From Leucocoprinus leucothites (Eukaryota > Basidiomycota > Agaricomycetes > Agaricales > Agaricaceae): DNA of 64,000 nt. The DNA is taken from assembly GCA_013368445.1 (NCBI GenBank), contig JAACJO010000022.1:434001-498000 (forward strand). The letters run 5' to 3'. Shown here in pieces: positions 1 to 64,000 of the stretch. Numbering within the stretch: the stretch's first letter is position 1; each line of letters starts with the position of its first letter. Below the pieces are notes generated by a model. The model saw only the letters and a program-made list of their open reading frames with translations. It searched no databases and had not been told where the DNA came from. Both the position numbers and the translations under genes were made by a program.

Positions 1-566
1 ACAGGGGTGACCTTGTCATCATGAACAAGGAAGAAGGGAAGAGGGGCTGGTTGGGAGGAGAGAGCAGCTTGGATAGCCGGGAGCTAGTCTCGAGGTGAGC
101 ATAAGAAGTTGAAGGTAGGGGTGACATACCGAATTGGGGGAGAAGTAGTTGGAGGCAGGAGACCAGCTGTTGGCAATCTCCCAGGCAGGTTTGGCAACAA
201 AGGCTGAATATGCAAACCAGTAATGGTACCTGTATTTCTTGAGATTGGCAAAGGATATGAGGAGGAACAAGTTAAGAAGGGAAGAGTCATGGGTAGAGAG
301 GACATGGTCCTATATCTTCTGAGCGTGAGCATTAAAGAGCGCAGACTTGACCACTGACTTGAATAGGGTTCTTCAGATTACCTCGCAAAAGGTCATTTCC
401 TGGATGAGGGTGAGTATCGGAAGAGAATGAGTCTGGACCGATGGAGATGGCGCATCTGAGAACAATGACCTTGCTGGATTCCTGTCCCAGGACTGAGCAT
501 CCAACAAAGTAAGGAGCGGAGATGTTGACAACATCGTCTGCAAGTTTGAGGGTGTCTATCTTGAGA
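1..566 (-). pseudogene. ATG7: ATG7 (autophagy E1-like enzyme) N-terminal fragment, decayed
   Basis: ATG7 is the E1-like enzyme that activates Atg8 and Atg12 in autophagy; its N-terminal domain recruits the E2 enzymes. Read on the minus strand from about 566 downward, the frame gives LKIDTLKLADD, then an ALFN/HDSSLLN region, then SFANLKKYRYHYWFAY followed by AKPAWEI, the signature of the ATG7 N-terminal domain. After a likely intron comes AIQAALSSQPAP with PFFLVHDD, also in the expected order. An in-frame TAG stands where the family usually has Trp in KIWDHVLS, a G-to-A change, so this copy looks dead. The first dozen or so residues of the protein are missing: homology stops at about 566, exactly where the 5' block shared with GTPase copies B and C begins. 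The fragment runs off the left edge, so the rest of the gene cannot be seen. The family call is firm; pseudogene status rests on that stop and the missing start. Confidence 0.7.
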
Positions 567-928
567 AATAACCTTCTTGGGAATGTAATGAAGTTCGCAC
601 CCTTCAGTTATCTGCCAACAGCGAGGAATAATCGATAAGAGTCAGCTATCAAAGGTTGTCACACCCAGAGTGTTGGGTCCAGGCCACAACTCTTCACACC
701 TTGGGGATGTGATCTCTCCAATGGACCAATCATCATCTTGGGGCCTGTGCATGTCATTCATTTCCTTTGTTAATATCGGTGCTGTCTTGCTGCCTAAGTA
801 TAGCATTTGCTATCGATAAATCGCAATCCACTATCAATCCCATATCATGCCAACAAACAAGAAGGCTGCAAGGGCGATGGTGAATTCAGCGCTTTGATCG
901 GTACTCCCCAACCTCTGAGTCAACTATC
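566..928 (+). repeat. 5' flanking block shared by GTPase copies A, B and C (copy A)
   Basis: This upstream stretch recurs before copy B (about 56815-57170) and copy C (about 60690-61036). Shared landmarks are GTTGTCACACCCAGAG, CTTCACA..., AAGAAGGCTGCAAG and GCGATGGTGA just before the ATG. It probably carries the promoter and 5' UTR of this GTPase family. Copy A has lost many CpGs relative to B and C. Confidence 0.7.
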
Positions 929-1982
929 ATGGAGCCTGAGTTCACAATTGATGGTAACATCAAAACTGTAGAGCAGTAGGTACAGCTTTCGGAATCCGAG
1001 TTTTTTCTACTCACCTAGGTGATTTAGGTTCCGCATCCTGTCCGTTGGTCAGGTCAGTTACCTGCAGTTTGGGCTTCTCGTACCATCAGACTAATTGCCC
1101 ACCAGTCTGGTGTTGGGAAATCATCCCTGATCAACTGTGTATTCGGTATCACTAAGGCAGTAAGAGGCTCTCATGCCAGATGCATGCGGGATAACTACTG
1201 CTGATGCTCTTCTGTTGTAGTGTGTGGTGTGCTTCAAACCCGGAGAATCAGATATTGAGCAAGGTTTTATCTCACAAGACAACCCACATTTTGTTCTTCA
1301 CGATTCTAAAGGCTTCGAACCAGGAGACATTACCAATTTTGAGACTGTATGTGAATTTATCCAGCAATAATCTAAACAGGAACTGCCCCTAAGGGATTGA
1401 ATCCATGGTCTGTGGTGTGTATACTTCTTTTCGCCCCTTTATGCACTCTCTATACCGTCATCAGGCTCAGTACAAAGACGCCAACTGCTGGGGGTCGTAT
1501 ATTTGAGGCAGGGGATGAGAAGTTACTCAAATTTGCCCATCAAGCCCAAAGTATGCTCATGACCTCTCCTTCATTACACTCCGCTCCAATTAATTGGTGA
1601 TTCTCAATCAGTTCCTGTTGTACTTGTGTTTACTCAGTATGACCGATTGGTGAGGACGAAGGTGGCCCAGTTGAAAGAGGAGCACCGAAATCTAGATACA
1701 GCAACTCTCGATAAATGTAGTCAAGAAGAGGCCCAGCAAGTGTTCGAAATATGTATACAGTTTCTCCAGTGCACCATGAAGCACCTCAACATCCTGATGC
1801 CACACTATGTCAAAGCATCAGGTATGTTTGTGCCATTGTATGATTTATTCGGAAATAACCACTCCCTAGTTCACACAGGCTATAAGGAGGTTGTTTCAGC
1901 TCTTGTGGAAGTTACCCTGGATATTTTGTCAAGGAACGGCTCAAGGGCAATGCTTAGATCATGTAGGCAATAGCAGCATGGG

Positions 1983-2540
1983 TGTCACGAGCCGATCCTC
2001 AATACCGGCTCACGGTTCGGACTTGGTATATTTTCATGAACTCCTATCCATTTTCACATTTCGGTTACATCGGTTTTTATCGGTCTTTCGCCTTCGGACT
2101 TATTCTAACATCTTCCATCTTATTAATTCATACCGCCTTATCAAAATTTTCTGACAACCGTTTAATAGTAAATTTTATATCTTCTAGCCTTGTAAAATTT
2201 GCGGACTCCACTTTGATTATTTCTCCGTTTACTACTTTGCTTGTTTTCCTTATCCGATCCTATATTCAGCATTGTATATAAGTACCACGACTTTGTATTC
2301 GGATTCCTTAGTCTGATAATCAACTTAGCGATATGCTACTTTCCTCTGCTCTCTGTTCATCCTCAGCTCTCTTATATTGTCTGAAATCCGGGTCAAGCGT
2401 CAGTAGTCGGCACAACACATAAGTTGAGGCCACAACCCGCTCCCGCGTCCGATGACCGGCTCCTGCCTTACCTCTGTCATACCTCTGTCCAACTGGTCCT
2501 TGACATCGGCTCCCTATCCGTAGCGTTTGCGCGCTTAACA
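1983..2540 (+). repeat. Solo LTR, Gypsy-F family (558 bp)
   Basis: The element begins TGTCACGAGCC and ends GCTTAACA, with the canonical TG...CA termini, and is flanked by a perfect 5-bp target duplication ATGGG (1978-1982 and 2541-2545). It aligns along its length with the LTR at 49459-49991. A TATATAAG box lies near 2275. No internal region remains, so this is a solo LTR, as left by LTR-LTR recombination. It keeps many CpGs whereas the 49.5-kb copy has lost most of them, so this insertion is probably the younger. The strand follows the 49.5-kb element. Confidence 0.9.
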
Positions 2541-2835
2541 ATGGGAAAGTCTCCCAGTCAAAATCAAAGCTTGCACCACATATGTTCCATCCAGCCTTTT
2601 CAGGGTAATACCATTTATTTATGTCAATTTTCAGTTGGAAAGCATGGGCATAAGATGTATGTAACCAGGTGTTAGTTTCATCGCAATTCTTAGCAGTATC
2701 TTAAATTACAGACGTGTCCTTACTGGTGCTATGCCTGGATTTGAACAGACTTGCTTTGCAGCTGACTTGTGGGGGTCCACAAGGACATCATCAAATGTTG
2801 GAGCTTTAAGGCCAGGGTTGATTAACTTTGTTATA

Positions 2836-4161
2836 CTCGTGACAATCAAAAGTGAGTCACATTTTGTGACAAACACGCTCGTGTGATTTCGAGAACCAAG
2901 AATTGTTTCACGTATTGCTCCTACTATACTTGCTCAATCTACTCAATATGTCACCTTCTGAGAACTCACGTCTTGAATATGATACTCCAATAAAAAATCA
3001 ACTGGTTGGATACTACCAAGCCACCCAAAATATTGCTGAAGCCTCGAGAGAGGTTGGGGTGAAATATCATGCAGCTCGGAAAATCATCCATAAATTTGAA
3101 GACACTGGCTCAACAGACAATTGCTCCTGGTCAGGCCGTCCCAGGGCCCTAACGGACCGCATGGAACACCGAGTTATCCGCGAATCCCTCAAGAACCACC
3201 AAAAACCATTTGCTGATATTGCAAATGATCTTAGTTTGGAGGGTGGTGGACAATCAGTCCGTCGTGCACTTGCGAGGGCTGGTTATCACCGGAGAGTTGC
3301 TAGAAGGGTTCCTTTCTTAACCAAAAGGCATCGTCGCCAGCGATTGGCGTGGGCACGACAGTTTAGAAGGTGGAAGAAGAAGCAGTTCTCGCAGATCATC
3401 TTTTCAGATGAATGCTATATTTATCTTGGTGATAAAAATGGCCGAGTTTATGTGACGCGACGTCCTGATGAAGTCCTCCGAGAGGATTGCCTTGTTCCAC
3501 AGTTTACACAGTCACCAATACACGTCATGGTGTGGGGGTGTATCATGGATGGGAAGAAGGGGCCACTGGTTGTTTTGGACTATCCTGGTGGTAAAGGTGG
3601 TGGAATGACCTCTGCCCGCTATCAGCAGCAAGTCCTTGATGGGGTGTTGGAGGACTTCTATTGGGATGCACGTGAGGAACATAGTCGTGTTTTTTTCCAG
3701 CAGGACAATGCTGCTTCACACACGAGTAATTCAACGAAGGCTTGGTTTATGTCACATCACATACCCCTCTTTCCCCATCCGGCATCATCTCCTGACATGA
3801 ATCCCATCGAGGGCATTTGGCACGAACTCAAAAAAATTATTAGACAGTCCCCTCATCCCCCCTCATCACTTGATACACTCAAAGCTACAGTCCAGGCTGC
3901 ATGGGATGAGTTATCTATTGATATAATCAACAAATATGTTGGATCCATAGAACATCGTGTTCAGTCTGTCATCCTAGCTCAAGGTGGTCACACTCGATAC
4001 TAACTATCTACTATGAATGTATACCATGTATATAATTCTATCATATAAAAATTTGGCAGTGTTTTGATGTTTGAGGGTTGAAGCGCACCGGAAAGTTTCA
4101 CCCAGTATTGAGAATCAGAGTCTCATATTATGTAATGTGACTCACTTTTGATTGTCACGAG
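2836..4161 (+). mobile_element. Tc1-like transposon K, apparently complete
   Basis: The ends are about 28-bp perfect terminal inverted repeats starting CTCGTGACAATCAAAAGTGA, flanked by TA duplications (2834-2835 and 4162-4163). The element is 1326 bp and holds one uninterrupted transposase gene. Collapsing it to one TA recreates the intron sequence seen in GTPase copy C, which proves the boundaries. Structurally this looks like a recent insertion. Confidence 0.93.
2948..4003 (+). CDS. Tc1-like DDE transposase (uninterrupted)
   Basis: It excises and integrates element K by binding its terminal inverted repeats. The frame opens at 2903, but I take the second Met (MSPSENSR, 2948) because the first 15 residues form a hydrophobic stretch alien to the family; this gives 351 residues. 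An N-terminal helix-turn-helix region (about residues 15-60, ending in a GRPRALTDR-type linker) precedes a second DNA-binding region. The catalytic triad is visible as IIFSDEC, FFQQDNAASH and PDMNPIEGIWHELK, the DD34E layout of Tc1 enzymes. The C terminus ILAQGGHTRY is typical of full-length fungal Tc1 transposases. There are no stops or frameshifts, unlike every other transposase in the window. It is the only gene in the element and ends about 160 bp before the right terminus. Confidence 0.93.
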   Translation: MSPSENSRLEYDTPIKNQLVGYYQATQNIAEASREVGVKYHAARKIIHKFEDTGSTDNCSWSGRPRALTDRMEHRVIRESLKNHQKPFADIANDLSLEGGGQSVRRALARAGYHRRVARRVPFLTKRHRRQRLAWARQFRRWKKKQFSQIIFSDECYIYLGDKNGRVYVTRRPDEVLREDCLVPQFTQSPIHVMVWGCIMDGKKGPLVVLDYPGGKGGGMTSARYQQQVLDGVLEDFYWDAREEHSRVFFQQDNAASHTSNSTKAWFMSHHIPLFPHPASSPDMNPIEGIWHELKKIIRQSPHPPSSLDTLKATVQAAWDELSIDIINKYVGSIEHRVQSVILAQGGHTRY

Positions 4162-4262
4162 TATGTGATGCCTGCTCAGCTTATGTCCTCGTTGTAGGCT
4201 CTCAATACTGATGAATCCGAGCAACTGATGCTACATCTCGTCCAAAAATCTCAATGACCACT

Positions 4263-5865
4263 CACCAAAATAAAATTTATAAATTAATTGTCAACTAATG
4301 TTCATGCTTTTTCCTTATACTTCTGCATCTGTGTACCATGTATAGCATCAGCAAGATCAATGTTATCCACCGCATTTTGCTTGTCTTTTATGGTATCAAT
4401 TGGGCTTAGAAAATGCGAGGATGAAGGTATCACGGCAATAGCAGTGGCAACTAATAGTCATGGTTTTCATCCCCTTGTCATATGTCACCAGAAAAAAGAG
4501 AAAAACATGAGTATATCAACCAGAGGGAGGCAAAGTAAAAGGTTCAGCACACCTTGAACAGCACCCTTGCAGATGGAGTTCTCCCAAGGGTTTTGGACCA
4601 TGTTGGTTATGGAGCTGAACAAAGCAAGTTGTTGATCAGCAGGGAGAAACAGAAGATACCTTGCAAGCTTCCCCAGTATAATGTCTGCCCACAGAGCACC
4701 AGCTATACAATCGAACACACCTCAATCCCTGTTTCCAAACTAGGATTTGACAAGAAGCACTGGTCTACTTGGGAGACAGTGGTTTGGAGATATGAAGAGG
4801 TAGTCAGGAGGCACTTGATGGTCTGTGAAATAAAGCATTTGGAGGGAGCTGTTGCAAGGCAGTAGCAAGGATATTGTGAGGCTAGTGATCAATATCTATG
4901 TGACATTTACACTCATGTCAGGATCAGAGGCACCAATAATTAAAGCTGTTGTCCCATGTTCTTGAGTACAGGGGTGATGATCAGGTGCTGGGAAAGGATG
5001 TGTTTTGTGAAGTGTATGATGCACCCTGTGTTATGCTTCTCCACATAAGGAATAATACTCTCAGTGGATACTATCTCGAGGACCATTGGAATAAAGGAGC
5101 CATCAACTTTCTGATTTGAGCCCTGCATGGTTAGGATGATTTGATAGATAGAATCAGTAACAAATATCATATTCTTGAAAATGTAAGATGTCACACTTGG
5201 CAGATAACCCTTCCAAGTAGGAACCAGGCCAGCTGGGCTAGCATGAATAGGGTTGCAGGCAAAATGATAATACCACACCAGCTGCATCTCATAAAAAATG
5301 TGCAACATGATGCAGGTCATGAGTATGAGATAAATGATGATAGCACTGGGAGCAGCTGTCAGTCAAATGGATGTGAATAACAAAGAACAGCCACAACGAT
5401 CATCATAGGAAGTGAAAGTGAAGTAGGTAGATATGAAGAGCTGAGGCTTGATATGTTGAAGGGACTTGATGCAGTGTTACAGCCCAAATGGCATTAGCCA
5501 TGAAATTGCTAATTTCAATGATATAGTCAATATATTGGGCAACTGTATAGATATTAAAGAACTCTACTATAAGACCCTAGTATGACACACACATTTGTGA
5601 AAGCACAGCACATTTGCAAAACAACTAGTAATGATCAAGAGTAACAAGAGGCTACAGGATGACATCAAGACTTAGTGAACATAGTCAGGATGTGTACCCT
5701 ATGACCCTTTGTGATCTTAGCCTGTAACCTGGGTATTGATCCAGTCAAAGTCTTTCTCGAAAGAACAATTATGGACTGACTAATTGGAGATCAAAGGCTT
5801 AGCCTTCTGGTCTGGACAGGAACTTGTGCACATTTGCTGAAGTCCTATCATTCCAACATTGCTAC
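4263..5865. other. No recognisable gene; decayed minus-strand membrane-protein-like frames
   Basis: This lies between the end of GTPase copy A and the Gypsy-A target site. Two minus-strand frames are rich in hydrophobic stretches: about 5440-4940 (APSAIIYLILMTC, then SYIFKNMIFVTDSIYQIIL) and 4718-4485 (LLLCLPLVDILMFFSFFW). They could be remains of a multi-pass membrane protein, since a TM-length helix followed by IFKNMIFVTDS is reminiscent of fungal seven-TM families, but I cannot name one. Several stops separate the pieces. The DNA is CpG-poor. Confidence 0.3.
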
Positions 5866-5870
5866 AGCAG
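5866..5870. repeat. Target-site duplication AGCAG of Gypsy-A (partner 27253-27257)
   Basis: The same 5 bp directly follow the right LTR end at 27252. This proves that everything between was delivered by, or later inserted into, one element. Confidence 0.9.
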
Positions 5871-6135
5871 TGTTATGACTTTACTCAGTTCCAGTACTTC
5901 CCATGTCAGTTTCTATTTCCATAGTTACCCCACTCCCATGTCATAACCTATGTCATAGTCTATGTCATAGTTACCCGAGTCCCCTGACTCATACTTACCC
6001 AGGTCTGCTTTCTTTCTATATATATAGACTCCTAGGTAGAGTGTACTCCTTACACTTTACCAATTGTATCTTTCCCCTTATCATTCTCAAGCCTTTGCCA
6101 GAGTTGCAACCTGAGTTCCAATAAAGGTTGTTACA
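5871..6135 (+). repeat. 5' LTR of Gypsy-A
   Basis: It begins TGTTATGACT and ends TTGTTACA. A TATATATATAGA box (about 6017) is followed about 30 bp later by a pyrimidine-rich stretch, the likely promoter. The primer-binding region would begin at TTTGGTAAAGTG (6136). Confidence 0.9.
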
Positions 6136-6269
6136 TTTGGTAAAGTGTCCCCACTCACTTTGCAATAAAGTATCACTGATATCACAAGCAATACTGATCA
6201 CTCAAAGAAGTAACTGAACAATGACAACAGTTATGCACAATAGCATCTAACACTGAAGAAGACTTCCTC

Positions 6270-7381
6270 ATGGAAGAAGGCACCCAAAGAGAATGCAAAG
6301 CCAAACAAACAGAAGAACCACCCATCACAGATGAAGAAGAATCCTCAGACAAAGAGGAAGAAGTAACAGACAATGGAGAAGAAGTAACAGACAACAAAGA
6401 AGTACAACCCACACCACCCAGAAGTGCACACCTTGAATAAGAGGTAGAAAGATTAGAAGAAGGACTCAGATCACTACAAATTAGCCAAAGAAACTCAAAT
6501 GAAATGGCAGATGTCACTACTCCCATGTTTAACACCAAATCCCTGGTCCCAGAACCAGGATTCTTTGATGGAACACAGTCAAAATTCGAGGACTAGTGGA
6601 TATCAATGCTCCTCTACCTCAATTTCAACAAAGTCAACAATGAAGACAATAAAGTGACTCCTATAATATCATGACTCAAAGGAGGTACAGCAGGAGACTT
6701 TGCTCAGATGGAGCTAGATGCCCTGAATGCTATGGCAGACACCACAGACTGGAACATATGGAAAACAAACTTCAAAAGACTCTTCAGCAATGATGCACTC
6801 ATAGTCAATATGGAATGGAGAATTGAGAGTTTCAAACAGAACAAGAAGCACACAGCTGACTTCCTAATTGAATTCAAAGTGCTCAAGACACAAGCAAAGA
6901 CTGATGAAACCCATGCCATATTTCTACTAAAGAAAAATATGCGCACAGACATCATCAAGGCTATTCTAGAGTACCCTCCTGAGTCAATCCCAAAACCCTA
7001 CACAGCATGGAAAACAGCTGTACTTTCTGTAGGACAAGGCTTTGAATCTACAGAAAGGAGTGACACCCCCACCAGCACAGGGATAACATATGGAGGAGTG
7101 GGTCAACCCATAGAAATAGGTTGACAATTCAGACAATCTCTCCCAAAGTACAATGAGCAAGGAAAGCCCGAGTGCTACAACTGCAACAAGTACAGACATA
7201 TGGTGAAGGAGTGTAGACAACCAAAGGCAGAAGGATGCTACAACTGTGGAAAAAGAGGCCATAGAGCCAAAGACTATAGAAGCCCAAAAATGAAAGTTAG
7301 AGGAATAGAGGTGGAAGAGAAGGACAAAAAGGAGGATTTTCAGAATAGCTTGGAGTAGGTGCAATCTTATGAGCCCATGTA
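6270..7381 (+). pseudogene. Gypsy-A gag (capsid plus two zinc knuckles), decayed
   Basis: Gag packages the element's RNA. An acidic N-terminal segment (DEEESSDKEEEV) precedes a retrotransposon-gag capsid region at about 6510-7000, with PGFFDGTQSKF, WNIWKTNFKRLF and a helical HTADFLIEFK segment. Two CCHC knuckles follow: CYNCNKYRHMVKEC (CX2CX4HX4C, about 7171-7213) and CYNCGKRGHRAKDY, where the last Cys has become Tyr. At least four in-frame stops (for example in FED*WISML and EIG*QFRQ) replace Trp or Arg codons, matching C-to-T and G-to-A decay. Protease lies directly downstream in another frame. Confidence 0.85.
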
Positions 7382-7456
7382 ACTAGAGGACCAAAATCAA
7401 ATTGTTATACCATCCCTCAACAAAGAAACTCTAAGCACAAACTAACAATATGAGCA

Positions 7457-8260
7457 ATGATTGAAACAAAGAACAAGAGAAGGATCAAAGTAACAGCACT
7501 AGTGGATTTGGGCTGTTCACATACAGCAATCAACAAAAAACTAGTAGAAGAAGAAAAGATCCCAACAGAACAAATGGAACAACCCCTACAGGTCTTCAAT
7601 GCAGACAGTACACCAAACAGCCAAGAAACTATCACAAAAACAGCCCCAATCACACTAGACTCTAACAGACACAAGGAACACATCCACACAGTAGGCACTG
7701 ACCTAAATGTGGACATCTTTCTAGGACACGACTGGCTAGTCAAACATAATCCAGAGGTAGATTAGAAGGAAGGAATGGTATGGTTCACAAGATGCCCAGA
7801 CAGCTGCAGAGTCAACCATCAAACAATCCCATTCACCACATACAACCAACAATTACTCCTGAAAGAACTCACCACAAAGGACAATGACATGGAAAAAGAG
7901 CCAGACCCAACTAACTCCAAAGACCTACCAGACTACATACAACCATTCACACACCTATTCAACAAAGAGAAATTTGAATCACTACCAGAAAGGAGGGAAT
8001 GGGATCATGAGATCAATCTATTGGAAAATGCACCCAAGGAACTAAATGCAAAAGTCTACCCCATGACACTGAAGAAAGAAAACAAGCTACACACATGGAT
8101 TGATGAACAACTTGGAGCAGGGCTAATCACCAAATCTAATTCCCAATACACCTCTCCATGCTTCTTTATACCAAAGAAAGATGGATCACTATGACTGGTA
8201 CAGGATTAGAGACAGCTAAATCAGCACATAATCAAGGACAAAATGCTGCTACCACTTATA
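7457..8260 (+). pseudogene. Gypsy-A pol, first part: protease and start of reverse transcriptase
   Basis: Retropepsin appears as ALVDLGCSHTAI near 7495, where the family has DSG, and ends in FLGHDWLVKHNPEVD. RT follows from about 7775: the PERREWDHEI region, then GLITKSNSQYTSPCFFIPKK at about 8120-8185, then a decayed QDYRQLN motif. The coding sequence stops at the TA target of Tc1-G (8259-8260) in the middle of codons for PLI. It resumes as GEVIDKL at 22888, so the junction can be joined exactly. Confidence 0.87.
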
Positions 8261-8489
8261 CAGTGGCATCCAAAAGTATTGCACCATCAGGTGACTCGCC
8301 CATGTTATCTCCCTATCTGTCTGAGATCAATGTCATTTAATTCAAAAAAAATGTTTACAGAGAGCTAAGGATGTATATAGTTGAGAGAAAGTAGAATAAT
8401 AGCATGAAAAAGAAGAATGAAAACAAAAAAGGACTATAATGCGAAAATAATAGTGCAATTATTTTGGACATCATCTATTATGAGATAAG

Positions 8490-9558
8490 ATGAGGGCTTT
8501 TTGAGATGAAAACAGAACCGCTCACCTCGAAACAAATTAGTACTTGGTGTTTCCACTTGGGCCATGATGACAGCTTGAACACAACATGGCATGCTCTCAA
8601 AAAGGAGTCCAATGACTCCTGATATATATTCCCTCACTCCTCCTGGAGTGCAGCCCACATCTCCTCCTGGTTGCAAGGAAGGACAGTGCAAGCATGCACA
8701 AGACGGTCCAATTGATCCCATGCATGCTCTATGATGTTCAAATCAGGGCTTGAGGGTGGCCAGTCCAAGTGATAAATTTTTTTCTTCCTAAAAAATTCAT
8801 CAGCAACCCTACTCCTGTGCTTTGGGTAGTTATCCTATTGGAAAATCGGCGTGCTTTGATCTGTTGACCTCAATTTATAATCCTTCAATGTCCCTAGATA
8901 TGATTCCGAAGAATCTTGACATAATCCAGGCCACACATGATCCCTAAAACCTGATGAAGCTACCCTACTCTCCGACTAGTGATGCACCCCATACCATAAG
9001 ATTAACTCCCCCATGCTTGATGTTCTTCTTTGTAAATTGAGGGTCTAGAGCCTGTCCAGGCTTCATCCATGCATATTGACGACTATCTGACTTGAAAAGG
9101 AGGAATTTTGACTCATCTGAGAAAATGACCTCCTTCCAGTCTTCAACAGTCCAATCAGAATGTTGGCATGCCCACATGAGTTGCTTCTTTTGATTGATTG
9201 GAGTAACCTAGGCACAGGCCCTCCAGACATGGCAGATCAATCCCTGCTCCTTTAGGGAATGTGCAACTGTTTGGTGAGACATATCTGGGAATGTGGTTTT
9301 GGCCAATTCAGTTGCATTGGAAACCTCCATTTGGGCAAGCATCCAGGCTCTAACCCTTACTTGGCATTCATCCAGCTTTTGAGGGCGACCAGACTTGGGC
9401 CTGACATAGTATGGATCCTCAGATTTTGAGAATCTCTCGAGCACACAACTAATAGTAGACTGATCAATACCAATCCTGGACCTGATGGCTCTATAGGACA
9501 TGCCAGAAGAGCGGAGTTCAGCAATGCAGGCAACTTTGGATGGGGATGTGTAGACCAT
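8490..9558 (-). pseudogene. Tc1-G transposase, decayed
   Basis: The start MVYTSPSKVACIAELR (9558) leads into a helix-turn-helix (SYRAIRSRIGIDQSTISCVL) and a GRPQKLDE linker. The first Asp is in VIFSDESKFLLF (about 9120). The second lies in a frame-shifted FQ*DNYPKH region near 8830. The acidic third residue is in SSPDLNIIEHAWDQL (about 8735-8700). The frame is broken by a stop after HVWRACA (9208), another after WGASLVGE, and several more. The MVWGAS and KHGGVNLMVWG regions are typical. The enzyme is certainly inactive. Confidence 0.87.
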
Positions 9559-10215
9559 GATGTAGAGAAATTGAAGAATGTAAAAACTAGGGAGAAAGCT
9601 CACTTGTACTTTGTCTATATAGCCTCAAAGGTAGATTAACTCAGATGTCCAAAAGAAATGCACCATCAGTACAACACTAATATAAGGTAGCTCCAGCACA
9701 GATCCATCCAATGTGCAGGGTCATCAGCATGATTTTGCGTGACATTTCACTTGTAAATACTACTCTAATTGCTACTCTACATCTATCAAAAATCCAAGCT
9801 TGTCAGATTGTCAGTTTTGCCCAATTTAATAATTTGACAGTCTTACATTTTGTATTTTCATGTTGTGTGAGCTTGAGTATCATTTTCAAGATATATCTTG
9901 ATGAGGCATGTGATGCATCCAGGGTTTCACGAGACAGCATGTTGTGTAATATTGACATGTCCCAAACAAAATTATGCCCCAGCCCTTGAAATGTGCAAGA
10001 ATTGGCATGGTTAATCTTGGTGTCTATGCAAAGAGGTGGCAAAAATCACTTCAAATGACATCACCAGGCCCTGTTACCAAGCTGGAGTCAGAAGTTGTGT
10101 CTGAAGAGACAAGGTATAATAAAGTCATTAATCATTTTTTGTTCTTGCAAAGGTCTCATAATAATATAGTATAACAGTCCCAGGTGAAGCCACCCCTATA
10201 GGCCTAGATGAGTCT

Positions 10216-11481
10216 GTGGGGGCAGAGCAGTGTGCTCAAAGTCCCAGATCAGTCATGTCACCATTACCAGTGAGAGGTCTTGATGGGAAATCACCCATAC
10301 ATGACTTGACTGCCGAGACTGGCTCATCCAGCCTATCAAACATTTCAAGAGAGTGTACAGAGCCACTGCAGGAGAGTAATTTAACTCCAGGAAGCACTGG
10401 GAGCCTGGGGTATGGTGATCCAGATAATGATGTGAGGGAGATGAGAGGGAAGGCTCCTTCTCTTGTTGTTGCCACAGAAGCACACTGGAAAATCAAGAAC
10501 CTCCTCTTTCTGCCATACCACACTGACCCTGGATACAAGAAATCAAATCTTGATGATCTCTTGCTTTGTCGTCTTTGAGCAATGAGGCAATTCCTCTGGA
10601 TATACATCAATGAGGATTCACCAACTTATAATCAGTGGATGACTTTGTCACTTAGTGCTTCTGACATTCTTGAGAAGGGTCCATGGCATGCACGGCAGCT
10701 GCATGAGTGGACCTCAGCTTTTATTAAAGATGGAGAGCTCCCCAAGGATAACTACCAATGGAGAGAATCAATAATTCAAGATGAGGGCCTACAGCAAGAG
10801 CTTATGACCCATTTACAGTCAATTGGCAAATTCATTTCAGCTTCAGACATCAAAGATTATATGGATAAATCTGATGTCCAGGTCCAGTATAATCTCAAGA
10901 AAGGTATATACCTCTCAACCACACATACATGGCTCAAGGAGCTAGGCTATTGGTGGCAGAGAGAGAAGAATGAGCAATATGTGGATGGGCATGAAAGAGA
11001 GGATGTTGTGGAGTACTGCACTAATGTCTTTCTTCCTGCATGGAAGAAAATTGTTCCCTATCTTTGGACATGGTCTGATGATGGAACAACTGAGATCATT
11101 GTTCCACCAGCCAATGGCAAGCCCTCACAACAAAGGATTGCAGTGTGGCACCATGACAAGTCAATGTATTATTAAAATGATCAACAGAAAGTATGCTGGG
11201 TCCACAATGATGAAACTCCAGAACCTGAACCTAAAGGGGAAGGTCCTTTATATATGGTTTCTGATTTCATGTCTGCAGACTATGGCTGGCTACATACTCC
11301 ACCTGGGGCTACAGAATTCAAAGAAGCTCATATCACTTTTAGACCTGGGAAAAATCATGATGGTTATCTCACCAATGACAATATTCTCGCCCAGGTGGAG
11401 GATGCAATGGATATTTTATCTGAGTATTATCCAGAAGATAAGCATATTTTTGTTTTTGATAATGCCACTACTCACACTAAA
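10216..11481 (+). pseudogene. Element H transposase, 5' part
   Basis: The frame from about 10220 to 11174 is nearly open (one stop before MRQFLWIYIN at 10582). It contains YLSTTHTWLKELGYWW and a WHHDKSMYY motif (about 11140-11172), where relatives found widely in agaric genomes have HDES around the first catalytic Asp. After a stop it continues as VSDFMSADYGWLHTP and then HIFVFDNATTHTK, holding the second catalytic Asp. At 11481 it is cut by Gypsy-B. I recognise the family as a large DDE transposase common in Agaricomycetes, but cannot place it in a named superfamily from sequence alone. Confidence 0.75.
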
Positions 11482-12178
11482 TGTTAAGATTTACAGTCAG
11501 AGTGCCTAGTAATATCATGTGTCACAACATGTGATTGGGTTACATAAGACAGTGGCTAACTGGTCTTTAACCTACTTCAATTAATAAGCTTGAGTATTCT
11601 CAAAAGCTCAGTAAGAGAAGGCCAAGAAGACTTGAGGTAAGTCTAAGGTAGCACAAGGTTCAAGACAACAACAATGATACAAGTGAATTCAAGGCAGGGC
11701 AAGTAAACACAAGTAGTCTGGGAAACAAAGGAAAGATTAAACTTGTGTTTAATCTTCCAAGTACAAAGTCTTTAAATACTAACTAAGTGAAATGATATCA
11801 AACTATGAAACTACAACTACAAGTCCTGGATCACTATCATGATTCTGATAAATATGTATCTGTCTGCCAATGTAACAGCTATCATAGTTAGATATCAAAT
11901 AGTTCCAATCCAAATGTGATGTCCATAAAACCATCATTGTCTGTTTATCAATCTTATTAGTCTATAACGATCAAACAGCGAAACCATTTCTCCTGATCCT
12001 CCTAATGACATCCATCTAGTTGTACTTGTCCCAATCGACATTGAATTGTTCTTCTTCCACATCAAACTTACCAACATACTCTTCCCAATCAAGAACTGCA
12101 GGTTTGGACTGTGTGGCTGTGTCGGCATCTAAGATGATTAAGTCACAGTGGGTGTCAATCAAATTGATGTTTATAACA
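11482..12178 (-). repeat. 3' LTR of Gypsy-B (697 bp)
   Basis: It starts TGTTAAGATTTACAG and ends TTTATAACA on the plus strand. It is nearly identical to 21131-21827, with scattered transitions. Confidence 0.92.
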
Positions 12179-12249
12179 TTATCCCTTTTGTAGGACTTGA
12201 TGTCCTCATCAATGTCCTTATCCAAATTGGGCTCAGTAATCTCCATAGG

Positions 12250-13624
12250 GCTCTCCTATGATGTTGGCAATTGCAACATTGTCGTAGGGGTCATCATATT
12301 CTTCTCCATAAGCGTTCCTATAATCATAACCTCCATCTGAGACTCATCGAGGTCTGAGGTGGCATTGGGTATGAGGTCGACAGCGAGGCATTTGGTAATG
12401 TGTATGTCTGGTGTCAGGAGTCAGGTGAGCTAGAGAACACAGCAGTAGAACTCGTGTTCTACTTGTGTCTGTTGAGTCAAGTCCCACATGGAGGAAGACT
12501 TCATTTTTCCTTTGTTGTTGGCATCAAATAGATTGGATCGGGCGGGCTTCTTGAGCTGAAGTAGTTTGGGAAGAAGGTAAGGGGAGGTTTCTGGGTCTAA
12601 ATACTTGGGATGGATATTTGCAGGTAAGGATAGGTTTGAGCCATTGTCATTCTCAATTAGAGACTCTGCTGATGAATGAGGTGAGGGGAAAGAGGTGTAA
12701 TTGTGGGAACTTTGCAATGGCTCATCATTGTAAGGCCTGTGCAAATTCTCAGGTGGTACATGCTCAGTGTTTGTTGAGGAAGCAATATCTTCCAAGATGT
12801 CCGGGGGCAGAATGTTGGCAGTAGTGGCAGGTGTAACGTTTGCATTGGTCCATAAAATGACCATAGACCCTACAGATTGTGCAGTACTCTCTCAGTGTAG
12901 TACTTTTGGGGGTGGGAATCGAGTGGGGTTCCGTTTGTGGCAATTGTAGTCTATGATCATTCATTCCAGTCTGTTCCATTCTCTGAGGGGTGTCAGGTTG
13001 AGCCACATCAGGAAATTCAGTGGGAATTCCATCAGTTCCATCATTGGGTCCATCCAGGTACTAGAGAGTAGGAAGTTCAGATCCTTGTTGAGTCTCACTA
13101 GGCTCATTTGGATCTGGGGTCTTTGGGAAAGCATGAAGGGCTTGTTCAGCCGCTGACACAATTTTCCTAATGACAGGCAATTCAACAGTTCGGTGAAGTG
13201 AACTAATGTGACACTTGAAGGAATGTGAGTGGTGGAGCAACATGTGTTTAAGAAATAGGAGAGTAGTCCAGTCCTCCCTGAATAGGTTGAATTGAACAGC
13301 ATCGAGTGAATCTTTGTGGAGAGTGGCCCTAGCTTCAGTGAAGGGGGCATTGTAGAGTTGGAAGGTTTGAATGGCTCTAGTGGGGTTGGTGTAGGTTTCT
13401 TCTGGTGGGAAATCTTCCGAAATTGAGGAAGAGGACTGAGTGATGGTCGTGACTGGAGGGGCAACAACATAGCTCATTCCTGTTCCAGGTAAGGTATATG
13501 TTGGAGGGCGTGGAGATAAATGACTGGAGTTAGACATGGTGTCTGATTTGCAAAGGGGTACTAGGGGTGTATTGGATTGGTAGGTATACAGTTCTGGGGT
13601 GGTGTTTGGAATGAGATGTTGCAT
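12250..13624 (-). pseudogene. Gypsy-B ORF3 downstream of pol, with two zinc knuckles
   Basis: A separate frame begins 13 bp after the integrase/chromodomain stop (MQHLIPNTTPELYTYQ, 13624) and runs about 190 codons, through a Pro/Ser/Thr-rich N terminus and a helical region (TARAIQ-like to VIRKIVSAAEQALHAF), to a stop at 13061. The same frame then continues through FPDVAQPDTPQRMEQ to two cysteine clusters near 12900-12790: CTICRVYGHFMDQC (CX2CX4HX4C) and CHYCQHSAPGHLGRYC (CX2CX6HX4C). Further frames extend to the 3' LTR. Retroelements normally place zinc knuckles in Gag, and Gypsy-B Gag has its own, so a second set in the env position is unexpected. Function is unknown; a nucleic-acid-binding accessory protein is the simplest inference. 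Confidence 0.65.
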
Positions 13625-13636
13625 GATTCTGGTTTT

Positions 13637-16600
13637 TCAACAAAGTTCGTAATGCTGTTCATAAGTGTCTAGCATCTCCTGTCCATTCTTTAGGGTGTCT
13701 GCAGGCTGCCATGTCTGTTCTGAGTTGGGGTATCCTTTCCAATGAATCAGATATTCAATCTTTCTGCAGCGTGTTTTGCAATGGCAAACAATGTCTTCGA
13801 CTTCCCATTCTTCTTCTCCTTCTATGAGATCAGGTGGTGGGTTCTCAAAATGATTTCCATATTCGTCGTTCTCAGTTACTGGCCATAGGAGTCCTATGTG
13901 GAAGTGGGGATGAACTTTCCATGATTTGGGTAATTTTAGTTCGTAGTTCACAGGTCCAAGCTTCTTAGTGATTTCGAAAGGTCCTACGCATTTCACTGAT
14001 AGTTTCCTTGATGGTGCTCGAATAGGGAGGTTGCATGAATCCAGCCAGACCTTTTGTCCTACTTCTAGTTTCGGAAGTGGACCTTTGATGTGTTCAGTCA
14101 TAGTTTGCCTTGCTTTCTCATGCAAATCCTGTGCAGCTATGCGGATATTCTTTATCCAGTCAATGCGGTCTTCAGTCACCAGGTTATTTGTTGGTTCTTG
14201 ATCAGTTGGGAAAGCTTTGAGGGGGTGGCCATACATCAGTTTGAAGGGTGTTTGTGATCGATTAGAATGGGTTCTGGAGTTATGTGCAAATTCAACAAGG
14301 GGTAGTTTCTTTGGCCAGTCAAGTGCATTCTTGGAGCAGTAAGCAGAGGTACATTTCAATTTCCTGGTTGAAGCATTTGGTGGTACTGTCAGATTGTGGA
14401 TGGTATGCAGTAGATTGTGTGTGTTCTATTCCTACCTTCTTGAACAGAGCTTGGATAGATTTAGCAACAAATCTAGGGTCTCGATTGGAGATAATTTTGT
14501 CTGGGGTTCCAAAACACAAGAAGACATTTTTGATTAACAGATCAGAGATATGATCTGCAGTGGCTTCTTTTTGTGTTGGTACTATAATTATCCCTTTTGT
14601 GAGTCCATGGTCCACTATGGACAAAATAGAATTGAATCCATTGACTTCTGGGAGATTGGTGATGAGATCCATAGCTATTTGTGTGAATGGTTGGAGAGAG
14701 AATGGTCCTTTAATGGGTTGGAGTGGGGGCTTGAAAGGTCATCAGTTGATCTTGTATTGTTGACAGATGGGGCATCCTTTCACATAATTTTTGACAAAAG
14801 CTCTCATTCCAGGCCATGTGACATATTCGTCTAGTTTGTATATAGTTTTGGTTATACCAGGGTGTCCTGCTGCTGGGGCATTGTGTACTTGTTGGAGTAA
14901 GTGTTTCTTGAATGTGTTGTTGGCAGGGAGTGTGAAACATCCTTTTCATCAATGTGTGGTGAGCCATCGGGTTTCATTGGGAGTGATTCTTTGATTTCTG
15001 GATCGAGGATATCAATGTCCATTGCTGGGAAAGATGATGTATCAAACATATGGGCAGGGATGGCTGCTTGTGGTTTTTCTTCTTCTTCGGTGACGTGGTC
15101 AGGTTGGCATGAGAGTGCATCAGCTGCGACATTTTTGATGCTGACAATGTGGCATATCTTGACTTTATGGGCACTGATGAGGGCGGACCATCGAATTGTC
15201 CATCAGGATAACTTTGATAGTTTAGCCCAATGGATGATATTGTCGTAATCTGTCCATATGACAGTTTCATGTGGTGATCCATTGATGTAGTGTCGCCATT
15301 CTTGTAATGCGCAGATGATTGCTAGGAATTCTTGTTCAGATGTATGGTATTGTTTTTTAGTGAGGGAAAATCCTTTTGAGTGGAAGAAACACAGGTGCAT
15401 GATACCATTCGAATCCTTTTGAAGTAAAACTGCACCTGATACATGATTTGAGGTGTCGGTTTGTATTTCGAAGGGGTTGGTTGGATCAGGGGTTATGAGG
15501 ATGGGTTCTTGTAGAAATTTCTTTTTGAGGGTATTGAATGATATTTGAGCTTCTGAATTCCATTGAAACAGTTGATTTTTGCGAAGGAGGGCGTCAAGAG
15601 GGGCTGCATAGTGGGCATAATTTCGTATAAATTTTCGATAGAAGTTGCAAAAACCAATGAATTTGCAGATATCACATGGGTTCTTGGGTGTTGGCCAATC
15701 CACTATTCCTTTGAGTTTTATTGGGTCCATGCATACTTTGTTGGGTGAAATTATGAATCCTAGATATGCCAATTTTTCTTTCTTGAAATCACATTTCTCT
15801 GCTTTGAGATAGAGATCATGTTTTTGGAAGATTTCAAAAACTTGGCAGGTGATTTCTCATAGTTCTCTTTTTGTTTTCACATGAATCAGTACATCGTCCA
15901 TGTAAATGATAACTTTGTTTCGATGAATGAGAGGAGCAAGGATGGTGTCCATCATGTTTTGGAATGTTGCTGGGCTGTTGCACATTCCGAAAAACATAAC
16001 AGTGGGTTCAAATAACCCTTTGTGTGTACAGAAAGCTCCTTTCCATTGATCTCCATCAAAAATGTGAATGTTGTTATATCCCAACTGTACATCGAGTGCT
16101 GTAAAATATTTTGATCCTTGGAGTCAATTGAGTATTGACTGGATACTGGGGATTGGATATGCATTTTTGATGGTGTGTTCATTAAGGTATCGATAATCTT
16201 GGCATGGTCTCAGAGATCCATTTTTCTTGGATACAAAGAAGAAAGGAGAAGCCATTGGTGACTTCGATGGTTGAATGTATCCCTTTTGTAGGTTTTCTTC
16301 TAAGAATTTGTTGAGCTCGAGGGTTTTTCCATATGATAGTTTGTATGAAGGAAAAGCTTTGGGTTGAAAAGATGGTTTTATCTCGATTTTGTGGTCATAG
16401 GTTCGAGATGGTGGGAATCGTTCACTTTTCTTTTCACTGAAGAGGTCAAGGAATTCATGAAGATAATTGGGTACAATTTTCATGGGGTCAGTTTCTTTCT
16501 TTTCTCCATGTTGTTGGGTGAATGTCTGCAAATGTGATGTTTTGGCATTGAATTTGATGAAATCTCTGTCTGACAGGTTGAGTTCATCCAGTCTGATTGC

Positions 16601-17000
16601 ATTGGGGAATGCTGAATCTAATAATGTAGTGAATTCTTGGTTTTCAAGGTAAGATCACCAAGAAAGGGTTTTCTTGGTCCAATCTACGTCAGGGTTGTGT
16701 TTTGAAAACCATGGGATTCCATAGATTATTCAAGGTCATCCTAAGTTTATGACAATTGTGTTGGTTTTGATTCGTTTTCCATAAATGGTAGTTTCAATTA
16801 TTACATAGTTGGTGATGGATGTGTTTTCTACTACTGATCCGTCTCCATTCCTGATAGTGAGTGGTTTTGGGAGTTTTCTTCTTGGAAGTTTCCATTTATT
16901 TATGAGATCTTAATCAACAAGATTGGCTCCATCTCCTGAATCAAGGAGTGCTAAGGTATCCACAGTTCTCTCAGGTAGGTGCACTTTGAGGGGAAGATAA
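13637..17000 (-). pseudogene. Gypsy-B pol: protease, RT, RNase H, integrase, chromodomain
   Basis: Reading on the minus strand: retropepsin LALLDSGDGANLVD (about 16955); RT from about 16530, with FFFVSKKNGSLRPCQDYRYL, the catalytic VIIYMDDVLIH (about 15885) and FIGFCNFYRKFI; RNase H with GAVLLQKDSNG and EQEFLAIICALQEWRHYI; a decayed zinc-binding region near 14900; the integrase core with MDLITNLPEV, NRDPRFVAKS and FNQEIEMYL (Asp-Asp-Glu triad); and a C-terminal chromodomain (EWEVEDIVCHCK... IEYLIHWKGYPNSEQTWQP, about 13795-13690). Stops interrupt the frame at several points (after SIQSILN and TKREL, and within integrase), so it is inactive. The chromodomain would steer integration toward marked heterochromatin. 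Confidence 0.9.
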
Positions 17001-17789
17001 AGAGTGTTGGATTGCATAGGTGTAAGGGAAACTTCATTTAAATAAGAGAGTCCTGTTGGGGTCTTTGGTCTAGGATAGCTATCGTTCTGTAGTCTGTTTG
17101 AGAAATAAATGGGTCCATTTGAATCTGGGGTTGATGAACAAGAGGATAAATAAGAGGGTGTACACTGTCTAGTAGAGGGTTTTCACGAGTTAGACATGGA
17201 TGCTAATCATCTGAGGCAAAATCCTGGATTTCTCGATGGACAAATCCGGGTTGGTCTGCATGCTCATTGTAGACATTTACAACTTCTTCATCGTCAGGGA
17301 TGTTTTGGACAATTTCGTTGAGTTGCATGCTTTGGAAGTGTCTCTGGTTCTTCTTGTCATTATCACATGGTTTCCTAGGCGATACAGGTCGCTTATGCTT
17401 GGCATTTTTGGATTGGGATTTTCGTGGGATTTTCAAAAGGTGTGCTTTACGTTTGGGACAGTCTTGAGCAAAGTGTCCAGTTTGTTCACATTCAAAACAT
17501 GTTCCTTTTCTGAGACTTTCTTTTTGATGTGAAGAAAGGATTGTATCAAACGCTTGTAGGATCAATTGTTTAATGTTTTCTTGATGGTCTTCATCGTCAT
17601 CTTTGCTTTTGTCAGACGATGAATCATCGTTTTGTTGGTAGCCTTGAGAAATTGTGAAGTTCTGAAGTAATGCTTCCATAGCATCAACGTCCATCGCATT
17701 CAGGTCTCTATTAGGTTGGAGCAGGATGTAGCCTTGACTCTGGTAATGATTATGCCTTTTTGGTTTTGCCATCTTTCTTCGGGAGTATA

Positions 17790-19382
17790 CAGTGGCTCAA
17801 AAAACTGTCCCAATGTTTTCGCATTTTGGACATATTTGCTAATACCAGGGCAGATATATGGCCTAGCATCCTGAAAATATTCACACAGGTACCTTGACAT
17901 ATTGGGCGCATATATTCCCATGATCACATGACCTTGTCCATCAATGAATTAATAATGAATTATCGAAAATATCTACTCATTGGGACAGTTTTTTGACCCT
18001 CTGTTATCTACCTACTCAATACTTTGTATGACCTCCTCTTGCCCTGATAACTGCCTCAATCCTTCTGGGCATGCTTTCTATCAGCCTTTGGCACCTTTCT
18101 GCTGGAATCTTATTCCACTCCTCTACTAGCCTCTCCCACAATTCAAATACTCCCTTGGGTGGTCTTTCATATGCCTTCAGCTGGTCCTTCAGGTAGGTCC
18201 AGAGGTGTTCAATGGGATTTAGGTCAGGGGATTGTGCAGGCCATGGTAGAACTTGAATGTTGTTGTCCACAAACCATTGTTGTCCCAGTTTTGAGGTGTG
18301 TTTTGGGTCATTATCCTGCTGGAATATCCTCTCCTCCTCCTCCATCTCCAACTTTTCAAAGCTTTCCACCACCCCATTGTCCAAAATCTCGCAGTATTGC
18401 ACTGCATCCATATTCCCTTGAACCTCTATCAGCTTTCCTACCCCATTCCACACCATACACCCCCACACCATCATGTTACCACCTCCTCCATGTTTGACAG
18501 TAAGGAGAGTGGTCCTATCTGACAGTGGTTCCCCCCTCTCCTTCCAGGTATACACCTTTCCATCTGACCCAATCCTGTTGATCTTTGTTTCATCTGTCCA
18601 CAACACCCTCTTCCAGTCCTCCACTGTCCAATTCCTATGTTCATGTGCAAAGTCAAGGCGTTCCTCACGATGTCACTTTTTGAGTAGAGGTCGTTTGATC
18701 TTGGTTACAGAGCGAAATCCATTATCCTGAAGGGTATTTCTGACAGTTTGGGGTGTGACAGGGTCAGACAGAGTAGAGTTAATGAAAGTTGTAGCCTGGA
18801 CAGCATTGTCTAGCTTTCCAGAGGTTATTTGGTGAATTATTGCTTTTTTATCACGAGGAGAAAGCTTGGAAGGATGTCCTCCCTTGTTGTTTTCCTTGTC
18901 CCCATCAACTTCTTTCTTGATCCTCCCAACAGTAGACTTTCCTAGACCAGTTTTATGTTCAATCTGGCGCAAGGAATAGCCATCTTTGAGAAGAGAAGTG
19001 ACTTGGGAGTATTGGGTAGAAGAGATAGCTTTCATGATGTAGTGGCAGGAAGAAAGACAGTTGTAGCCATCTCAACATGTCAACCAAGGTCACATGATCT
19101 TGTTTATTACTCCCACGCCTGCCCTGATGCTCCCCTGGCATGTTACAAGGTAGATACTGGGAGGCTGACAGGGGGTCAAAAAACTGTCCCAATGAGTAGA
19201 TATTTTTGATAATTCATTATTAATTCATTGATGGACAAGGTCATGTGATCATGGGAATATATGCGCCCAATATGTCAAGGTACCCGTGTGAATATTTTCA
19301 GGATGCTAGGCCATATATCTGCCCTGGTATTAGCAAATATGTCCAAAATGCGAAAACATTGGGACAGTTTTTTGAGCCACTG
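17790..19382 (-). mobile_element. Tc1-like transposon J, copy 1, with ~210-bp terminal inverted repeats
   Basis: The ends begin CAGTGGCTCAAAAAACTGTC and are flanked by TA (17788-17789 and 19383-19384). The inverted repeats are unusually long: roughly 17790-18000 pairs with 19172-19382. The length is 1593 bp, the same as copy 2 at 41885-43477. Confidence 0.92.
18016..19035 (-). pseudogene. Tc1-J1 transposase with one in-frame stop
   Basis: The N-terminal half (MKAISSTQYSQVTSLLK, helix-turn-helix DGYSLRQIEHKTGLGKSTV) runs to a TGA after RPLLKK near 18672. Beyond it the same frame stays open to 18016 with the full catalytic core: RVLWTDETKINRIG, FQQDNDPKHTSK, SPDLNPIEHLWTYLK (DD34E) and the terminal AVIRARGGHTKY. 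The stop occupies a position where an Arg CGA is likely, so a single CpG transition would explain it. Apart from that stop the gene looks complete (about 340 codons). Confidence 0.88.
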
Positions 19383-21130
19383 TATCTGGGGGTGTCTTCA
19401 ATAATAGTCTGCCTCTATTCTTTTGGTTTCTTCCACTGCATGTGCTGCTGTGAACCATTCCTCCAAGTTGTTTCCTGGATGTTTTGAAATAGCTCGGATT
19501 GCAATGCTTGGGTCGAGACCTTGGAATTGATGAATGAGTTGTTGGGTTTCTCTGACTCTGGCTCAGTTAGCCAGGATTCTGAACTCCATGATATAGGTTT
19601 CGATGGGTCTTTGCAATTGTTTGAGTGCAAGCCATTTTCTGAGGAAACTTTCACTTTCATTGAAGGGTAAGAACGATTGATCCAGGGCTTGCCAAAATGC
19701 TTCAGCAGAACTGAAGGTAGGTACTCTGTTTTGCATGTGATGGGTGAGAAAATCTCTTTGCCAGAAGCTTGCTCCTTCTCCCATGTTGTAGAGTGCACAG
19801 ATGATGATGTCATGATCAGAGGGGAGTTGATCACAGTTTGCCAGGAAGTAGAGCGAAAGTTGCTCTTTCCATCTTTGGTAATCTTGAGCAGTGCCGTTGA
19901 ACTCTTTGGGTAGGTTGTATTTAATTCCTCTGTAGTTATGTTGTGGATTTTGTTGTTGTGGTTGTCTAAAGAATCTGCCTCCACCTCCACCTCCTCCTCC
20001 ATCTGGACTTTCAGGTAGTCCTTTCCCTTTGAAACCTTGTTGTATTGGTTGGTAGACATTGTATTCTGGGTTGTTTGCCCTATATCCAAATGTGTTTGCT
20101 GCTAAGGTTTCGGATCCTCTGTAGGCTTTGTTGGATTCCATTGGTGATCCTTCTCTTTGTGATCTGTAAGAGGTTTTGGATTCTGATTGTGAATGGGCAG
20201 TAACAGTGGAAGATCCTTGTGAAGGCATTTCTTGGGTTTTGATTGGTTTGATCTGGAGTGTAGGGGTTTCTGTCTGGTGGAAGTTGTCAAGTCTAGCAAG
20301 GGTTTCATTGAGATTGGTTTTGTGTTCTTCTTTGTAGTGTCTGCTTCATTGTTGTTGGACAGCTGGGAGTAAAGATGGGTTTGTTGGAGGTGTAGGAAGT
20401 TTGGGGAGTTGTTGTGTAAAGAGAGTATTTTCAGTTTCTCTAGATTCGGTTGTGGGGTTTTTGTTTGTTGGTTGTTGGGATTCACTTTTGGGGTGAAAGT
20501 GACTTTGGAATTGCTTGGAGAGGTGTGCTGCAAGGTGTGGGGGTTCTGCTCTTCTATGATTGTTGGAAGATGAGCTTTCGGACATTCATAAACAACGATT
20601 GATGGGTGTCATTCAAGTATTAGTTTGATAATACATTGTTGTGTGTCAGGGGTAATATTAGTTCTAAAAATAGAGTCAATAGAGTTGGATGAATTTGGAT
20701 TTTTGTCAGATTCATAATCTGAGTAGTTTTCTGTTTGATCGTTGATCTTGCTGATCCACAATGGTGATTCGGGTTCTTTGGATGACATTAGTCTGCTAGT
20801 CAGACGCTCGTGGTTGGACTCTTCTGATTGGCTGCCTTCATAGTTTGTATGCAAGGAATCAGGTTGGTTCTTTGGCATGTGCCAGGGGTAATGTATAACT
20901 CTTGGGCATGATTCCTAATCAGAGGCTTGCCAGTTATAGATCAGTTCAGTGTTCTTCTCGGGTGTAGCACAAAGCAATACTAGCCCAAGGATTTCTTCAA
21001 GTGTAGCACAAAGCAACACTAGCTTGTAAGAGATGTCAGATGGTACAGCAACTAGGCAATGAGAACCAAACATGATGGGTTTGTTGTGGGGATACTACTA
21101 GAATCAGCACAGTAGGAAGTTTAATCTTAT

Positions 21131-21827
21131 TGTTAAGATTTACAGTCAGAGTGCCTAGTAACATCACATGTCACAACACGTGATTGGGTTACATAAGACA
21201 GTGGCTAACTGGTCTTTAACCTACTTCAATTAATAAGCTTGAGTATTCTCAAAAGCTCAGTAAGAGAAGGCCAAGAAGACTTGAGGTAAGTCTAAGGTAG
21301 CACAAGGTTCAAGACAACAACAATGATACAAGTGAATTCAAGGCAGGGCAAGTAAACACAAGTAGTCTGGGAAACAAAGGAAAGATTAAACTTGTGTTTA
21401 ATCTTCCAAGTACAAAGTCTTTAAATACTAACTAAGTGAAATGATATCAAACTATGAAACTACAACTACAAGTCCTGGATCACTATCATGATTCTGATAA
21501 ATATGTATCTGTCTGCCAATGTAACAGCTATCATAGTTAGATATCAAATAGTTCCAATCCAAATGTGATGTCCATAAAACCATCATTGTCTGTTTATCAA
21601 TCTTATTAGTCCATAATGATCAAACAGTGAAACCATTTCTCCTGATCCTCCTAATGACATCCGTCCAGTTGTACTTGTCCCAATTGACATCAAATTGTTC
21701 TTCTTCCACATCAAACTTACCAATATACTCTTCCCAATCAAGAACCGCAGCTTCGGACTGTGTGGCTGTGTCGGCATCTAAGATGATTAAGTCATAGTGG
21801 GTGTCAATCAAATCGATGTTTATAACA
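21131..21827 (-). repeat. 5' LTR of Gypsy-B (697 bp)
   Basis: This is the partner of 11482-12178. On the minus strand it is followed by a leader of about 550 bp (21130-20586) without a clear gene, apart from a small frame at 20878-20609. Confidence 0.92.
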
Positions 21828-22560
21828 CTAAAAGGCTAGCCACTGCACTATCAGCTAATTTTGGTGTTGATGTCACAGTTTTCAAGGATGGCAAGCCGTG
21901 TATTGGTGTGGGAGGAAAACCATTGAGGAAGAAGCTTCAGATGGGGCTGGGAAGACTTCCAGATGGCACTATTCAGCATTTCTACAATGAAAGTGGTATA
22001 TTCAAGGGCACAACAAAGATCCTTCAGGAACATGGCCTTACTGAAGAATTGACACTCAATCTCATGTGCAAGAATTTCAAGTGTCCATCAACAAACTGCT
22101 GTCAACATTGTGTGCTATATAATCAGCCAGACTTTGCAGGTCAGATATCAGCCCTCGAAATCATCTGTCACAGGTGGGGATTTGATGTGATATTCACACC
22201 CAAATATCACTGTGAATTAAACCCTATTGAGCAGTGTTGGGGGGCATCAAAGTGGGTCTATAGGGAATATCCCCAGACAGTTTCTGAGGAGCCATGAAGA
22301 AGAATGTGCTTGCTTCCCTTGAAACTGTCAAAGTTGACACTATCCGAAGATATGTGATTTTCATATCAATACACACTGGTGCTCAGCACATCTCATTCTA
22401 GGTTTTCACAGCATTCTTATTGCTTTATTGATGCATATCAAAATAGTCTTGATTGGAAGCAAGCTGCTTGGGCTTCCAAAAAGTACTGTGGGCATCAAGT
22501 ACTTCCACCCTCATGGAAGGATGATTTACATGCTGTAGGACTAGACTAGACTTTCTATTA
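21828..22560 (+). pseudogene. Element H transposase, 3' part
   Basis: Coding resumes directly after the CTAAA target duplication of Gypsy-B as KRLATALSANFGVDVT. The sequence then runs through GLGRLPDGTIQHFY and ICHRWGFDVIFTPKYHC to ELNPIEQCWGASKWVYREY, which holds the catalytic Glu (about 22215). After a stop at 22297 a C-terminal remnant reads DWKQAAWASKKYCGHQVLP, typical of the family's end. Both halves lie on the plus strand in the expected order. Confidence 0.78.
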
Positions 22561-22887
22561 TATATTTCTATAGTCTATTAATCTTGATAATGCATTTTGT
22601 TTCTCTTTCAGCAGCCTGCTTCAATGCCCAATGCATGGGAGAAATGCCAACGTCCCTGTCACAGATTATCACACCAATGTAAGGTTGGATGGATCTGTGC
22701 TGGAGCTACCTTATTGATTTCATTTCTACATGACACTATACAGTAAAGTTTCACCTTCACAATGATTCCTCACCTCCTAGAGCACAGGACTATGTACTTT
22801 GTTTCACCTCAAGTGTTGCATGAATGAGATAAGCAAGATTAAAGTATGCAATCATGTGATGGTGCAATACTTTTGGATGCCACTGTA

Positions 22888-25760
22888 GGGGAAGTCATTG
22901 ACAAACTAAAAGATGCCAAATACTTCAACAAACTTGACCTCATCTGGGGATACAACAATGTCTAGATCAAAGAAGGAGATGAATGGAAGGCTGCATTTTT
23001 AACAAACAAAGGACTCTTTGAACCAAAAGTCATGTTCTTTGGAATGTGTAACTCCCCAGGAACATTCTAGAAGATGATGACAAGCATATTCTGGGAGTTA
23101 ATCTATGAAGGAGTACTGGCCAACTACATGGATGATTTCATAGTGCTGGCTTCATTCACAAAAGAACTCCACATTAGGCCTGAAATTATATAAGTACTAG
23201 TATTTATGCAATATATATAGAAGATGTACTGTAAACAAAATTTACATATATACTGAATTATATGTAAAATCTATTCAATCCAGTTTACAATATAATTTAC
23301 AAACCATGCATTTTATAGATATATATTGAATATAGTTTAAATACATATTATATAAAAACTAGTATGTATGTAAATTTTGTTTACAGTACATCTTCTATAT
23401 ATATTGCATAAATGCTAGTACTTATGTAATTTCAGGCCTAGTGCCAAGAACAAACAATCTGATTCCTCAAAGTTGCAGAGAAACACAACCTATGCTTCAA
23501 ACAATCCAAATGCAAATTTGATGCTACAGAAATACCAATCCTTGGAGTATGGGTAGGAGGGGGAGAAGTGAAAATGGAATACGACAAAGTCTCAGCAGTC
23601 AGAAATTGGGAAACACTAAACAACACCAAAGGTGTCAAAAGCTTCCTAGGATTTATCAACTTCTACAGATGATTCATACAGAACTTCAGCCACATTGCAG
23701 CCCCACTCAACAAACTCAAAGGGAAAGGGGAATGGAAGTGGGAAGAAGACCAACAGAAAGTGTTTGACAAACTCAAGAGATTAGTCATGGAAGAACTGGT
23801 CCTTGCCCTACTACAGCAAACCAGACAATTCAGAGTGGAGTTGGATGTATCAGGACATGCCATAGGCAAAGTACTATCACAAGAGCAGGAAAACAAATGG
23901 AAACCCATCACATTCCTATCATGCACCATAAACCCAGCAGAACAAAACTATGAGATATATGACAAGGAACTCCTAGCTATTGTGGAGGCACTAAAAGTAT
24001 GGAGACAATACCTACTGGATGCAGAAACCCAATTTGAGATATAGTCAGACCACAAAAACCTGAAATACTTCAGGGAACCCCATAAACTGAATGGACAATA
24101 AGCATGATAGTACCTCAGACTCCAGAACTATGACTTCACAATCAAACACATCCCAGGAAAGACAAACACAAAAGCAGACATACTCTTGCAAAAAATGGGT
24201 TTTGACACAAAGAATGACAATAGAGACATTACTCTACTGGGGGAGAAAACATTCATCCAGGGAATAACAGGTGAAGAAGAGACCACAATGGAGATCATCA
24301 TACTGTGCAACACACACTTCCAAGTGAAAGGAGATGAGGACATTCTGAAAAGGATCCAAAACCACACAGCATGCAAAACAATGTTCTGAGAAGCCCAGAA
24401 AGACCCCAAAACAGCTTGGAAAGAAGATGGAATCCCCTACTTCAAAGGATGAATATATGTACCAAAACTTGCTGAATTATAGGAAGACATCATGATCACA
24501 CACCACAATGACCCAGACATAGAACACCCAGGGCAACACTGCATGATCAACCTAATCAAAAGGACCTTCTAGTAGCTATCATTATAAAACAACATCAAGT
24601 AATTTGTCAAAGGATGCCACACATGTCAACGAAACAAGGTATTGCACACCTGTTCAGCAGGACCACTACACCCTTTATCCATACCATCACAGCCATGGGA
24701 AGAAATCAGCACTGATATGATTGGACTACTCCCACCATTACAAGAGAAGGACACCATCTTGGTGATAGTCAACAGGTACTCCAAAATGATATGACTCATC
24801 CCCATGACAACAAACCTGTCATTGGGAAAACTAGCTGAAATCTACAAAGATTAGATCTGGAAGCTCCACAGGATTCCCCAGGGAATTGTCAGTAACAGAG
24901 GACCACAATTTGCATCAATGTTCATGAAAGAACTATGCAAAGCATTGGGAACCAGATGAAACCTTTCAATGGCCTACCACCCCCAGATGGATGGACAAAC
25001 AGAATGAATCAACTGGGAAGTTGAAACATTCCTATGACATTACATCAACTACAAGCAAGATGACTAGGTGAGGTGGCTCACAATGGCAGAATTCCAGTAT
25101 AACAATAAGGCACATTTGGTAACAGGCCAATCTCCATTCTATGTCAACTATGGATAACACCTGTGGAAAGGAACCCTGACAATCAAAACAGAGATACCAT
25201 CCCTGGAAGAATGGTTAAAGTAACTAGAGGAGACAAGAAAAGAAGTATTGGCAGCATTAAACAACAACTGAGAAACAATGGAGGAACAACACAATCAGCA
25301 GAGAGGACAAGCCCTCAACCTCAGGGAAGGAGAACTCATGTGGGTTGAAGGTACTCACATTGCAATGAACTGACCCACAAAGAAACTTGATCACAAGAGA
25401 TATGGATCCTTCAAGGTAAAAGAACCAATCAGAGAGGGAGCTTATCAACTAGAACTCCCAGAAGGGTGGATGATACACAATGTTTTCAACAAGAACCTCC
25501 TGAAATGTCACCACAGACCAGAGTTTGACACACAAAAACTTCCCACTCCACTGCCACCTGACCTCATTGAAGGAGAAGAGGAATACAAAGTTGATGAAAT
25601 CTGTGGTTACCAGAAGAAGGGATGTGGCACCCAATACCTGGTATACTGGAAAGGGTATGGGAATGAACATGACTAATGGATAGTAAAATCAAATTTAGAA
25701 CACACAAAGGAGGCAATTGAGGATTACCATTGGAAGGTTCCAGGATGAAAACCTTTAAAA
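22888..25760 (+). pseudogene. Gypsy-A pol, second part: RT, RNase H, integrase, chromodomain
   Basis: RT continues as GEVIDKLKDAKYFNKLDL, with [13 protein letters not shown] and the catalytic LANYMDDFIVLA (about 23120). It is interrupted by a MITE at 23176 and goes on through KSFLGFINFYR. RNase H shows QFRVELDVSGHAIGKVLSQ and YEIYDKELLAIVEALKVWR. The integrase zinc region (HPGQH... CHTCQRNK, about 24525-24640) is followed by the catalytic ISTDMIGLLPP, SNRGPQFASMF and WEVETFL region. The chromodomain is EYKVDEICGYQKK...QYLVYWKGYGNEHD (about 25575-25676). More than twenty stops are present, most in former Trp or Arg codons. Confidence 0.9.
23177..23438. mobile_element. AT-rich MITE with long inverted repeats (262 bp)
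   Basis: It is flanked by TA (23175-23176 and 23439-23440) and begins GGCCTGAAATTATATAAGTA. The right end is the mirror image with few changes. The inverted repeats extend at least 70 bp, so the transcript could fold into a near-complete hairpin. No coding capacity. It lies in the Gypsy-A RT just after the YMDD motif. Confidence 0.88.
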
Positions 25761-25789
25761 GAGGGGGGTAAAACACCAAAGTAATGCAT

Positions 25790-26957
25790 CCCAACCAGAC
25801 TACCACAATGCTACACACCAACTACATCTACACTCTAACAACCTACCTTGACTCTAACCAATTCATCATGTACCCCAGCCACTACCTACCCATCCACAGA
25901 TGCAGTTATCTGATGCAACACAGCTATGAGGATGACTCACACCACCTCCACCACCAATGCGACCTCCAACACCATTGTATACCTCAATGTATAAGACATC
26001 AACAAACACAAAGAGATATGAAAGGATGGCCTCATGGAATACAATGTGACCATTGATGCCATCCAGAAGCTCATAGCCATCAAGGACTGTATCAACTCAA
26101 TCAACAAGATAGCTACTGAGGCAGTATCCCTCCTCATTGGCATTGAACCCCAACTCATTCAGCTTCTCTCCCTTGAGGATGTTGACAAGAACACCACATG
26201 AACCATCAATCAACTACAAGGCTTATGCTCCCACAATAATGCTGAGTACATGCATGAACTTCAGTTCAAGCTTGTTCAACAGTTGGGGAAATACTGGTAC
26301 CTTGGTATCATAGACATCCATGACTATGTCAATGAAATTCAAGCATCATACTCTCATACCAACAGAATGAGAGAACCAATACTCATGGCAAGATACTCCC
26401 CACCATCTGCCATGGTCAATGAACACAAATACCCTCACTCCCCTACACCATCCACCTCCTTGAACTCTCACTCCCAACTATCATATAAATCAGCCAACAA
26501 ACTCATGCTTATGCACCTACTAGCCAACAACATAGCCAAACCCCCAGTTGAACCCACATCAGAACCCGCTTTGTCCCAAGAGGCAGAACACCTGATCAAG
26601 TACCTGCATACCTACTGACACAATGGAGGTGTTACCTGGTTCCAACCAGCAGGATTGAATACCATGAAACACAATGGTGAATCTGACACCACCTATTGGG
26701 ACAATGTCATGAACACCTTCATAGCCAACCATGGCAACCTCAAGATCACACATAGCAGTTACTCCATTGAAAGCTTCCAAGGTGGCCCACAAAATGCCCT
26801 ATTCTTCATAGTTGCTATACCTGACAATGGAGGGTTCATCTTGGCCCCACCAAGAAAGCAACAGCCCACACTGCCATTGAAGGTTTCTAAAAAGGACTTA
26901 CAATTTACCTCCTATATTCCCATATGCCATATCTTACATGGACATTTACATTAGTCC
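25790..26957 (+). pseudogene. Gypsy-A ORF3 downstream of the chromodomain, unknown function
   Basis: After the chromodomain and the GGGGGTAAAACACC stretch, a coding-like frame continues to 26954 through about six stops. Readable blocks are a Thr/Ser/Pro-rich start, a helical segment (TIDAIQKLIAIKDCIN, then IATEAVSLLIGIEPQLIQLL), KLVQQLGKYWYLGIIDIHDY, a Pro-rich linker and a C-terminal YWDNVMNTFIANHGNLK segment. It occupies the position of env but shows no signal peptide or membrane anchor that I can see. Gypsy-B and Gypsy-D carry different frames at the same place. Confidence 0.55.
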
Positions 26958-26987
26958 ATGAGGACTTGAACTATAGAAAAGGGGTAA

Positions 26988-27252
26988 TGTTATGACTCTA
27001 CTCAGTTCCAGTACTTCCCATGTCAGTTTCTATTTCTGTAGTTACCCCACTCTCATGTCATAACCTATGTCATGGTCTTTATCATAGTTACCTGAGTCCT
27101 CTGACTCATACTTACCCAGGTCTGCTTTCTTTCTATATATATAGACTCCTAGGTAGAGTGTACTCCTTACACTTTACCAATTGTATCTTTCCCTTTATCA
27201 TTCTCAAGCCTTTGCCAGAGTTGCAACCTGAGTTCTGATGAAGGTCATAACA
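26988..27252 (+). repeat. 3' LTR of Gypsy-A
   Basis: Preceded by the polypurine tract GAAAAGGGGTAA. It begins TGTTATGACT and ends GGTCATAACA, and the TATA box and pyrimidine stretch match the 5' LTR. Confidence 0.9.
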
Positions 27253-27257
27253 AGCAG

Positions 27258-28975
27258 AGGTATATCCTTTTGTGAAAGATGGAGAAATTCCGCATGGTCA
27301 CTGAATGACCTACTTGACTATAGAACCAGATTAGTGGAAACTAACAGGACATGTCAGCACTTGACTACTGACTAGTAGACATTGTTACAGTCAGGAATGA
27401 GCTTTCATGAAACAAGACAACAATCAGCAGTGATAAAGATCTCATGATATCAGATGAGCAGGGGTAAGCACACCTTTGCAAAAGGATGTGGCAGTACTTA
27501 AACCCCAAAGAAAGCCTAGAGATACTCCTATTGGACAACCTTTCAATAAACCTCCTTTTATTATCAACAATGTGTACACATCATCCATGTAATTACTCCT
27601 TTAGTACTTTTGCAAAACCAATATAAACCTTTCTTGAGCATATAGTCTAGCAAGGAATCTCACCTGCTAAGGCTATGCTTAGAGACTGTCCCACACAATA
27701 TATCTGAGTGAGTAGTAAAAAGTGTATTGAGTGTCCTTTTGTCATAGACCATTAAAGAATTGGAAAACACCTTTCAAGAAAGAACATTACTGTGAGATTC
27801 ATATAAGTTCAGAGTGTGAAGAAGTCTGGAAAAGACTTATAAGCTGTATATTACATCTAGTATCCAGGAGTGGTGCTAGTCAGTGTCAGTTGTATTGTAA
27901 TAGTGCCAAGTGTTTGTAAAAGTGATGATTTGTGAACACCAGTCTATTACACTTCTGTATTCTAAGAGACTTGTAGTTGTGCAGCATTGTATAACAAGGA
28001 TCATTGAGTTCCTTTTGCAAACTGGTCATTCCAGTACAAAACTGGCCTACAGACAACTTCCATTATCTATCATTATCAACCTTTGCACTTTCATGAAACA
28101 TCCTTCTTTATTGATTAACCTCCCACAAACTTGTATTGAGTTTAGGAGTGTTGGTTGTTAATGTTATTATTGTTATCTATCATTCACTATCTGACTACAT
28201 TCCCTTTATTTCCTTAACAATTACATTTCTGCCTCTTCAGCAGGGTGAACACAGTGGTATTTGGAGGGCGAACAAGCAAGGTACAGGAATGTAGACTACA
28301 AGATTATATACCATAGAAACAATGGAATATATTTAAACTTAGAATAAATCACAAGAATAATCCTTGGATTGTTATTCCAACATGATACTCATACAGACAA
28401 GGGTAGGTGCATGAGTTTGATTATTGCACCTGTGTGTCATAAACCTTTCCTTGACACCCTTCACCCCATTTTCCTTCTCCAGCTTTATAAATTACCACTA
28501 GGCTATTCAAAATCCTGACCTTGTGCTCCATCAACCTTGCTCCCAGATCTTGTTATTGATGGGATCTGGGGAGGGACAAGACAGACACAATTTTGTACTT
28601 GAGAGTCAGAACAAGAGGGGAGGAAGGCAAGGGTAGTTTTTCACCATGCTGGTCTCAATAGCATTAGTATTAGTTCTTAACCAAAATAGTTGATCATTGT
28701 GGTGTGGTGATATGATACAGGTGATTTTCAAAGTGAAACAAGTGGCAAAGAGGAGAATGTGGATAACTAGTGGGCAAAAGCCCAGAGGGCTTCCCTGCCC
28801 AGTAGGCAGTAGACCTACAAGACTTGGCTGTGATACCTGTTAAGTTAGTTTCAATGCATGCAGCCAAGGCTAGATACCCACAGTACTAGGAGAAACTGGT
28901 GCTCTGTTGACTGTCATTAACAGTGTGACTGCTGGGTGGTCTCTCAAGAAGCTAGGACTTGGAGATCAGTTCCCA
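27258..28975. other. No gene recognised
   Basis: AT-rich, CpG-poor sequence between the Gypsy-A target site and the tyrosine-recombinase element. Short frames have no recognisable motif. It may be the continuation of the pre-insertion sequence of 4263-5865, but I see no shared landmarks. Confidence 0.4.
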
Positions 28976-28979
28976 GGTG

Positions 28980-30757
28980 AGTGTGCTGTGCCAGGATTTC
29001 TGTGTGATGTGTGATGTACACTCCAAAAGCATTGCTTGACTATTGGCCTTTTGCCTTCATGGCTTCAAAGGAGAGACCCTGGAGGAGATAATGGAGGGTT
29101 GAGCCAATCTGGATCATGTGTCCTTGAAGTGGAGCAAAACTAGCCTCTTGAGCTGCTGAGTTGATGATGGTATTGAACTGTCACTTGGTTATCAGCCTCC
29201 ATGACTGTTTGTGAGGAAAGGAGAAAATGTGCCCACTCAGAGATGGATTGCTAAGGCCGAGATGCCATTCAAAGGCTGTTACTGGGTCTGTGAAACCATC
29301 TTGTTGTGTCCAGTAGATGTCTTCTCCTATGAGGGATGTCTCAGTCTTTGGTAGGTGGATGATCATGGTGCTGATGCCTGCCCTGTCACACTTGGTTCAC
29401 ATGTCCACATGTGAAGGGTGGAGTTCTACTTGGAAGCCATTGAGCAATGGGACTGTGGGCTTACCAAGATGTGCTGTAGCATAGAAAGCCGTTGTGAGGC
29501 ATGCATAGGCTGCTACATATAGGTGATCAGACATATTCAAATGAGAATGGATCGCTGTGATGATCTCAGTGGTATATGGCTGCTGCTTAGGTCTCTTTGT
29601 TGTTGTGGGAGCTACTTTCTGGGTGGCACATAACAGGGTTTTGAGTTCCAGTTCTTCCACCTCCCATTTGAGATCATGAATGAGGTGCCATGCTTGAAGA
29701 CTGGCAATGTAGTTGAAGACTGCACTGCTTGAATATGTACCTGCTATAGCTACAATGAAAGTGGACAGCAGAGGATGGGAGATGGGGGCTTGGTAGTCTT
29801 CATCAACACTGTAGGAGTTGCAGAAAACATGGAACACCAGGAGGCCAGAGCTATAGGTGCTGAGTGTTGATTCATCCCAGCTTAGGTAGAGTAGCTGTTG
29901 TACTCTTTCTCAATCCTTAGTTGCAATAAAGGAGTGGTGGCCTATTGTAGTCTTTGCTGTAAGTAACAGTGTGGGCTAGGGAGGAAGCCACTTGAGGAGG
30001 CAGTCTTTTGCAAGGACATGAGGGCATAGATGGGAGGGTTTTGGAGTGAGATTTATAGGGTACAGTGAGGGAAGGGGAGGTGTAGTGGTTGTTGGAGTCA
30101 AAGAACAGTGTATGGGGGCATCAAATCTTGGCATGTTAGTATCCCCATGCCTTGGTCTGGGCTGTGAGTTCTTCTGCTTGGCAATCAAGTGCATGAGAAA
30201 AGGAGTCAGATGGTTGTGTGCTGTGGGCTGGCTTGGATTTGGATTTTGGTAGCTGGTTAATGCTAGCCAGTCGTTGCTCAGCTGGGAGAAGAGGGTGGTC
30301 AAAATTGACAACAAAAGGTCTGAGTTCTGATGGGATTGGGGGAGCAGGGAGGAGGAGGGAAGTGTGGTAGTGGATGCCATGTGAAGGGTTGTCAGCAGGG
30401 TTGTGGCTGCTGGGGACATAGCATGTGTAGAAATTGACATTTGCATTTTCAGCAAGCTCTCCTACTTGCTTAAAGATGTTGTTTGTTGGTTGGTTTTGAC
30501 CTTTCCACCACCCTTTGACAACACCATTGTTGTTGCCAAAGACTCTGAAGTGTCCTCCATTTGGGTTGTGAGTGAGGATAATGGAAACAAGAAGAAGGAA
30601 TCCAACTGCTTCTGCCCATCCAATGTCATGTCCTGTCCCTGGGTTGTTCCAGCCTGGGATGAGTCTCCATGCCTGCCATCTGTTGCCAATCATAATGCCA
30701 AGTCCCACTTCTGAGCTAGTGTCTGAGTATGCTTAGAGGTCTGTGATAGTGACATAG
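28980..30757 (-). pseudogene. Tyrosine-recombinase retroelement (DIRS/Ngaro-like) remnant: RNase H plus recombinase
   Basis: Read on the minus strand, 30708-30400 gives an RNase H-like domain (WQAWRLIPGWNNPGTGHDIG, then WAEAVGF and YVPSSHNPADNPSHG). A linker leads to a tyrosine recombinase at about 29840-28990: SSAVFNYIASLQAWHLIH, LKTLLCATQKVAP, ACLTTAFYATAHLGKPTVP, IYWTQQDGFTDP and LQGHMIQIGSTLHYLLQG, ending in VYITHHTEILAQ. The HxxR box now reads HMIQ, so a catalytic Arg has become Gln (CGG to CAG type change); the nucleophile Tyr region is VYITHH. This RNase H plus recombinase order is known from DIRS-order elements of fungi. The RT half is absent: the sequence stops at the left LTR of Gypsy-D. 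Three or more stops occur. Confidence 0.8.
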
Positions 30758-31422
30758 TGTTATGTATATTGATTATACCTAGCATTTGTTTCCTATACAA
30801 TATGAAGTCAATATTAGCTTTACTTAAGTAATATTGCAATTATGTTTTCATCTTATTTGTTCTTGTATTTTCCTAGTTTATTTTGACTCATTTACTTTGT
30901 CTCATTATAACTCATTATGACTTGTTTGGTTTTGTTTACCTTTTGATGACATGTGATTATTAAATATAGTCATGCTATATTTGGACTATCTTGTAATCTA
31001 GTCAGATGATCAAAAAAGAACTTCTTTAGAAGAACTTCTAAAGCTTCTTTGACAGATCATGTCTTATATAGTTTAATTAGCATTAAGGAAGCTGTACACT
31101 TCTCTTCTTTCATTAGAAGCCCTTAGCCCTAGTTAATAATAGATACAGACTTGTATCATATATAAGTCATCGACATCTACCAAGGAGAAACATCATTTCT
31201 ACTTGGTTAGGTGGAGACTCAATACAAGCCTTTATCTATACAAAGTAGAATTGAACTTAAGCTCTAAGATCTCAATTACCAAAGTCTTTACTCTTATAAT
31301 CACTGTATTATAACTCTGACTTAGTAAACAACTTTGTCGCTTACTGAGAAGGAGTCCCCTTTGATAAGATCAAGTTGATACTTATTGTACCAGCTTAGGA
31401 CTGGGCCAGTGTCACTATAACA
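30758..31422 (+). repeat. 5' LTR of Gypsy-D (665 bp)
   Basis: It begins TGTTATGTATATTG and ends GTCACTATAACA. I set the end here because element E, a relative, terminates at the same motif next to its target duplication. A TATATAG box lies near 31065. Confidence 0.85.
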
Positions 31423-32005
31423 TTAAGTAGAAACAATCCATCTCTGTTAGCACAGAGCTGTTACTTTGCCCAGTAACCCAACAACATTGCAAATACTGTT
31501 GATTTGGGTTATCGCAGTTATCACACAAGCTGTCCCAAAACTATTGTGTATAACAACGGAGAGAGGATCGACACACATTGCCAACTAGTGGAATAGTTGA
31601 GGATCACTCTTATTGATCTGAGCGAATACCCATGCTCTTAAAACATTTGGAGGCTAGTGAGAGCTAAGGTCATAGCACCTAAATCTCAAATAAGATACCA
31701 GACCCAAGGGTAGATACTCAGAAGGGAGAAATTTGCCAGAAGAATAGGCATATCTCTGAAGAATACCAGACCCAAAGGTAAATACTTGGAAGACAGTTTA
31801 TCTGTTGAAAGTCTTAAGAGACTATAAATACACAGTCCAAGTGACTATAAAGGTGAGTCTAAAGTGACTATAAACTAATTTTCCAATCACGGCAGAATCA
31901 AACTGCAAGTGTGATAATTGTCTTTAGGACAATTTACCATTTAAGACCATACCAGGTGTCTCTATAGGCACCCATAAACATAGTCCACAACAGACCCAGC
32001 AGAGT
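31423..32005 (+). other. Gypsy-D leader between LTR and gag
   Basis: About 580 bp without a gene. It carries a repeated motif around ACCAGACCCAAGGGTA (about 31698) and ACCAGACCCAAAGGTA (about 31764), which recurs in E. It may include an intron or packaging signals; none is proven. Confidence 0.5.
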
Positions 32006-34196
32006 TTGCAAGACAGGTCGAAATCTTCAAAAGAAAGGAATTCCCAGAAGAATCCTATAGTACCTACTACAGTGAAACCTGAAGAACAAGATTCTACAAA
32101 AGTAAAGGATCAGGAAGATTCTATTACATCAAAGAACATGAAGGGAAAATTGCCTGCATTCCAATCAAGAAAGAACAAGAAGGGATCCTCAAAGCTGAAT
32201 TTGTCACATTTGGTCAGAAGCAACTTCACAGAACTGTCAAACAACAAATCAAAAAGAGGAGCTGGTCTTGAAGAACTTCGAGACATTACCCTTGAACAGT
32301 ACACTGAAGAAGCAAGAAGATAACAAACTCCATTTCCAGAAACCCCTGCAGAATCTAGCAGGACCATCGAACCAGAACCAGTCCTTGACATTACCCCAAG
32401 AACTGGAGAAACCTCTCAAGAAAATAATTCAGAGCCCAGAATTGACACTTCAAGCTCAGAAGAATCTGAAGCTGATGAAGATGATGAAGAAGGAACAAAT
32501 AGCAGAAATAGAAGCCAACAGGAATCTAAAGGAAATCGAACAGAAGAGGAAGCAGAAGCACTTGCAAGGGCAATCAATAATCTCAAACTCAAATCTCCAG
32601 AGAAGCCCAGAGTCGATAGACCCCCTTCTTATACCTTGAGCCCAGCCTTTGGACATAGCCCAAGGTTCCTCAGCCCCATTACAAACCCTATCCCCTTTAG
32701 CTTTATCAATTCCCCCACTGGTATTGCCAGTACCAGTACCCTACCAGCAACCAATCCCAATGTTACTACAGCCAGTACCACTATCACCATACCCGCTAAC
32801 ACCCAAACAAAAGGGAAAGCAAAGGCAGTTGTCACCAACACAGGAGGTTCTTCAAATTGAAGAAGCCCCACACTGCCACCACTAAGACCACAAGGAGGAC
32901 CACCAAGTCCCGGAGGTAATCTGTCTGGAGGCCCAGGAGGACCAGGAGGACCAGGAGGAGGACCACCAAATCCTAATCCAAACCTCCCACAAAATCAAAA
33001 CATGGCACAATCCCAGCCAGGTTTCCAGCTCAAATTCCCAAGGCCCAACAGGTTTGATGGCAACCCAAGCTACTACAGACCATGGATGGCTGAAGTTGAA
33101 CTCTACTTTGACTCATATGGTGTCACAGATGACCAATCAAGAATCAACTACACCCTTGGACTACTTGATGGAGCTGCCAAGTTATGGCAATAGGATTACA
33201 GACTTAGTCAAGCAACTGCAGCTACCCAGGCAGGACACATCCCACACACCTTTGACCAGTTCAAGAATGCACTCAAACAGTCATTTGCTCCAACACAACA
33301 GAGCTTTGAGGCTGAAAGAGAGCTCTGTTATTACAGACAACAAAACAAATACATTGAAGAATACATTGCCAATTTTTCCGTCCTTGCCTCACATGCAGGA
33401 CTTACTGACAGCACTTCTCTCCAATCCTACTTTGCCAAAGGACTTGATAATGATACCAGATTTGAAGCAATCCAATCTGACCCCCAAACCCTCAACAAGT
33501 GGAAAACTGCCACAAGACAGGCATACAAAGTTGTCCAAGAGCAAAGGAGATACTGCATTGGAAATTCTAATCCAGGATCTTCAAACAGATCAAGAAAGAC
33601 CAAAAAGAATATTAGACCACATGGACCTCAACCATGATATAATGACATCTATAGTCAACCTATATCTAGACCCAGACAATCCAAGTGGGACATGGATATT
33701 GACAGAATATCGAGAGGCATATACTGATTATCAGTCAAAGATGATCAGGAAGCAGACGATAGAGGTATATATGAACTTGGCACAGAGGATGATGATAATT
33801 CTGAAGAAGAGGAGAGTAAAGGAGAAGACATCAACCAAACATACAATGAAGGACCAAGCAATACAGACAGAGATGTCTATGGTTCACTATACTCCCACAT
33901 CATCAATAATGTTCTCACTGACAAGCAGAGAATTGCACTCAAGAGAGGAGAATGCTTCTTCTTCCACAAGAAAGGACATTTTGCTAAATCTTGTCCAGCA
34001 AGGAAGGTTTGGTTTAAGTCAAGAGGAAAGACAAACATAGGATCGAAGCAGATGCAGAAGTCCCAGTTCAAACCAAAACAAGGGAATCATAGACCTTTCA
34101 AGCCTAAAAGGAAAGATCCTGACACCATGGTCTATGAAATAGACCAAGCTAGCGACAAAGATGATCTGTTTCAAGAATACTCAAATGAAAATTTTT
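32006..34196 (+). pseudogene. Gypsy-D gag, decayed
   Basis: The true frame starts without an ATG near 31996 (DPAEFARQVEIF) and shows GSGRFYYIKEHEGK, VGQKQLHRTVKQQIKRGAG-like sequence, an acidic SSEESEADEDDEEG stretch, a Pro/Gly-rich linker and a capsid domain at about 33000-33500 (FPRPNRFDGNPSYYRPWMAE, EAERELCYYRQQNKYIEEYI). A knuckle follows as CFFFHKKGHFAKSC, where the second Cys has become Phe. Other long frames here (for example 33054-34040) are out of register with the conserved domains. Several stops interrupt the frame. Element E has the same Gag with fewer mutations and an intact CFFCHKKGHFAKSC knuckle. Confidence 0.85.
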
Positions 34197-36568
34197 GAGT
34201 ACTCATGAAGATCAGATAGACATCATTGATCTTCAATCAAACAAAGGATTAACAGTACATGTACCAATATTGCCCTATACAACTAGAGCGAAACACAACC
34301 TACAAGCACTACTCAATTCAGGAGCTAGTGGAGAATTTATTGACCCACAACTAGTCGATACCTACAACTTGGCAAAATTCAAGATGAAGAAGGCAATCAA
34401 AATCCATAATGCCAATGGAACACAAAACCTATCAGGAAGTTGTACTCACTATACAAAATTAAAAATAGAAGTGAACAACAAGACTATGACGATCTCTCCA
34501 AGAATAGTCAAACTTGGATCAAACCAACTATTCTTAGGAATCACATGGCTAAAGAGATTCAATCCTGATGTTGATTGGCAGAAACTGTCATTATGTTGGC
34601 AAGATGAAAACTCTCACACAATCAAATTAACCAAAGCAAAAACTGATTCCATCAATCAGTTATATTATGAAATCAATGTAAAATCCAACATATCACAACA
34701 ACCTCACAATTCAGCTACTAAACCTAAACGGGAATCAAACCCTGTGAAAGCTGTACCAAAGAAATTTCATCAGTTTCTCAAAGTCTTCAACAAAGATGAA
34801 TCTGAGAAATTACCACCCAGATGTCCTTGGGATCATAAAATCGAGACTATACCCGAATTTGAACCCAAACACATGCCAGTTTATCACCTAACACCTCAGA
34901 AAAGAACTGAACTTGACAAGTTTATTTCTGAAAACCTATGAAAGGGATATATTCGGAAATCCAAGTCACCTATGGCCTCTTCTTTCTTCTTTGTAGGAAA
35001 GAAAGGAGGAGACTTACACCCATGTCAAGACTATCGATTCCTTAACAAGAATAAGATAAAGAATGCTCATCCTATACTGAGCATATCACAAATCATGGAT
35101 AAACTCAAAGGATCTAATTGGTTCACCAAGTTAGATGTCCGACTAGGATATAATAATGTCCGAATCCATGAGGGACATAAATGGAAAGTGGCATTCCACA
35201 CTCCTAATGGGTTATATGAACCCACAGTCATGTTCTTTGGAATGGCAAATTCCCCTGCTACCTTCCAATCCATGATGGATCACATCTTTAAAGACCTTAC
35301 TGAGAAAGGCGGAGTTATTATTTACATGGATGACATCCTTATGCATGCAAAGGCAAAAGAACAACTCGAAAGACTTACTAAACAAGTCTTGAGAATTCTA
35401 TAAGAAAATGAGCTATATTTAAAGACTGAGAAATGCGAATTCAAGAAGCAATGTCTAGAGTATCACAGAGTTATCATAACTCCTGACTCTATCAAGATGG
35501 ACCCAGTCAAACTAAAGGGTATACAGGATTGGGCTGTGCCCAAGTCTGTCCGAAATATCCAACAATTCATTGGTTTCTATAACTTCTACAGAAAGTTTAT
35601 CCACAACTTCTCAGCTATTGCACAACCACTTAATGCATTACTTCGCAAAACAACAAAATTTGAATGGAATCCAGAAGCACAGAAGAGCTTTGAGAAGCTC
35701 AAGAAACAATTCCTTAAGCAATCTATACTTCAAATAGTTGATGAATCAAAGCCATTCGGAATCGAATGCGATGCTTCCACATTTGCTACAGGTGCAGTAC
35801 TACTCCAAAGGGATTCAAATGGAGATAAGCACCCTGTGGCTTATTATTCACAAACCCTTAACCCTGTGGAACAAAACTATCATGTGTCCGACCAAGAATT
35901 CCTTGCTATGATTAGAGCACTAAAGGAATGGCTACACTACCTTGAAGGATCAGCACACCCTATCATCATATGGTCTGATCACAAGAATCTCACCAGATGG
36001 TGAGAACCACAACAATTAAACCAAAGACAAGCCAGATGGATGCTATACATGACACACTTCAATTACTCCATAAAGCACTTGGCTGGAAATAAAAATACTC
36101 TTGCTGACATATTGAGTAGAAGACCAGACCTAGTTCCAGAAGGAAAGGATAACAAAGATCTCATTGCAATACCATCAGAAAAGTTCATTAACTTCCTTTC
36201 TGAGGAAATTAAAGAAGAAATTAAAAATAAACAAGAGAAGATCACCCCATCTGAAAGATTTACAGAAGATGATGGCATTTATAAATATCAGGGAAGACAT
36301 GTGATATATGAAGATGCCGAACTAAAAAGAAGACTTCTACAATGTGTACATGATCACAAGACATCAGGACACCCAGGAACAGCTGAAACATTCCGTAAAC
36401 TATCTAAATTAGTTTACTGGCCTGGAATGAACACATATGTTCAGAACTACATGAAAGGATGCCCTATTTGTCAACAGTACAAAATCAACCAACATCTGGT
36501 TAAACCACCAATGCAACCAATTAAAGGCCCTTCTTCCACAAGGCCCTTTTCCCAAATATCCATGGATC
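34197..36568 (+). pseudogene. Gypsy-D pol, first part: protease, RT, RNase H, integrase zinc domain
   Basis: Retropepsin reads LLNSGASGEFID, with the catalytic Asp of DSG changed to Asn, which fits a CpG transition in CTCGAT. The RT has SPMASSFFFVGKKGGDLHPC, LDVRLGYNNV, VMFFGMANSPATF and the catalytic VIIYMDDILMHAKA (about 35325). It is nearly open from 34972 to 35403 and from 35497 to 36003. RNase H shows FGIECDASTFATGAVLLQRD and VSDQEFLAMIRALKEW. The integrase zinc domain follows with GHPGTAETFRKLSKLVYWPG and MKGCPICQQYK. Coding breaks at 36573 in SMDLI where element E entered. The few stops (after SENL, RIL and TRW) suggest less decay than in Gypsy-A. Confidence 0.9.
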
Positions 36569-36651
36569 TTATCTGTTATAGTGACGCCGGCCCGGTCCTA
36601 AGCTGGCGCGATAAGTATCGAGTTGATCTTATCAAAGGGGACTCCTTCTTG

Positions 36652-38700
36652 GGCAAGATTTAGCGAAATGTCCTTTCTTGTGGCAGAAGAAGCATTCTCC
36701 TCTCTTGAGTGCAATTCTTTGTTCGTCGGTGAGAACGTTATTGATGATGTGGGAGTATAGTGAACCATAGACATCTCTGTCTGTGTTGCTTGGTCCTTCA
36801 TTGTACGTTTGATTGATGTCTTCTCCTTCACTCTCCTCCTCTTCAGGATTATCATCATCCTCTGCGCCAAGTTCGTATATACCTCTGTCGTCTGCTTCCC
36901 GATCATCTTCGATTGATAATCGGTATATTCCTCTTGATATTCTGTCGATATCCATGTCCCACTCGGATCGTCTGGGTCTAGATAGGGGTTGACTATAGAC
37001 GTCATTATATCGTGGTTGGGATCCATGTTGTCTACTATTCTTTTTGGTCTTTCTTGATCTATTTGAAGATCCTGGATTAGAATTTCCAATGCGGTATCTC
37101 TTTTGCTCTTGGACAACTTTGTATGCCTGTCTTGCAGCTGTTTTCCATTCTGCAAGGGTTTGGGGGTCAGCTCGGATTGCTTCGAATCTGACGTCGTTGT
37201 CAAGTCCTTCGGCGAAGTAGGATCAGAGAGAAGTGCTGTCAGTAAGTCCTGCACGTGAGGCGAGGACGGAAAAATTGGCGATGTATTCTTCGATGTATTT
37301 GTTTCGTTGTCTATAATAGCGGAGCTCTCTCTCAGCCTCAAAGCTCTGTTGTGTTGGAGCAAATGACTGTTCGAGCGCATTCTTGAACTCATCGAAGGTG
37401 TGTGGGGTGTATCCTGCTTGGGTAGCTGCAGTTGCTTGACTAAGTCTGTAATCCTGTTGCCATAACTTGGCAGCTCCATCGAGTAATCCAAGGGTGTAGT
37501 TGATTCTTGATTGGTCATCTGTGACACCATATGAGTCGAAGTAGAGTTCGACTTCGGCCATCCATGGTCTGTAATAGCTTGGGTTGCCATCAAACCTGTT
37601 GGGCTTTGGGTACTTAAGCTGGAATCCTGCTTGAGGTTGTGCCATTGGGTTTGGCGGGGGGTTTGGATTAGGATTTGGTGGTCCTCCTCCTGGTCCTCCT
37701 GGTCCTCCTGGTCCTCCAGGCGGATTACCTCCGGGCCTTGGTGGTCCTCCTTGAGGATTTGGTGGTGGCGGTGTGGGACTTCTTTGGTTTGAAGAGCCTC
37801 CTGTGTTGGTGACAACTGCCTTTGCTTTCCCTTTTGTTTGGGTGTTAGTGGGTACGGTGATGGTGGTACTGGCTGTAGTAATGTTGGGATTGGTTGTTGG
37901 TAAGGTACTGGTACTGGCAATACCGGTGGGGAATTAGTAAAGCTAAAGGGGATAGGGTTCGTAATGGGACTGAGGAACCTTGGGCTATGTCCAAAGGCTG
38001 GGCTCGAGGAGTAAGAAGGGGGTCTATCGAGTCTGGGTTTCTCTGGGGATTTAAGTTTAAGATTATCGATTGCCCTTGCAAGTGCTTCTGCTTCCTCTTC
38101 TGTTCGATTTCCTTCAGATTCTTGTTGGCTTCTTTCTCCACTATCTGTTCCTTCTTCGTCTTCTTCTTCGTCTTCTTCGTCAAATTCAGATTCTTCTGAA
38201 CTTGGAGTGTCAATTCTGGGCTCTGAATGATTGTCTTGTGAGGTGTCTTCAGTTCTTGGGGTAATGTCAAGGATTGGTTCTGGTTCGATGGTCCTGCTAG
38301 ATTCTGCAGGGGTTTCTGGAAATGGAGTTTGTCTTCTTTTTGCTTCTTCAATGTACTGTTCTTCGGTAACGTCTCGAAGTTCTTCAAGACCAGCTCCTCT
38401 TTCAATTTGTTGTTTGACAGTTCTGTGAAGTTGCTTGTGACCAACTGCTGCGTATTCGGCTTCAAGGACTCCTTCTTGTTCTTTCTTGATTGGGACGTAG
38501 GCAACTTTTCCTTCGTGTTCTTTGATGTAATAAAATCTTCCTGATCCTTTACTTCTGTAGAACCTTGTTCTTCGGGTTTCACTGTAGTAGGTACTGTAGG
38601 ATTCTTCTGGGAATTCTCTTCTTGCGAAGATTTCAACTTGTCTTGCAAACTCTGCTGGGTCCGTTGTGGACTATGTTTATGGGTGCCTATAGAGACACCT
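36652..38700 (-). pseudogene. Element E gag, truncated after the zinc knuckle
   Basis: The conserved frame (DPAEFARQVEIFARREFPEE, about 38665) has no ATG of its own and is preceded by a stop, so an upstream exon or other start mechanism would be needed. It holds the FYYIKEHEGKVAYVPIKK region, an acidic EFDEEDEEEDEEG run, a PGGPGG linker, a capsid domain at 37640-37220 (YPKPNRFDGNPSYYRPWMAE) and CFFCHKKGHFAKSC at about 36700-36660. A one-base difference near 37935 shifts the frame, and a TGA follows SLTDSTSL-like sequence near 37222. The 440-codon open frame at 37920-36598 is out of register with the capsid and is not the product. Coding ends at the deletion junction. Confidence 0.82.
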
Positions 38701-39232
38701 GGTATGGTCTTAAATGGTAAGTTGTCCTTAAGACAATTATCACACTTGCAGTTTGATTCTGCCGTGGTTGGAAAATTAGTTTATAGTCGCTATGGACTCA
38801 CCTTTATAGTCACTAGGACTGTGTATTTATAGTCTCTTTAAGACTTTCAACAGATAAACTGTCTTCCGAGTATTTACCCTCGGGTCTGGTATTCTTCAGA
38901 GATATGCCAAACTTTCTGGCAAATTTCTCCCTTCCGAGTATCTACCCTCGGGTCTGGTATCTTATTTGAGATTCAGGTACAATGACCTTAGCTCTCACAA
39001 GCCTCCAAATGTTTTAAGAGCGTGGGTATTCGCTCAGATCAATAAGAGTGATCCTCAACTAATCCACTAGTTGGCAATGTGTGTCGACCCTCTTTTCGTT
39101 GTTATGCACAATAGTTTTGGGACAGCTTGTGCAATAACCGCGATAACCCAAATCGACAGTGTTTGCAACGTTGTTGGGTTACTGGGCAAAGTAACGGCTC
39201 TGTGCTAACAGAGAAGGATCATTTCTACTTAA

Positions 39233-39896
39233 TGTTATAGTGACGCCGGCCCGGTCCTAAGCTGGCGCGATAAGTATCAAGTTGATCTTATCAAAGGGGA
39301 CTCCTTCTTGGTAAGCGACAAAGTCATTTACTAAGTCAGAGTTATAATACGGCGATTATAGAGTTTAAGACTTTTAGTAATTGAGATCTTAGAGCTTAAG
39401 TTCAATTCGACTTTGTATAGATAAAGGCTCGTATTGAGTCTCCACCTAACCAAGTAGAAACGATGTTTCTCCTTGGTAGATGTCGACGACTTATATACGA
39501 TACAAGTCGGTATCTATTATTAACTAGGGCTAAGGGCTTCTAATGAAAGAAGAGAAGCATACGGCTTCCTTAACGCTAATTAAACTATATAAGACGCGAT
39601 CTGTCAAAGAAGCTTTAGAAGTTCTTCTAAAGAAGTTCTTCTTTGATCATATGATTGATCACTAGGTAAGTCCAAATATAGCGCAGCTATATTTAACAAT
39701 CACATGTCATCAAAATACAAACAAAACCAAACAAGTCATAATGAGTCATAATCAGACAAAGTAAACAAGTCAAAACAAATGAGAAAATACAAGAACAAAT
39801 AAGAAGAAACATAATTGCGATATTACTTAAGTAAAGCTAATATCGACTTCGTATTATAGATGGAACAAATGCTAGATATAATCAATATACATAACA
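39233..39896 (-). repeat. 5' LTR of element E (664 bp)
   Basis: Clearly homologous to the Gypsy-D LTR at 30758-31422. Many sites read CG here and TG or CA in Gypsy-D, for example CCGGGCCGGCGTCAC against CTGGGCCAGTGTCAC. Confidence 0.9.
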
Positions 39897-39901
39897 TTAT
39901 C

Positions 39902-40830
39902 ACAGATCTACCACCTGACGATGGATATGATTGTATATTGTCCATAGTGGACCATGGACTTATGAAAGGGATAATCCTAACTCCAACAAAGAAAACAGTA
40001 AATGCCAATGGCATTGCTGAAATTCTTATTGACAAAGTATTTTCAAAATATGGAATGCCCAACAAAATCATCTCAGATCGAGATCCACGATTTGCTGCTA
40101 AATCAATGCAAAAACTTTATGAAAAACTCAATATCACACCAGCCCTGTCTACAGCATATCATCCACAGACAGATGGTACTACCAAAAGGTACAACCAAGA
40201 AATTGAGTTTTACTTGGCAGTTTACACATCACAAAATCAGACCATATGGAAACAAGCACTTCCAATGATTGAATTCATACATAATATGAAACCCCATTCT
40301 GGAAGAAAACACTCACCATATGAATTAATACTAGGATATAACCCACAAGTGTTCATCTCAGATAAAGAGATAGACACACCTTCTATCAATGAGAAGTCCT
40401 TATTCTTAGAACAAGTTCAAGAAGCAGCTCTAGAGGCACATGAACAAACACATCTCATAATGGCTCAACAAAAGAACCAACTATGGATGCCATTCAAAGT
40501 AGGAGACTGAGTTTGGTTAGATAACCGAAATCTCCCTTTGCCCTATGCTTCTAAGAAGCTCAACCAGAGAAGAGAAGTTCCATTTACTATTATTAAAAAG
40601 ACCTCTCCAGTCAACTACAAACTCAGACTACTACCAAAGTGGAAAATTCACAACAAGTTCCACACTTCACTCCTCATGCCAGTAACTGAGAACGACATGT
40701 ATGGGAAACACAACCCTAAACCACCACCTGTTCTTGTCTCAGGAGAAGAACAATATGAAGTTGAAGCAGTCCTAAATCATAGAACTTGCAGGCTATGCTC
40801 AGGAACAAAAATAGAATACCTAAAATGGGT
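39902..40830 (+). pseudogene. Gypsy-D pol, second part: integrase core and chromodomain remnant
   Basis: The frame resumes directly after the TTATC duplication as TDLPPDDGYDCILSIVDHG, with SDRDPRFAAKSMQKL and AYHPQTDGTTKRYNQEIEFY completing the integrase Asp-Asp-Glu set. One stop follows FKVGD (40510), then the LDNRNLPLPYASKKL region and PVTENDMYGKH. A chromodomain begins as EEQYEVEAVLNHRTC...KIEYL but loses homology before the WKGY core, so the reader domain is probably broken. Confidence 0.87.
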
Positions 40831-41404
40831 CATATCAAGATGCTTTGCCTGGGATATCATTGCACCTGGTGCAACACTTTTTCCCCTGGCCATTTCACCA
40901 AGTATTGTTCCTGAAATCTTTATAAAGGAATTGCTTGATGGGATCTACCCCCAGTTGCCCTGGCAGTACTTTCCATTACCAAGGGAGTCAATGCCACCAA
41001 GGCTCTTGCTCTGCAGTCCATCTCCGAGTCTGCCAAAGTACAGCCCTGCCAGTCCAGTGTACCAACTGGCAATCACAGTGCCCCCATCACCAATGTCAAT
41101 GGACTTTGATCCAAACAACATAATCCAACATCCACAGCCATTAACACCACCACTCTCAGCCCCACCTACAACCCTCCTTTTACGCCACAATGAGGCCATA
41201 AACCCACATCATGAGGAAGGCAGTATGGTCGTCTCCAGATCTCAGTCTGTTCCTCCCATCCAAACTATTGAGGATGCAGTCCAAATGGACTTTCCCATCA
41301 CGGTCAAACTTCTCACATCTATGAAGGAGACCACCCCCTTACACCTCCATATGAAGATGGCAATTATGAATCTTACTACAATGATAAAGCCAACTTCAAC
41401 ATAG
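40831..41404 (+). pseudogene. Gypsy-D ORF3 remnant (Pro/Ser-rich)
   Basis: The same open frame continues from the broken chromodomain into a Pro/Ser/Leu-rich segment (LPKYSPASPVYQLAITVPP, QHPQPLTPPLSAPPTT) up to 41404. It occupies the place of ORF3 in Gypsy-A and Gypsy-B. Without a start codon or a known motif, function is open; it may be ORF3 fused by a deletion that removed the chromodomain end. Confidence 0.45.
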
Positions 41405-41477
41405 ATGGTGAAGGTAATCTACCTTAGTGACTTAGATAGTTACTAAGATATGGACATCTTAGCTAGGAAAGGGATAA

Positions 41478-41884
41478 TGTTATGTATATTGATTATATCT
41501 AGCATTTGTTTCCTATACAATACGAAGTCGATATTAGCTTTACTTAAGTAATATTGCAATTATGTTTTCATCTTATTTGTTCTTGTATTTTCCTAGTTTA
41601 TTTTGACTCATTTACTTTGTCTTATTATGACTCATTATAACTTGTTTGGTTTTGTTTACCTTTTGATGACATGTGATCATTAAATATAGCCATGCTATAT
41701 TTGGACTATCTTATAATCTAGTCAGATGATCAAAGAAGAACTTCTTTAGAAGAACTTCTAAAGCTTTTTTGACAGATCACATCTTATATAGTTTAATTAG
41801 CGTTAAGGAAGCTGTACACTTCTCTTCTTTCATTAGAAGCCCTTAGCCCTAGTTAATAATAGATACAGACTTGTATCATATATA
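41478..41884 (+). repeat. 3' LTR of Gypsy-D, truncated by Tc1-J2
   Basis: It matches 30758-31165 closely. The remaining ~260 bp expected after the Tc1 insertion are absent. Confidence 0.88.
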
Positions 41885-43477
41885 CAGTGGCTCAAAAAAC
41901 TGTCCCAATGTTTTCGCATTTTGGACATATTTGCTAATACCAGGGCAGATATATGGCCTAGCATCCTGAAAATATTCACACAGGTACCTTGACATATTGG
42001 GCGCATATATTCCCATGATCACATGACCTTGTCCATCAATGAATTAATAATGAATTATCGAAAATATCTACTCATTGGGACAGTTTTTTGACCCTCTGTT
42101 ATCTACCTACTCAATACTTTGTATGACCTCCTCTTGCCCTGATAACTGCCTCAATCCTTCTGGGCATGCTTTCTATCAGCCTTTGGCACCTTTCTGCTGG
42201 AATCTTATTCCACTCCTCTACTAGCCTCTCCCACAATTCAAATACTCCCTTGGGTGGTCTTTCATATGCCTTCAGCTGGTCCTTCAGGTAGGTCCAGAGG
42301 TGTTCAATGGGATTTAGGTCAGGGGATTGTGCAGGCCATGGTAGAACTTGAATGTTGTTGTCCACAAACCATTGTTGTCCCAGTTTTGAGGTGTGTTTTG
42401 GGTCATTATCCTGCTGGAATATCCTCTCCTCCTCCTCCATCTCCAACTTTTCAAAGCTTTCCACCACCCCATTGTCCAAAATCTCGCAGTATTGCACTGC
42501 ATCCATATTCCCTTGAACCTCTATCAGCTTTCCTACCCCATTCCACCCCATACACCCCCACACCATCATGTTACCACCTCCTCCATGTTTGACAGTAGGG
42601 AGAGTGGTCCTATCTGACAGTGGTTCCCCCCTCTCCTTCCAGGTATACACCTTTCCATCTGACCCAATCCTGTTGATCTTTGTTTCATCTGTCCACAACA
42701 CCCTCTTCCAGTCCTCCACTGTCCAATTCCTATGTTCATGTGCAGAGTCAAGGCATTCCTCACAATGTTGCTTTTTGAGTAGAGGTCATTTGATCTTGGT
42801 TACAGAGCAAAATCCATTATCCTGAAGGGTATTTCTGACAGTTTGGGGTGTGACAGGGTCAGACAGAGTAGAGTTAATGAAATTTGTAGCCTGGACAGCA
42901 TTATCTAGCTTTCCAGAGGTTATTTGGTGAATTATTGCTTTTTTATCATGAGGAGAAAGCTTGGAAGGACATCCTCCCTTGTTGTTTTCCTTGTCCCCAT
43001 CAACTTCTTTATTGATCCTCCCAACAGTAGACTTGCCTAGACTAGTTTTATGTTCAATATGGCACAAAGAATAGCCATCTTTGAGAAGAGAAGTGACTTG
43101 GGAGTATTAGGTAGAGGAGATAGCTTTTATGATGTAGTGGCAGGAAGAAAGACAGTTGTAGCCATCTCAACATGTCAACCAAGGTCACATGATCTTGTTT
43201 ACTACTCCCACACCTGCCCTGATGCTCCCCTGGCATGTTACAAGATAGATACTGGGAGGCTGACAGGGGGTCAAAAAACTGTCCCAATGAGTAGATATTT
43301 TTAATAATTCATTACTAATTCATTGATGGACAAGGTCATGTGATCATGGGAATATATGCTCCCAATATGTCAAGGTACCTGTGTGAATATTTTCAGGATG
43401 CTAGGCCATATATCTGCCCTGGTATTAGCAAATATGTCCAAAATGCGAAAACATTGGGACAGTTTTTTGAGCCACTG
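41885..43477 (-). mobile_element. Tc1-like transposon J, copy 2
   Basis: It has the same ~210-bp inverted repeats, TA flanks (41883-41884 and 43478-43479) and 1593-bp length as copy 1. The two copies differ at scattered positions, largely C/T and G/A, concentrated in the 5' part of the transposase. Confidence 0.92.
42111..43130 (-). pseudogene. Tc1-J2 transposase with several stops
   Basis: The catalytic half (42719-42111) is open and carries RVLWTDETKINRIG, FQQDNDPKHTSK and SPDLNPIEHLWTYLK. Upstream, the frame has a stop near residue 8 (TAA in place of CAA), another after SVTKIK (a TGA where copy 1 reads CGA), and Arg-to-Gln and Arg-to-Cys changes in the segment before HEHRNWTVEDW. The lesions differ from those of copy 1, so the copies died independently after insertion. 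Confidence 0.88.
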
Positions 43478-43479
43478 TA

Positions 43480-44060
43480 TAACAGCTGGTATTCTGCCAT
43501 TGAATTTGAAAACTGTGATCCTAAACTGTGAACATATTGCATTGTGCTAAATTTGAGGAACATACCAGGTTCAGGGTCCATGGGGGAAAATCCTTGTTTG
43601 ACTGAAATTACAAGAGTCCTTGGCTATGGTGTAGGAGTCTATGGGGAGGCAGGTAGAGACCTTCTCTGCTGGCAAAAGATATAGGGCTGGTAGTCTCAAG
43701 GAAGATAACCTGCATTAGATTCAGATAACCAGGGAACAAGACTAGTTAAAAATGTACACACCTTTCCCACACTATGCTAGCACACCAAAGTGTGTCTGCA
43801 AGCTTTTAGAATGGCCTAAGCTAGGTTGTACTTTCACAGCTGGGATTTGGCTCTACTCCACCAAGGAGGATGGTCATTTTGTCCATCAGAATATCATAGA
43901 GGCACGATTTATCAATGAGCAGATGAGAATGGAGGACAGTATCTGTGTATCTAAGTGTGGTATGAACAAGGGAGGCAACTATGGAAGTCAATGTGGGAAT
44001 AATGGGCAAGGCATTTTAGAATCAGAGCTCAGGAACTGAGAATATTGGTATATCTCTACT
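43480..44060. other. No gene recognised
   Basis: CpG-poor unique sequence between Tc1-J2 and the ~118-bp array. There is no LTR continuation and no recognisable motif on either strand. Confidence 0.45.
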
Positions 44061-45740
44061 AAGTCAAAGAGAGTGTATGGGTGGCCTTGGTTGGTCTCTA
44101 CTGAGAGATCCTTTAGAGGCTGACTGATGACACAAAAGGCAATGAGCCTTGCTGTCCATGTACATTAGTGCATAGTGCTCAAGCACCATCTCACCTATTG
44201 CTTGCCTCAGTTGCACATGACTGAGATACTCAGCTAAAGCCCCCTGGATGCTGAAGAAGGATATATTAGAGTCAGCACTCAGCAATCAAGAATATCAGTG
44301 CATCTCTGCTAAGTCAAAAAGGGTGAATGGGAAGCCTTGGTTGGTCTCTACCAAGAGATCCAGTGGAGGCTGACCAACAACATGAAAGGCAATGAGTTCT
44401 GTTGTCTGTGTATGTCAGTGCATAATACTCAAGGGCTGTCTTACCCATTGCTTGGCTCGATTGTATATTACTGAGATACTCGGCAAAAAAGCCTGGATAA
44501 TGAAAAAGGATTTATTAGAGCCAGAGCTTGGGAATTGAGAATATCAGTGTAACTCTACTACTGAGTCAAAGAGAGTGTATGGGAAGCTTTGGTTGGTCAC
44601 TACTGAGAGACCCTGCAGAGGCTGACCAACAACACAAACAGCAATGAGTCCTGTTGTCTGTGTATGTTGAGGCATAAGGGTCAAGTGCAGCCTCACCTAT
44701 CACTTGCCTCAGTTGTACATTACTGAGATCCTCAGCAAAAGCTTCCTAATAACAGGAAAGGATATTTTGAAATCAGAATTCAGTGACTGAGAAGGTTGGT
44801 GAGTCTGTACTAAGCCCAAGAGTATGTATAACAAGGCTTGGTTGATCTCTACCAAGAGCTCTAGTACAGGCTTACCAATACTACAAAAAGAAATATGTCT
44901 TGGAACCATGTAGGTCAGTGTACACCAACCAAACCCATGAGAACATGTGGTTTGCCCTGCTTGAACTCCACTAAAGGACTTGGTCAGACCCACTGACAAT
45001 GCAAAAGGAAAATTTATCAGATTGAATACATTAATGCATAATGAGCAAGTGGAGTATGAACCAGGACTTACCTGGTTATACTCCACTGAGAGCCTCAGCA
45101 AATACTTGTCATGACAAAAATGGCATATTCAAGCAGAAATTATAGATATCAGTGTATATTTACCATGACAAACAGCAGATCTCAGCTGAGGGGCCTAGAC
45201 AGAGTAAACCAATGACAAAAAAAGAAAGTTTCCCTGCCAACCATGTATACTGGTAATAAACTCTGAATATAGGAGGTCCTGTAGCTTGCCTCAGATGAAC
45301 CCCAAGAGGGACAGTGAAGGCTACCTGATGGATAGTTATGGGGAATTTACTGTAGGAACAGTTAATAATTTCCCATGCATATTTACCAACTCAAGCAGAA
45401 TGCATATCTATAGTAAGAGCTATGCAGGATACTCCAACACACAAAAGGAAATAACTCCTGCATGTGTATAGGCTGGTGCACAATAACTAAGCAAGTGAGG
45501 ATGTGTGACTTACCTCAGTCAGACTCTGCCAATGGCTCTTATGGACACTCACCATTGGCACAAAGGGAAATATCCCTTGTGAACCACCTACATCAGTTCT
45601 CATCACCTGAGCTCATGAGGACTCATGGCTTACCCTGGTTATACTCAACCATAGTATCAAGTTAAAGCCCACCAGCTCTACAAAAGGTTATAATTCCTAC
45701 TGGCCAAGTACACTGGTGCCCAGTAACTGAATGTAATCAC
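44060..45740 (-). repeat. Degenerate ~118-bp tandem array of exon/intron-like units
   Basis: About fourteen units follow one another at 115-125 bp spacing. The left half shows a two-unit higher-order period near 245 bp (TTGGTTGGTCTCTAC at about 44090, 44337 and 44590). On the minus strand a typical unit reads GTAAGTCC, about 60 nt, CTGAT, pyrimidine tract, TTGTCAG, then 36-39 nt encoding 12-13 residues such as QPLKDLSVETNQ, QPPLDLLVETNQ, KPVLELLVEINQ or ALAEYLSHVQLR. Many donor and acceptor sites have since mutated. Confidence 0.7.
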
Positions 45741-46140
45741 AGGTAAATTTGACAGTCTTGACTTTGTCTCTGGGATTGCTGGGGTTGTAACCCATGGATG
45801 ATTTATCAATATTTGTAGACATTGTCCTGATGTCTGCCATAATTTGATTCCATTCATCCACCATTTTGGGGTCATAGTAATAGCCATGCATTGTGAACAT
45901 GATGGGTAGATCTTGTAGTCTCTTATGAGACCTATGGGGAAATGGTGGTGGTGAAGGTTGAGCATTATGCTCAACCTATCTAGTGGTTACATTAGCAGTA
46001 GATAGTGGTGCCAACATTGTACTTTCAAAGATAGGTTGATTAGTGAGGGGTAGTGAATCACCCTTTGTTATTTTGTCTCATTTGATGACTTCCTCAATAG
46101 TCACTGCTGGAGCATCATTTCTTCCTGTTGTTTCAGATAG
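44060..46140 (-). pseudogene. Unidentified minus-strand gene: N-terminal exon plus array of 12-13-residue repeat exons
   Basis: Upstream of the array, about 46140-45700, one minus-strand frame reads coherently except for two stops: NDAPAVTIEEVIK, LPLTNQPIFESTMLAPL, PPPFPHRSHKRLQDLP, MFTMHGYYYDPKMVDEWNQI and VKFTCDYIQLLG. The array then supplies repeated short coding blocks around an LSVETNQ core separated by intron-like spacers. The stops sit where Arg CGA codons are plausible, matching the decay elsewhere. I recognise no family. If spliced as inferred, the product would be an N-terminal domain followed by about fourteen degenerate 12-13-residue repeats. It lies between Tc1-J2 and the Helitron and could equally be a fragment carried by a mobile element. 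Confidence 0.4.
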
Positions 46141-46479
46141 TCATTTGGGTTGGAGTTTATCTGTCAACCCCTAATGTCACAATCTAGTGTCAGATTGCCC
46201 TACAGTGTCACAAGTTTTGATACCTGTGCCTTTGGCATGGGGTGTGACACAATGGTAAATCTGAGCTTTCAAACTTAGGCTTTGAGTTCTGGAGGATAGT
46301 ATCATTTGTAAGTACAAAATTCACATCAAATGGTAAAACAATTGTTCCTATATTCTAAAGACCATTCAAAAATCTGAAAAAGAATATATACATATACTAA
46401 AGGCCATCAAAAAACTGAAGTAAGAGGTGAAGAAACAAAAAAGGAATCAAAGTCCAAGTCTAGACAAAACCTCCCTATA

Positions 46480-49440
46480 TACTACATTTGTGGTCTGGTT
46501 ATTTTGAAAATACAGGGGTTTACAGATTGATTCCAACATATTTAACTCACTGTCCTTGGGATTTGTTGATTGTCATTGCAAATGCAAGATGGACTGGAAA
46601 TTGATGTCACTGAAGGGGGATTGCAAGTGTTTCAGCTGTTGGCCAAATCACAATCCTTGGAATGAATCCTAGTTTTCCTCAGAATTTTGCACTTCCAGAA
46701 ATAATACAGCAAGTAAGTCCCCTTCTCCCAATTTTGTGTACAACCATCCATGTTCTATTACAAAGACTTCTAGAGGGATCTAAGTTCCAAAGAAGTATTA
46801 CAGGAACACCCTCCCTTAGAGCAAGCTTTGCAAGTGGCAACCCACTTGCATTAAGTGAGTTCAAGTATTCTGGAGGATAAGGCTGGTAATTTCGCATTTC
46901 TTAGTTTTCCAGAACAACTGAGTCAACACTCATAAGCACTTTTCTCTTTCCTGGGAATTTGGCAAGGATAGTTTCATCTATATCATCAACTTCATCATTT
47001 CTGGATGATAGAATTGTCTGATCCAGGTAATACTGATCTGGCTATTGATGATTAATATTGGGATAGGTAGATGCAATTAAGTTTTCCAGTGAGTTATCTG
47101 GAACTCACATTATCTCAGGGACCAACACTATATTATCATTCCCCATATTTTTTCCAGCACCAGTTTGCAACAGCTATTGTGCATGGGCATCACTTTCAGC
47201 AGTTCTTTCCAACCTTATATTTTGCACCAAGTAGTGAACTTCTGTCAAGAACTAGGTTACTACAGGATGGATATGTGGAGCTGATATTCAAGACTGGGTG
47301 TCTAGAACAGAGGAACAGAGATGACTGATCTGGTCATTGAATACAGGAGTGGGTCTTGGCCTCAATTTATGTGTTGTGCTACTACTGACACTGACCCAGA
47401 TTTCAGAAACAGATAGACACAGGAGGGGGAGGAGAGAGCAGAGGTTAGACAGATAGTAACATATGACTTAGTTGATTATCAGACTGAGGAATAGGGTACA
47501 AGTTTAACTACTTATATATGAAGCAGTGGGTAGGGTCAGATAACAAGAAACAAAGGTATTGCAGAAAAAGGATAAGAGTATAATTATCATCTGACCTTTC
47601 AGAAAGGCTAGAAGATAATAATATCTGATGTCAGAGGAGACTAGGACTGACAAGGGAAATGAAAACTGACATGACATGAGAAAGTCTGAATATAATGCAC
47701 AAGAAGCCAAAGGGTAAAGAAGAAGAGTGGAGTAAATGGAGTGGAAGCAAGCCAAGGCAATAGGATAGAAAAGCAGGATGCATAAAAGATTCTAATTTAA
47801 AGAAAGCAAAGGTAATACCAACAAGGCTGGCCTGCTGAATCAGATTGTGACAACTTCAATATTCTGCCAGAATTCACTTTGGCAAAGAGAAGCACTGATA
47901 ATATCTGGGTGCAGTCCTCTAGAAACAACAGGAAGTGTCTGACAGAAGTTACCACAAAAGACCACAGTAATACCCTCAAAGGATATGTCCTTGTCAAGCA
48001 AATATTGCAAGCAGTGATCAATAGCACAGACTGCATGACAATGTTGTATTAGGACTTCATCCCAGATGAGAGTTTTGGTGTATATTAAAACATCAAACAT
48101 GTGATGTTGAGGTGTGAGGAGTGCTACTGTAGCTTCATCAATAGCTAATGGAAGCTTGAATCTGAAATGAGCTGTTTGGCCCCTCTCAAGTAGTAGAGCT
48201 ACAATGCCAGCATATGCTATACATAATGCAACATCTTTAGTTGGATGTGATTGGATTTCTGTGGCAAGAGTATTGCACACAAAGGTCTTTCCTCCCTCCT
48301 ACACTGTGGATAAAAAACATTTTCCCTAGTTCCTGGTCAACAGATGCAATTACTGCATCAAATACAACAGTCTGCTCTGGATTGAACAATGCACAGTTAT
48401 CTACTACCATTTTGCTGAGTACAGGTCAATCATAGTCAAGCTGCTCATGTAATATGAAGTTAGCATGAGTATTATGCCATGCTTTATCATTTGCAGGACC
48501 TTGTGAAAGCGGCATTTTAGGGAACTTTGTCAAGACCTTGCCAGACTTGTGTAAGATTTTGTTAAGCAGATGGAGTCCATAGTCCCAGATTTGTACATCA
48601 GTAAATTCTTGATCCTAGTAATGGTTAATATTGCCCAGTCTTCATTGGAGATCATCACAGATATAAACCCAGAACTTCTCCCACAGTTTTTCAAGTTCAG
48701 AAGGTTCACAGTATATTAAGATTACTGCAGGTAGGGACAGTAATGCAGAGCCAGTCTTAGTAGCACTAGCCTTATTCAAGCACTGCTCCCACTCTCTATC
48801 ATTTTCCAATAGTCCTTATGCTAAACAGATATTCTTGAATGTAGGATAGATCTTGTCTTCAAAAGTCCACAGAAACTCAAATGATGTTGCACCTAGACCA
48901 GCTATGAGTAAGAGTCTGAGATAAAATCTCTGACCCTGTGTAAGAAAAGCAAAATACATTCTTCCAATTGCATATCCTTTTGTATGGGGTGTCCACCTTC
49001 CACTTTTTTTGTTGTGAACAAAGGCACAAGGGAAATCTTGATACAGAATATTTGGTGTGGCTTCATCATATTGCTGGCTGGCCTCAAACCAAGCTGTAAG
49101 CGCAGTTTTATGAATATTGTCTCTGGCAAGAACTTCTTCTGCAGTTTGATCTGGCTCATAGTAGATCAACTGCTGGTTGGGTAAGTGGATTGGTAAACAA
49201 TATATTGTGGGAGTTTCACTGTGCATAGGAAATTCCAAGATGTGCCAATGCTTCTATTATAGAGATATAGCAAGCATCTAGATATTCTTTGATTTCGTCT
49301 TGCTGCTAATTCCCATATGCACTAATTTCCAGAGTAGCTTTATTATGGCCTTCATAGATATATTTGTGAATATACTTCATAGCTTCCACTGAGGTACAAA
49401 TTTCAACATTGATATGACATCAGTACCAAGTACATAAGTA
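46480..49440 (-). pseudogene. Helitron Rep/Pif1-like helicase remnant
   Basis: On the minus strand the sequence opens in the Rep region with EAMKYIHKYIYEGHNKATLE and YLDACYIS (about 49390-49270). FEFPMHSETPTIYCLPIHLP and GRMYFAFLTQGQRFYLRLLL (49238-48900) follow. The helicase is visible as MCNTLATEIQSH, the motif II IWDEVLIQHCHAV, and FEGITVVFCGNFCQTLPVV (48280-47840), then LVQNIRLERTAESDAHA (about 47260). It ends with GLPLAKLALREGVPVILLWN and motif V TINKSQGQ (about 46800-46570). About 450 bp at 47340-47800 interrupt the helicase. The N-terminal Rep nuclease motifs are missing, cut by the LTR at 49459. Helitrons move by rolling-circle replication; this copy is dead. Confidence 0.88.
47340..47800. 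other. Insertion or intron-like segment in the Helitron helicase
   Basis: Coding similarity stops at WQNIEVVTI and restarts at LVQNIRLE. The intervening ~450 bp are purine-rich on the plus strand and carry no motif or clear terminal repeat. Confidence 0.5.
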
Positions 49441-49458
49441 CTTGATGTGTGGTACTAC

Positions 49459-49991
49459 TGTCATGAGCCAATATTCAAGAACAGCTCATTATTCAAACTT
49501 TGTAATATTTCTTGATTTCTCACTTATTTCCAGTTATCAGTTTTATTAGACTATTTTATCTTTAGACTTATTCTGACACCTTCTAACTTTTAATTCATAT
49601 TATCTTGTTGAAAATTTCTGACATCCATTAATAGTAAATTTTATATCTTCTAGCCTTGTAAAATTTGTGGACTCCACTTCTATTATTTCTTCATATAATA
49701 GTTCCTTTGTTTTTTTATCTGATCCTCCAAACTGTCTTGTATATAAGTAGCACATTTTGTACTTTGTTCTGTAGTCTGATAATCAACTTGGTGATACACT
49801 ATATTCCTCTGCTCTCTATTCCTTGTCTGAAATTTGGGTTAAGCATCAGTAGTCAGCACAACATATAAGTTGAGGCCACAACCTACTCCCACATTTGATG
49901 ACTGGCTCATACCATATGTAATTCTGTTCCACCTCTGTCTATCCAGTCCCAGATATTGACTCCCATATCTGTAGCATTTGTGCACTTAACA
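49459..49991 (+). repeat. LTR of Gypsy-F (533 bp, CpG-depleted)
   Basis: It begins TGTCATGAGCC and ends TGCACTTAACA. A TATATAAG box lies near 49739. Compared with 1983-2540 nearly all CpGs have become TpG or CpA, and small deletions occur. Confidence 0.87.
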
Positions 49992-50047
49992 ATATTATCA
50001 GACTCAGATTTTACTGTCACACTTGCACTTCCACATTTCTGTCATCA

Positions 50048-52060
50048 TGGTCAACACACATACTATTGATAGCAAGACCTCCACCGTTGCACAACCAGAG
50101 TAGAAACACTCTCACACTCCTTCTCCTGTCCTAAGCTCTTCTTGTCTTCCCAATGATAGTCCTCATATCAGTGTCCATGCTTGCCAATCATATTGTTGTA
50201 ATCCCAATCTCCTAGAAACTCCTCAGTCTGCTAGCTCTCCTCAACTGCCTCCTTGTCACTTTTGAAATATCTGTCCTCCCAGAATTTCTGCCCCACTAGG
50301 CAGTCTGCCACCTGACAGAGATCCATCCAATCCCTTGGAACTGGGTGACTCTGATAGTCCAGACTATGCCAATAATCAATCCATGGGCCACAACAGCAAT
50401 GATAAAGATGAAAAACCCATTTATAACAGCTCTTCTAGTGGTCCTGGTGACCCCAATGATCCTAAAGACCCTTCCCACTCTTCTAACAATTAGCCTCTTC
50501 CTCCTCATTGGGCACCTCATCCCCAAGCTCTCCAATAGGAACCAAATAACAATTGTCTAGCTGATGCCTTGGATAGGCTCACTGATAGCCTTAATCACTA
50601 AGTGGCTGCATAAGCCAACCAGGCTTGCATCAATAAGGCTTGCCTCCCAGACACTTGTAGCAGCTCTGATCCTGAGAAACTCAACACCTTCCTAATCTAA
50701 TGCTGTTTTTATTTCTGAGCCAATCCCACACAATTTCAGCATGACAATCAGAAAGTTGACTTTGTTATAACCTACCTCACTAGTGTTGTGCTAGACTGGT
50801 TCAAGGTTGGCCAGACTCAGGAAGAACAGGGTGTCTTCCATGCCTGGTTTAACAATTGGAATGTATTCATCTATGAGCTCCATATGTATTTTGGTATTGC
50901 CAACCCATGCTCAATACCCTTTGTATGAAACTGGATGACAAGATTACCACCTACAATATAGAGTTCCTCAAACACACCTCCCAACTTGGTTAGAACAATG
51001 AGGTCCTCTGTCATCAGTACTATAAGGGACTTCTGAACTGCCTCCAAGACCCTCTCAGCACTCGTGAGCAAGGCAAACCCACTGCATTCAAGAAAATGCA
51101 TTACTTGGCTATTGTTTATAACAGACACTACTGGGAGCATAACTATGAATGTGTTTATGTCTGAGCTGCAGAAAAGGATGCTGCAAATTCTCTCAATCAG
51201 AAGCAGCCCAATAAACTCTCTACCTCCAACACTTCTAACCCAAATCTGCTGTGCAGCCAGTCACAACCTGGCAACAACAATAACAATAATCAAGACAACA
51301 ATAGTAACAGCAGCAATGACAACAACTGTAATCAGTTGTAGGCTCTGACTACCAAATCCAATATCCCTGCTCCATCTATATCTAGTACCCAATACCCTAT
51401 ACTGAAATTCAACATCTCTAGCAAAATCAGCAAAGATTGCAAGCTGACATCCAAGAAGCAGAAATGACATCTCAATGAAGATCTCTGTCTATTCTGTGGT
51501 AGCAAAGGCCACAAGGTCAATAATTGCTACAAGAAACAAAATCAGCCAAGATCTGCAAGGTCAAAATGGCTCTGTCCAAGGACTCTGAAAAGAGTCTGGA
51601 AAAATAGAGGGTGACTCTCAGGACTCTGCACAGACTGGGGGTTATATTGAGCTCATCTGTGCAACAAAGAGTCTCCTCTACCTCAATGCGTCCACTCTTT
51701 CCAATCCAAATTCTCTTATTGCTTCCCTCACTTCTTCTCTCATTTGCTCATCTGATAATATCCAGCAGATACTGTTTTGTGCTCTCATTAATTCTGGTTC
51801 CACTCATTGCTTCATAGATTCTGATATTGTCTGCACTTACTCTTTTCCAACTTCACCCTTACCTCCTATTGAGCTTCACCTATTTGACAGATTGCCAAAT
51901 AGTTACACTACTGAACTTGTGGATCTGCCTATTACATTCTCTATCAGTGAATCTCTATATCTTGGCTTGATTCTTCCTACTCTGTAGTACTAGGACACAA
52001 CTAGCTCATCCACTAAAATCCATTGATTGACTGGGTTTTAAGCAGTATATCTTTCCAATT
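50048..52060 (+). pseudogene. Gypsy-F gag and protease remnant
   Basis: A frame broken by about a dozen stops shows a Ser/Pro-rich start, then a capsid-like region (SSDPEKLNTFLI, VDFVITYLTSVVLDWFKVG, WNVFIYELHMYFG, about 50665-50910), a Gln/Asn-rich stretch and a zinc knuckle CLFCGSKGHKVNNC (CX2CX4HX4C, about 51485-51525). Protease follows as CALINSGSTHCFID (about 51780), where Asn replaces the catalytic Asp. A WVLSSISFQL-like piece near 52035 matches the end of the domain. Order and motifs fit a Ty3/Gypsy element. It cannot be active. Confidence 0.8.
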
Positions 52061-52353
52061 GCATTTGCAGGATAATCTCACCTCTTCTGCCCATGTTGCA
52101 TCTACTCCTGCAGCAGCTCCTACACCATCACCTGCTCCTAGCCTGATAGCTGACACTCCTCCTCTGAATTAACCATCTATATAGAAACCTGACAAATCTG
52201 ATTTACAAACAGTATGGAAAACATGTTCAAAAAACTCTGCCAAGACCAAAATGATATATCTCTCCATTACTCAAACCCTAATTTTCATTCTTCACCTTCA
52301 TTCCTTCTATGAAAATGACAAGATTAGCACAGAGATCAAAAGTGGAAACAATT

Positions 52354-52518
52354 TTAGATGTTATCTTGATAGTGTAAGAGTAGACCAACCATAACTCCCA
52401 TAATAAAATCCACAAAATCCTGAACAGAATAGTTTTGAGGAGGTGCAGTAAAGTGTTGTGTGATTTTAGATCCAATATTCAACTTCTGGCATTCCAAATG
52501 TGCTTGGGATAGAGCTGA
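52354..52518 (-). other. Candidate terminal exon of the minus-strand GTPase gene
   Basis: A strong acceptor, GGCCTTTCCCCCCAG, ends at 52519 on the minus strand. From there a phase-0 frame of 54 codons (SALSQAHLECQKLNIGSK, then HFTAPPQNYSVQDFVDF) runs to a TAA. It would match the phase left by exon 7 and by a string of 3-nt exons. No family motif confirms it, and an alternative end exists at 52627. Confidence 0.3.
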
Positions 52519-52626
52519 CTGGGGGGAAAGGCCAAAAGGACGTAAAGTAGTAGCATGCTTTAAAAGGATAATAATGACTACAGCAAAGTTAAGAGATGCA
52601 TTGAGGGGTACAAAGACAAATACCAG

Positions 52627-52803
52627 TCATAAGATGACATCCAGGAGTGCCAGAGGAAAACTAGGAAAATAGATCAGGAGATTCAAGCTAAGACTTTCCT
52701 TAAGAGCAATACCTGTTTGGTGATTGTCATTGACATAATAAGTGGTACTGGTACTGAAGTGAGTAAGGGCAAAGTGGAGGGAGTAAGCACAGGCACTCAT
52801 GGA
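52627..52803 (-). other. Open phase-0 extension of the last minisatellite unit
   Basis: In the last unit on the gene strand the donor GTGAGT has become ATGAGT. From its acceptor the phase-0 frame stays open for 58 codons (SMSACAYSLHFALTHF onward) into unique sequence, then meets TGA. This could be a terminal exon. Evidence is the frame and the lost donor only. Confidence 0.35.
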
Positions 52804-55600
52804 CTGGAGAGGAGAGGACAAGCTATTTCAGCAAAGACAAAACAAAGTAAGTCAGCACAGGCACTCACATTCTAGAGAACAGAGAACAGCCAACATCAGC
52901 AGGGGAAAAACAGAGCAAGCCAGCACAGGCACTCACATCCTGGAGAACAGAGGACAGCCAACATCAGTAGTGGGAAAACAGCACAAGCCAACACAGGCAC
53001 TCACATCCTAGAAAATAGAGGACAGCCAACATTAGCAGTGGGAAAACAGCACAAGCCAACACAGGCACTCACATCCTAGAAAACAGAGGACAGCCAACAT
53101 CAGCAGGGGGAAAACAGAGCAAGCCAGCACAGGCACTCACCAACTGGAGAACAGAGGACAGCCAATATCAGCAGTGGGAAAACAGCGCAAGCCAACACAG
53201 GTACTCACATCCTAGAGAACAGAGGACAGCCAACATCAGCAAAGGAAAAACAGCACAAGCCAACACAGACACTCACCAACTGGAGAACAGAGGACAGCCA
53301 ACTTCAGCAGGGAGAAAACAGAGCAAGCCAACACAGGCACTCACACCCTGGAGAACAGAGGACAGCCAACATCAGCAGGGGGAAAACAGAGCAAGCCAGC
53401 ACAGGCACTCACAGCCTGGAGGACAGAGGACAGCCAACATCAGCAGGGAAAAAACAGAGCAAGCTAGCACAGGCACTCACCCACTAGAGAACAGAGAACA
53501 GCCAACATCAGTAGGGGAAAAACAGAGTAAGCCAACACAGGCACTCACATCCTAAAAAACAGAGGACAGCCAACATCAGCAGGGGAAAAACAGAGTAAGC
53601 CAACACAGGCACTCACATCCTAGAAAACAGAGGACAGCCAACATCAGCAGGGGGAAAACAGTGCAAGCCAACACAGGCACTCACCAACTGGAGAACAGAG
53701 GACAGCCAACATCAGCAGGGGGAAAATAGAGCAAGCCAGCACAGGCACTCACATCCTGGAGAACAGAGGACAGCCAACATCAGCAGGAAGAAAACAGAGC
53801 AAGCTAGCACAGGCACTCACATCCTGGAGAACAGAGGACAGCCAACATCAGCAGTGGGAAAACAGAGCAAGCCAACACAGGCACTCACCAACTGGAGAAC
53901 AGAGGACAGCCAACATCAGCAGGGGGAAAATAGAGCAAGCCAGCACAGGCACTCACATCCTGGAGAACAGAGGACAGCCAACATCAGCAGGAAGAAAACA
54001 GAGCAAGCTAGCACAGGCACTCACATCCTGGAGAACAGAGGACAGCCAACATCAGCAGTGGGAAAACAGAGCAAGCCAACACAGGCACTCACCAACTGGA
54101 GAACAGAGGACAGCCAACATCAGCAGGGGGAAAATAGAGCAAGCCAGCACAGGCACTCACATCCTGGAGAACAGAGGACAGCCAACATCAGCAGGGAGAA
54201 AACAGAGCAAGCTAGCACAGGCACTCACATCCTGGAGAACAGAGGACAGCCAACATCAGCAGGGGGAAAATAGAGCAAGCCAACACAGGCACTTACAGCC
54301 TGGAGAACAGAGGACAGCCAACATCAGCAGGGAAAAAACAGAGCAAGCTAGCACAGGCACTCACCCACTAGAGAACAGAGAACAGCCAACATCAGCAGGG
54401 GAAAAACAGAGCAAACCAGCACAGGCACTCACATCCTGGAGAACAGAGGACAGCCAACATTAGCAGGGGGAAAACAGAGCAAGCCAACACAGGCACTCAC
54501 CAACTGGAGAACAGAGGACAGCCAACATCAGCAGGGGAAAATAGAGCAAGCCAGCACAGGCACTCACATCCTGGAAAATAGAGGACAGCCAACATCAGCA
54601 GGGAGAAAACAGAGCAAGCTAGCACAGGCACTCACATCCTAGAGAACAGAGGACAGCCAACATCAGCAGGGGGAAAACAGAGCAAGCCAACACAGGCACT
54701 TACAGCCTAGAGAACAGAGGACAGCCAACATCAGCAGGGAAAAAACAGAGCAAGCTAGCACAGGCACTCACCCACTAGAGAACAGAGAACAGCCAACATC
54801 AGCAGGGGAAAAACAGAGCAAACCAGCACAGGCACTCACATCCTGGAGAACAGAGGACAGCCAACATTAGCAGGGGGAAAACAGAGCAAGCCAACACAGG
54901 CACTCACCAACTAGAGAACAGAGGACAGCCAACATCAGCAGGGGAAAATAGAGCAAGCCAGCACAGGCACTCACATCCTGGAAAACAGAGGACAGCCAAC
55001 ATCAGCAGGGAGAAAACAGAGCAAGCTAGCACAGGCACTCACATCCTGGAGAACAGAGGACAGCCAACATCAGCAGGGGGAAAACAGAGCAAGCCAACAC
55101 AGGCACTTACAGCCTGGAGAACAGAGGACAGCCAACTTCAGCAGGGAAAAAACAGAGCAAGCTAGCACAGGCACTCACCCACTAGAGAACAGAGAACAGC
55201 CAACGTCAGCAGGGGAAAAACAGAGCAAGCCAGCACAGGTGCTCACCAACTGGAGAACAGAGGACAGCCAACATCAGCAGTGGGAAAACAGTGCAAGCCA
55301 ACACAGGCACTCACATCCTAGAGAACAGAGGACAGCCAACATCAGCAGGGGGAAAACAGCACAAGCCAACACAGATACTCACCACCTGGAGAACAGAGGA
55401 CAGCCAACATCAGCAGGGGGAAAACAGAGCAAGCCAGCACAGGCACTCACAGCCTGGAGGACAGAGGACAGCCAACATCAGCAGGGAAAAAACAGAGCAA
55501 GCTAGCACAGGCACTCACCCACTAGAGAACAGAGAACAGCCAACATCAGCAGGGGAAAAACAGAGCAAGCCAGCACAGGCACTCACTAACTGGAGAATAG
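52788..55600 (-). repeat. 68-bp minisatellite, ~41 units, shaped as 65-nt intron plus 3-nt exon
   Basis: The unit is 68 bp and recurs about 41 times with over 85-90% similarity by eye. On the minus strand each reads GTGAGTGCC, TGCTGATG (branch-site-like), CTGTCCTCTGTTCTCCAG, then three variable bases, then GTGAGTGCC again. The triplets seen are GAT, TTG, TGG, GCT, GTG, GGT, AAT and TTA; none is a stop. Donors vary only to GTAAGT or GTGAGC, acceptors only between CCAG, CTAG and TTAG. Higher-order periods of three units (204 bp, about 53680-54230) and six units (408 bp, about 54290-55180) are visible. It begins 59 nt after exon 7 of the minus-strand GTPase gene. Confidence 0.9.
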
Positions 55601-55648
55601 AGGACAGGTGACATCAGCAGAGGCAAGTGAGTGAGCAGAGGTACCCAC

Positions 55649-56766
55649 CCAGATGTATGGGAATGGCCTCAGACATTTCTTCATAATATCTTCAGCATCA
55701 CTCCCCAAATGCAGTAATGTACTGTGTTTGTGGAATGTCATATAACCCTCCACATCTGTTATGCAAGCATACTCACTGCTCAACAGCTAGCTTGACACTT
55801 AATTCCACATTACTCCTCTGCACTGCCACAAGCATCAAGGTCACTGCATTGTCATTCAATGCTCTAGCTGTCTCTTCAATAAGTTCCTTGCAGCACCCAT
55901 TCAGCTTGTGCATTTCTGACAGATGAGCATTAGCACATAGCTAAAAATCTATATCCTGAACTCACTCTCTAATCGCACATACTTAGCTCCAGCACCGAGG
56001 TGGCAGTGGTAGTTCTCCTCAAACTGTATCTCAGGCGTGGTCCCTGCCCCATTGACATCCCCATCCTCCAAATCCATTTCCACGTCCAGCTTGAATTGGT
56101 CATATTTCGTGAACACTGCAATAACAGGGACTTCAAAATCATGAGTTAACCTCTATGGCAATGCTTTATACTCACGCACCATTTTGATCAGGGCAGATAT
56201 CTTTGAAATGCTTCAAATCAAGCTCCGGTCGCTGGTTGTCCATGGGAACGCAGTACCTTTAAATATGACTGTCAGTAGTTGCAATCATCAATGCTCAAAA
56301 CTCCGAACCATATCGCATGTAATCTAGATGCCAGTCGCTTTTCTCCAGACTTCTGTCGCACAAAGTTCTGCACAATCTCCAATTCGTTTATGCCCCCCGA
56401 CTCAAATCCGCGGGAATCATGAAAAACATAACCTTCATGGTTGGAGAAAACGATCTCGTCGTCAATCTCGTGCTCACCACGCTGGCTCAAGAGTCAGTAG
56501 TAACCAACAAATGGTAATATATTACCCACATCCATAGATGGGTCGAGTTGAATCTAGTCAGATGGTGAGACCAAACTGGCAGAGTTGATAAAGCTGAGAC
56601 ACCGTACTGGTTCTTCCTCCCAGCCGTTTCGCCTGTAAATAACTGGACTTTCCGTAGTTTCGCAGACTCTCTGTAAGATAGAGGTCTTGCCAGCATTTGC
56701 CCTTCCAATAATCAGGACTCGGAACTTGATTTTTGGGAGCCGACGAGGGGCCTGTTGCGTAGACAT
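55649..56766 (-). CDS. P-loop GTPase (AIG1/septin-like G-domain family of agarics), 3' end uncertain
   Basis: A predicted small GTPase-fold protein of a family expanded in mushroom fungi; its cellular role is unknown. Seven exons join in phase on the minus strand: 56766-56608, 56553-56530, 56481-56309, 56256-56180, 56130-55966, 55915-55777 and 55721-55649 (270 codons). All introns are 45-70 nt with GT-AG ends, and most have a CTGAC-type branch site. G1 is IIGRANAGKTS (residues about 19-29), the DxxG region is FHDSRGFESG and G4 is VFTKYDQF. Exon 7 ends FPYIW, where relatives continue into a helical C-terminal part. Here a 59-nt intron leads into the 68-bp minisatellite, so the gene is either C-terminally truncated or continues through the array to exons near 52.8-52.35 kb. 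It is divergent to GTPase copy B, with about 400 bp between the two ATGs. Confidence 0.82.
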
Positions 56767-56814
56767 TGCAGCAACGGGGTTTGGGAAGGAAGACGGGAAT
56801 GAGTCACGCAAAAA

Positions 56815-57170
56815 GAGCCTCTGAATGACTTTCTTGGTAATGAAATGAAGTTCACGCCCTTCAGTTATCCGCCAATGGCGAGGGATGATCGATGGTCGAT
56901 GAGAGTTGTCACACCCAGAGTCATGGGTCTGACAACTGTTCACATATCGGGCATGTGATCTCGGCAATGGACTAATCGTCGTCTTGCAGCTCGGACACGC
57001 CATTCATTTCCTCTGTCAATGTCGATTCTATTTCTCACTATCTAAGTATAGCAGTCGTTATCGATCGATCGTAATCCGCTATCAATCCCGCGTCGTGTCA
57101 ACAAACAAGAAGGCTGCAAGAGTGATGGTGACTTGAGCGTATTAGTCGATTTTCCCTAACCTCAACTATC
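56815..57170 (+). promoter_or_regulatory. Shared 5' block before GTPase copy B; bidirectional intergenic region
   Basis: The ~400 bp between the divergent ATGs (56766 and 57171) must hold both promoters. The right part matches the blocks before copies A and C (GTTGTCACACCCAGAGTCAT, GAAGGCTGCAAGAG). No single TATA box stands out. Confidence 0.55.
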
Positions 57171-57445
57171 ATGGAACCCGAGTCTACGATCGATGAGATC
57201 ATCAAAAGTGTGGAGAGGTAGGTACAGCTTTTGGAACTCGAGTCGTTTCTACTCACCTAGGCGATTTAGATTCCGCATCCTGTCAGTCGGTCGAGTCAGT
57301 TCCCTGCAGTCTTGTCTTCTCGCACCATCGTGCTAATCACCCACCAGCCTGATGTTGGGAAATCGTCGCTGATTAACCGTGTATTCGGTATCACTGACGC
57401 AGTAAGAGGCTCTCATGCCGGGCGAATGCGGGTTAACTACCATCG
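57171..57445 (+). pseudogene. P-loop GTPase copy B, 5' fragment (three exons)
   Basis: Exons 57171-57217, 57270-57294 and 57348-57401 correspond to the first three exons of copy C and encode a MEPESTIDEIIKSVER start, FRILSVGR, then PDVGKSSLINRVFGITDA, giving a valid P-loop (GRPDVGKSS). The donor after exon 3 is present, and intron identity with copy C continues for about 40 bp. At about 57445 the sequence changes completely, and no later exon (switch region, TQYD, C-terminal helices) follows. It is therefore a truncated copy. CpGs are retained and its few exons are intact, so the truncation is relatively recent or conserved as is. A short transcript is possible, but I doubt a functional product. 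Confidence 0.8.
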
Positions 57446-59540
57446 CCGTTGGTTCGAGCGCGACTAACAATGTTCACCCGCTACCTCCCTTTATTCTTGC
57501 TTTATTCAGGGCTCGAGGCTACTACATTACCCTCCTCTCGTTCATGCGGACGTGCGTGACACCCATTTCCCAACCAGCACCAATGCACACCACCAAATCG
57601 ATACCCAGCATCGTGCATGAAAACTATCACTCTACGAGGACGCGCTTCACCATGCGTCGAGCACACGCATAGCTGTCACTTCCTCGACTCCGGTACTGAT
57701 AGTATCACCAGGCCACAAACGTGCCGGGCGGCCAGTATCATTTGTGCTACATACACTGCGAGAAACGTTAGGCACGGGCTGCCAATGATTTTTTTTTTGC
57801 CCCAGCGTGCTCCTCTTGTAGTTACTTAATAGGTTTGCCAAAGCGCCGGGTCCTTAATTTCGTCGATAAAGATTGCCACTTGCTAATATATTCTTGTTGA
57901 AGCGAACATTTGATGAGCAATCCGTTCCCGTCAATGCTCAAAATCGTCAACACTATCGCCATCTCCCCTTCACATCTCTCCTCTCGCTGTAACCGTCCCA
58001 CACCATCCGCAAATGAGCGCCCGTTAGCGTCAAATAGGGGGAGAGTTTATTGTTCTGGTACTGCTGCTTCGTCGTCGTATTCCGCGAGAAACCTGGAATG
58101 AATGGCGTAGATGTGAACGCGTGACGGTGGTGCGGGTGCTGGGTCTGCTGCTCGGTGACGACTATGCTCAGGATAGTCGACACCATTGACGTGCCCAACT
58201 GTTCATGGGTTTAACACGCCAGCAACGAGTCCGCCTGGAACAGTCGCGTTACCAGCGCTCGCTGTTTATCCTGCTGGTCACACGTGACCACTACAGCACT
58301 TGCCACTTCTCATATACAATCAAGTTAGCACCTTCATCACCACAGCCAGCAGTGTTCCTCTTTATTAACGCTTTCTTCATCGGAGCTCTACTAGACGGGG
58401 CAGGAACCATTTGTATATCGACATCTTCTTGTGGACCGGTACCCCTACTGGAGCTGTCCTCTGCTTGGGTAGATCTGTCACGCCATGCGTCAACTGCCTT
58501 CAAGCGATAAACCCCCCCCCCCCCCCCCCCCCCGAGCTAGCGCTGTAGGCTGGCATAAGGCTGTGGTAAGTGCTAACCGTTAATGCTCCAGAGCTCAGAA
58601 GCTGACACTATGGCCGAGGTTGAGGGATGGACGGTACCCGTTCTCAAGGTGTCAACCCTTCACCCGCTTTCGAAGACCTGCCGACCTGAGGTGCTATGAC
58701 CTCCACCTTGGTTTTGCCTTTCCTGTTACGAGGCGAGCAAATTAGCGGCCCTTTTCGGGTACAACGACTACTATAACAGTCACCACGACCCCCACAACCA
58801 CGACCACGAGCGCGACTAGGCCCGGATTCAACATGAACATGAGAGGCTGTCAAGCCTACGGTACCGCCGGTGAAGAGGTCATATCGACTGGCCCTTTCTG
58901 CGCGATAACAATCAGGGAACGTGCTCATAGCTTGAGCAGTCAAGTCGTGAAGGGGCTGAGCCAGTGCTCTCGTGAGTGCCCTCCATGATCTCTATACTCA
59001 GGCTGACAAGTTAAACAGTTAGCGTGGTATAGAGCTGGTGCCGGAGGGGAAGGCGGAGGCTGCTGAGATACGGCAACACTCTGAAGAGCGCACATGATAG
59101 ATGAATGCCCGTTGGGATTGATAATGGTAGAGGCATGATACCCAGGGGAATCAGGCAAGTGACGTGCTAGATCTCATCGTGTTGGTGGGCGACTAAGAAT
59201 TTCATGTAACTATCAGGTATAGGATTATTGCTTGGGTCATATTCCCCTCAACGAATCAAGTTCACGAAGTGCTAGCAGCATTCGATCGTGACGAAGCTGA
59301 GTTCTCGGTCATGAATGGGAGCCGCGGGAGAGAGAAAGAGTGCCACCTTCCCCAAACTGCGCATTTCATTAAACCATTAACTGTCCTCCGCGATGGCCAA
59401 GAAACCCGGGTCAGCTCTGTGACATTGTCAACTCACGCCCCACCCTCTCTTACCAGCATCCGCAGTAAAAGCAAGTACGCAATCAAGCGCACCTTTGACC
59501 GCTACTACCCGTACGCCCTTCTCCCTGCTTAACCATCGCA
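57446..59540. other. No gene established; CpG-containing unique DNA
   Basis: Only short frames occur, for example 59158-58940 (minus; NPNGHSSIMCALQSV, Pro-rich) and 59269-59532 (plus). None shows a recognisable domain. A run of 22 C residues lies at 58512-58533. Sequence composition is host-like, with no transposon signatures. Confidence 0.4.
58512..58533 (+). repeat. Poly-C tract (22 nt)
   Basis: An uninterrupted homopolymer, either a true microsatellite or an assembly-prone site; its exact length is uncertain. Confidence 0.8.
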
Positions 59541-60228
59541 ATGGACTCAGATGACCTTTCTAGTATCGGTCCAGCATGGAGAAACCAGGTTCGTCCCTAC
59601 TTCACTACTTCGCCTGAACCACGCGGTACTCACCAAGTGTCACTAAATCTCATAGGCTCGCGTTCCTATCAACGCTCAGACATGCAAGCGTCTCAAATCG
59701 TTCCTCGGTGAAGCATGCGAGAGAGTACGCATCAAGTTCAAAATCTCTAGTACTAGTGAAGAAATTGCCCCGCCAACGTCGACGAAGACGCCGGAGGCTC
59801 TGAACGTCTGCCAGTTACAGCTTCAGCCGATGGGAATCCAGAGCAGGAAGATGATGAGCCGGCGGAGATTGACGGTACTACAAATCAAATATGTACCCAG
59901 GAAAGACGGAGATGAGCCCGAGGTCGGATCTCTTAATGGGTACGTGACTGATTTTCGTTCGCCTTTGTTTCCCAATCTGACGGCGCTTTCCTTTTCAGTA
60001 GCACAAGATTAAGTGCACTTGGGATCATTATTACTGGTGAGTGTCAGCGGTCCGCTCCTGCCATGCTGATACTGATGTGTCCGTTTAGTTCTTTTCCTGT
60101 ATGATCTTCAGCGTCTCACTACGCCCGCTATTTATATTCATCCTACGACTCTTCTTTTTCTGGTGACACCGAGTATGGAGAAATTAGATGCGGCTTTCGC
60201 CCTTTCGCATACCTCGAACAGCACTTAA
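59541..60228 (+). CDS. Orphan protein, four exons, 169 residues predicted
   Basis: I do not recognise this gene. An ATG at 59541 (MDSDDLSSIGPAWRNQ) opens exon 1 (to 59588). Exons 59656-59939, 59999-60036 and 60089-60228 follow, joined by introns of 67, 59 and 52 nt with GT-AG ends and, in the last two, CTGAC or CTGAT branch sites. The phases close exactly to 170 codons including TAA. The protein is basic in the middle (TCKRLKSFLGEACERVRIKF, SRKMMSRRRLTVLQ) and has a hydrophobic C-terminal stretch (LGIIITVLFLYDL, then IYIHPTTLLFLV) that could be a membrane segment. No domain or catalytic motif is visible. Exon 2 also reads through intron 2 to a stop at 60012, giving a shorter alternative of 134 residues. 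Unmutated CpGs and clean splice sites argue for a live gene. Confidence 0.45.
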
Positions 60229-60690
60229 CTCATCGTCTTTCCCACATCTCTCCCTGTCGATGACCATACCTGCTTCATCAACTCACACAGAGCAGCGCAC
60301 CCGTCAATGCACGCGCCTACACAAACCTCTTAGGCGGAGCCTACGAATTCGCTCGGACCCCTGGCGAACCTTAGCCAGGTCCTACCATTACCAAAAAAAC
60401 TCGATCAAGGGGCAGAGCTATCATGAAAGATACCAACAAAGAAGGCAGGGCGTGGTGCCAGAATTGTTGTTGACGAATAAATCGGCTCAGCAAGTTCTGT
60501 GATCCTTGGACCAATTCAAATTTAATATAAGTGATCCTATGTAGGTATCAGCGCGCTTCATTGATATTGTTCACACTCATTCAACTCCTGACTCAGGAAA
60601 GTTCAGGGTTCAGGGTGGGGCTGGTATCAGGCCAGCCTCTCTCCCCTCGAGAGGTAAACACTAGCACTGTTTTATCCGCTTCGACATTGA
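60229..60690. other. No gene recognised
   Basis: Short intergenic stretch. A plus-strand frame at 60188-60502 has no motif. The shared GTPase 5' block starts near 60690. Confidence 0.45.
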
Positions 60691-61036
60691 ATGAAATGAA
60701 ATTCATGCCCATCTGTTATCCGGTAATAGAGAGGGATGAGAGTCATGGGCGCCTCGCTATCGATGAATAGTTGTCACCCAGAGTCATGGGTCCTCCAACT
60801 CTTCACATATCGAGCGTGTGATCTCTCCACTGGACCAATCGTAGTCTTGCCGCTCGTACATGCCATTCATTTCATCTGTCAATAATCTCGGTTCTATTTC
60901 TCGCCACCTAAGTATAGCAGCCGCTATCGATCAGTCGTAATCCGCTATCAATCCCACATTGTGTTCACAATCAAGAAGGCTGCAAGGGCGATGGTGACTT
61001 GAGCGCATTGGCCGGTACTTCCTAACCTCGACTACC
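60690..61036 (+). promoter_or_regulatory. Shared 5' block, probable promoter of GTPase copy C
   Basis: It matches the blocks at 566-928 and 56815-57170 in order and spacing (GTTGTCACCCAGAGTCATGG, CTTCACATATCGAGC, AAGAAGGCTGCAAGGGCGAT). A CTAAGTATAGCAG stretch about 130 bp before the ATG is conserved in all three and could be part of the core promoter. Confidence 0.55.
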
Positions 61037-62990
61037 ATGGAACCCGAGTCCACAATCGACGATATCATCAAAAGTGTGCAGAGGTAGGTACAGCTTTCGG
61101 AACCCGAGTCGTTTCTACTGACTTCGGCGATTTAGATTCCGCATCCTGTCCATTGGTCGGGTCAGTTAGCTGTGGTCTTACCTTCTCATATCATCGGGCT
61201 AATCGCCCACCAGTCTGGTGTTGGGAAATCGTCGCTGGTTAACTGTGTATTCGGTATCACCGGCGCGGTAAGAGGCTCTAATGCAGGACGAATGTGGGTT
61301 AACTACCACTGATGGTCTTCTGTTGTAGCGCGTTTCGCACTTAAAACCTGGAGAATCGGATATTGAGCAAGAATTCATCTCACAAGACAACCCATTTTTT
61401 GTTCTTCACGATTCTAAAGGCTTCGAACCAGGAGATATTACCAATTTTGAGATTGTACGTGAATTTATCGAGCAACGTTCCAAACAGGGACTGCCCCTGA
61501 AGGACCGAATCCATGGTCTGTGGTGCGTATATTTCTCTTCCCACCCACCGGCGCTCCTTTCACCGTCATCATGACAGGCTCTGTACGAAGACGCCCGCGG
61601 CCGGGGGTCGTGTTTTCGAGATAGGAGACGAGAAGCTGCTCGAATTTGCCCACAAAATCCAAAGTACGCTCTTGACCTCTCCTTTATTACACTCCGTTCT
61701 AATCGATTGGTGATTCTCGATCAGTTCCTGTTGTAATTGTGTTTACTCAGTACGATCGATTAGTAAGGACGAAGAAGGCTGAGTTGAAAGATGAGCACCC
61801 AAATATGGATCCAGCGACTCTCGATGAACGTGGTAAAGACGAGGCCCGGAAAGCGTTTGAGATATGTGTACAGTCTCTCCAGCATACAATGAATCGCCTC
61901 AAGATCCCGATGCCGGATTATGTCAAAGTTTCGGGTATGTTTGTGCCATTGTATGATCTATCCGGTCTTGACCGCTCCCTAGTTCGTCCTGGCTATAAGG
62001 AAGATGTTTCAGCTCTCGTGGAAGTTACCCGGGATATTGTCAAAGAACGGCTCAAGGGCGATGCTTGGATCATGTGGGCGATAGCACAACGAGCGAGTCT
62101 CCCGGTCAAAATCGAAGCTTGCATCACGTAGGTTTCATCCACCGTTTTGGGGTAATACCATTTATTCACGTCGATTTCTGGCTGGAAAGCAAGGGCATGA
62201 GTTGTATGTGACCCAGGTGTTAGTCTCATCACCACCCTTAACAGTATCTTAGATTACAGACGTGTCCTTACCGGTACCATGCCTGGATTCGGACAGATCT
62301 TGCTTCGCAGCTGCCTCATGGAAGTCCACAATGACATCATCAAATGTTGGAACTTTAGGGGCGAGGTAGATTAAATTTGTTTTATGTGACGCCTACTCAA
62401 CTTACGCCCTCATCCTAGGTCCTCAACACTGAAGAATTCAAGCAACTGATGCTACATCTCGTCCAAGATGTTCATACGAAACCTGATGTCTCGACGTATG
62501 TGCTCATGTATATTACTTGATGACTTTTGACATTTCTTTCAGTTCTCCGAACATTGACAAGATCTCTCAATTTGTGAGCCTCGTCACTGCTGCCTCTGCT
62601 CCTATTGCGCCGCCCGTCGCCATCCTAGGCTTGACGTATATCTTTCTGCAATGGCTTTCGACCACTGCTTTGGATAACATGTACGTATCTTTGCTTATCC
62701 GTATGATCTGATAATTATTGATGACCCCTAGACCTGAGGTTCAACGTCTTCTAGTCGCTTACATTGTGGATCTCGTCAATGTTTTGAGAGAACTCTTTGA
62801 CTTTACGCTCAAACCTACCCTAGCTTTGACAACAACGTGGGAAGAGCTGAGAGAGGCATTTGAGGCATATGAGCGCTCGTCCTCTCGTCAACGCATCCAC
62901 AATATCATTTGCTCAAAAGTGCCGCAGGGTGAACAAACTCTAACTGCAAATGGTCTTGACGAGAACGTTCGTGCATTGGTGGATGGATAA
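61037..62990 (+). CDS. P-loop GTPase copy C, intact, 11 exons, 451 residues
   Basis: A GTPase-fold protein of the agaric-expanded family; substrate and location are unknown. Exons: 61037-61083, 61136-61160, 61214-61267, 61329-61522, 61578-61663, 61725-61934, 61983-62127, 62245-62365, 62419-62495, 62543-62680, 62732-62990. All junctions are GT-AG and phases sum to 452 codons with TAA. G1 is SIGRSGVGKSS (about residues 21-31), the DxxG box FVLHDSKGFEPGD, and G4 IVFTQYDRL, where Thr-Gln replaces the usual Asn-Lys of NKxD. The middle carries a charged helix (TKKAELKDEHPNMDPATLDE) and VRPGYKEDVSALVEVTRDIV. The C-terminal part has a hydrophobic segment (ASAPIAPPVAILGLTYIFLQ) that could insert in or sit on a membrane. 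Unmutated CpGs, clean splice sites and a full-length frame mark it as the live member of the A/B/C set. Confidence 0.88.
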
Positions 62991-64000
62991 TTAGGAAATG
63001 GGGACGGACCTTGAATATCAATTGTCGATGTAGCTTGTCCTATGACTCGGTTTCGTGGCCACCGAAATTCCGTATTCTTAGTTGTGATGTATAATAGGTT
63101 CATTGTATACTTAACTTACTTAGTATGGCGCTGGCCCGCGGGTGTGAAAATGTTGTCAATGATAGAGTGTGACCTTCGTGATTTCCCAACTTTTCCCCAC
63201 CTCATCCACTACGGCTCTCATAGACTAGCCCTCGAGCTAGGTGGTTTGACACTGCTGCTTTCCGCACCAATACCAACATGCCTCCTTGCAGTGTATCTCG
63301 ATCTCACTCCGTTCTCACCAGACCCTCTCTGCGGATACAATAAACACTATCCGTCTCACCCTCTTTATTGAACTTGCAGAGCCTGCGCTCAGCACCTCTT
63401 ATCACTCGGAATGGCCCACGATCATCAAGTTGCCCATAGTAATTGATCCCCTCCCATTCCATCTGGATTACCACCATCGACCCCGCCTCTATCTCGCATA
63501 ATCATTCGGTTGCTTGTGCCGGGGCACTTGGAGAAGTGAGTTTTTTTTCTTTTTTCTTTCATCCCCTCTCCGGACCCTCCATGGCTCGAAGTCACGACCG
63601 TTCCGTAGTGTGCCCCCACAATCCAGAGGGTTCACTTACCAATTTGCTTCCAGGATGATAGTCATAAATTTCGACCACCACCTCGTGCCCCTTAGAGAGC
63701 TTTGCCACGCCCACGCCTGATGTCGTCTAGAGCTTTGATGACAACAGCAACGCCAGGCTCGGTTGTGCGTTGTTCTATCTTACGACATACGGTATGCCTG
63801 TTGAATTTCTCTTCCTTTCCCTACGAGTTGGCATCAGTGTTGAAGGCCTTTTGTCTGTTTTCCTGCTTTTCCTTTTCGTATCTCTTGGATTGAATGAGTG
63901 CTGACCATGGCTTTTTCATCCTCGCAGGTCCGAGGCACATACGGCGTAGGTTTTGGCTCCAAATCCTACACCACCTACTTTCAACGACCCACGTACAACT
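62991..64000. other. No gene established at the right edge
   Basis: CpG-containing host-like DNA. Short frames on both strands lack motifs. A pyrimidine tract ending in GCAG near 63928 followed by an open stretch to the window end could be the start of an exon continuing to the right, but this is a guess. Confidence 0.35.

Follow-up and report, generated by a model that had tools for sequence, protein, structure and literature searches.

This analysis indicated that a 68-bp minisatellite in a GTPase gene of Leucocoprinus leucothites is very probably an array of complete introns separated by single codons, whose serial splicing would write a hypervariable linker between the G domain and the C-terminal helical part of the protein. 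The array lies on the minus strand of the window, i.e., the whole stretch of 64,000 nucleotides analyzed. That its triplets act as single-codon exons had been proposed in a first-pass annotation of this DNA, and the proposal is now supported by downstream exons lying in phase, by the codon-like evolution of the triplets, by the scarcity of change at core splice sites and by linkers in transcript-like open reading frames (ORFs) of related fungi.

Anatomy of the Array and of Its Host Gene

TRF delimited one tandem array (52786-55620, period 68, 41.7 copies), which resolves on the minus strand into 42 AG-NNN-donor junctions at 68-bp spacing (67 bp for two of them) with 41 internal triplets, in line with the approximately 41 intron-plus-codon units announced earlier. 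Exon 7 does end in phase 0 at 55649 and is followed by a 59-nt intron, as the first-pass annotation had stated; the other array introns measure 65 nt (39 introns) or 64 nt (two introns). Donors fit GT[AG]AG[TC] at 41 of the 42 junctions, and the final one reads ATGAGT. The triplets comprise the eight hypervariable kinds already recognized (GAT, TTG, TGG, GCT, GTG, GGT, TTA, and AAT) and a terminal TCC, without any stop. In terms of splice anatomy, this is a micro-exon gene in the broad sense, with 41 internal 3-nt exons. One intron column of the window array varies like the triplets (pi 0.51, as compared with 0.44-0.66).

The end of the array had been only partly understood. The last unit has indeed lost its donor (ATGAGT), but the open frame of 58 codons attributed to it is not a terminal exon: alignment of the 13 paralogues revealed a 7-nt exon (52803-52797), then a 49-nt intron with GTGCCT as its donor, followed by three conserved coding exons which end at 52354. 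Of the two candidate downstream acceptors, 52803 was thus retained and 52518 discarded, as it falls inside the last exon. Throughout the family, the old donor of the last unit is altered and GTGC.., four bases on, is the donor; the 7-nt exon reads TCCATAA, TCTATAA, TCTACAA, CACATTG, CCTATCT or CATAATG in the other genes. Together, the 7-nt exon and the three conserved exons encode 100 residues (SMIPLIMSMTITKQ...LLHYQDNI) and continue the array in phase, giving a predicted protein of 270 + 41 + 100 residues (Table 1).

Table 1. Predicted exons and array of the GTPase gene in the window.
Feature	Position	Strand	Basis
Exon 1 (ATG, P-loop GRANAGKTS)	56608..56766	-	Splice model and 13-paralogue alignment
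Exon 2	56530..56553	-	
Exon 3	56309..56481	-	
Exon 4	56180..56256	-	
Exon 5	55966..56130	-	
Exon 6	55777..55915	-	
Exon 7, ends FPYIW, phase 0	55649..55721	-	
Array, 42 introns and 41 single-codon exons, LWAVDLWADDLDWADDLDWADDLDDLDDLDDWAGLDLDDDN	52804..55648	-	TRF, junction and exon coordinates
Last unit, 7-nt exon TCCATGA; ATGAGT at the old donor position, donor GTGCCT 4 nt further	52797..52803	-	13-paralogue alignment
C-terminal exon, ..LIMSMTITKQ	52713..52747	-	Paralogue alignment
C-terminal exon, FSSGTPGCHLMT	52624..52660	-	
Last exon, VIIILLKHATTL...LLHYQDNI and stop	52354..52577	-	

Named homologues of the GTPase were all fungal among the 120 of 1329 matches listed. As to a possible TRAFAC-type GTPase, the window protein scored 18.8 bits with Pfam MMR_HSR1, below the cut-off of 21.9. 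The best Foldseek matches were EngB and a bacterial dynamin-like protein, with GIMAP7 and IRG lower; query TM-scores did not exceed 0.31 in the best 50 rows, so that the likeness to the EngB, dynamin-like, GIMAP and IRG folds is weak. The predicted structure of P0001, a gene model without the linker (mean pLDDT 68.7, pTM 0.56), shows low confidence at residues 250-269, a joint connecting the G-domain-like part to the helical C-terminal part; this is where the linker would sit.

Thirteen Arrays at One Site of One Gene Family

Within the assembly (47 Mb, 110 contigs), 301 array bases gave 121 matches in 13 places, and each place adjoins exons of this GTPase gene. When three GTGAGT donors linked through AG-NNN were taken as a pattern, it was matched 310 times in the 47 Mb and its reversed form, used as a control, was not matched at all, indicating that the pattern does not arise by chance. 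All 310 matches to this GTGAGT form fall in the 13 arrays (the window and 12 paralogues), which occupy a single homologous, phase-0 site of the gene; this is not the distribution of introner-like elements. A dispersed repeat was also rejected, as these searches found the array in this GTPase family only. The family totals 398 introns and 385 internal triplets, from 14 triplets per gene (C30, C37) up to 76 (C27a). Almost every intron is complete in itself, with its own GT donor in 394 of 398 (GTGAGT in 365), an AG in all 398 and a CTRAY branch motif in 392, and the distance from the branch A to the end of the intron is 24 nt in 383; such introns are not stwintrons.

Eleven of the 13 genes have intact 5' exons, C22b carrying several stops and C37 a frameshift. 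In all 11 intact genes, the C-terminal frame is in phase; it is open in C22b, yet two donors are lost there, and C37 shifts frame in its last exon. Purifying selection acts on both flanks of the array, with median dN/dS of 0.36 (range 0.17-2.21) and 0.41 (0.16-1.11), respectively, over 55 pairs each of the 11 intact genes. The G domains of C52 and C30 agree at 263 of 269 residues, but their predicted linkers of 19 and 14 residues are identical at 7 of 13 aligned positions. Overall, the 13 predicted linkers contain 15-47% acidic residues and 24-50% F/W/Y/L/V. Two donors of C19 have been lost (ATGAGT twice), so that some units must be dispensable. Intron retention would mostly break the frame: on the sense strand, ORFs do not exceed 56 codons in the eight 68-bp arrays, C22b and C37, but the array frames of C52, C30 and C19 are uninterrupted over 170-332 codons.

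A 14th copy of the gene (L021, C30:289260-289730) ends after exon 3 and has no array; the sequence beyond the break looks by eye like a mobile element. A second, divergent GTPase gene stands head-to-head with 8 of the 13 array genes, approximately 0.7-7 kb away (34-44% identity over the matched part), and also occurs at C22b (approximately 9 kb) and at the truncated 14th copy, as a conserved divergent pair. In the window, the array gene (55649-56766, minus strand) is paired with a GTPase match at 61344-61553 (+).

Linkers in Transcript-Like ORFs of Related Fungi

Ten proteins of related fungi, encoded by short contigs (914-1781 bp), cross several intron positions of the family without a break in frame, and these contigs thus look like cDNA. 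In all ten ORFs, FPY[ILA]W is followed by 29-63 residues, mostly rich in D/L/F, and then by the C-terminal core, with linkers such as DDHHHFLLLDGDLLFDDDDFLFLDDDFLFDDLDL (P0012) and FDFFFSDDDDDLDLDLLDDLFDDDLDNLFFDL (P0122), to which a few final residues are added before the core begins. Seven of them have a core of the IM[SA]M type (P0012, P0022, P0095, P0121, P0122, P0124, and P0127; contigs of 1016-1781 bp), and the composition of their linkers is close to that of the triplets (cosine 0.916) and more remote from that of the G domain (0.539) or of the unspliced array (0.42-0.43). The other three (P0129, P0130, and P0138), which are Lactarius-like by eye, also have a stretch at the linker place, with cosines of 0.679 to the triplets, 0.706 to the G domain and 0.63-0.64 to the unspliced array, so that they resemble the triplet composition no more than the G domain does. 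P0130 and P0138 share 108 of 112 residues ahead of the linker but 14 of 32 aligned residues inside it; P0138 departs from the core shortly after IIGLHTIQN. In P0127, DDDDDDLDDFT is present twice, as expected from higher-order repeats of units. We infer that the linker of these relatives, too, is divided into single-codon exons, although one ordinary exon might encode it instead.

This comparison used 8 of 28 listed proteins, together with P0012 and P0022 from the first search. It left out the genome models on long contigs (P0002, P0003, P0010, P0011, P0116, P0123, and P0140), P0125 and P0126 (linker-like residues with an out-of-frame start, by eye), P0139 (W and a D/L/Y/H-rich stretch, without the core), P0141 and P0142 (FPYIW without such a linker) and eight proteins which start downstream of the linker. 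Among the 120 of 1329 matches listed in the first search, eight proteins came from short contigs and three of these had both linker and core; of the other five, P0017 has a different long insert and four stop at most 26 residues past the FPYIW/FPHIW/FPYIY motif, an early end which could reflect intron retention. A protein search with residues 240-397 of P0012 matched P0012 and P0022 only, and a search of viral contigs with P0012 gave no match. P0022 and P0125 contain an extra stretch, VSISRYSIFMNK, at the position of an L. leucothites intron, which may reflect either intron retention or a shift of the splice site. Residues 1-48 of P0012 do not align with the family, alignment beginning at residue 49; they are perhaps exon 1 in another frame followed by a retained first intron.

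These ORFs bear on how many of the triplets would reach the mRNA. Splicing could be combinatorial, any donor being joined to any downstream acceptor so that each transcript would carry a variable subset of the codons. The near-identity of the donors (365 of 398 being GTGAGT) would allow this, every combination is in frame, and P0084 and P0098 of relatives seem, by eye, to enter an intron after a few linker codons. We nevertheless regard it as rather unlikely, while it overlaps with the serial splicing favored here: the conservation of splice sites in nearly all units and the many-residue linkers both suggest high inclusion.

Removal of the entire array as a single 2.8-kb intron (55648 to 52804), with triplets that never or rarely enter the mRNA, is far less probable. 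Such a jump would keep the frame, both ends being in phase 0, and it is what the deposited NCBI models P0001 and P0002 (paralogues C9a and C48) propose. Both of these are predictions; automatic gene models overlook the array, the deposited ones read for this genome either skipping it or, as in P0003 and P0010, running into intron sequence (a reading by eye). An intron of this size would be out of scale in a gene whose nine other introns measure 46-55 nt, as calculated from exon coordinates, and the transcript-like ORFs of relatives do have a linker. Moreover, skipping predicts neither codon-like evolution of the triplets nor frozen internal splice sites, both of which were observed (see below).

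Triplets Evolve as Codons Between Frozen Splice Sites

Sequence variation was clearly partitioned within the unit. In the 11 intact genes, deviation from the locus consensus was found at 4 of 2776 core splice sites (0.14%), at 751 of 17743 intron-body sites (approximately 4%) and at 491 of 1041 triplet sites (approximately 47%), these counts being based on the 347 of 366 units which have the consensus length, with C22b and C37 counted apart. The first-pass annotation had asked whether substitutions avoid the splice motifs or whether these mutate as freely as the rest of the unit; the splice positions do not mutate that freely. In the eight intact 68-bp genes, mean pi reached 0.59, 0.62 and 0.56 in the three triplet columns and 0.21 in the next column, and was 0.00 at GT, acceptor AG and branch A, although intron columns reached up to 0.52 in individual genes. 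Such similar repeats, with diversity concentrated in the triplet columns, are in line with concerted evolution. In the diverged array of C19, the core was changed at 2 of 112 sites and the body at 105 of 728. The broken genes had 0 of 72 (C37) and 2 of 88 (C22b) core changes, and neither contained a triplet stop; this order either outlives the loss of the gene for a time or reflects recent breakage.

The triplets themselves behave as codons. The freedom from stops noted earlier in the window extends to all 385 internal triplets of the family (28 codons), where 34.8-36.6 stops would be expected with independent positions, a figure which ignores the shared descent of units. When descent was represented by minimum spanning trees of distinct units, the triplet was changed on 109 of 261 edges, for which 6.4 stops were expected (P approximately 0.002). 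Among 69 single-base triplet changes, 2 were synonymous and 67 were not, while 10.8-18.5 synonymous changes were expected. Triplet changes comprised 46 transitions and 113 transversions, as compared with 471 and 82, respectively, in the intron bodies. At position 3, where C for T is always silent, the C:T ratio was 3:217, similar to the 81:7439 of intron T columns (p 0.52); the purine:T ratio was 165:217 against 52:7439 (odds ratio 109). Silent change thus proceeds at the intron rate and purine change is enriched about 109-fold, which indicates that the triplets evolve as codons. With the introns as a neutral reference, it is the encoded residue that changes, and the triplets are apparently under diversifying selection, as judged from these substitution patterns. 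As the units are copies of each other, all of these P values are weakened and serve as guides only.

Minisatellites are known inside introns, and a non-coding one might resemble a series of splice sites through intron duplication alone. Units are indeed alike within a gene: across the eight intact arrays of 68-bp units, their mean pairwise difference is 3.5-6.9 of 68. Homogenization, however, cannot spare GT, AG and the branch alone, as the core and body counts would require; nor does it account for C19, where units differ by 16 of 69 and the core is nearly unchanged, or for triplets that are stop-free and codon-like, making this explanation most improbable. Coding by the plus strand is hardly credible: antisense ORFs reach 545 aa (279 aa in the window) and cover all or nearly all of the array in C9a, C18, C52 and C30, but the longest one spans less than 85% of the array in 9 of the 13 genes, the 68-bp unit shifts the frame at each copy, and antisense stops would be few simply because the sense strand is poor in A.

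Some features of composition should also be mentioned. ATN and ACN codons are absent from the 385 triplets, for 13.5 and 3.7 expected from position frequencies. The encoded residues lack Ile, Met, Gln, Cys and Thr, and the first four of these also stand at 0.00, after rounding, in the seven IM[SA]M-type linkers of relatives. Substitutions in the intron bodies of the 13 loci are mostly of two kinds, with 4.7% for C to T and 5.4% for G to A as against 1.1% for T to C, a bias which resembles a C-to-T mutation process on both strands.

Proposed Mechanism and Significance

From a mechanistic point of view, the repeat unit would be a complete spliceosomal intron plus one codon. Short introns are recognized as units in fungi, and in each array unit a strong donor is combined with a branch motif and a pyrimidine tract. 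The introns would be removed singly, probably from 5' to 3' during transcription, three bases being added at each step, until the 41 single-codon exons are joined into an acidic, Leu-containing and aromatic linker. The sequence features suggest that most triplets would be included in the mRNA of L. leucothites. Because all introns are in phase 0 and the internal exons are 3 nt long, gain, loss or skipping of units stays in frame, and the reading frame could be broken only by intron retention. Unequal exchange of units would then shift the length of the linker by one residue each, the codons diversifying under selection and the splice signals staying fixed.

The purpose may be to provide a large fungal GTPase family with a rapidly diversifying linker, possibly for recognition. 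This role is only guessed at from the way in which diversity is distributed, which resembles that of the repeats of fungal NLR proteins (PMC4986451). We tentatively propose, with some doubt, a new generator of diversity, in which the linker of recognition-type GTPases would be rewritten residue by residue through unequal exchange, with many in-frame isoforms added by free choice of donor and acceptor. If serial splicing occurs as proposed, dozens of exons in a row, each of the shortest length that keeps the frame, would spell out a protein sequence, and a mostly intronic minisatellite would alter a protein by one residue per unit, copy number being tied to protein length without risk to the frame. 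Such serial 3-nt exons would probe a limit of the spliceosome, and the family would offer a natural system for studying intron multiplication through tandem duplication.

Comparison With Known Systems

In the micro-exon genes of Schistosoma, most exons measure 15 bp (the range is given as 6-81 bp in the body of the paper and as 3-81 bp in its abstract), the introns span 100-5000 bp and the products are secreted (PMC10526429). The likeness lies in the many very short exons, mostly divisible by three; here, by contrast, 14-76 consecutive 3-nt exons alternate with near-identical introns of approximately 65 nt in a tandem array, in a GTPase gene. The protein is not a secreted homologue with a signal peptide, as it starts with a P-loop GTPase domain. 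Aphid bicycle genes also have many micro-exons, more than 100 in one candidate homologue (PMC9168663). They resemble the array gene in this respect. To our knowledge, their exons exceed a codon and form no tandem intron-plus-codon repeat.

Closer to L. leucothites, the P450 genes of Phanerochaete chrysosporium have short introns and microexons, the shortest exon being 6 bp (PMC1184071). The short introns of basidiomycetes are common to both, whereas those microexons are single and scattered, without an array. In Podospora, the WD/ANK/TPR repeats of NLR proteins (HET-D, HET-R and relatives) are near-identical, evolve in concert and vary in number, with diversifying selection at specific codons (PMC4986451). 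Those repeats are fully coding; here, 65 of 68 bases are intronic and only the hypervariable codon is coding. Near-identical introns also multiply in fungi as introners, introner-like elements and stwintrons, but introners occupy many gene positions and stwintrons are nested, whereas the present introns have multiplied in tandem, at one site, each with a codon.

In recursive splicing, a second step makes use of a donor beside the newly formed exon-exon junction, and a 6-nt microexon could be made in this way in a reporter (PMC6224609). The recursive donor is part of the junction, and its exon may disappear, whereas three coding bases would stay at each step here. In the accessible part of PMC9860276, we found nothing on tandem introns. 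No description of such intron-plus-codon arrays was found in the open literature searched, most subscription journals lying outside the search.

Other Repeats in the Window

A second tandem repeat was present at 44016-44878 (period of approximately 250 bp, 2.9-3.5 copies). The window also contains Tc1/mariner-like transposase frames and Gypsy-like polyprotein frames, named by eye and several of them in pieces, at 2870-4003, 18016-19071 and 42111-43106, and within 13-18 kb and 32-41 kb.
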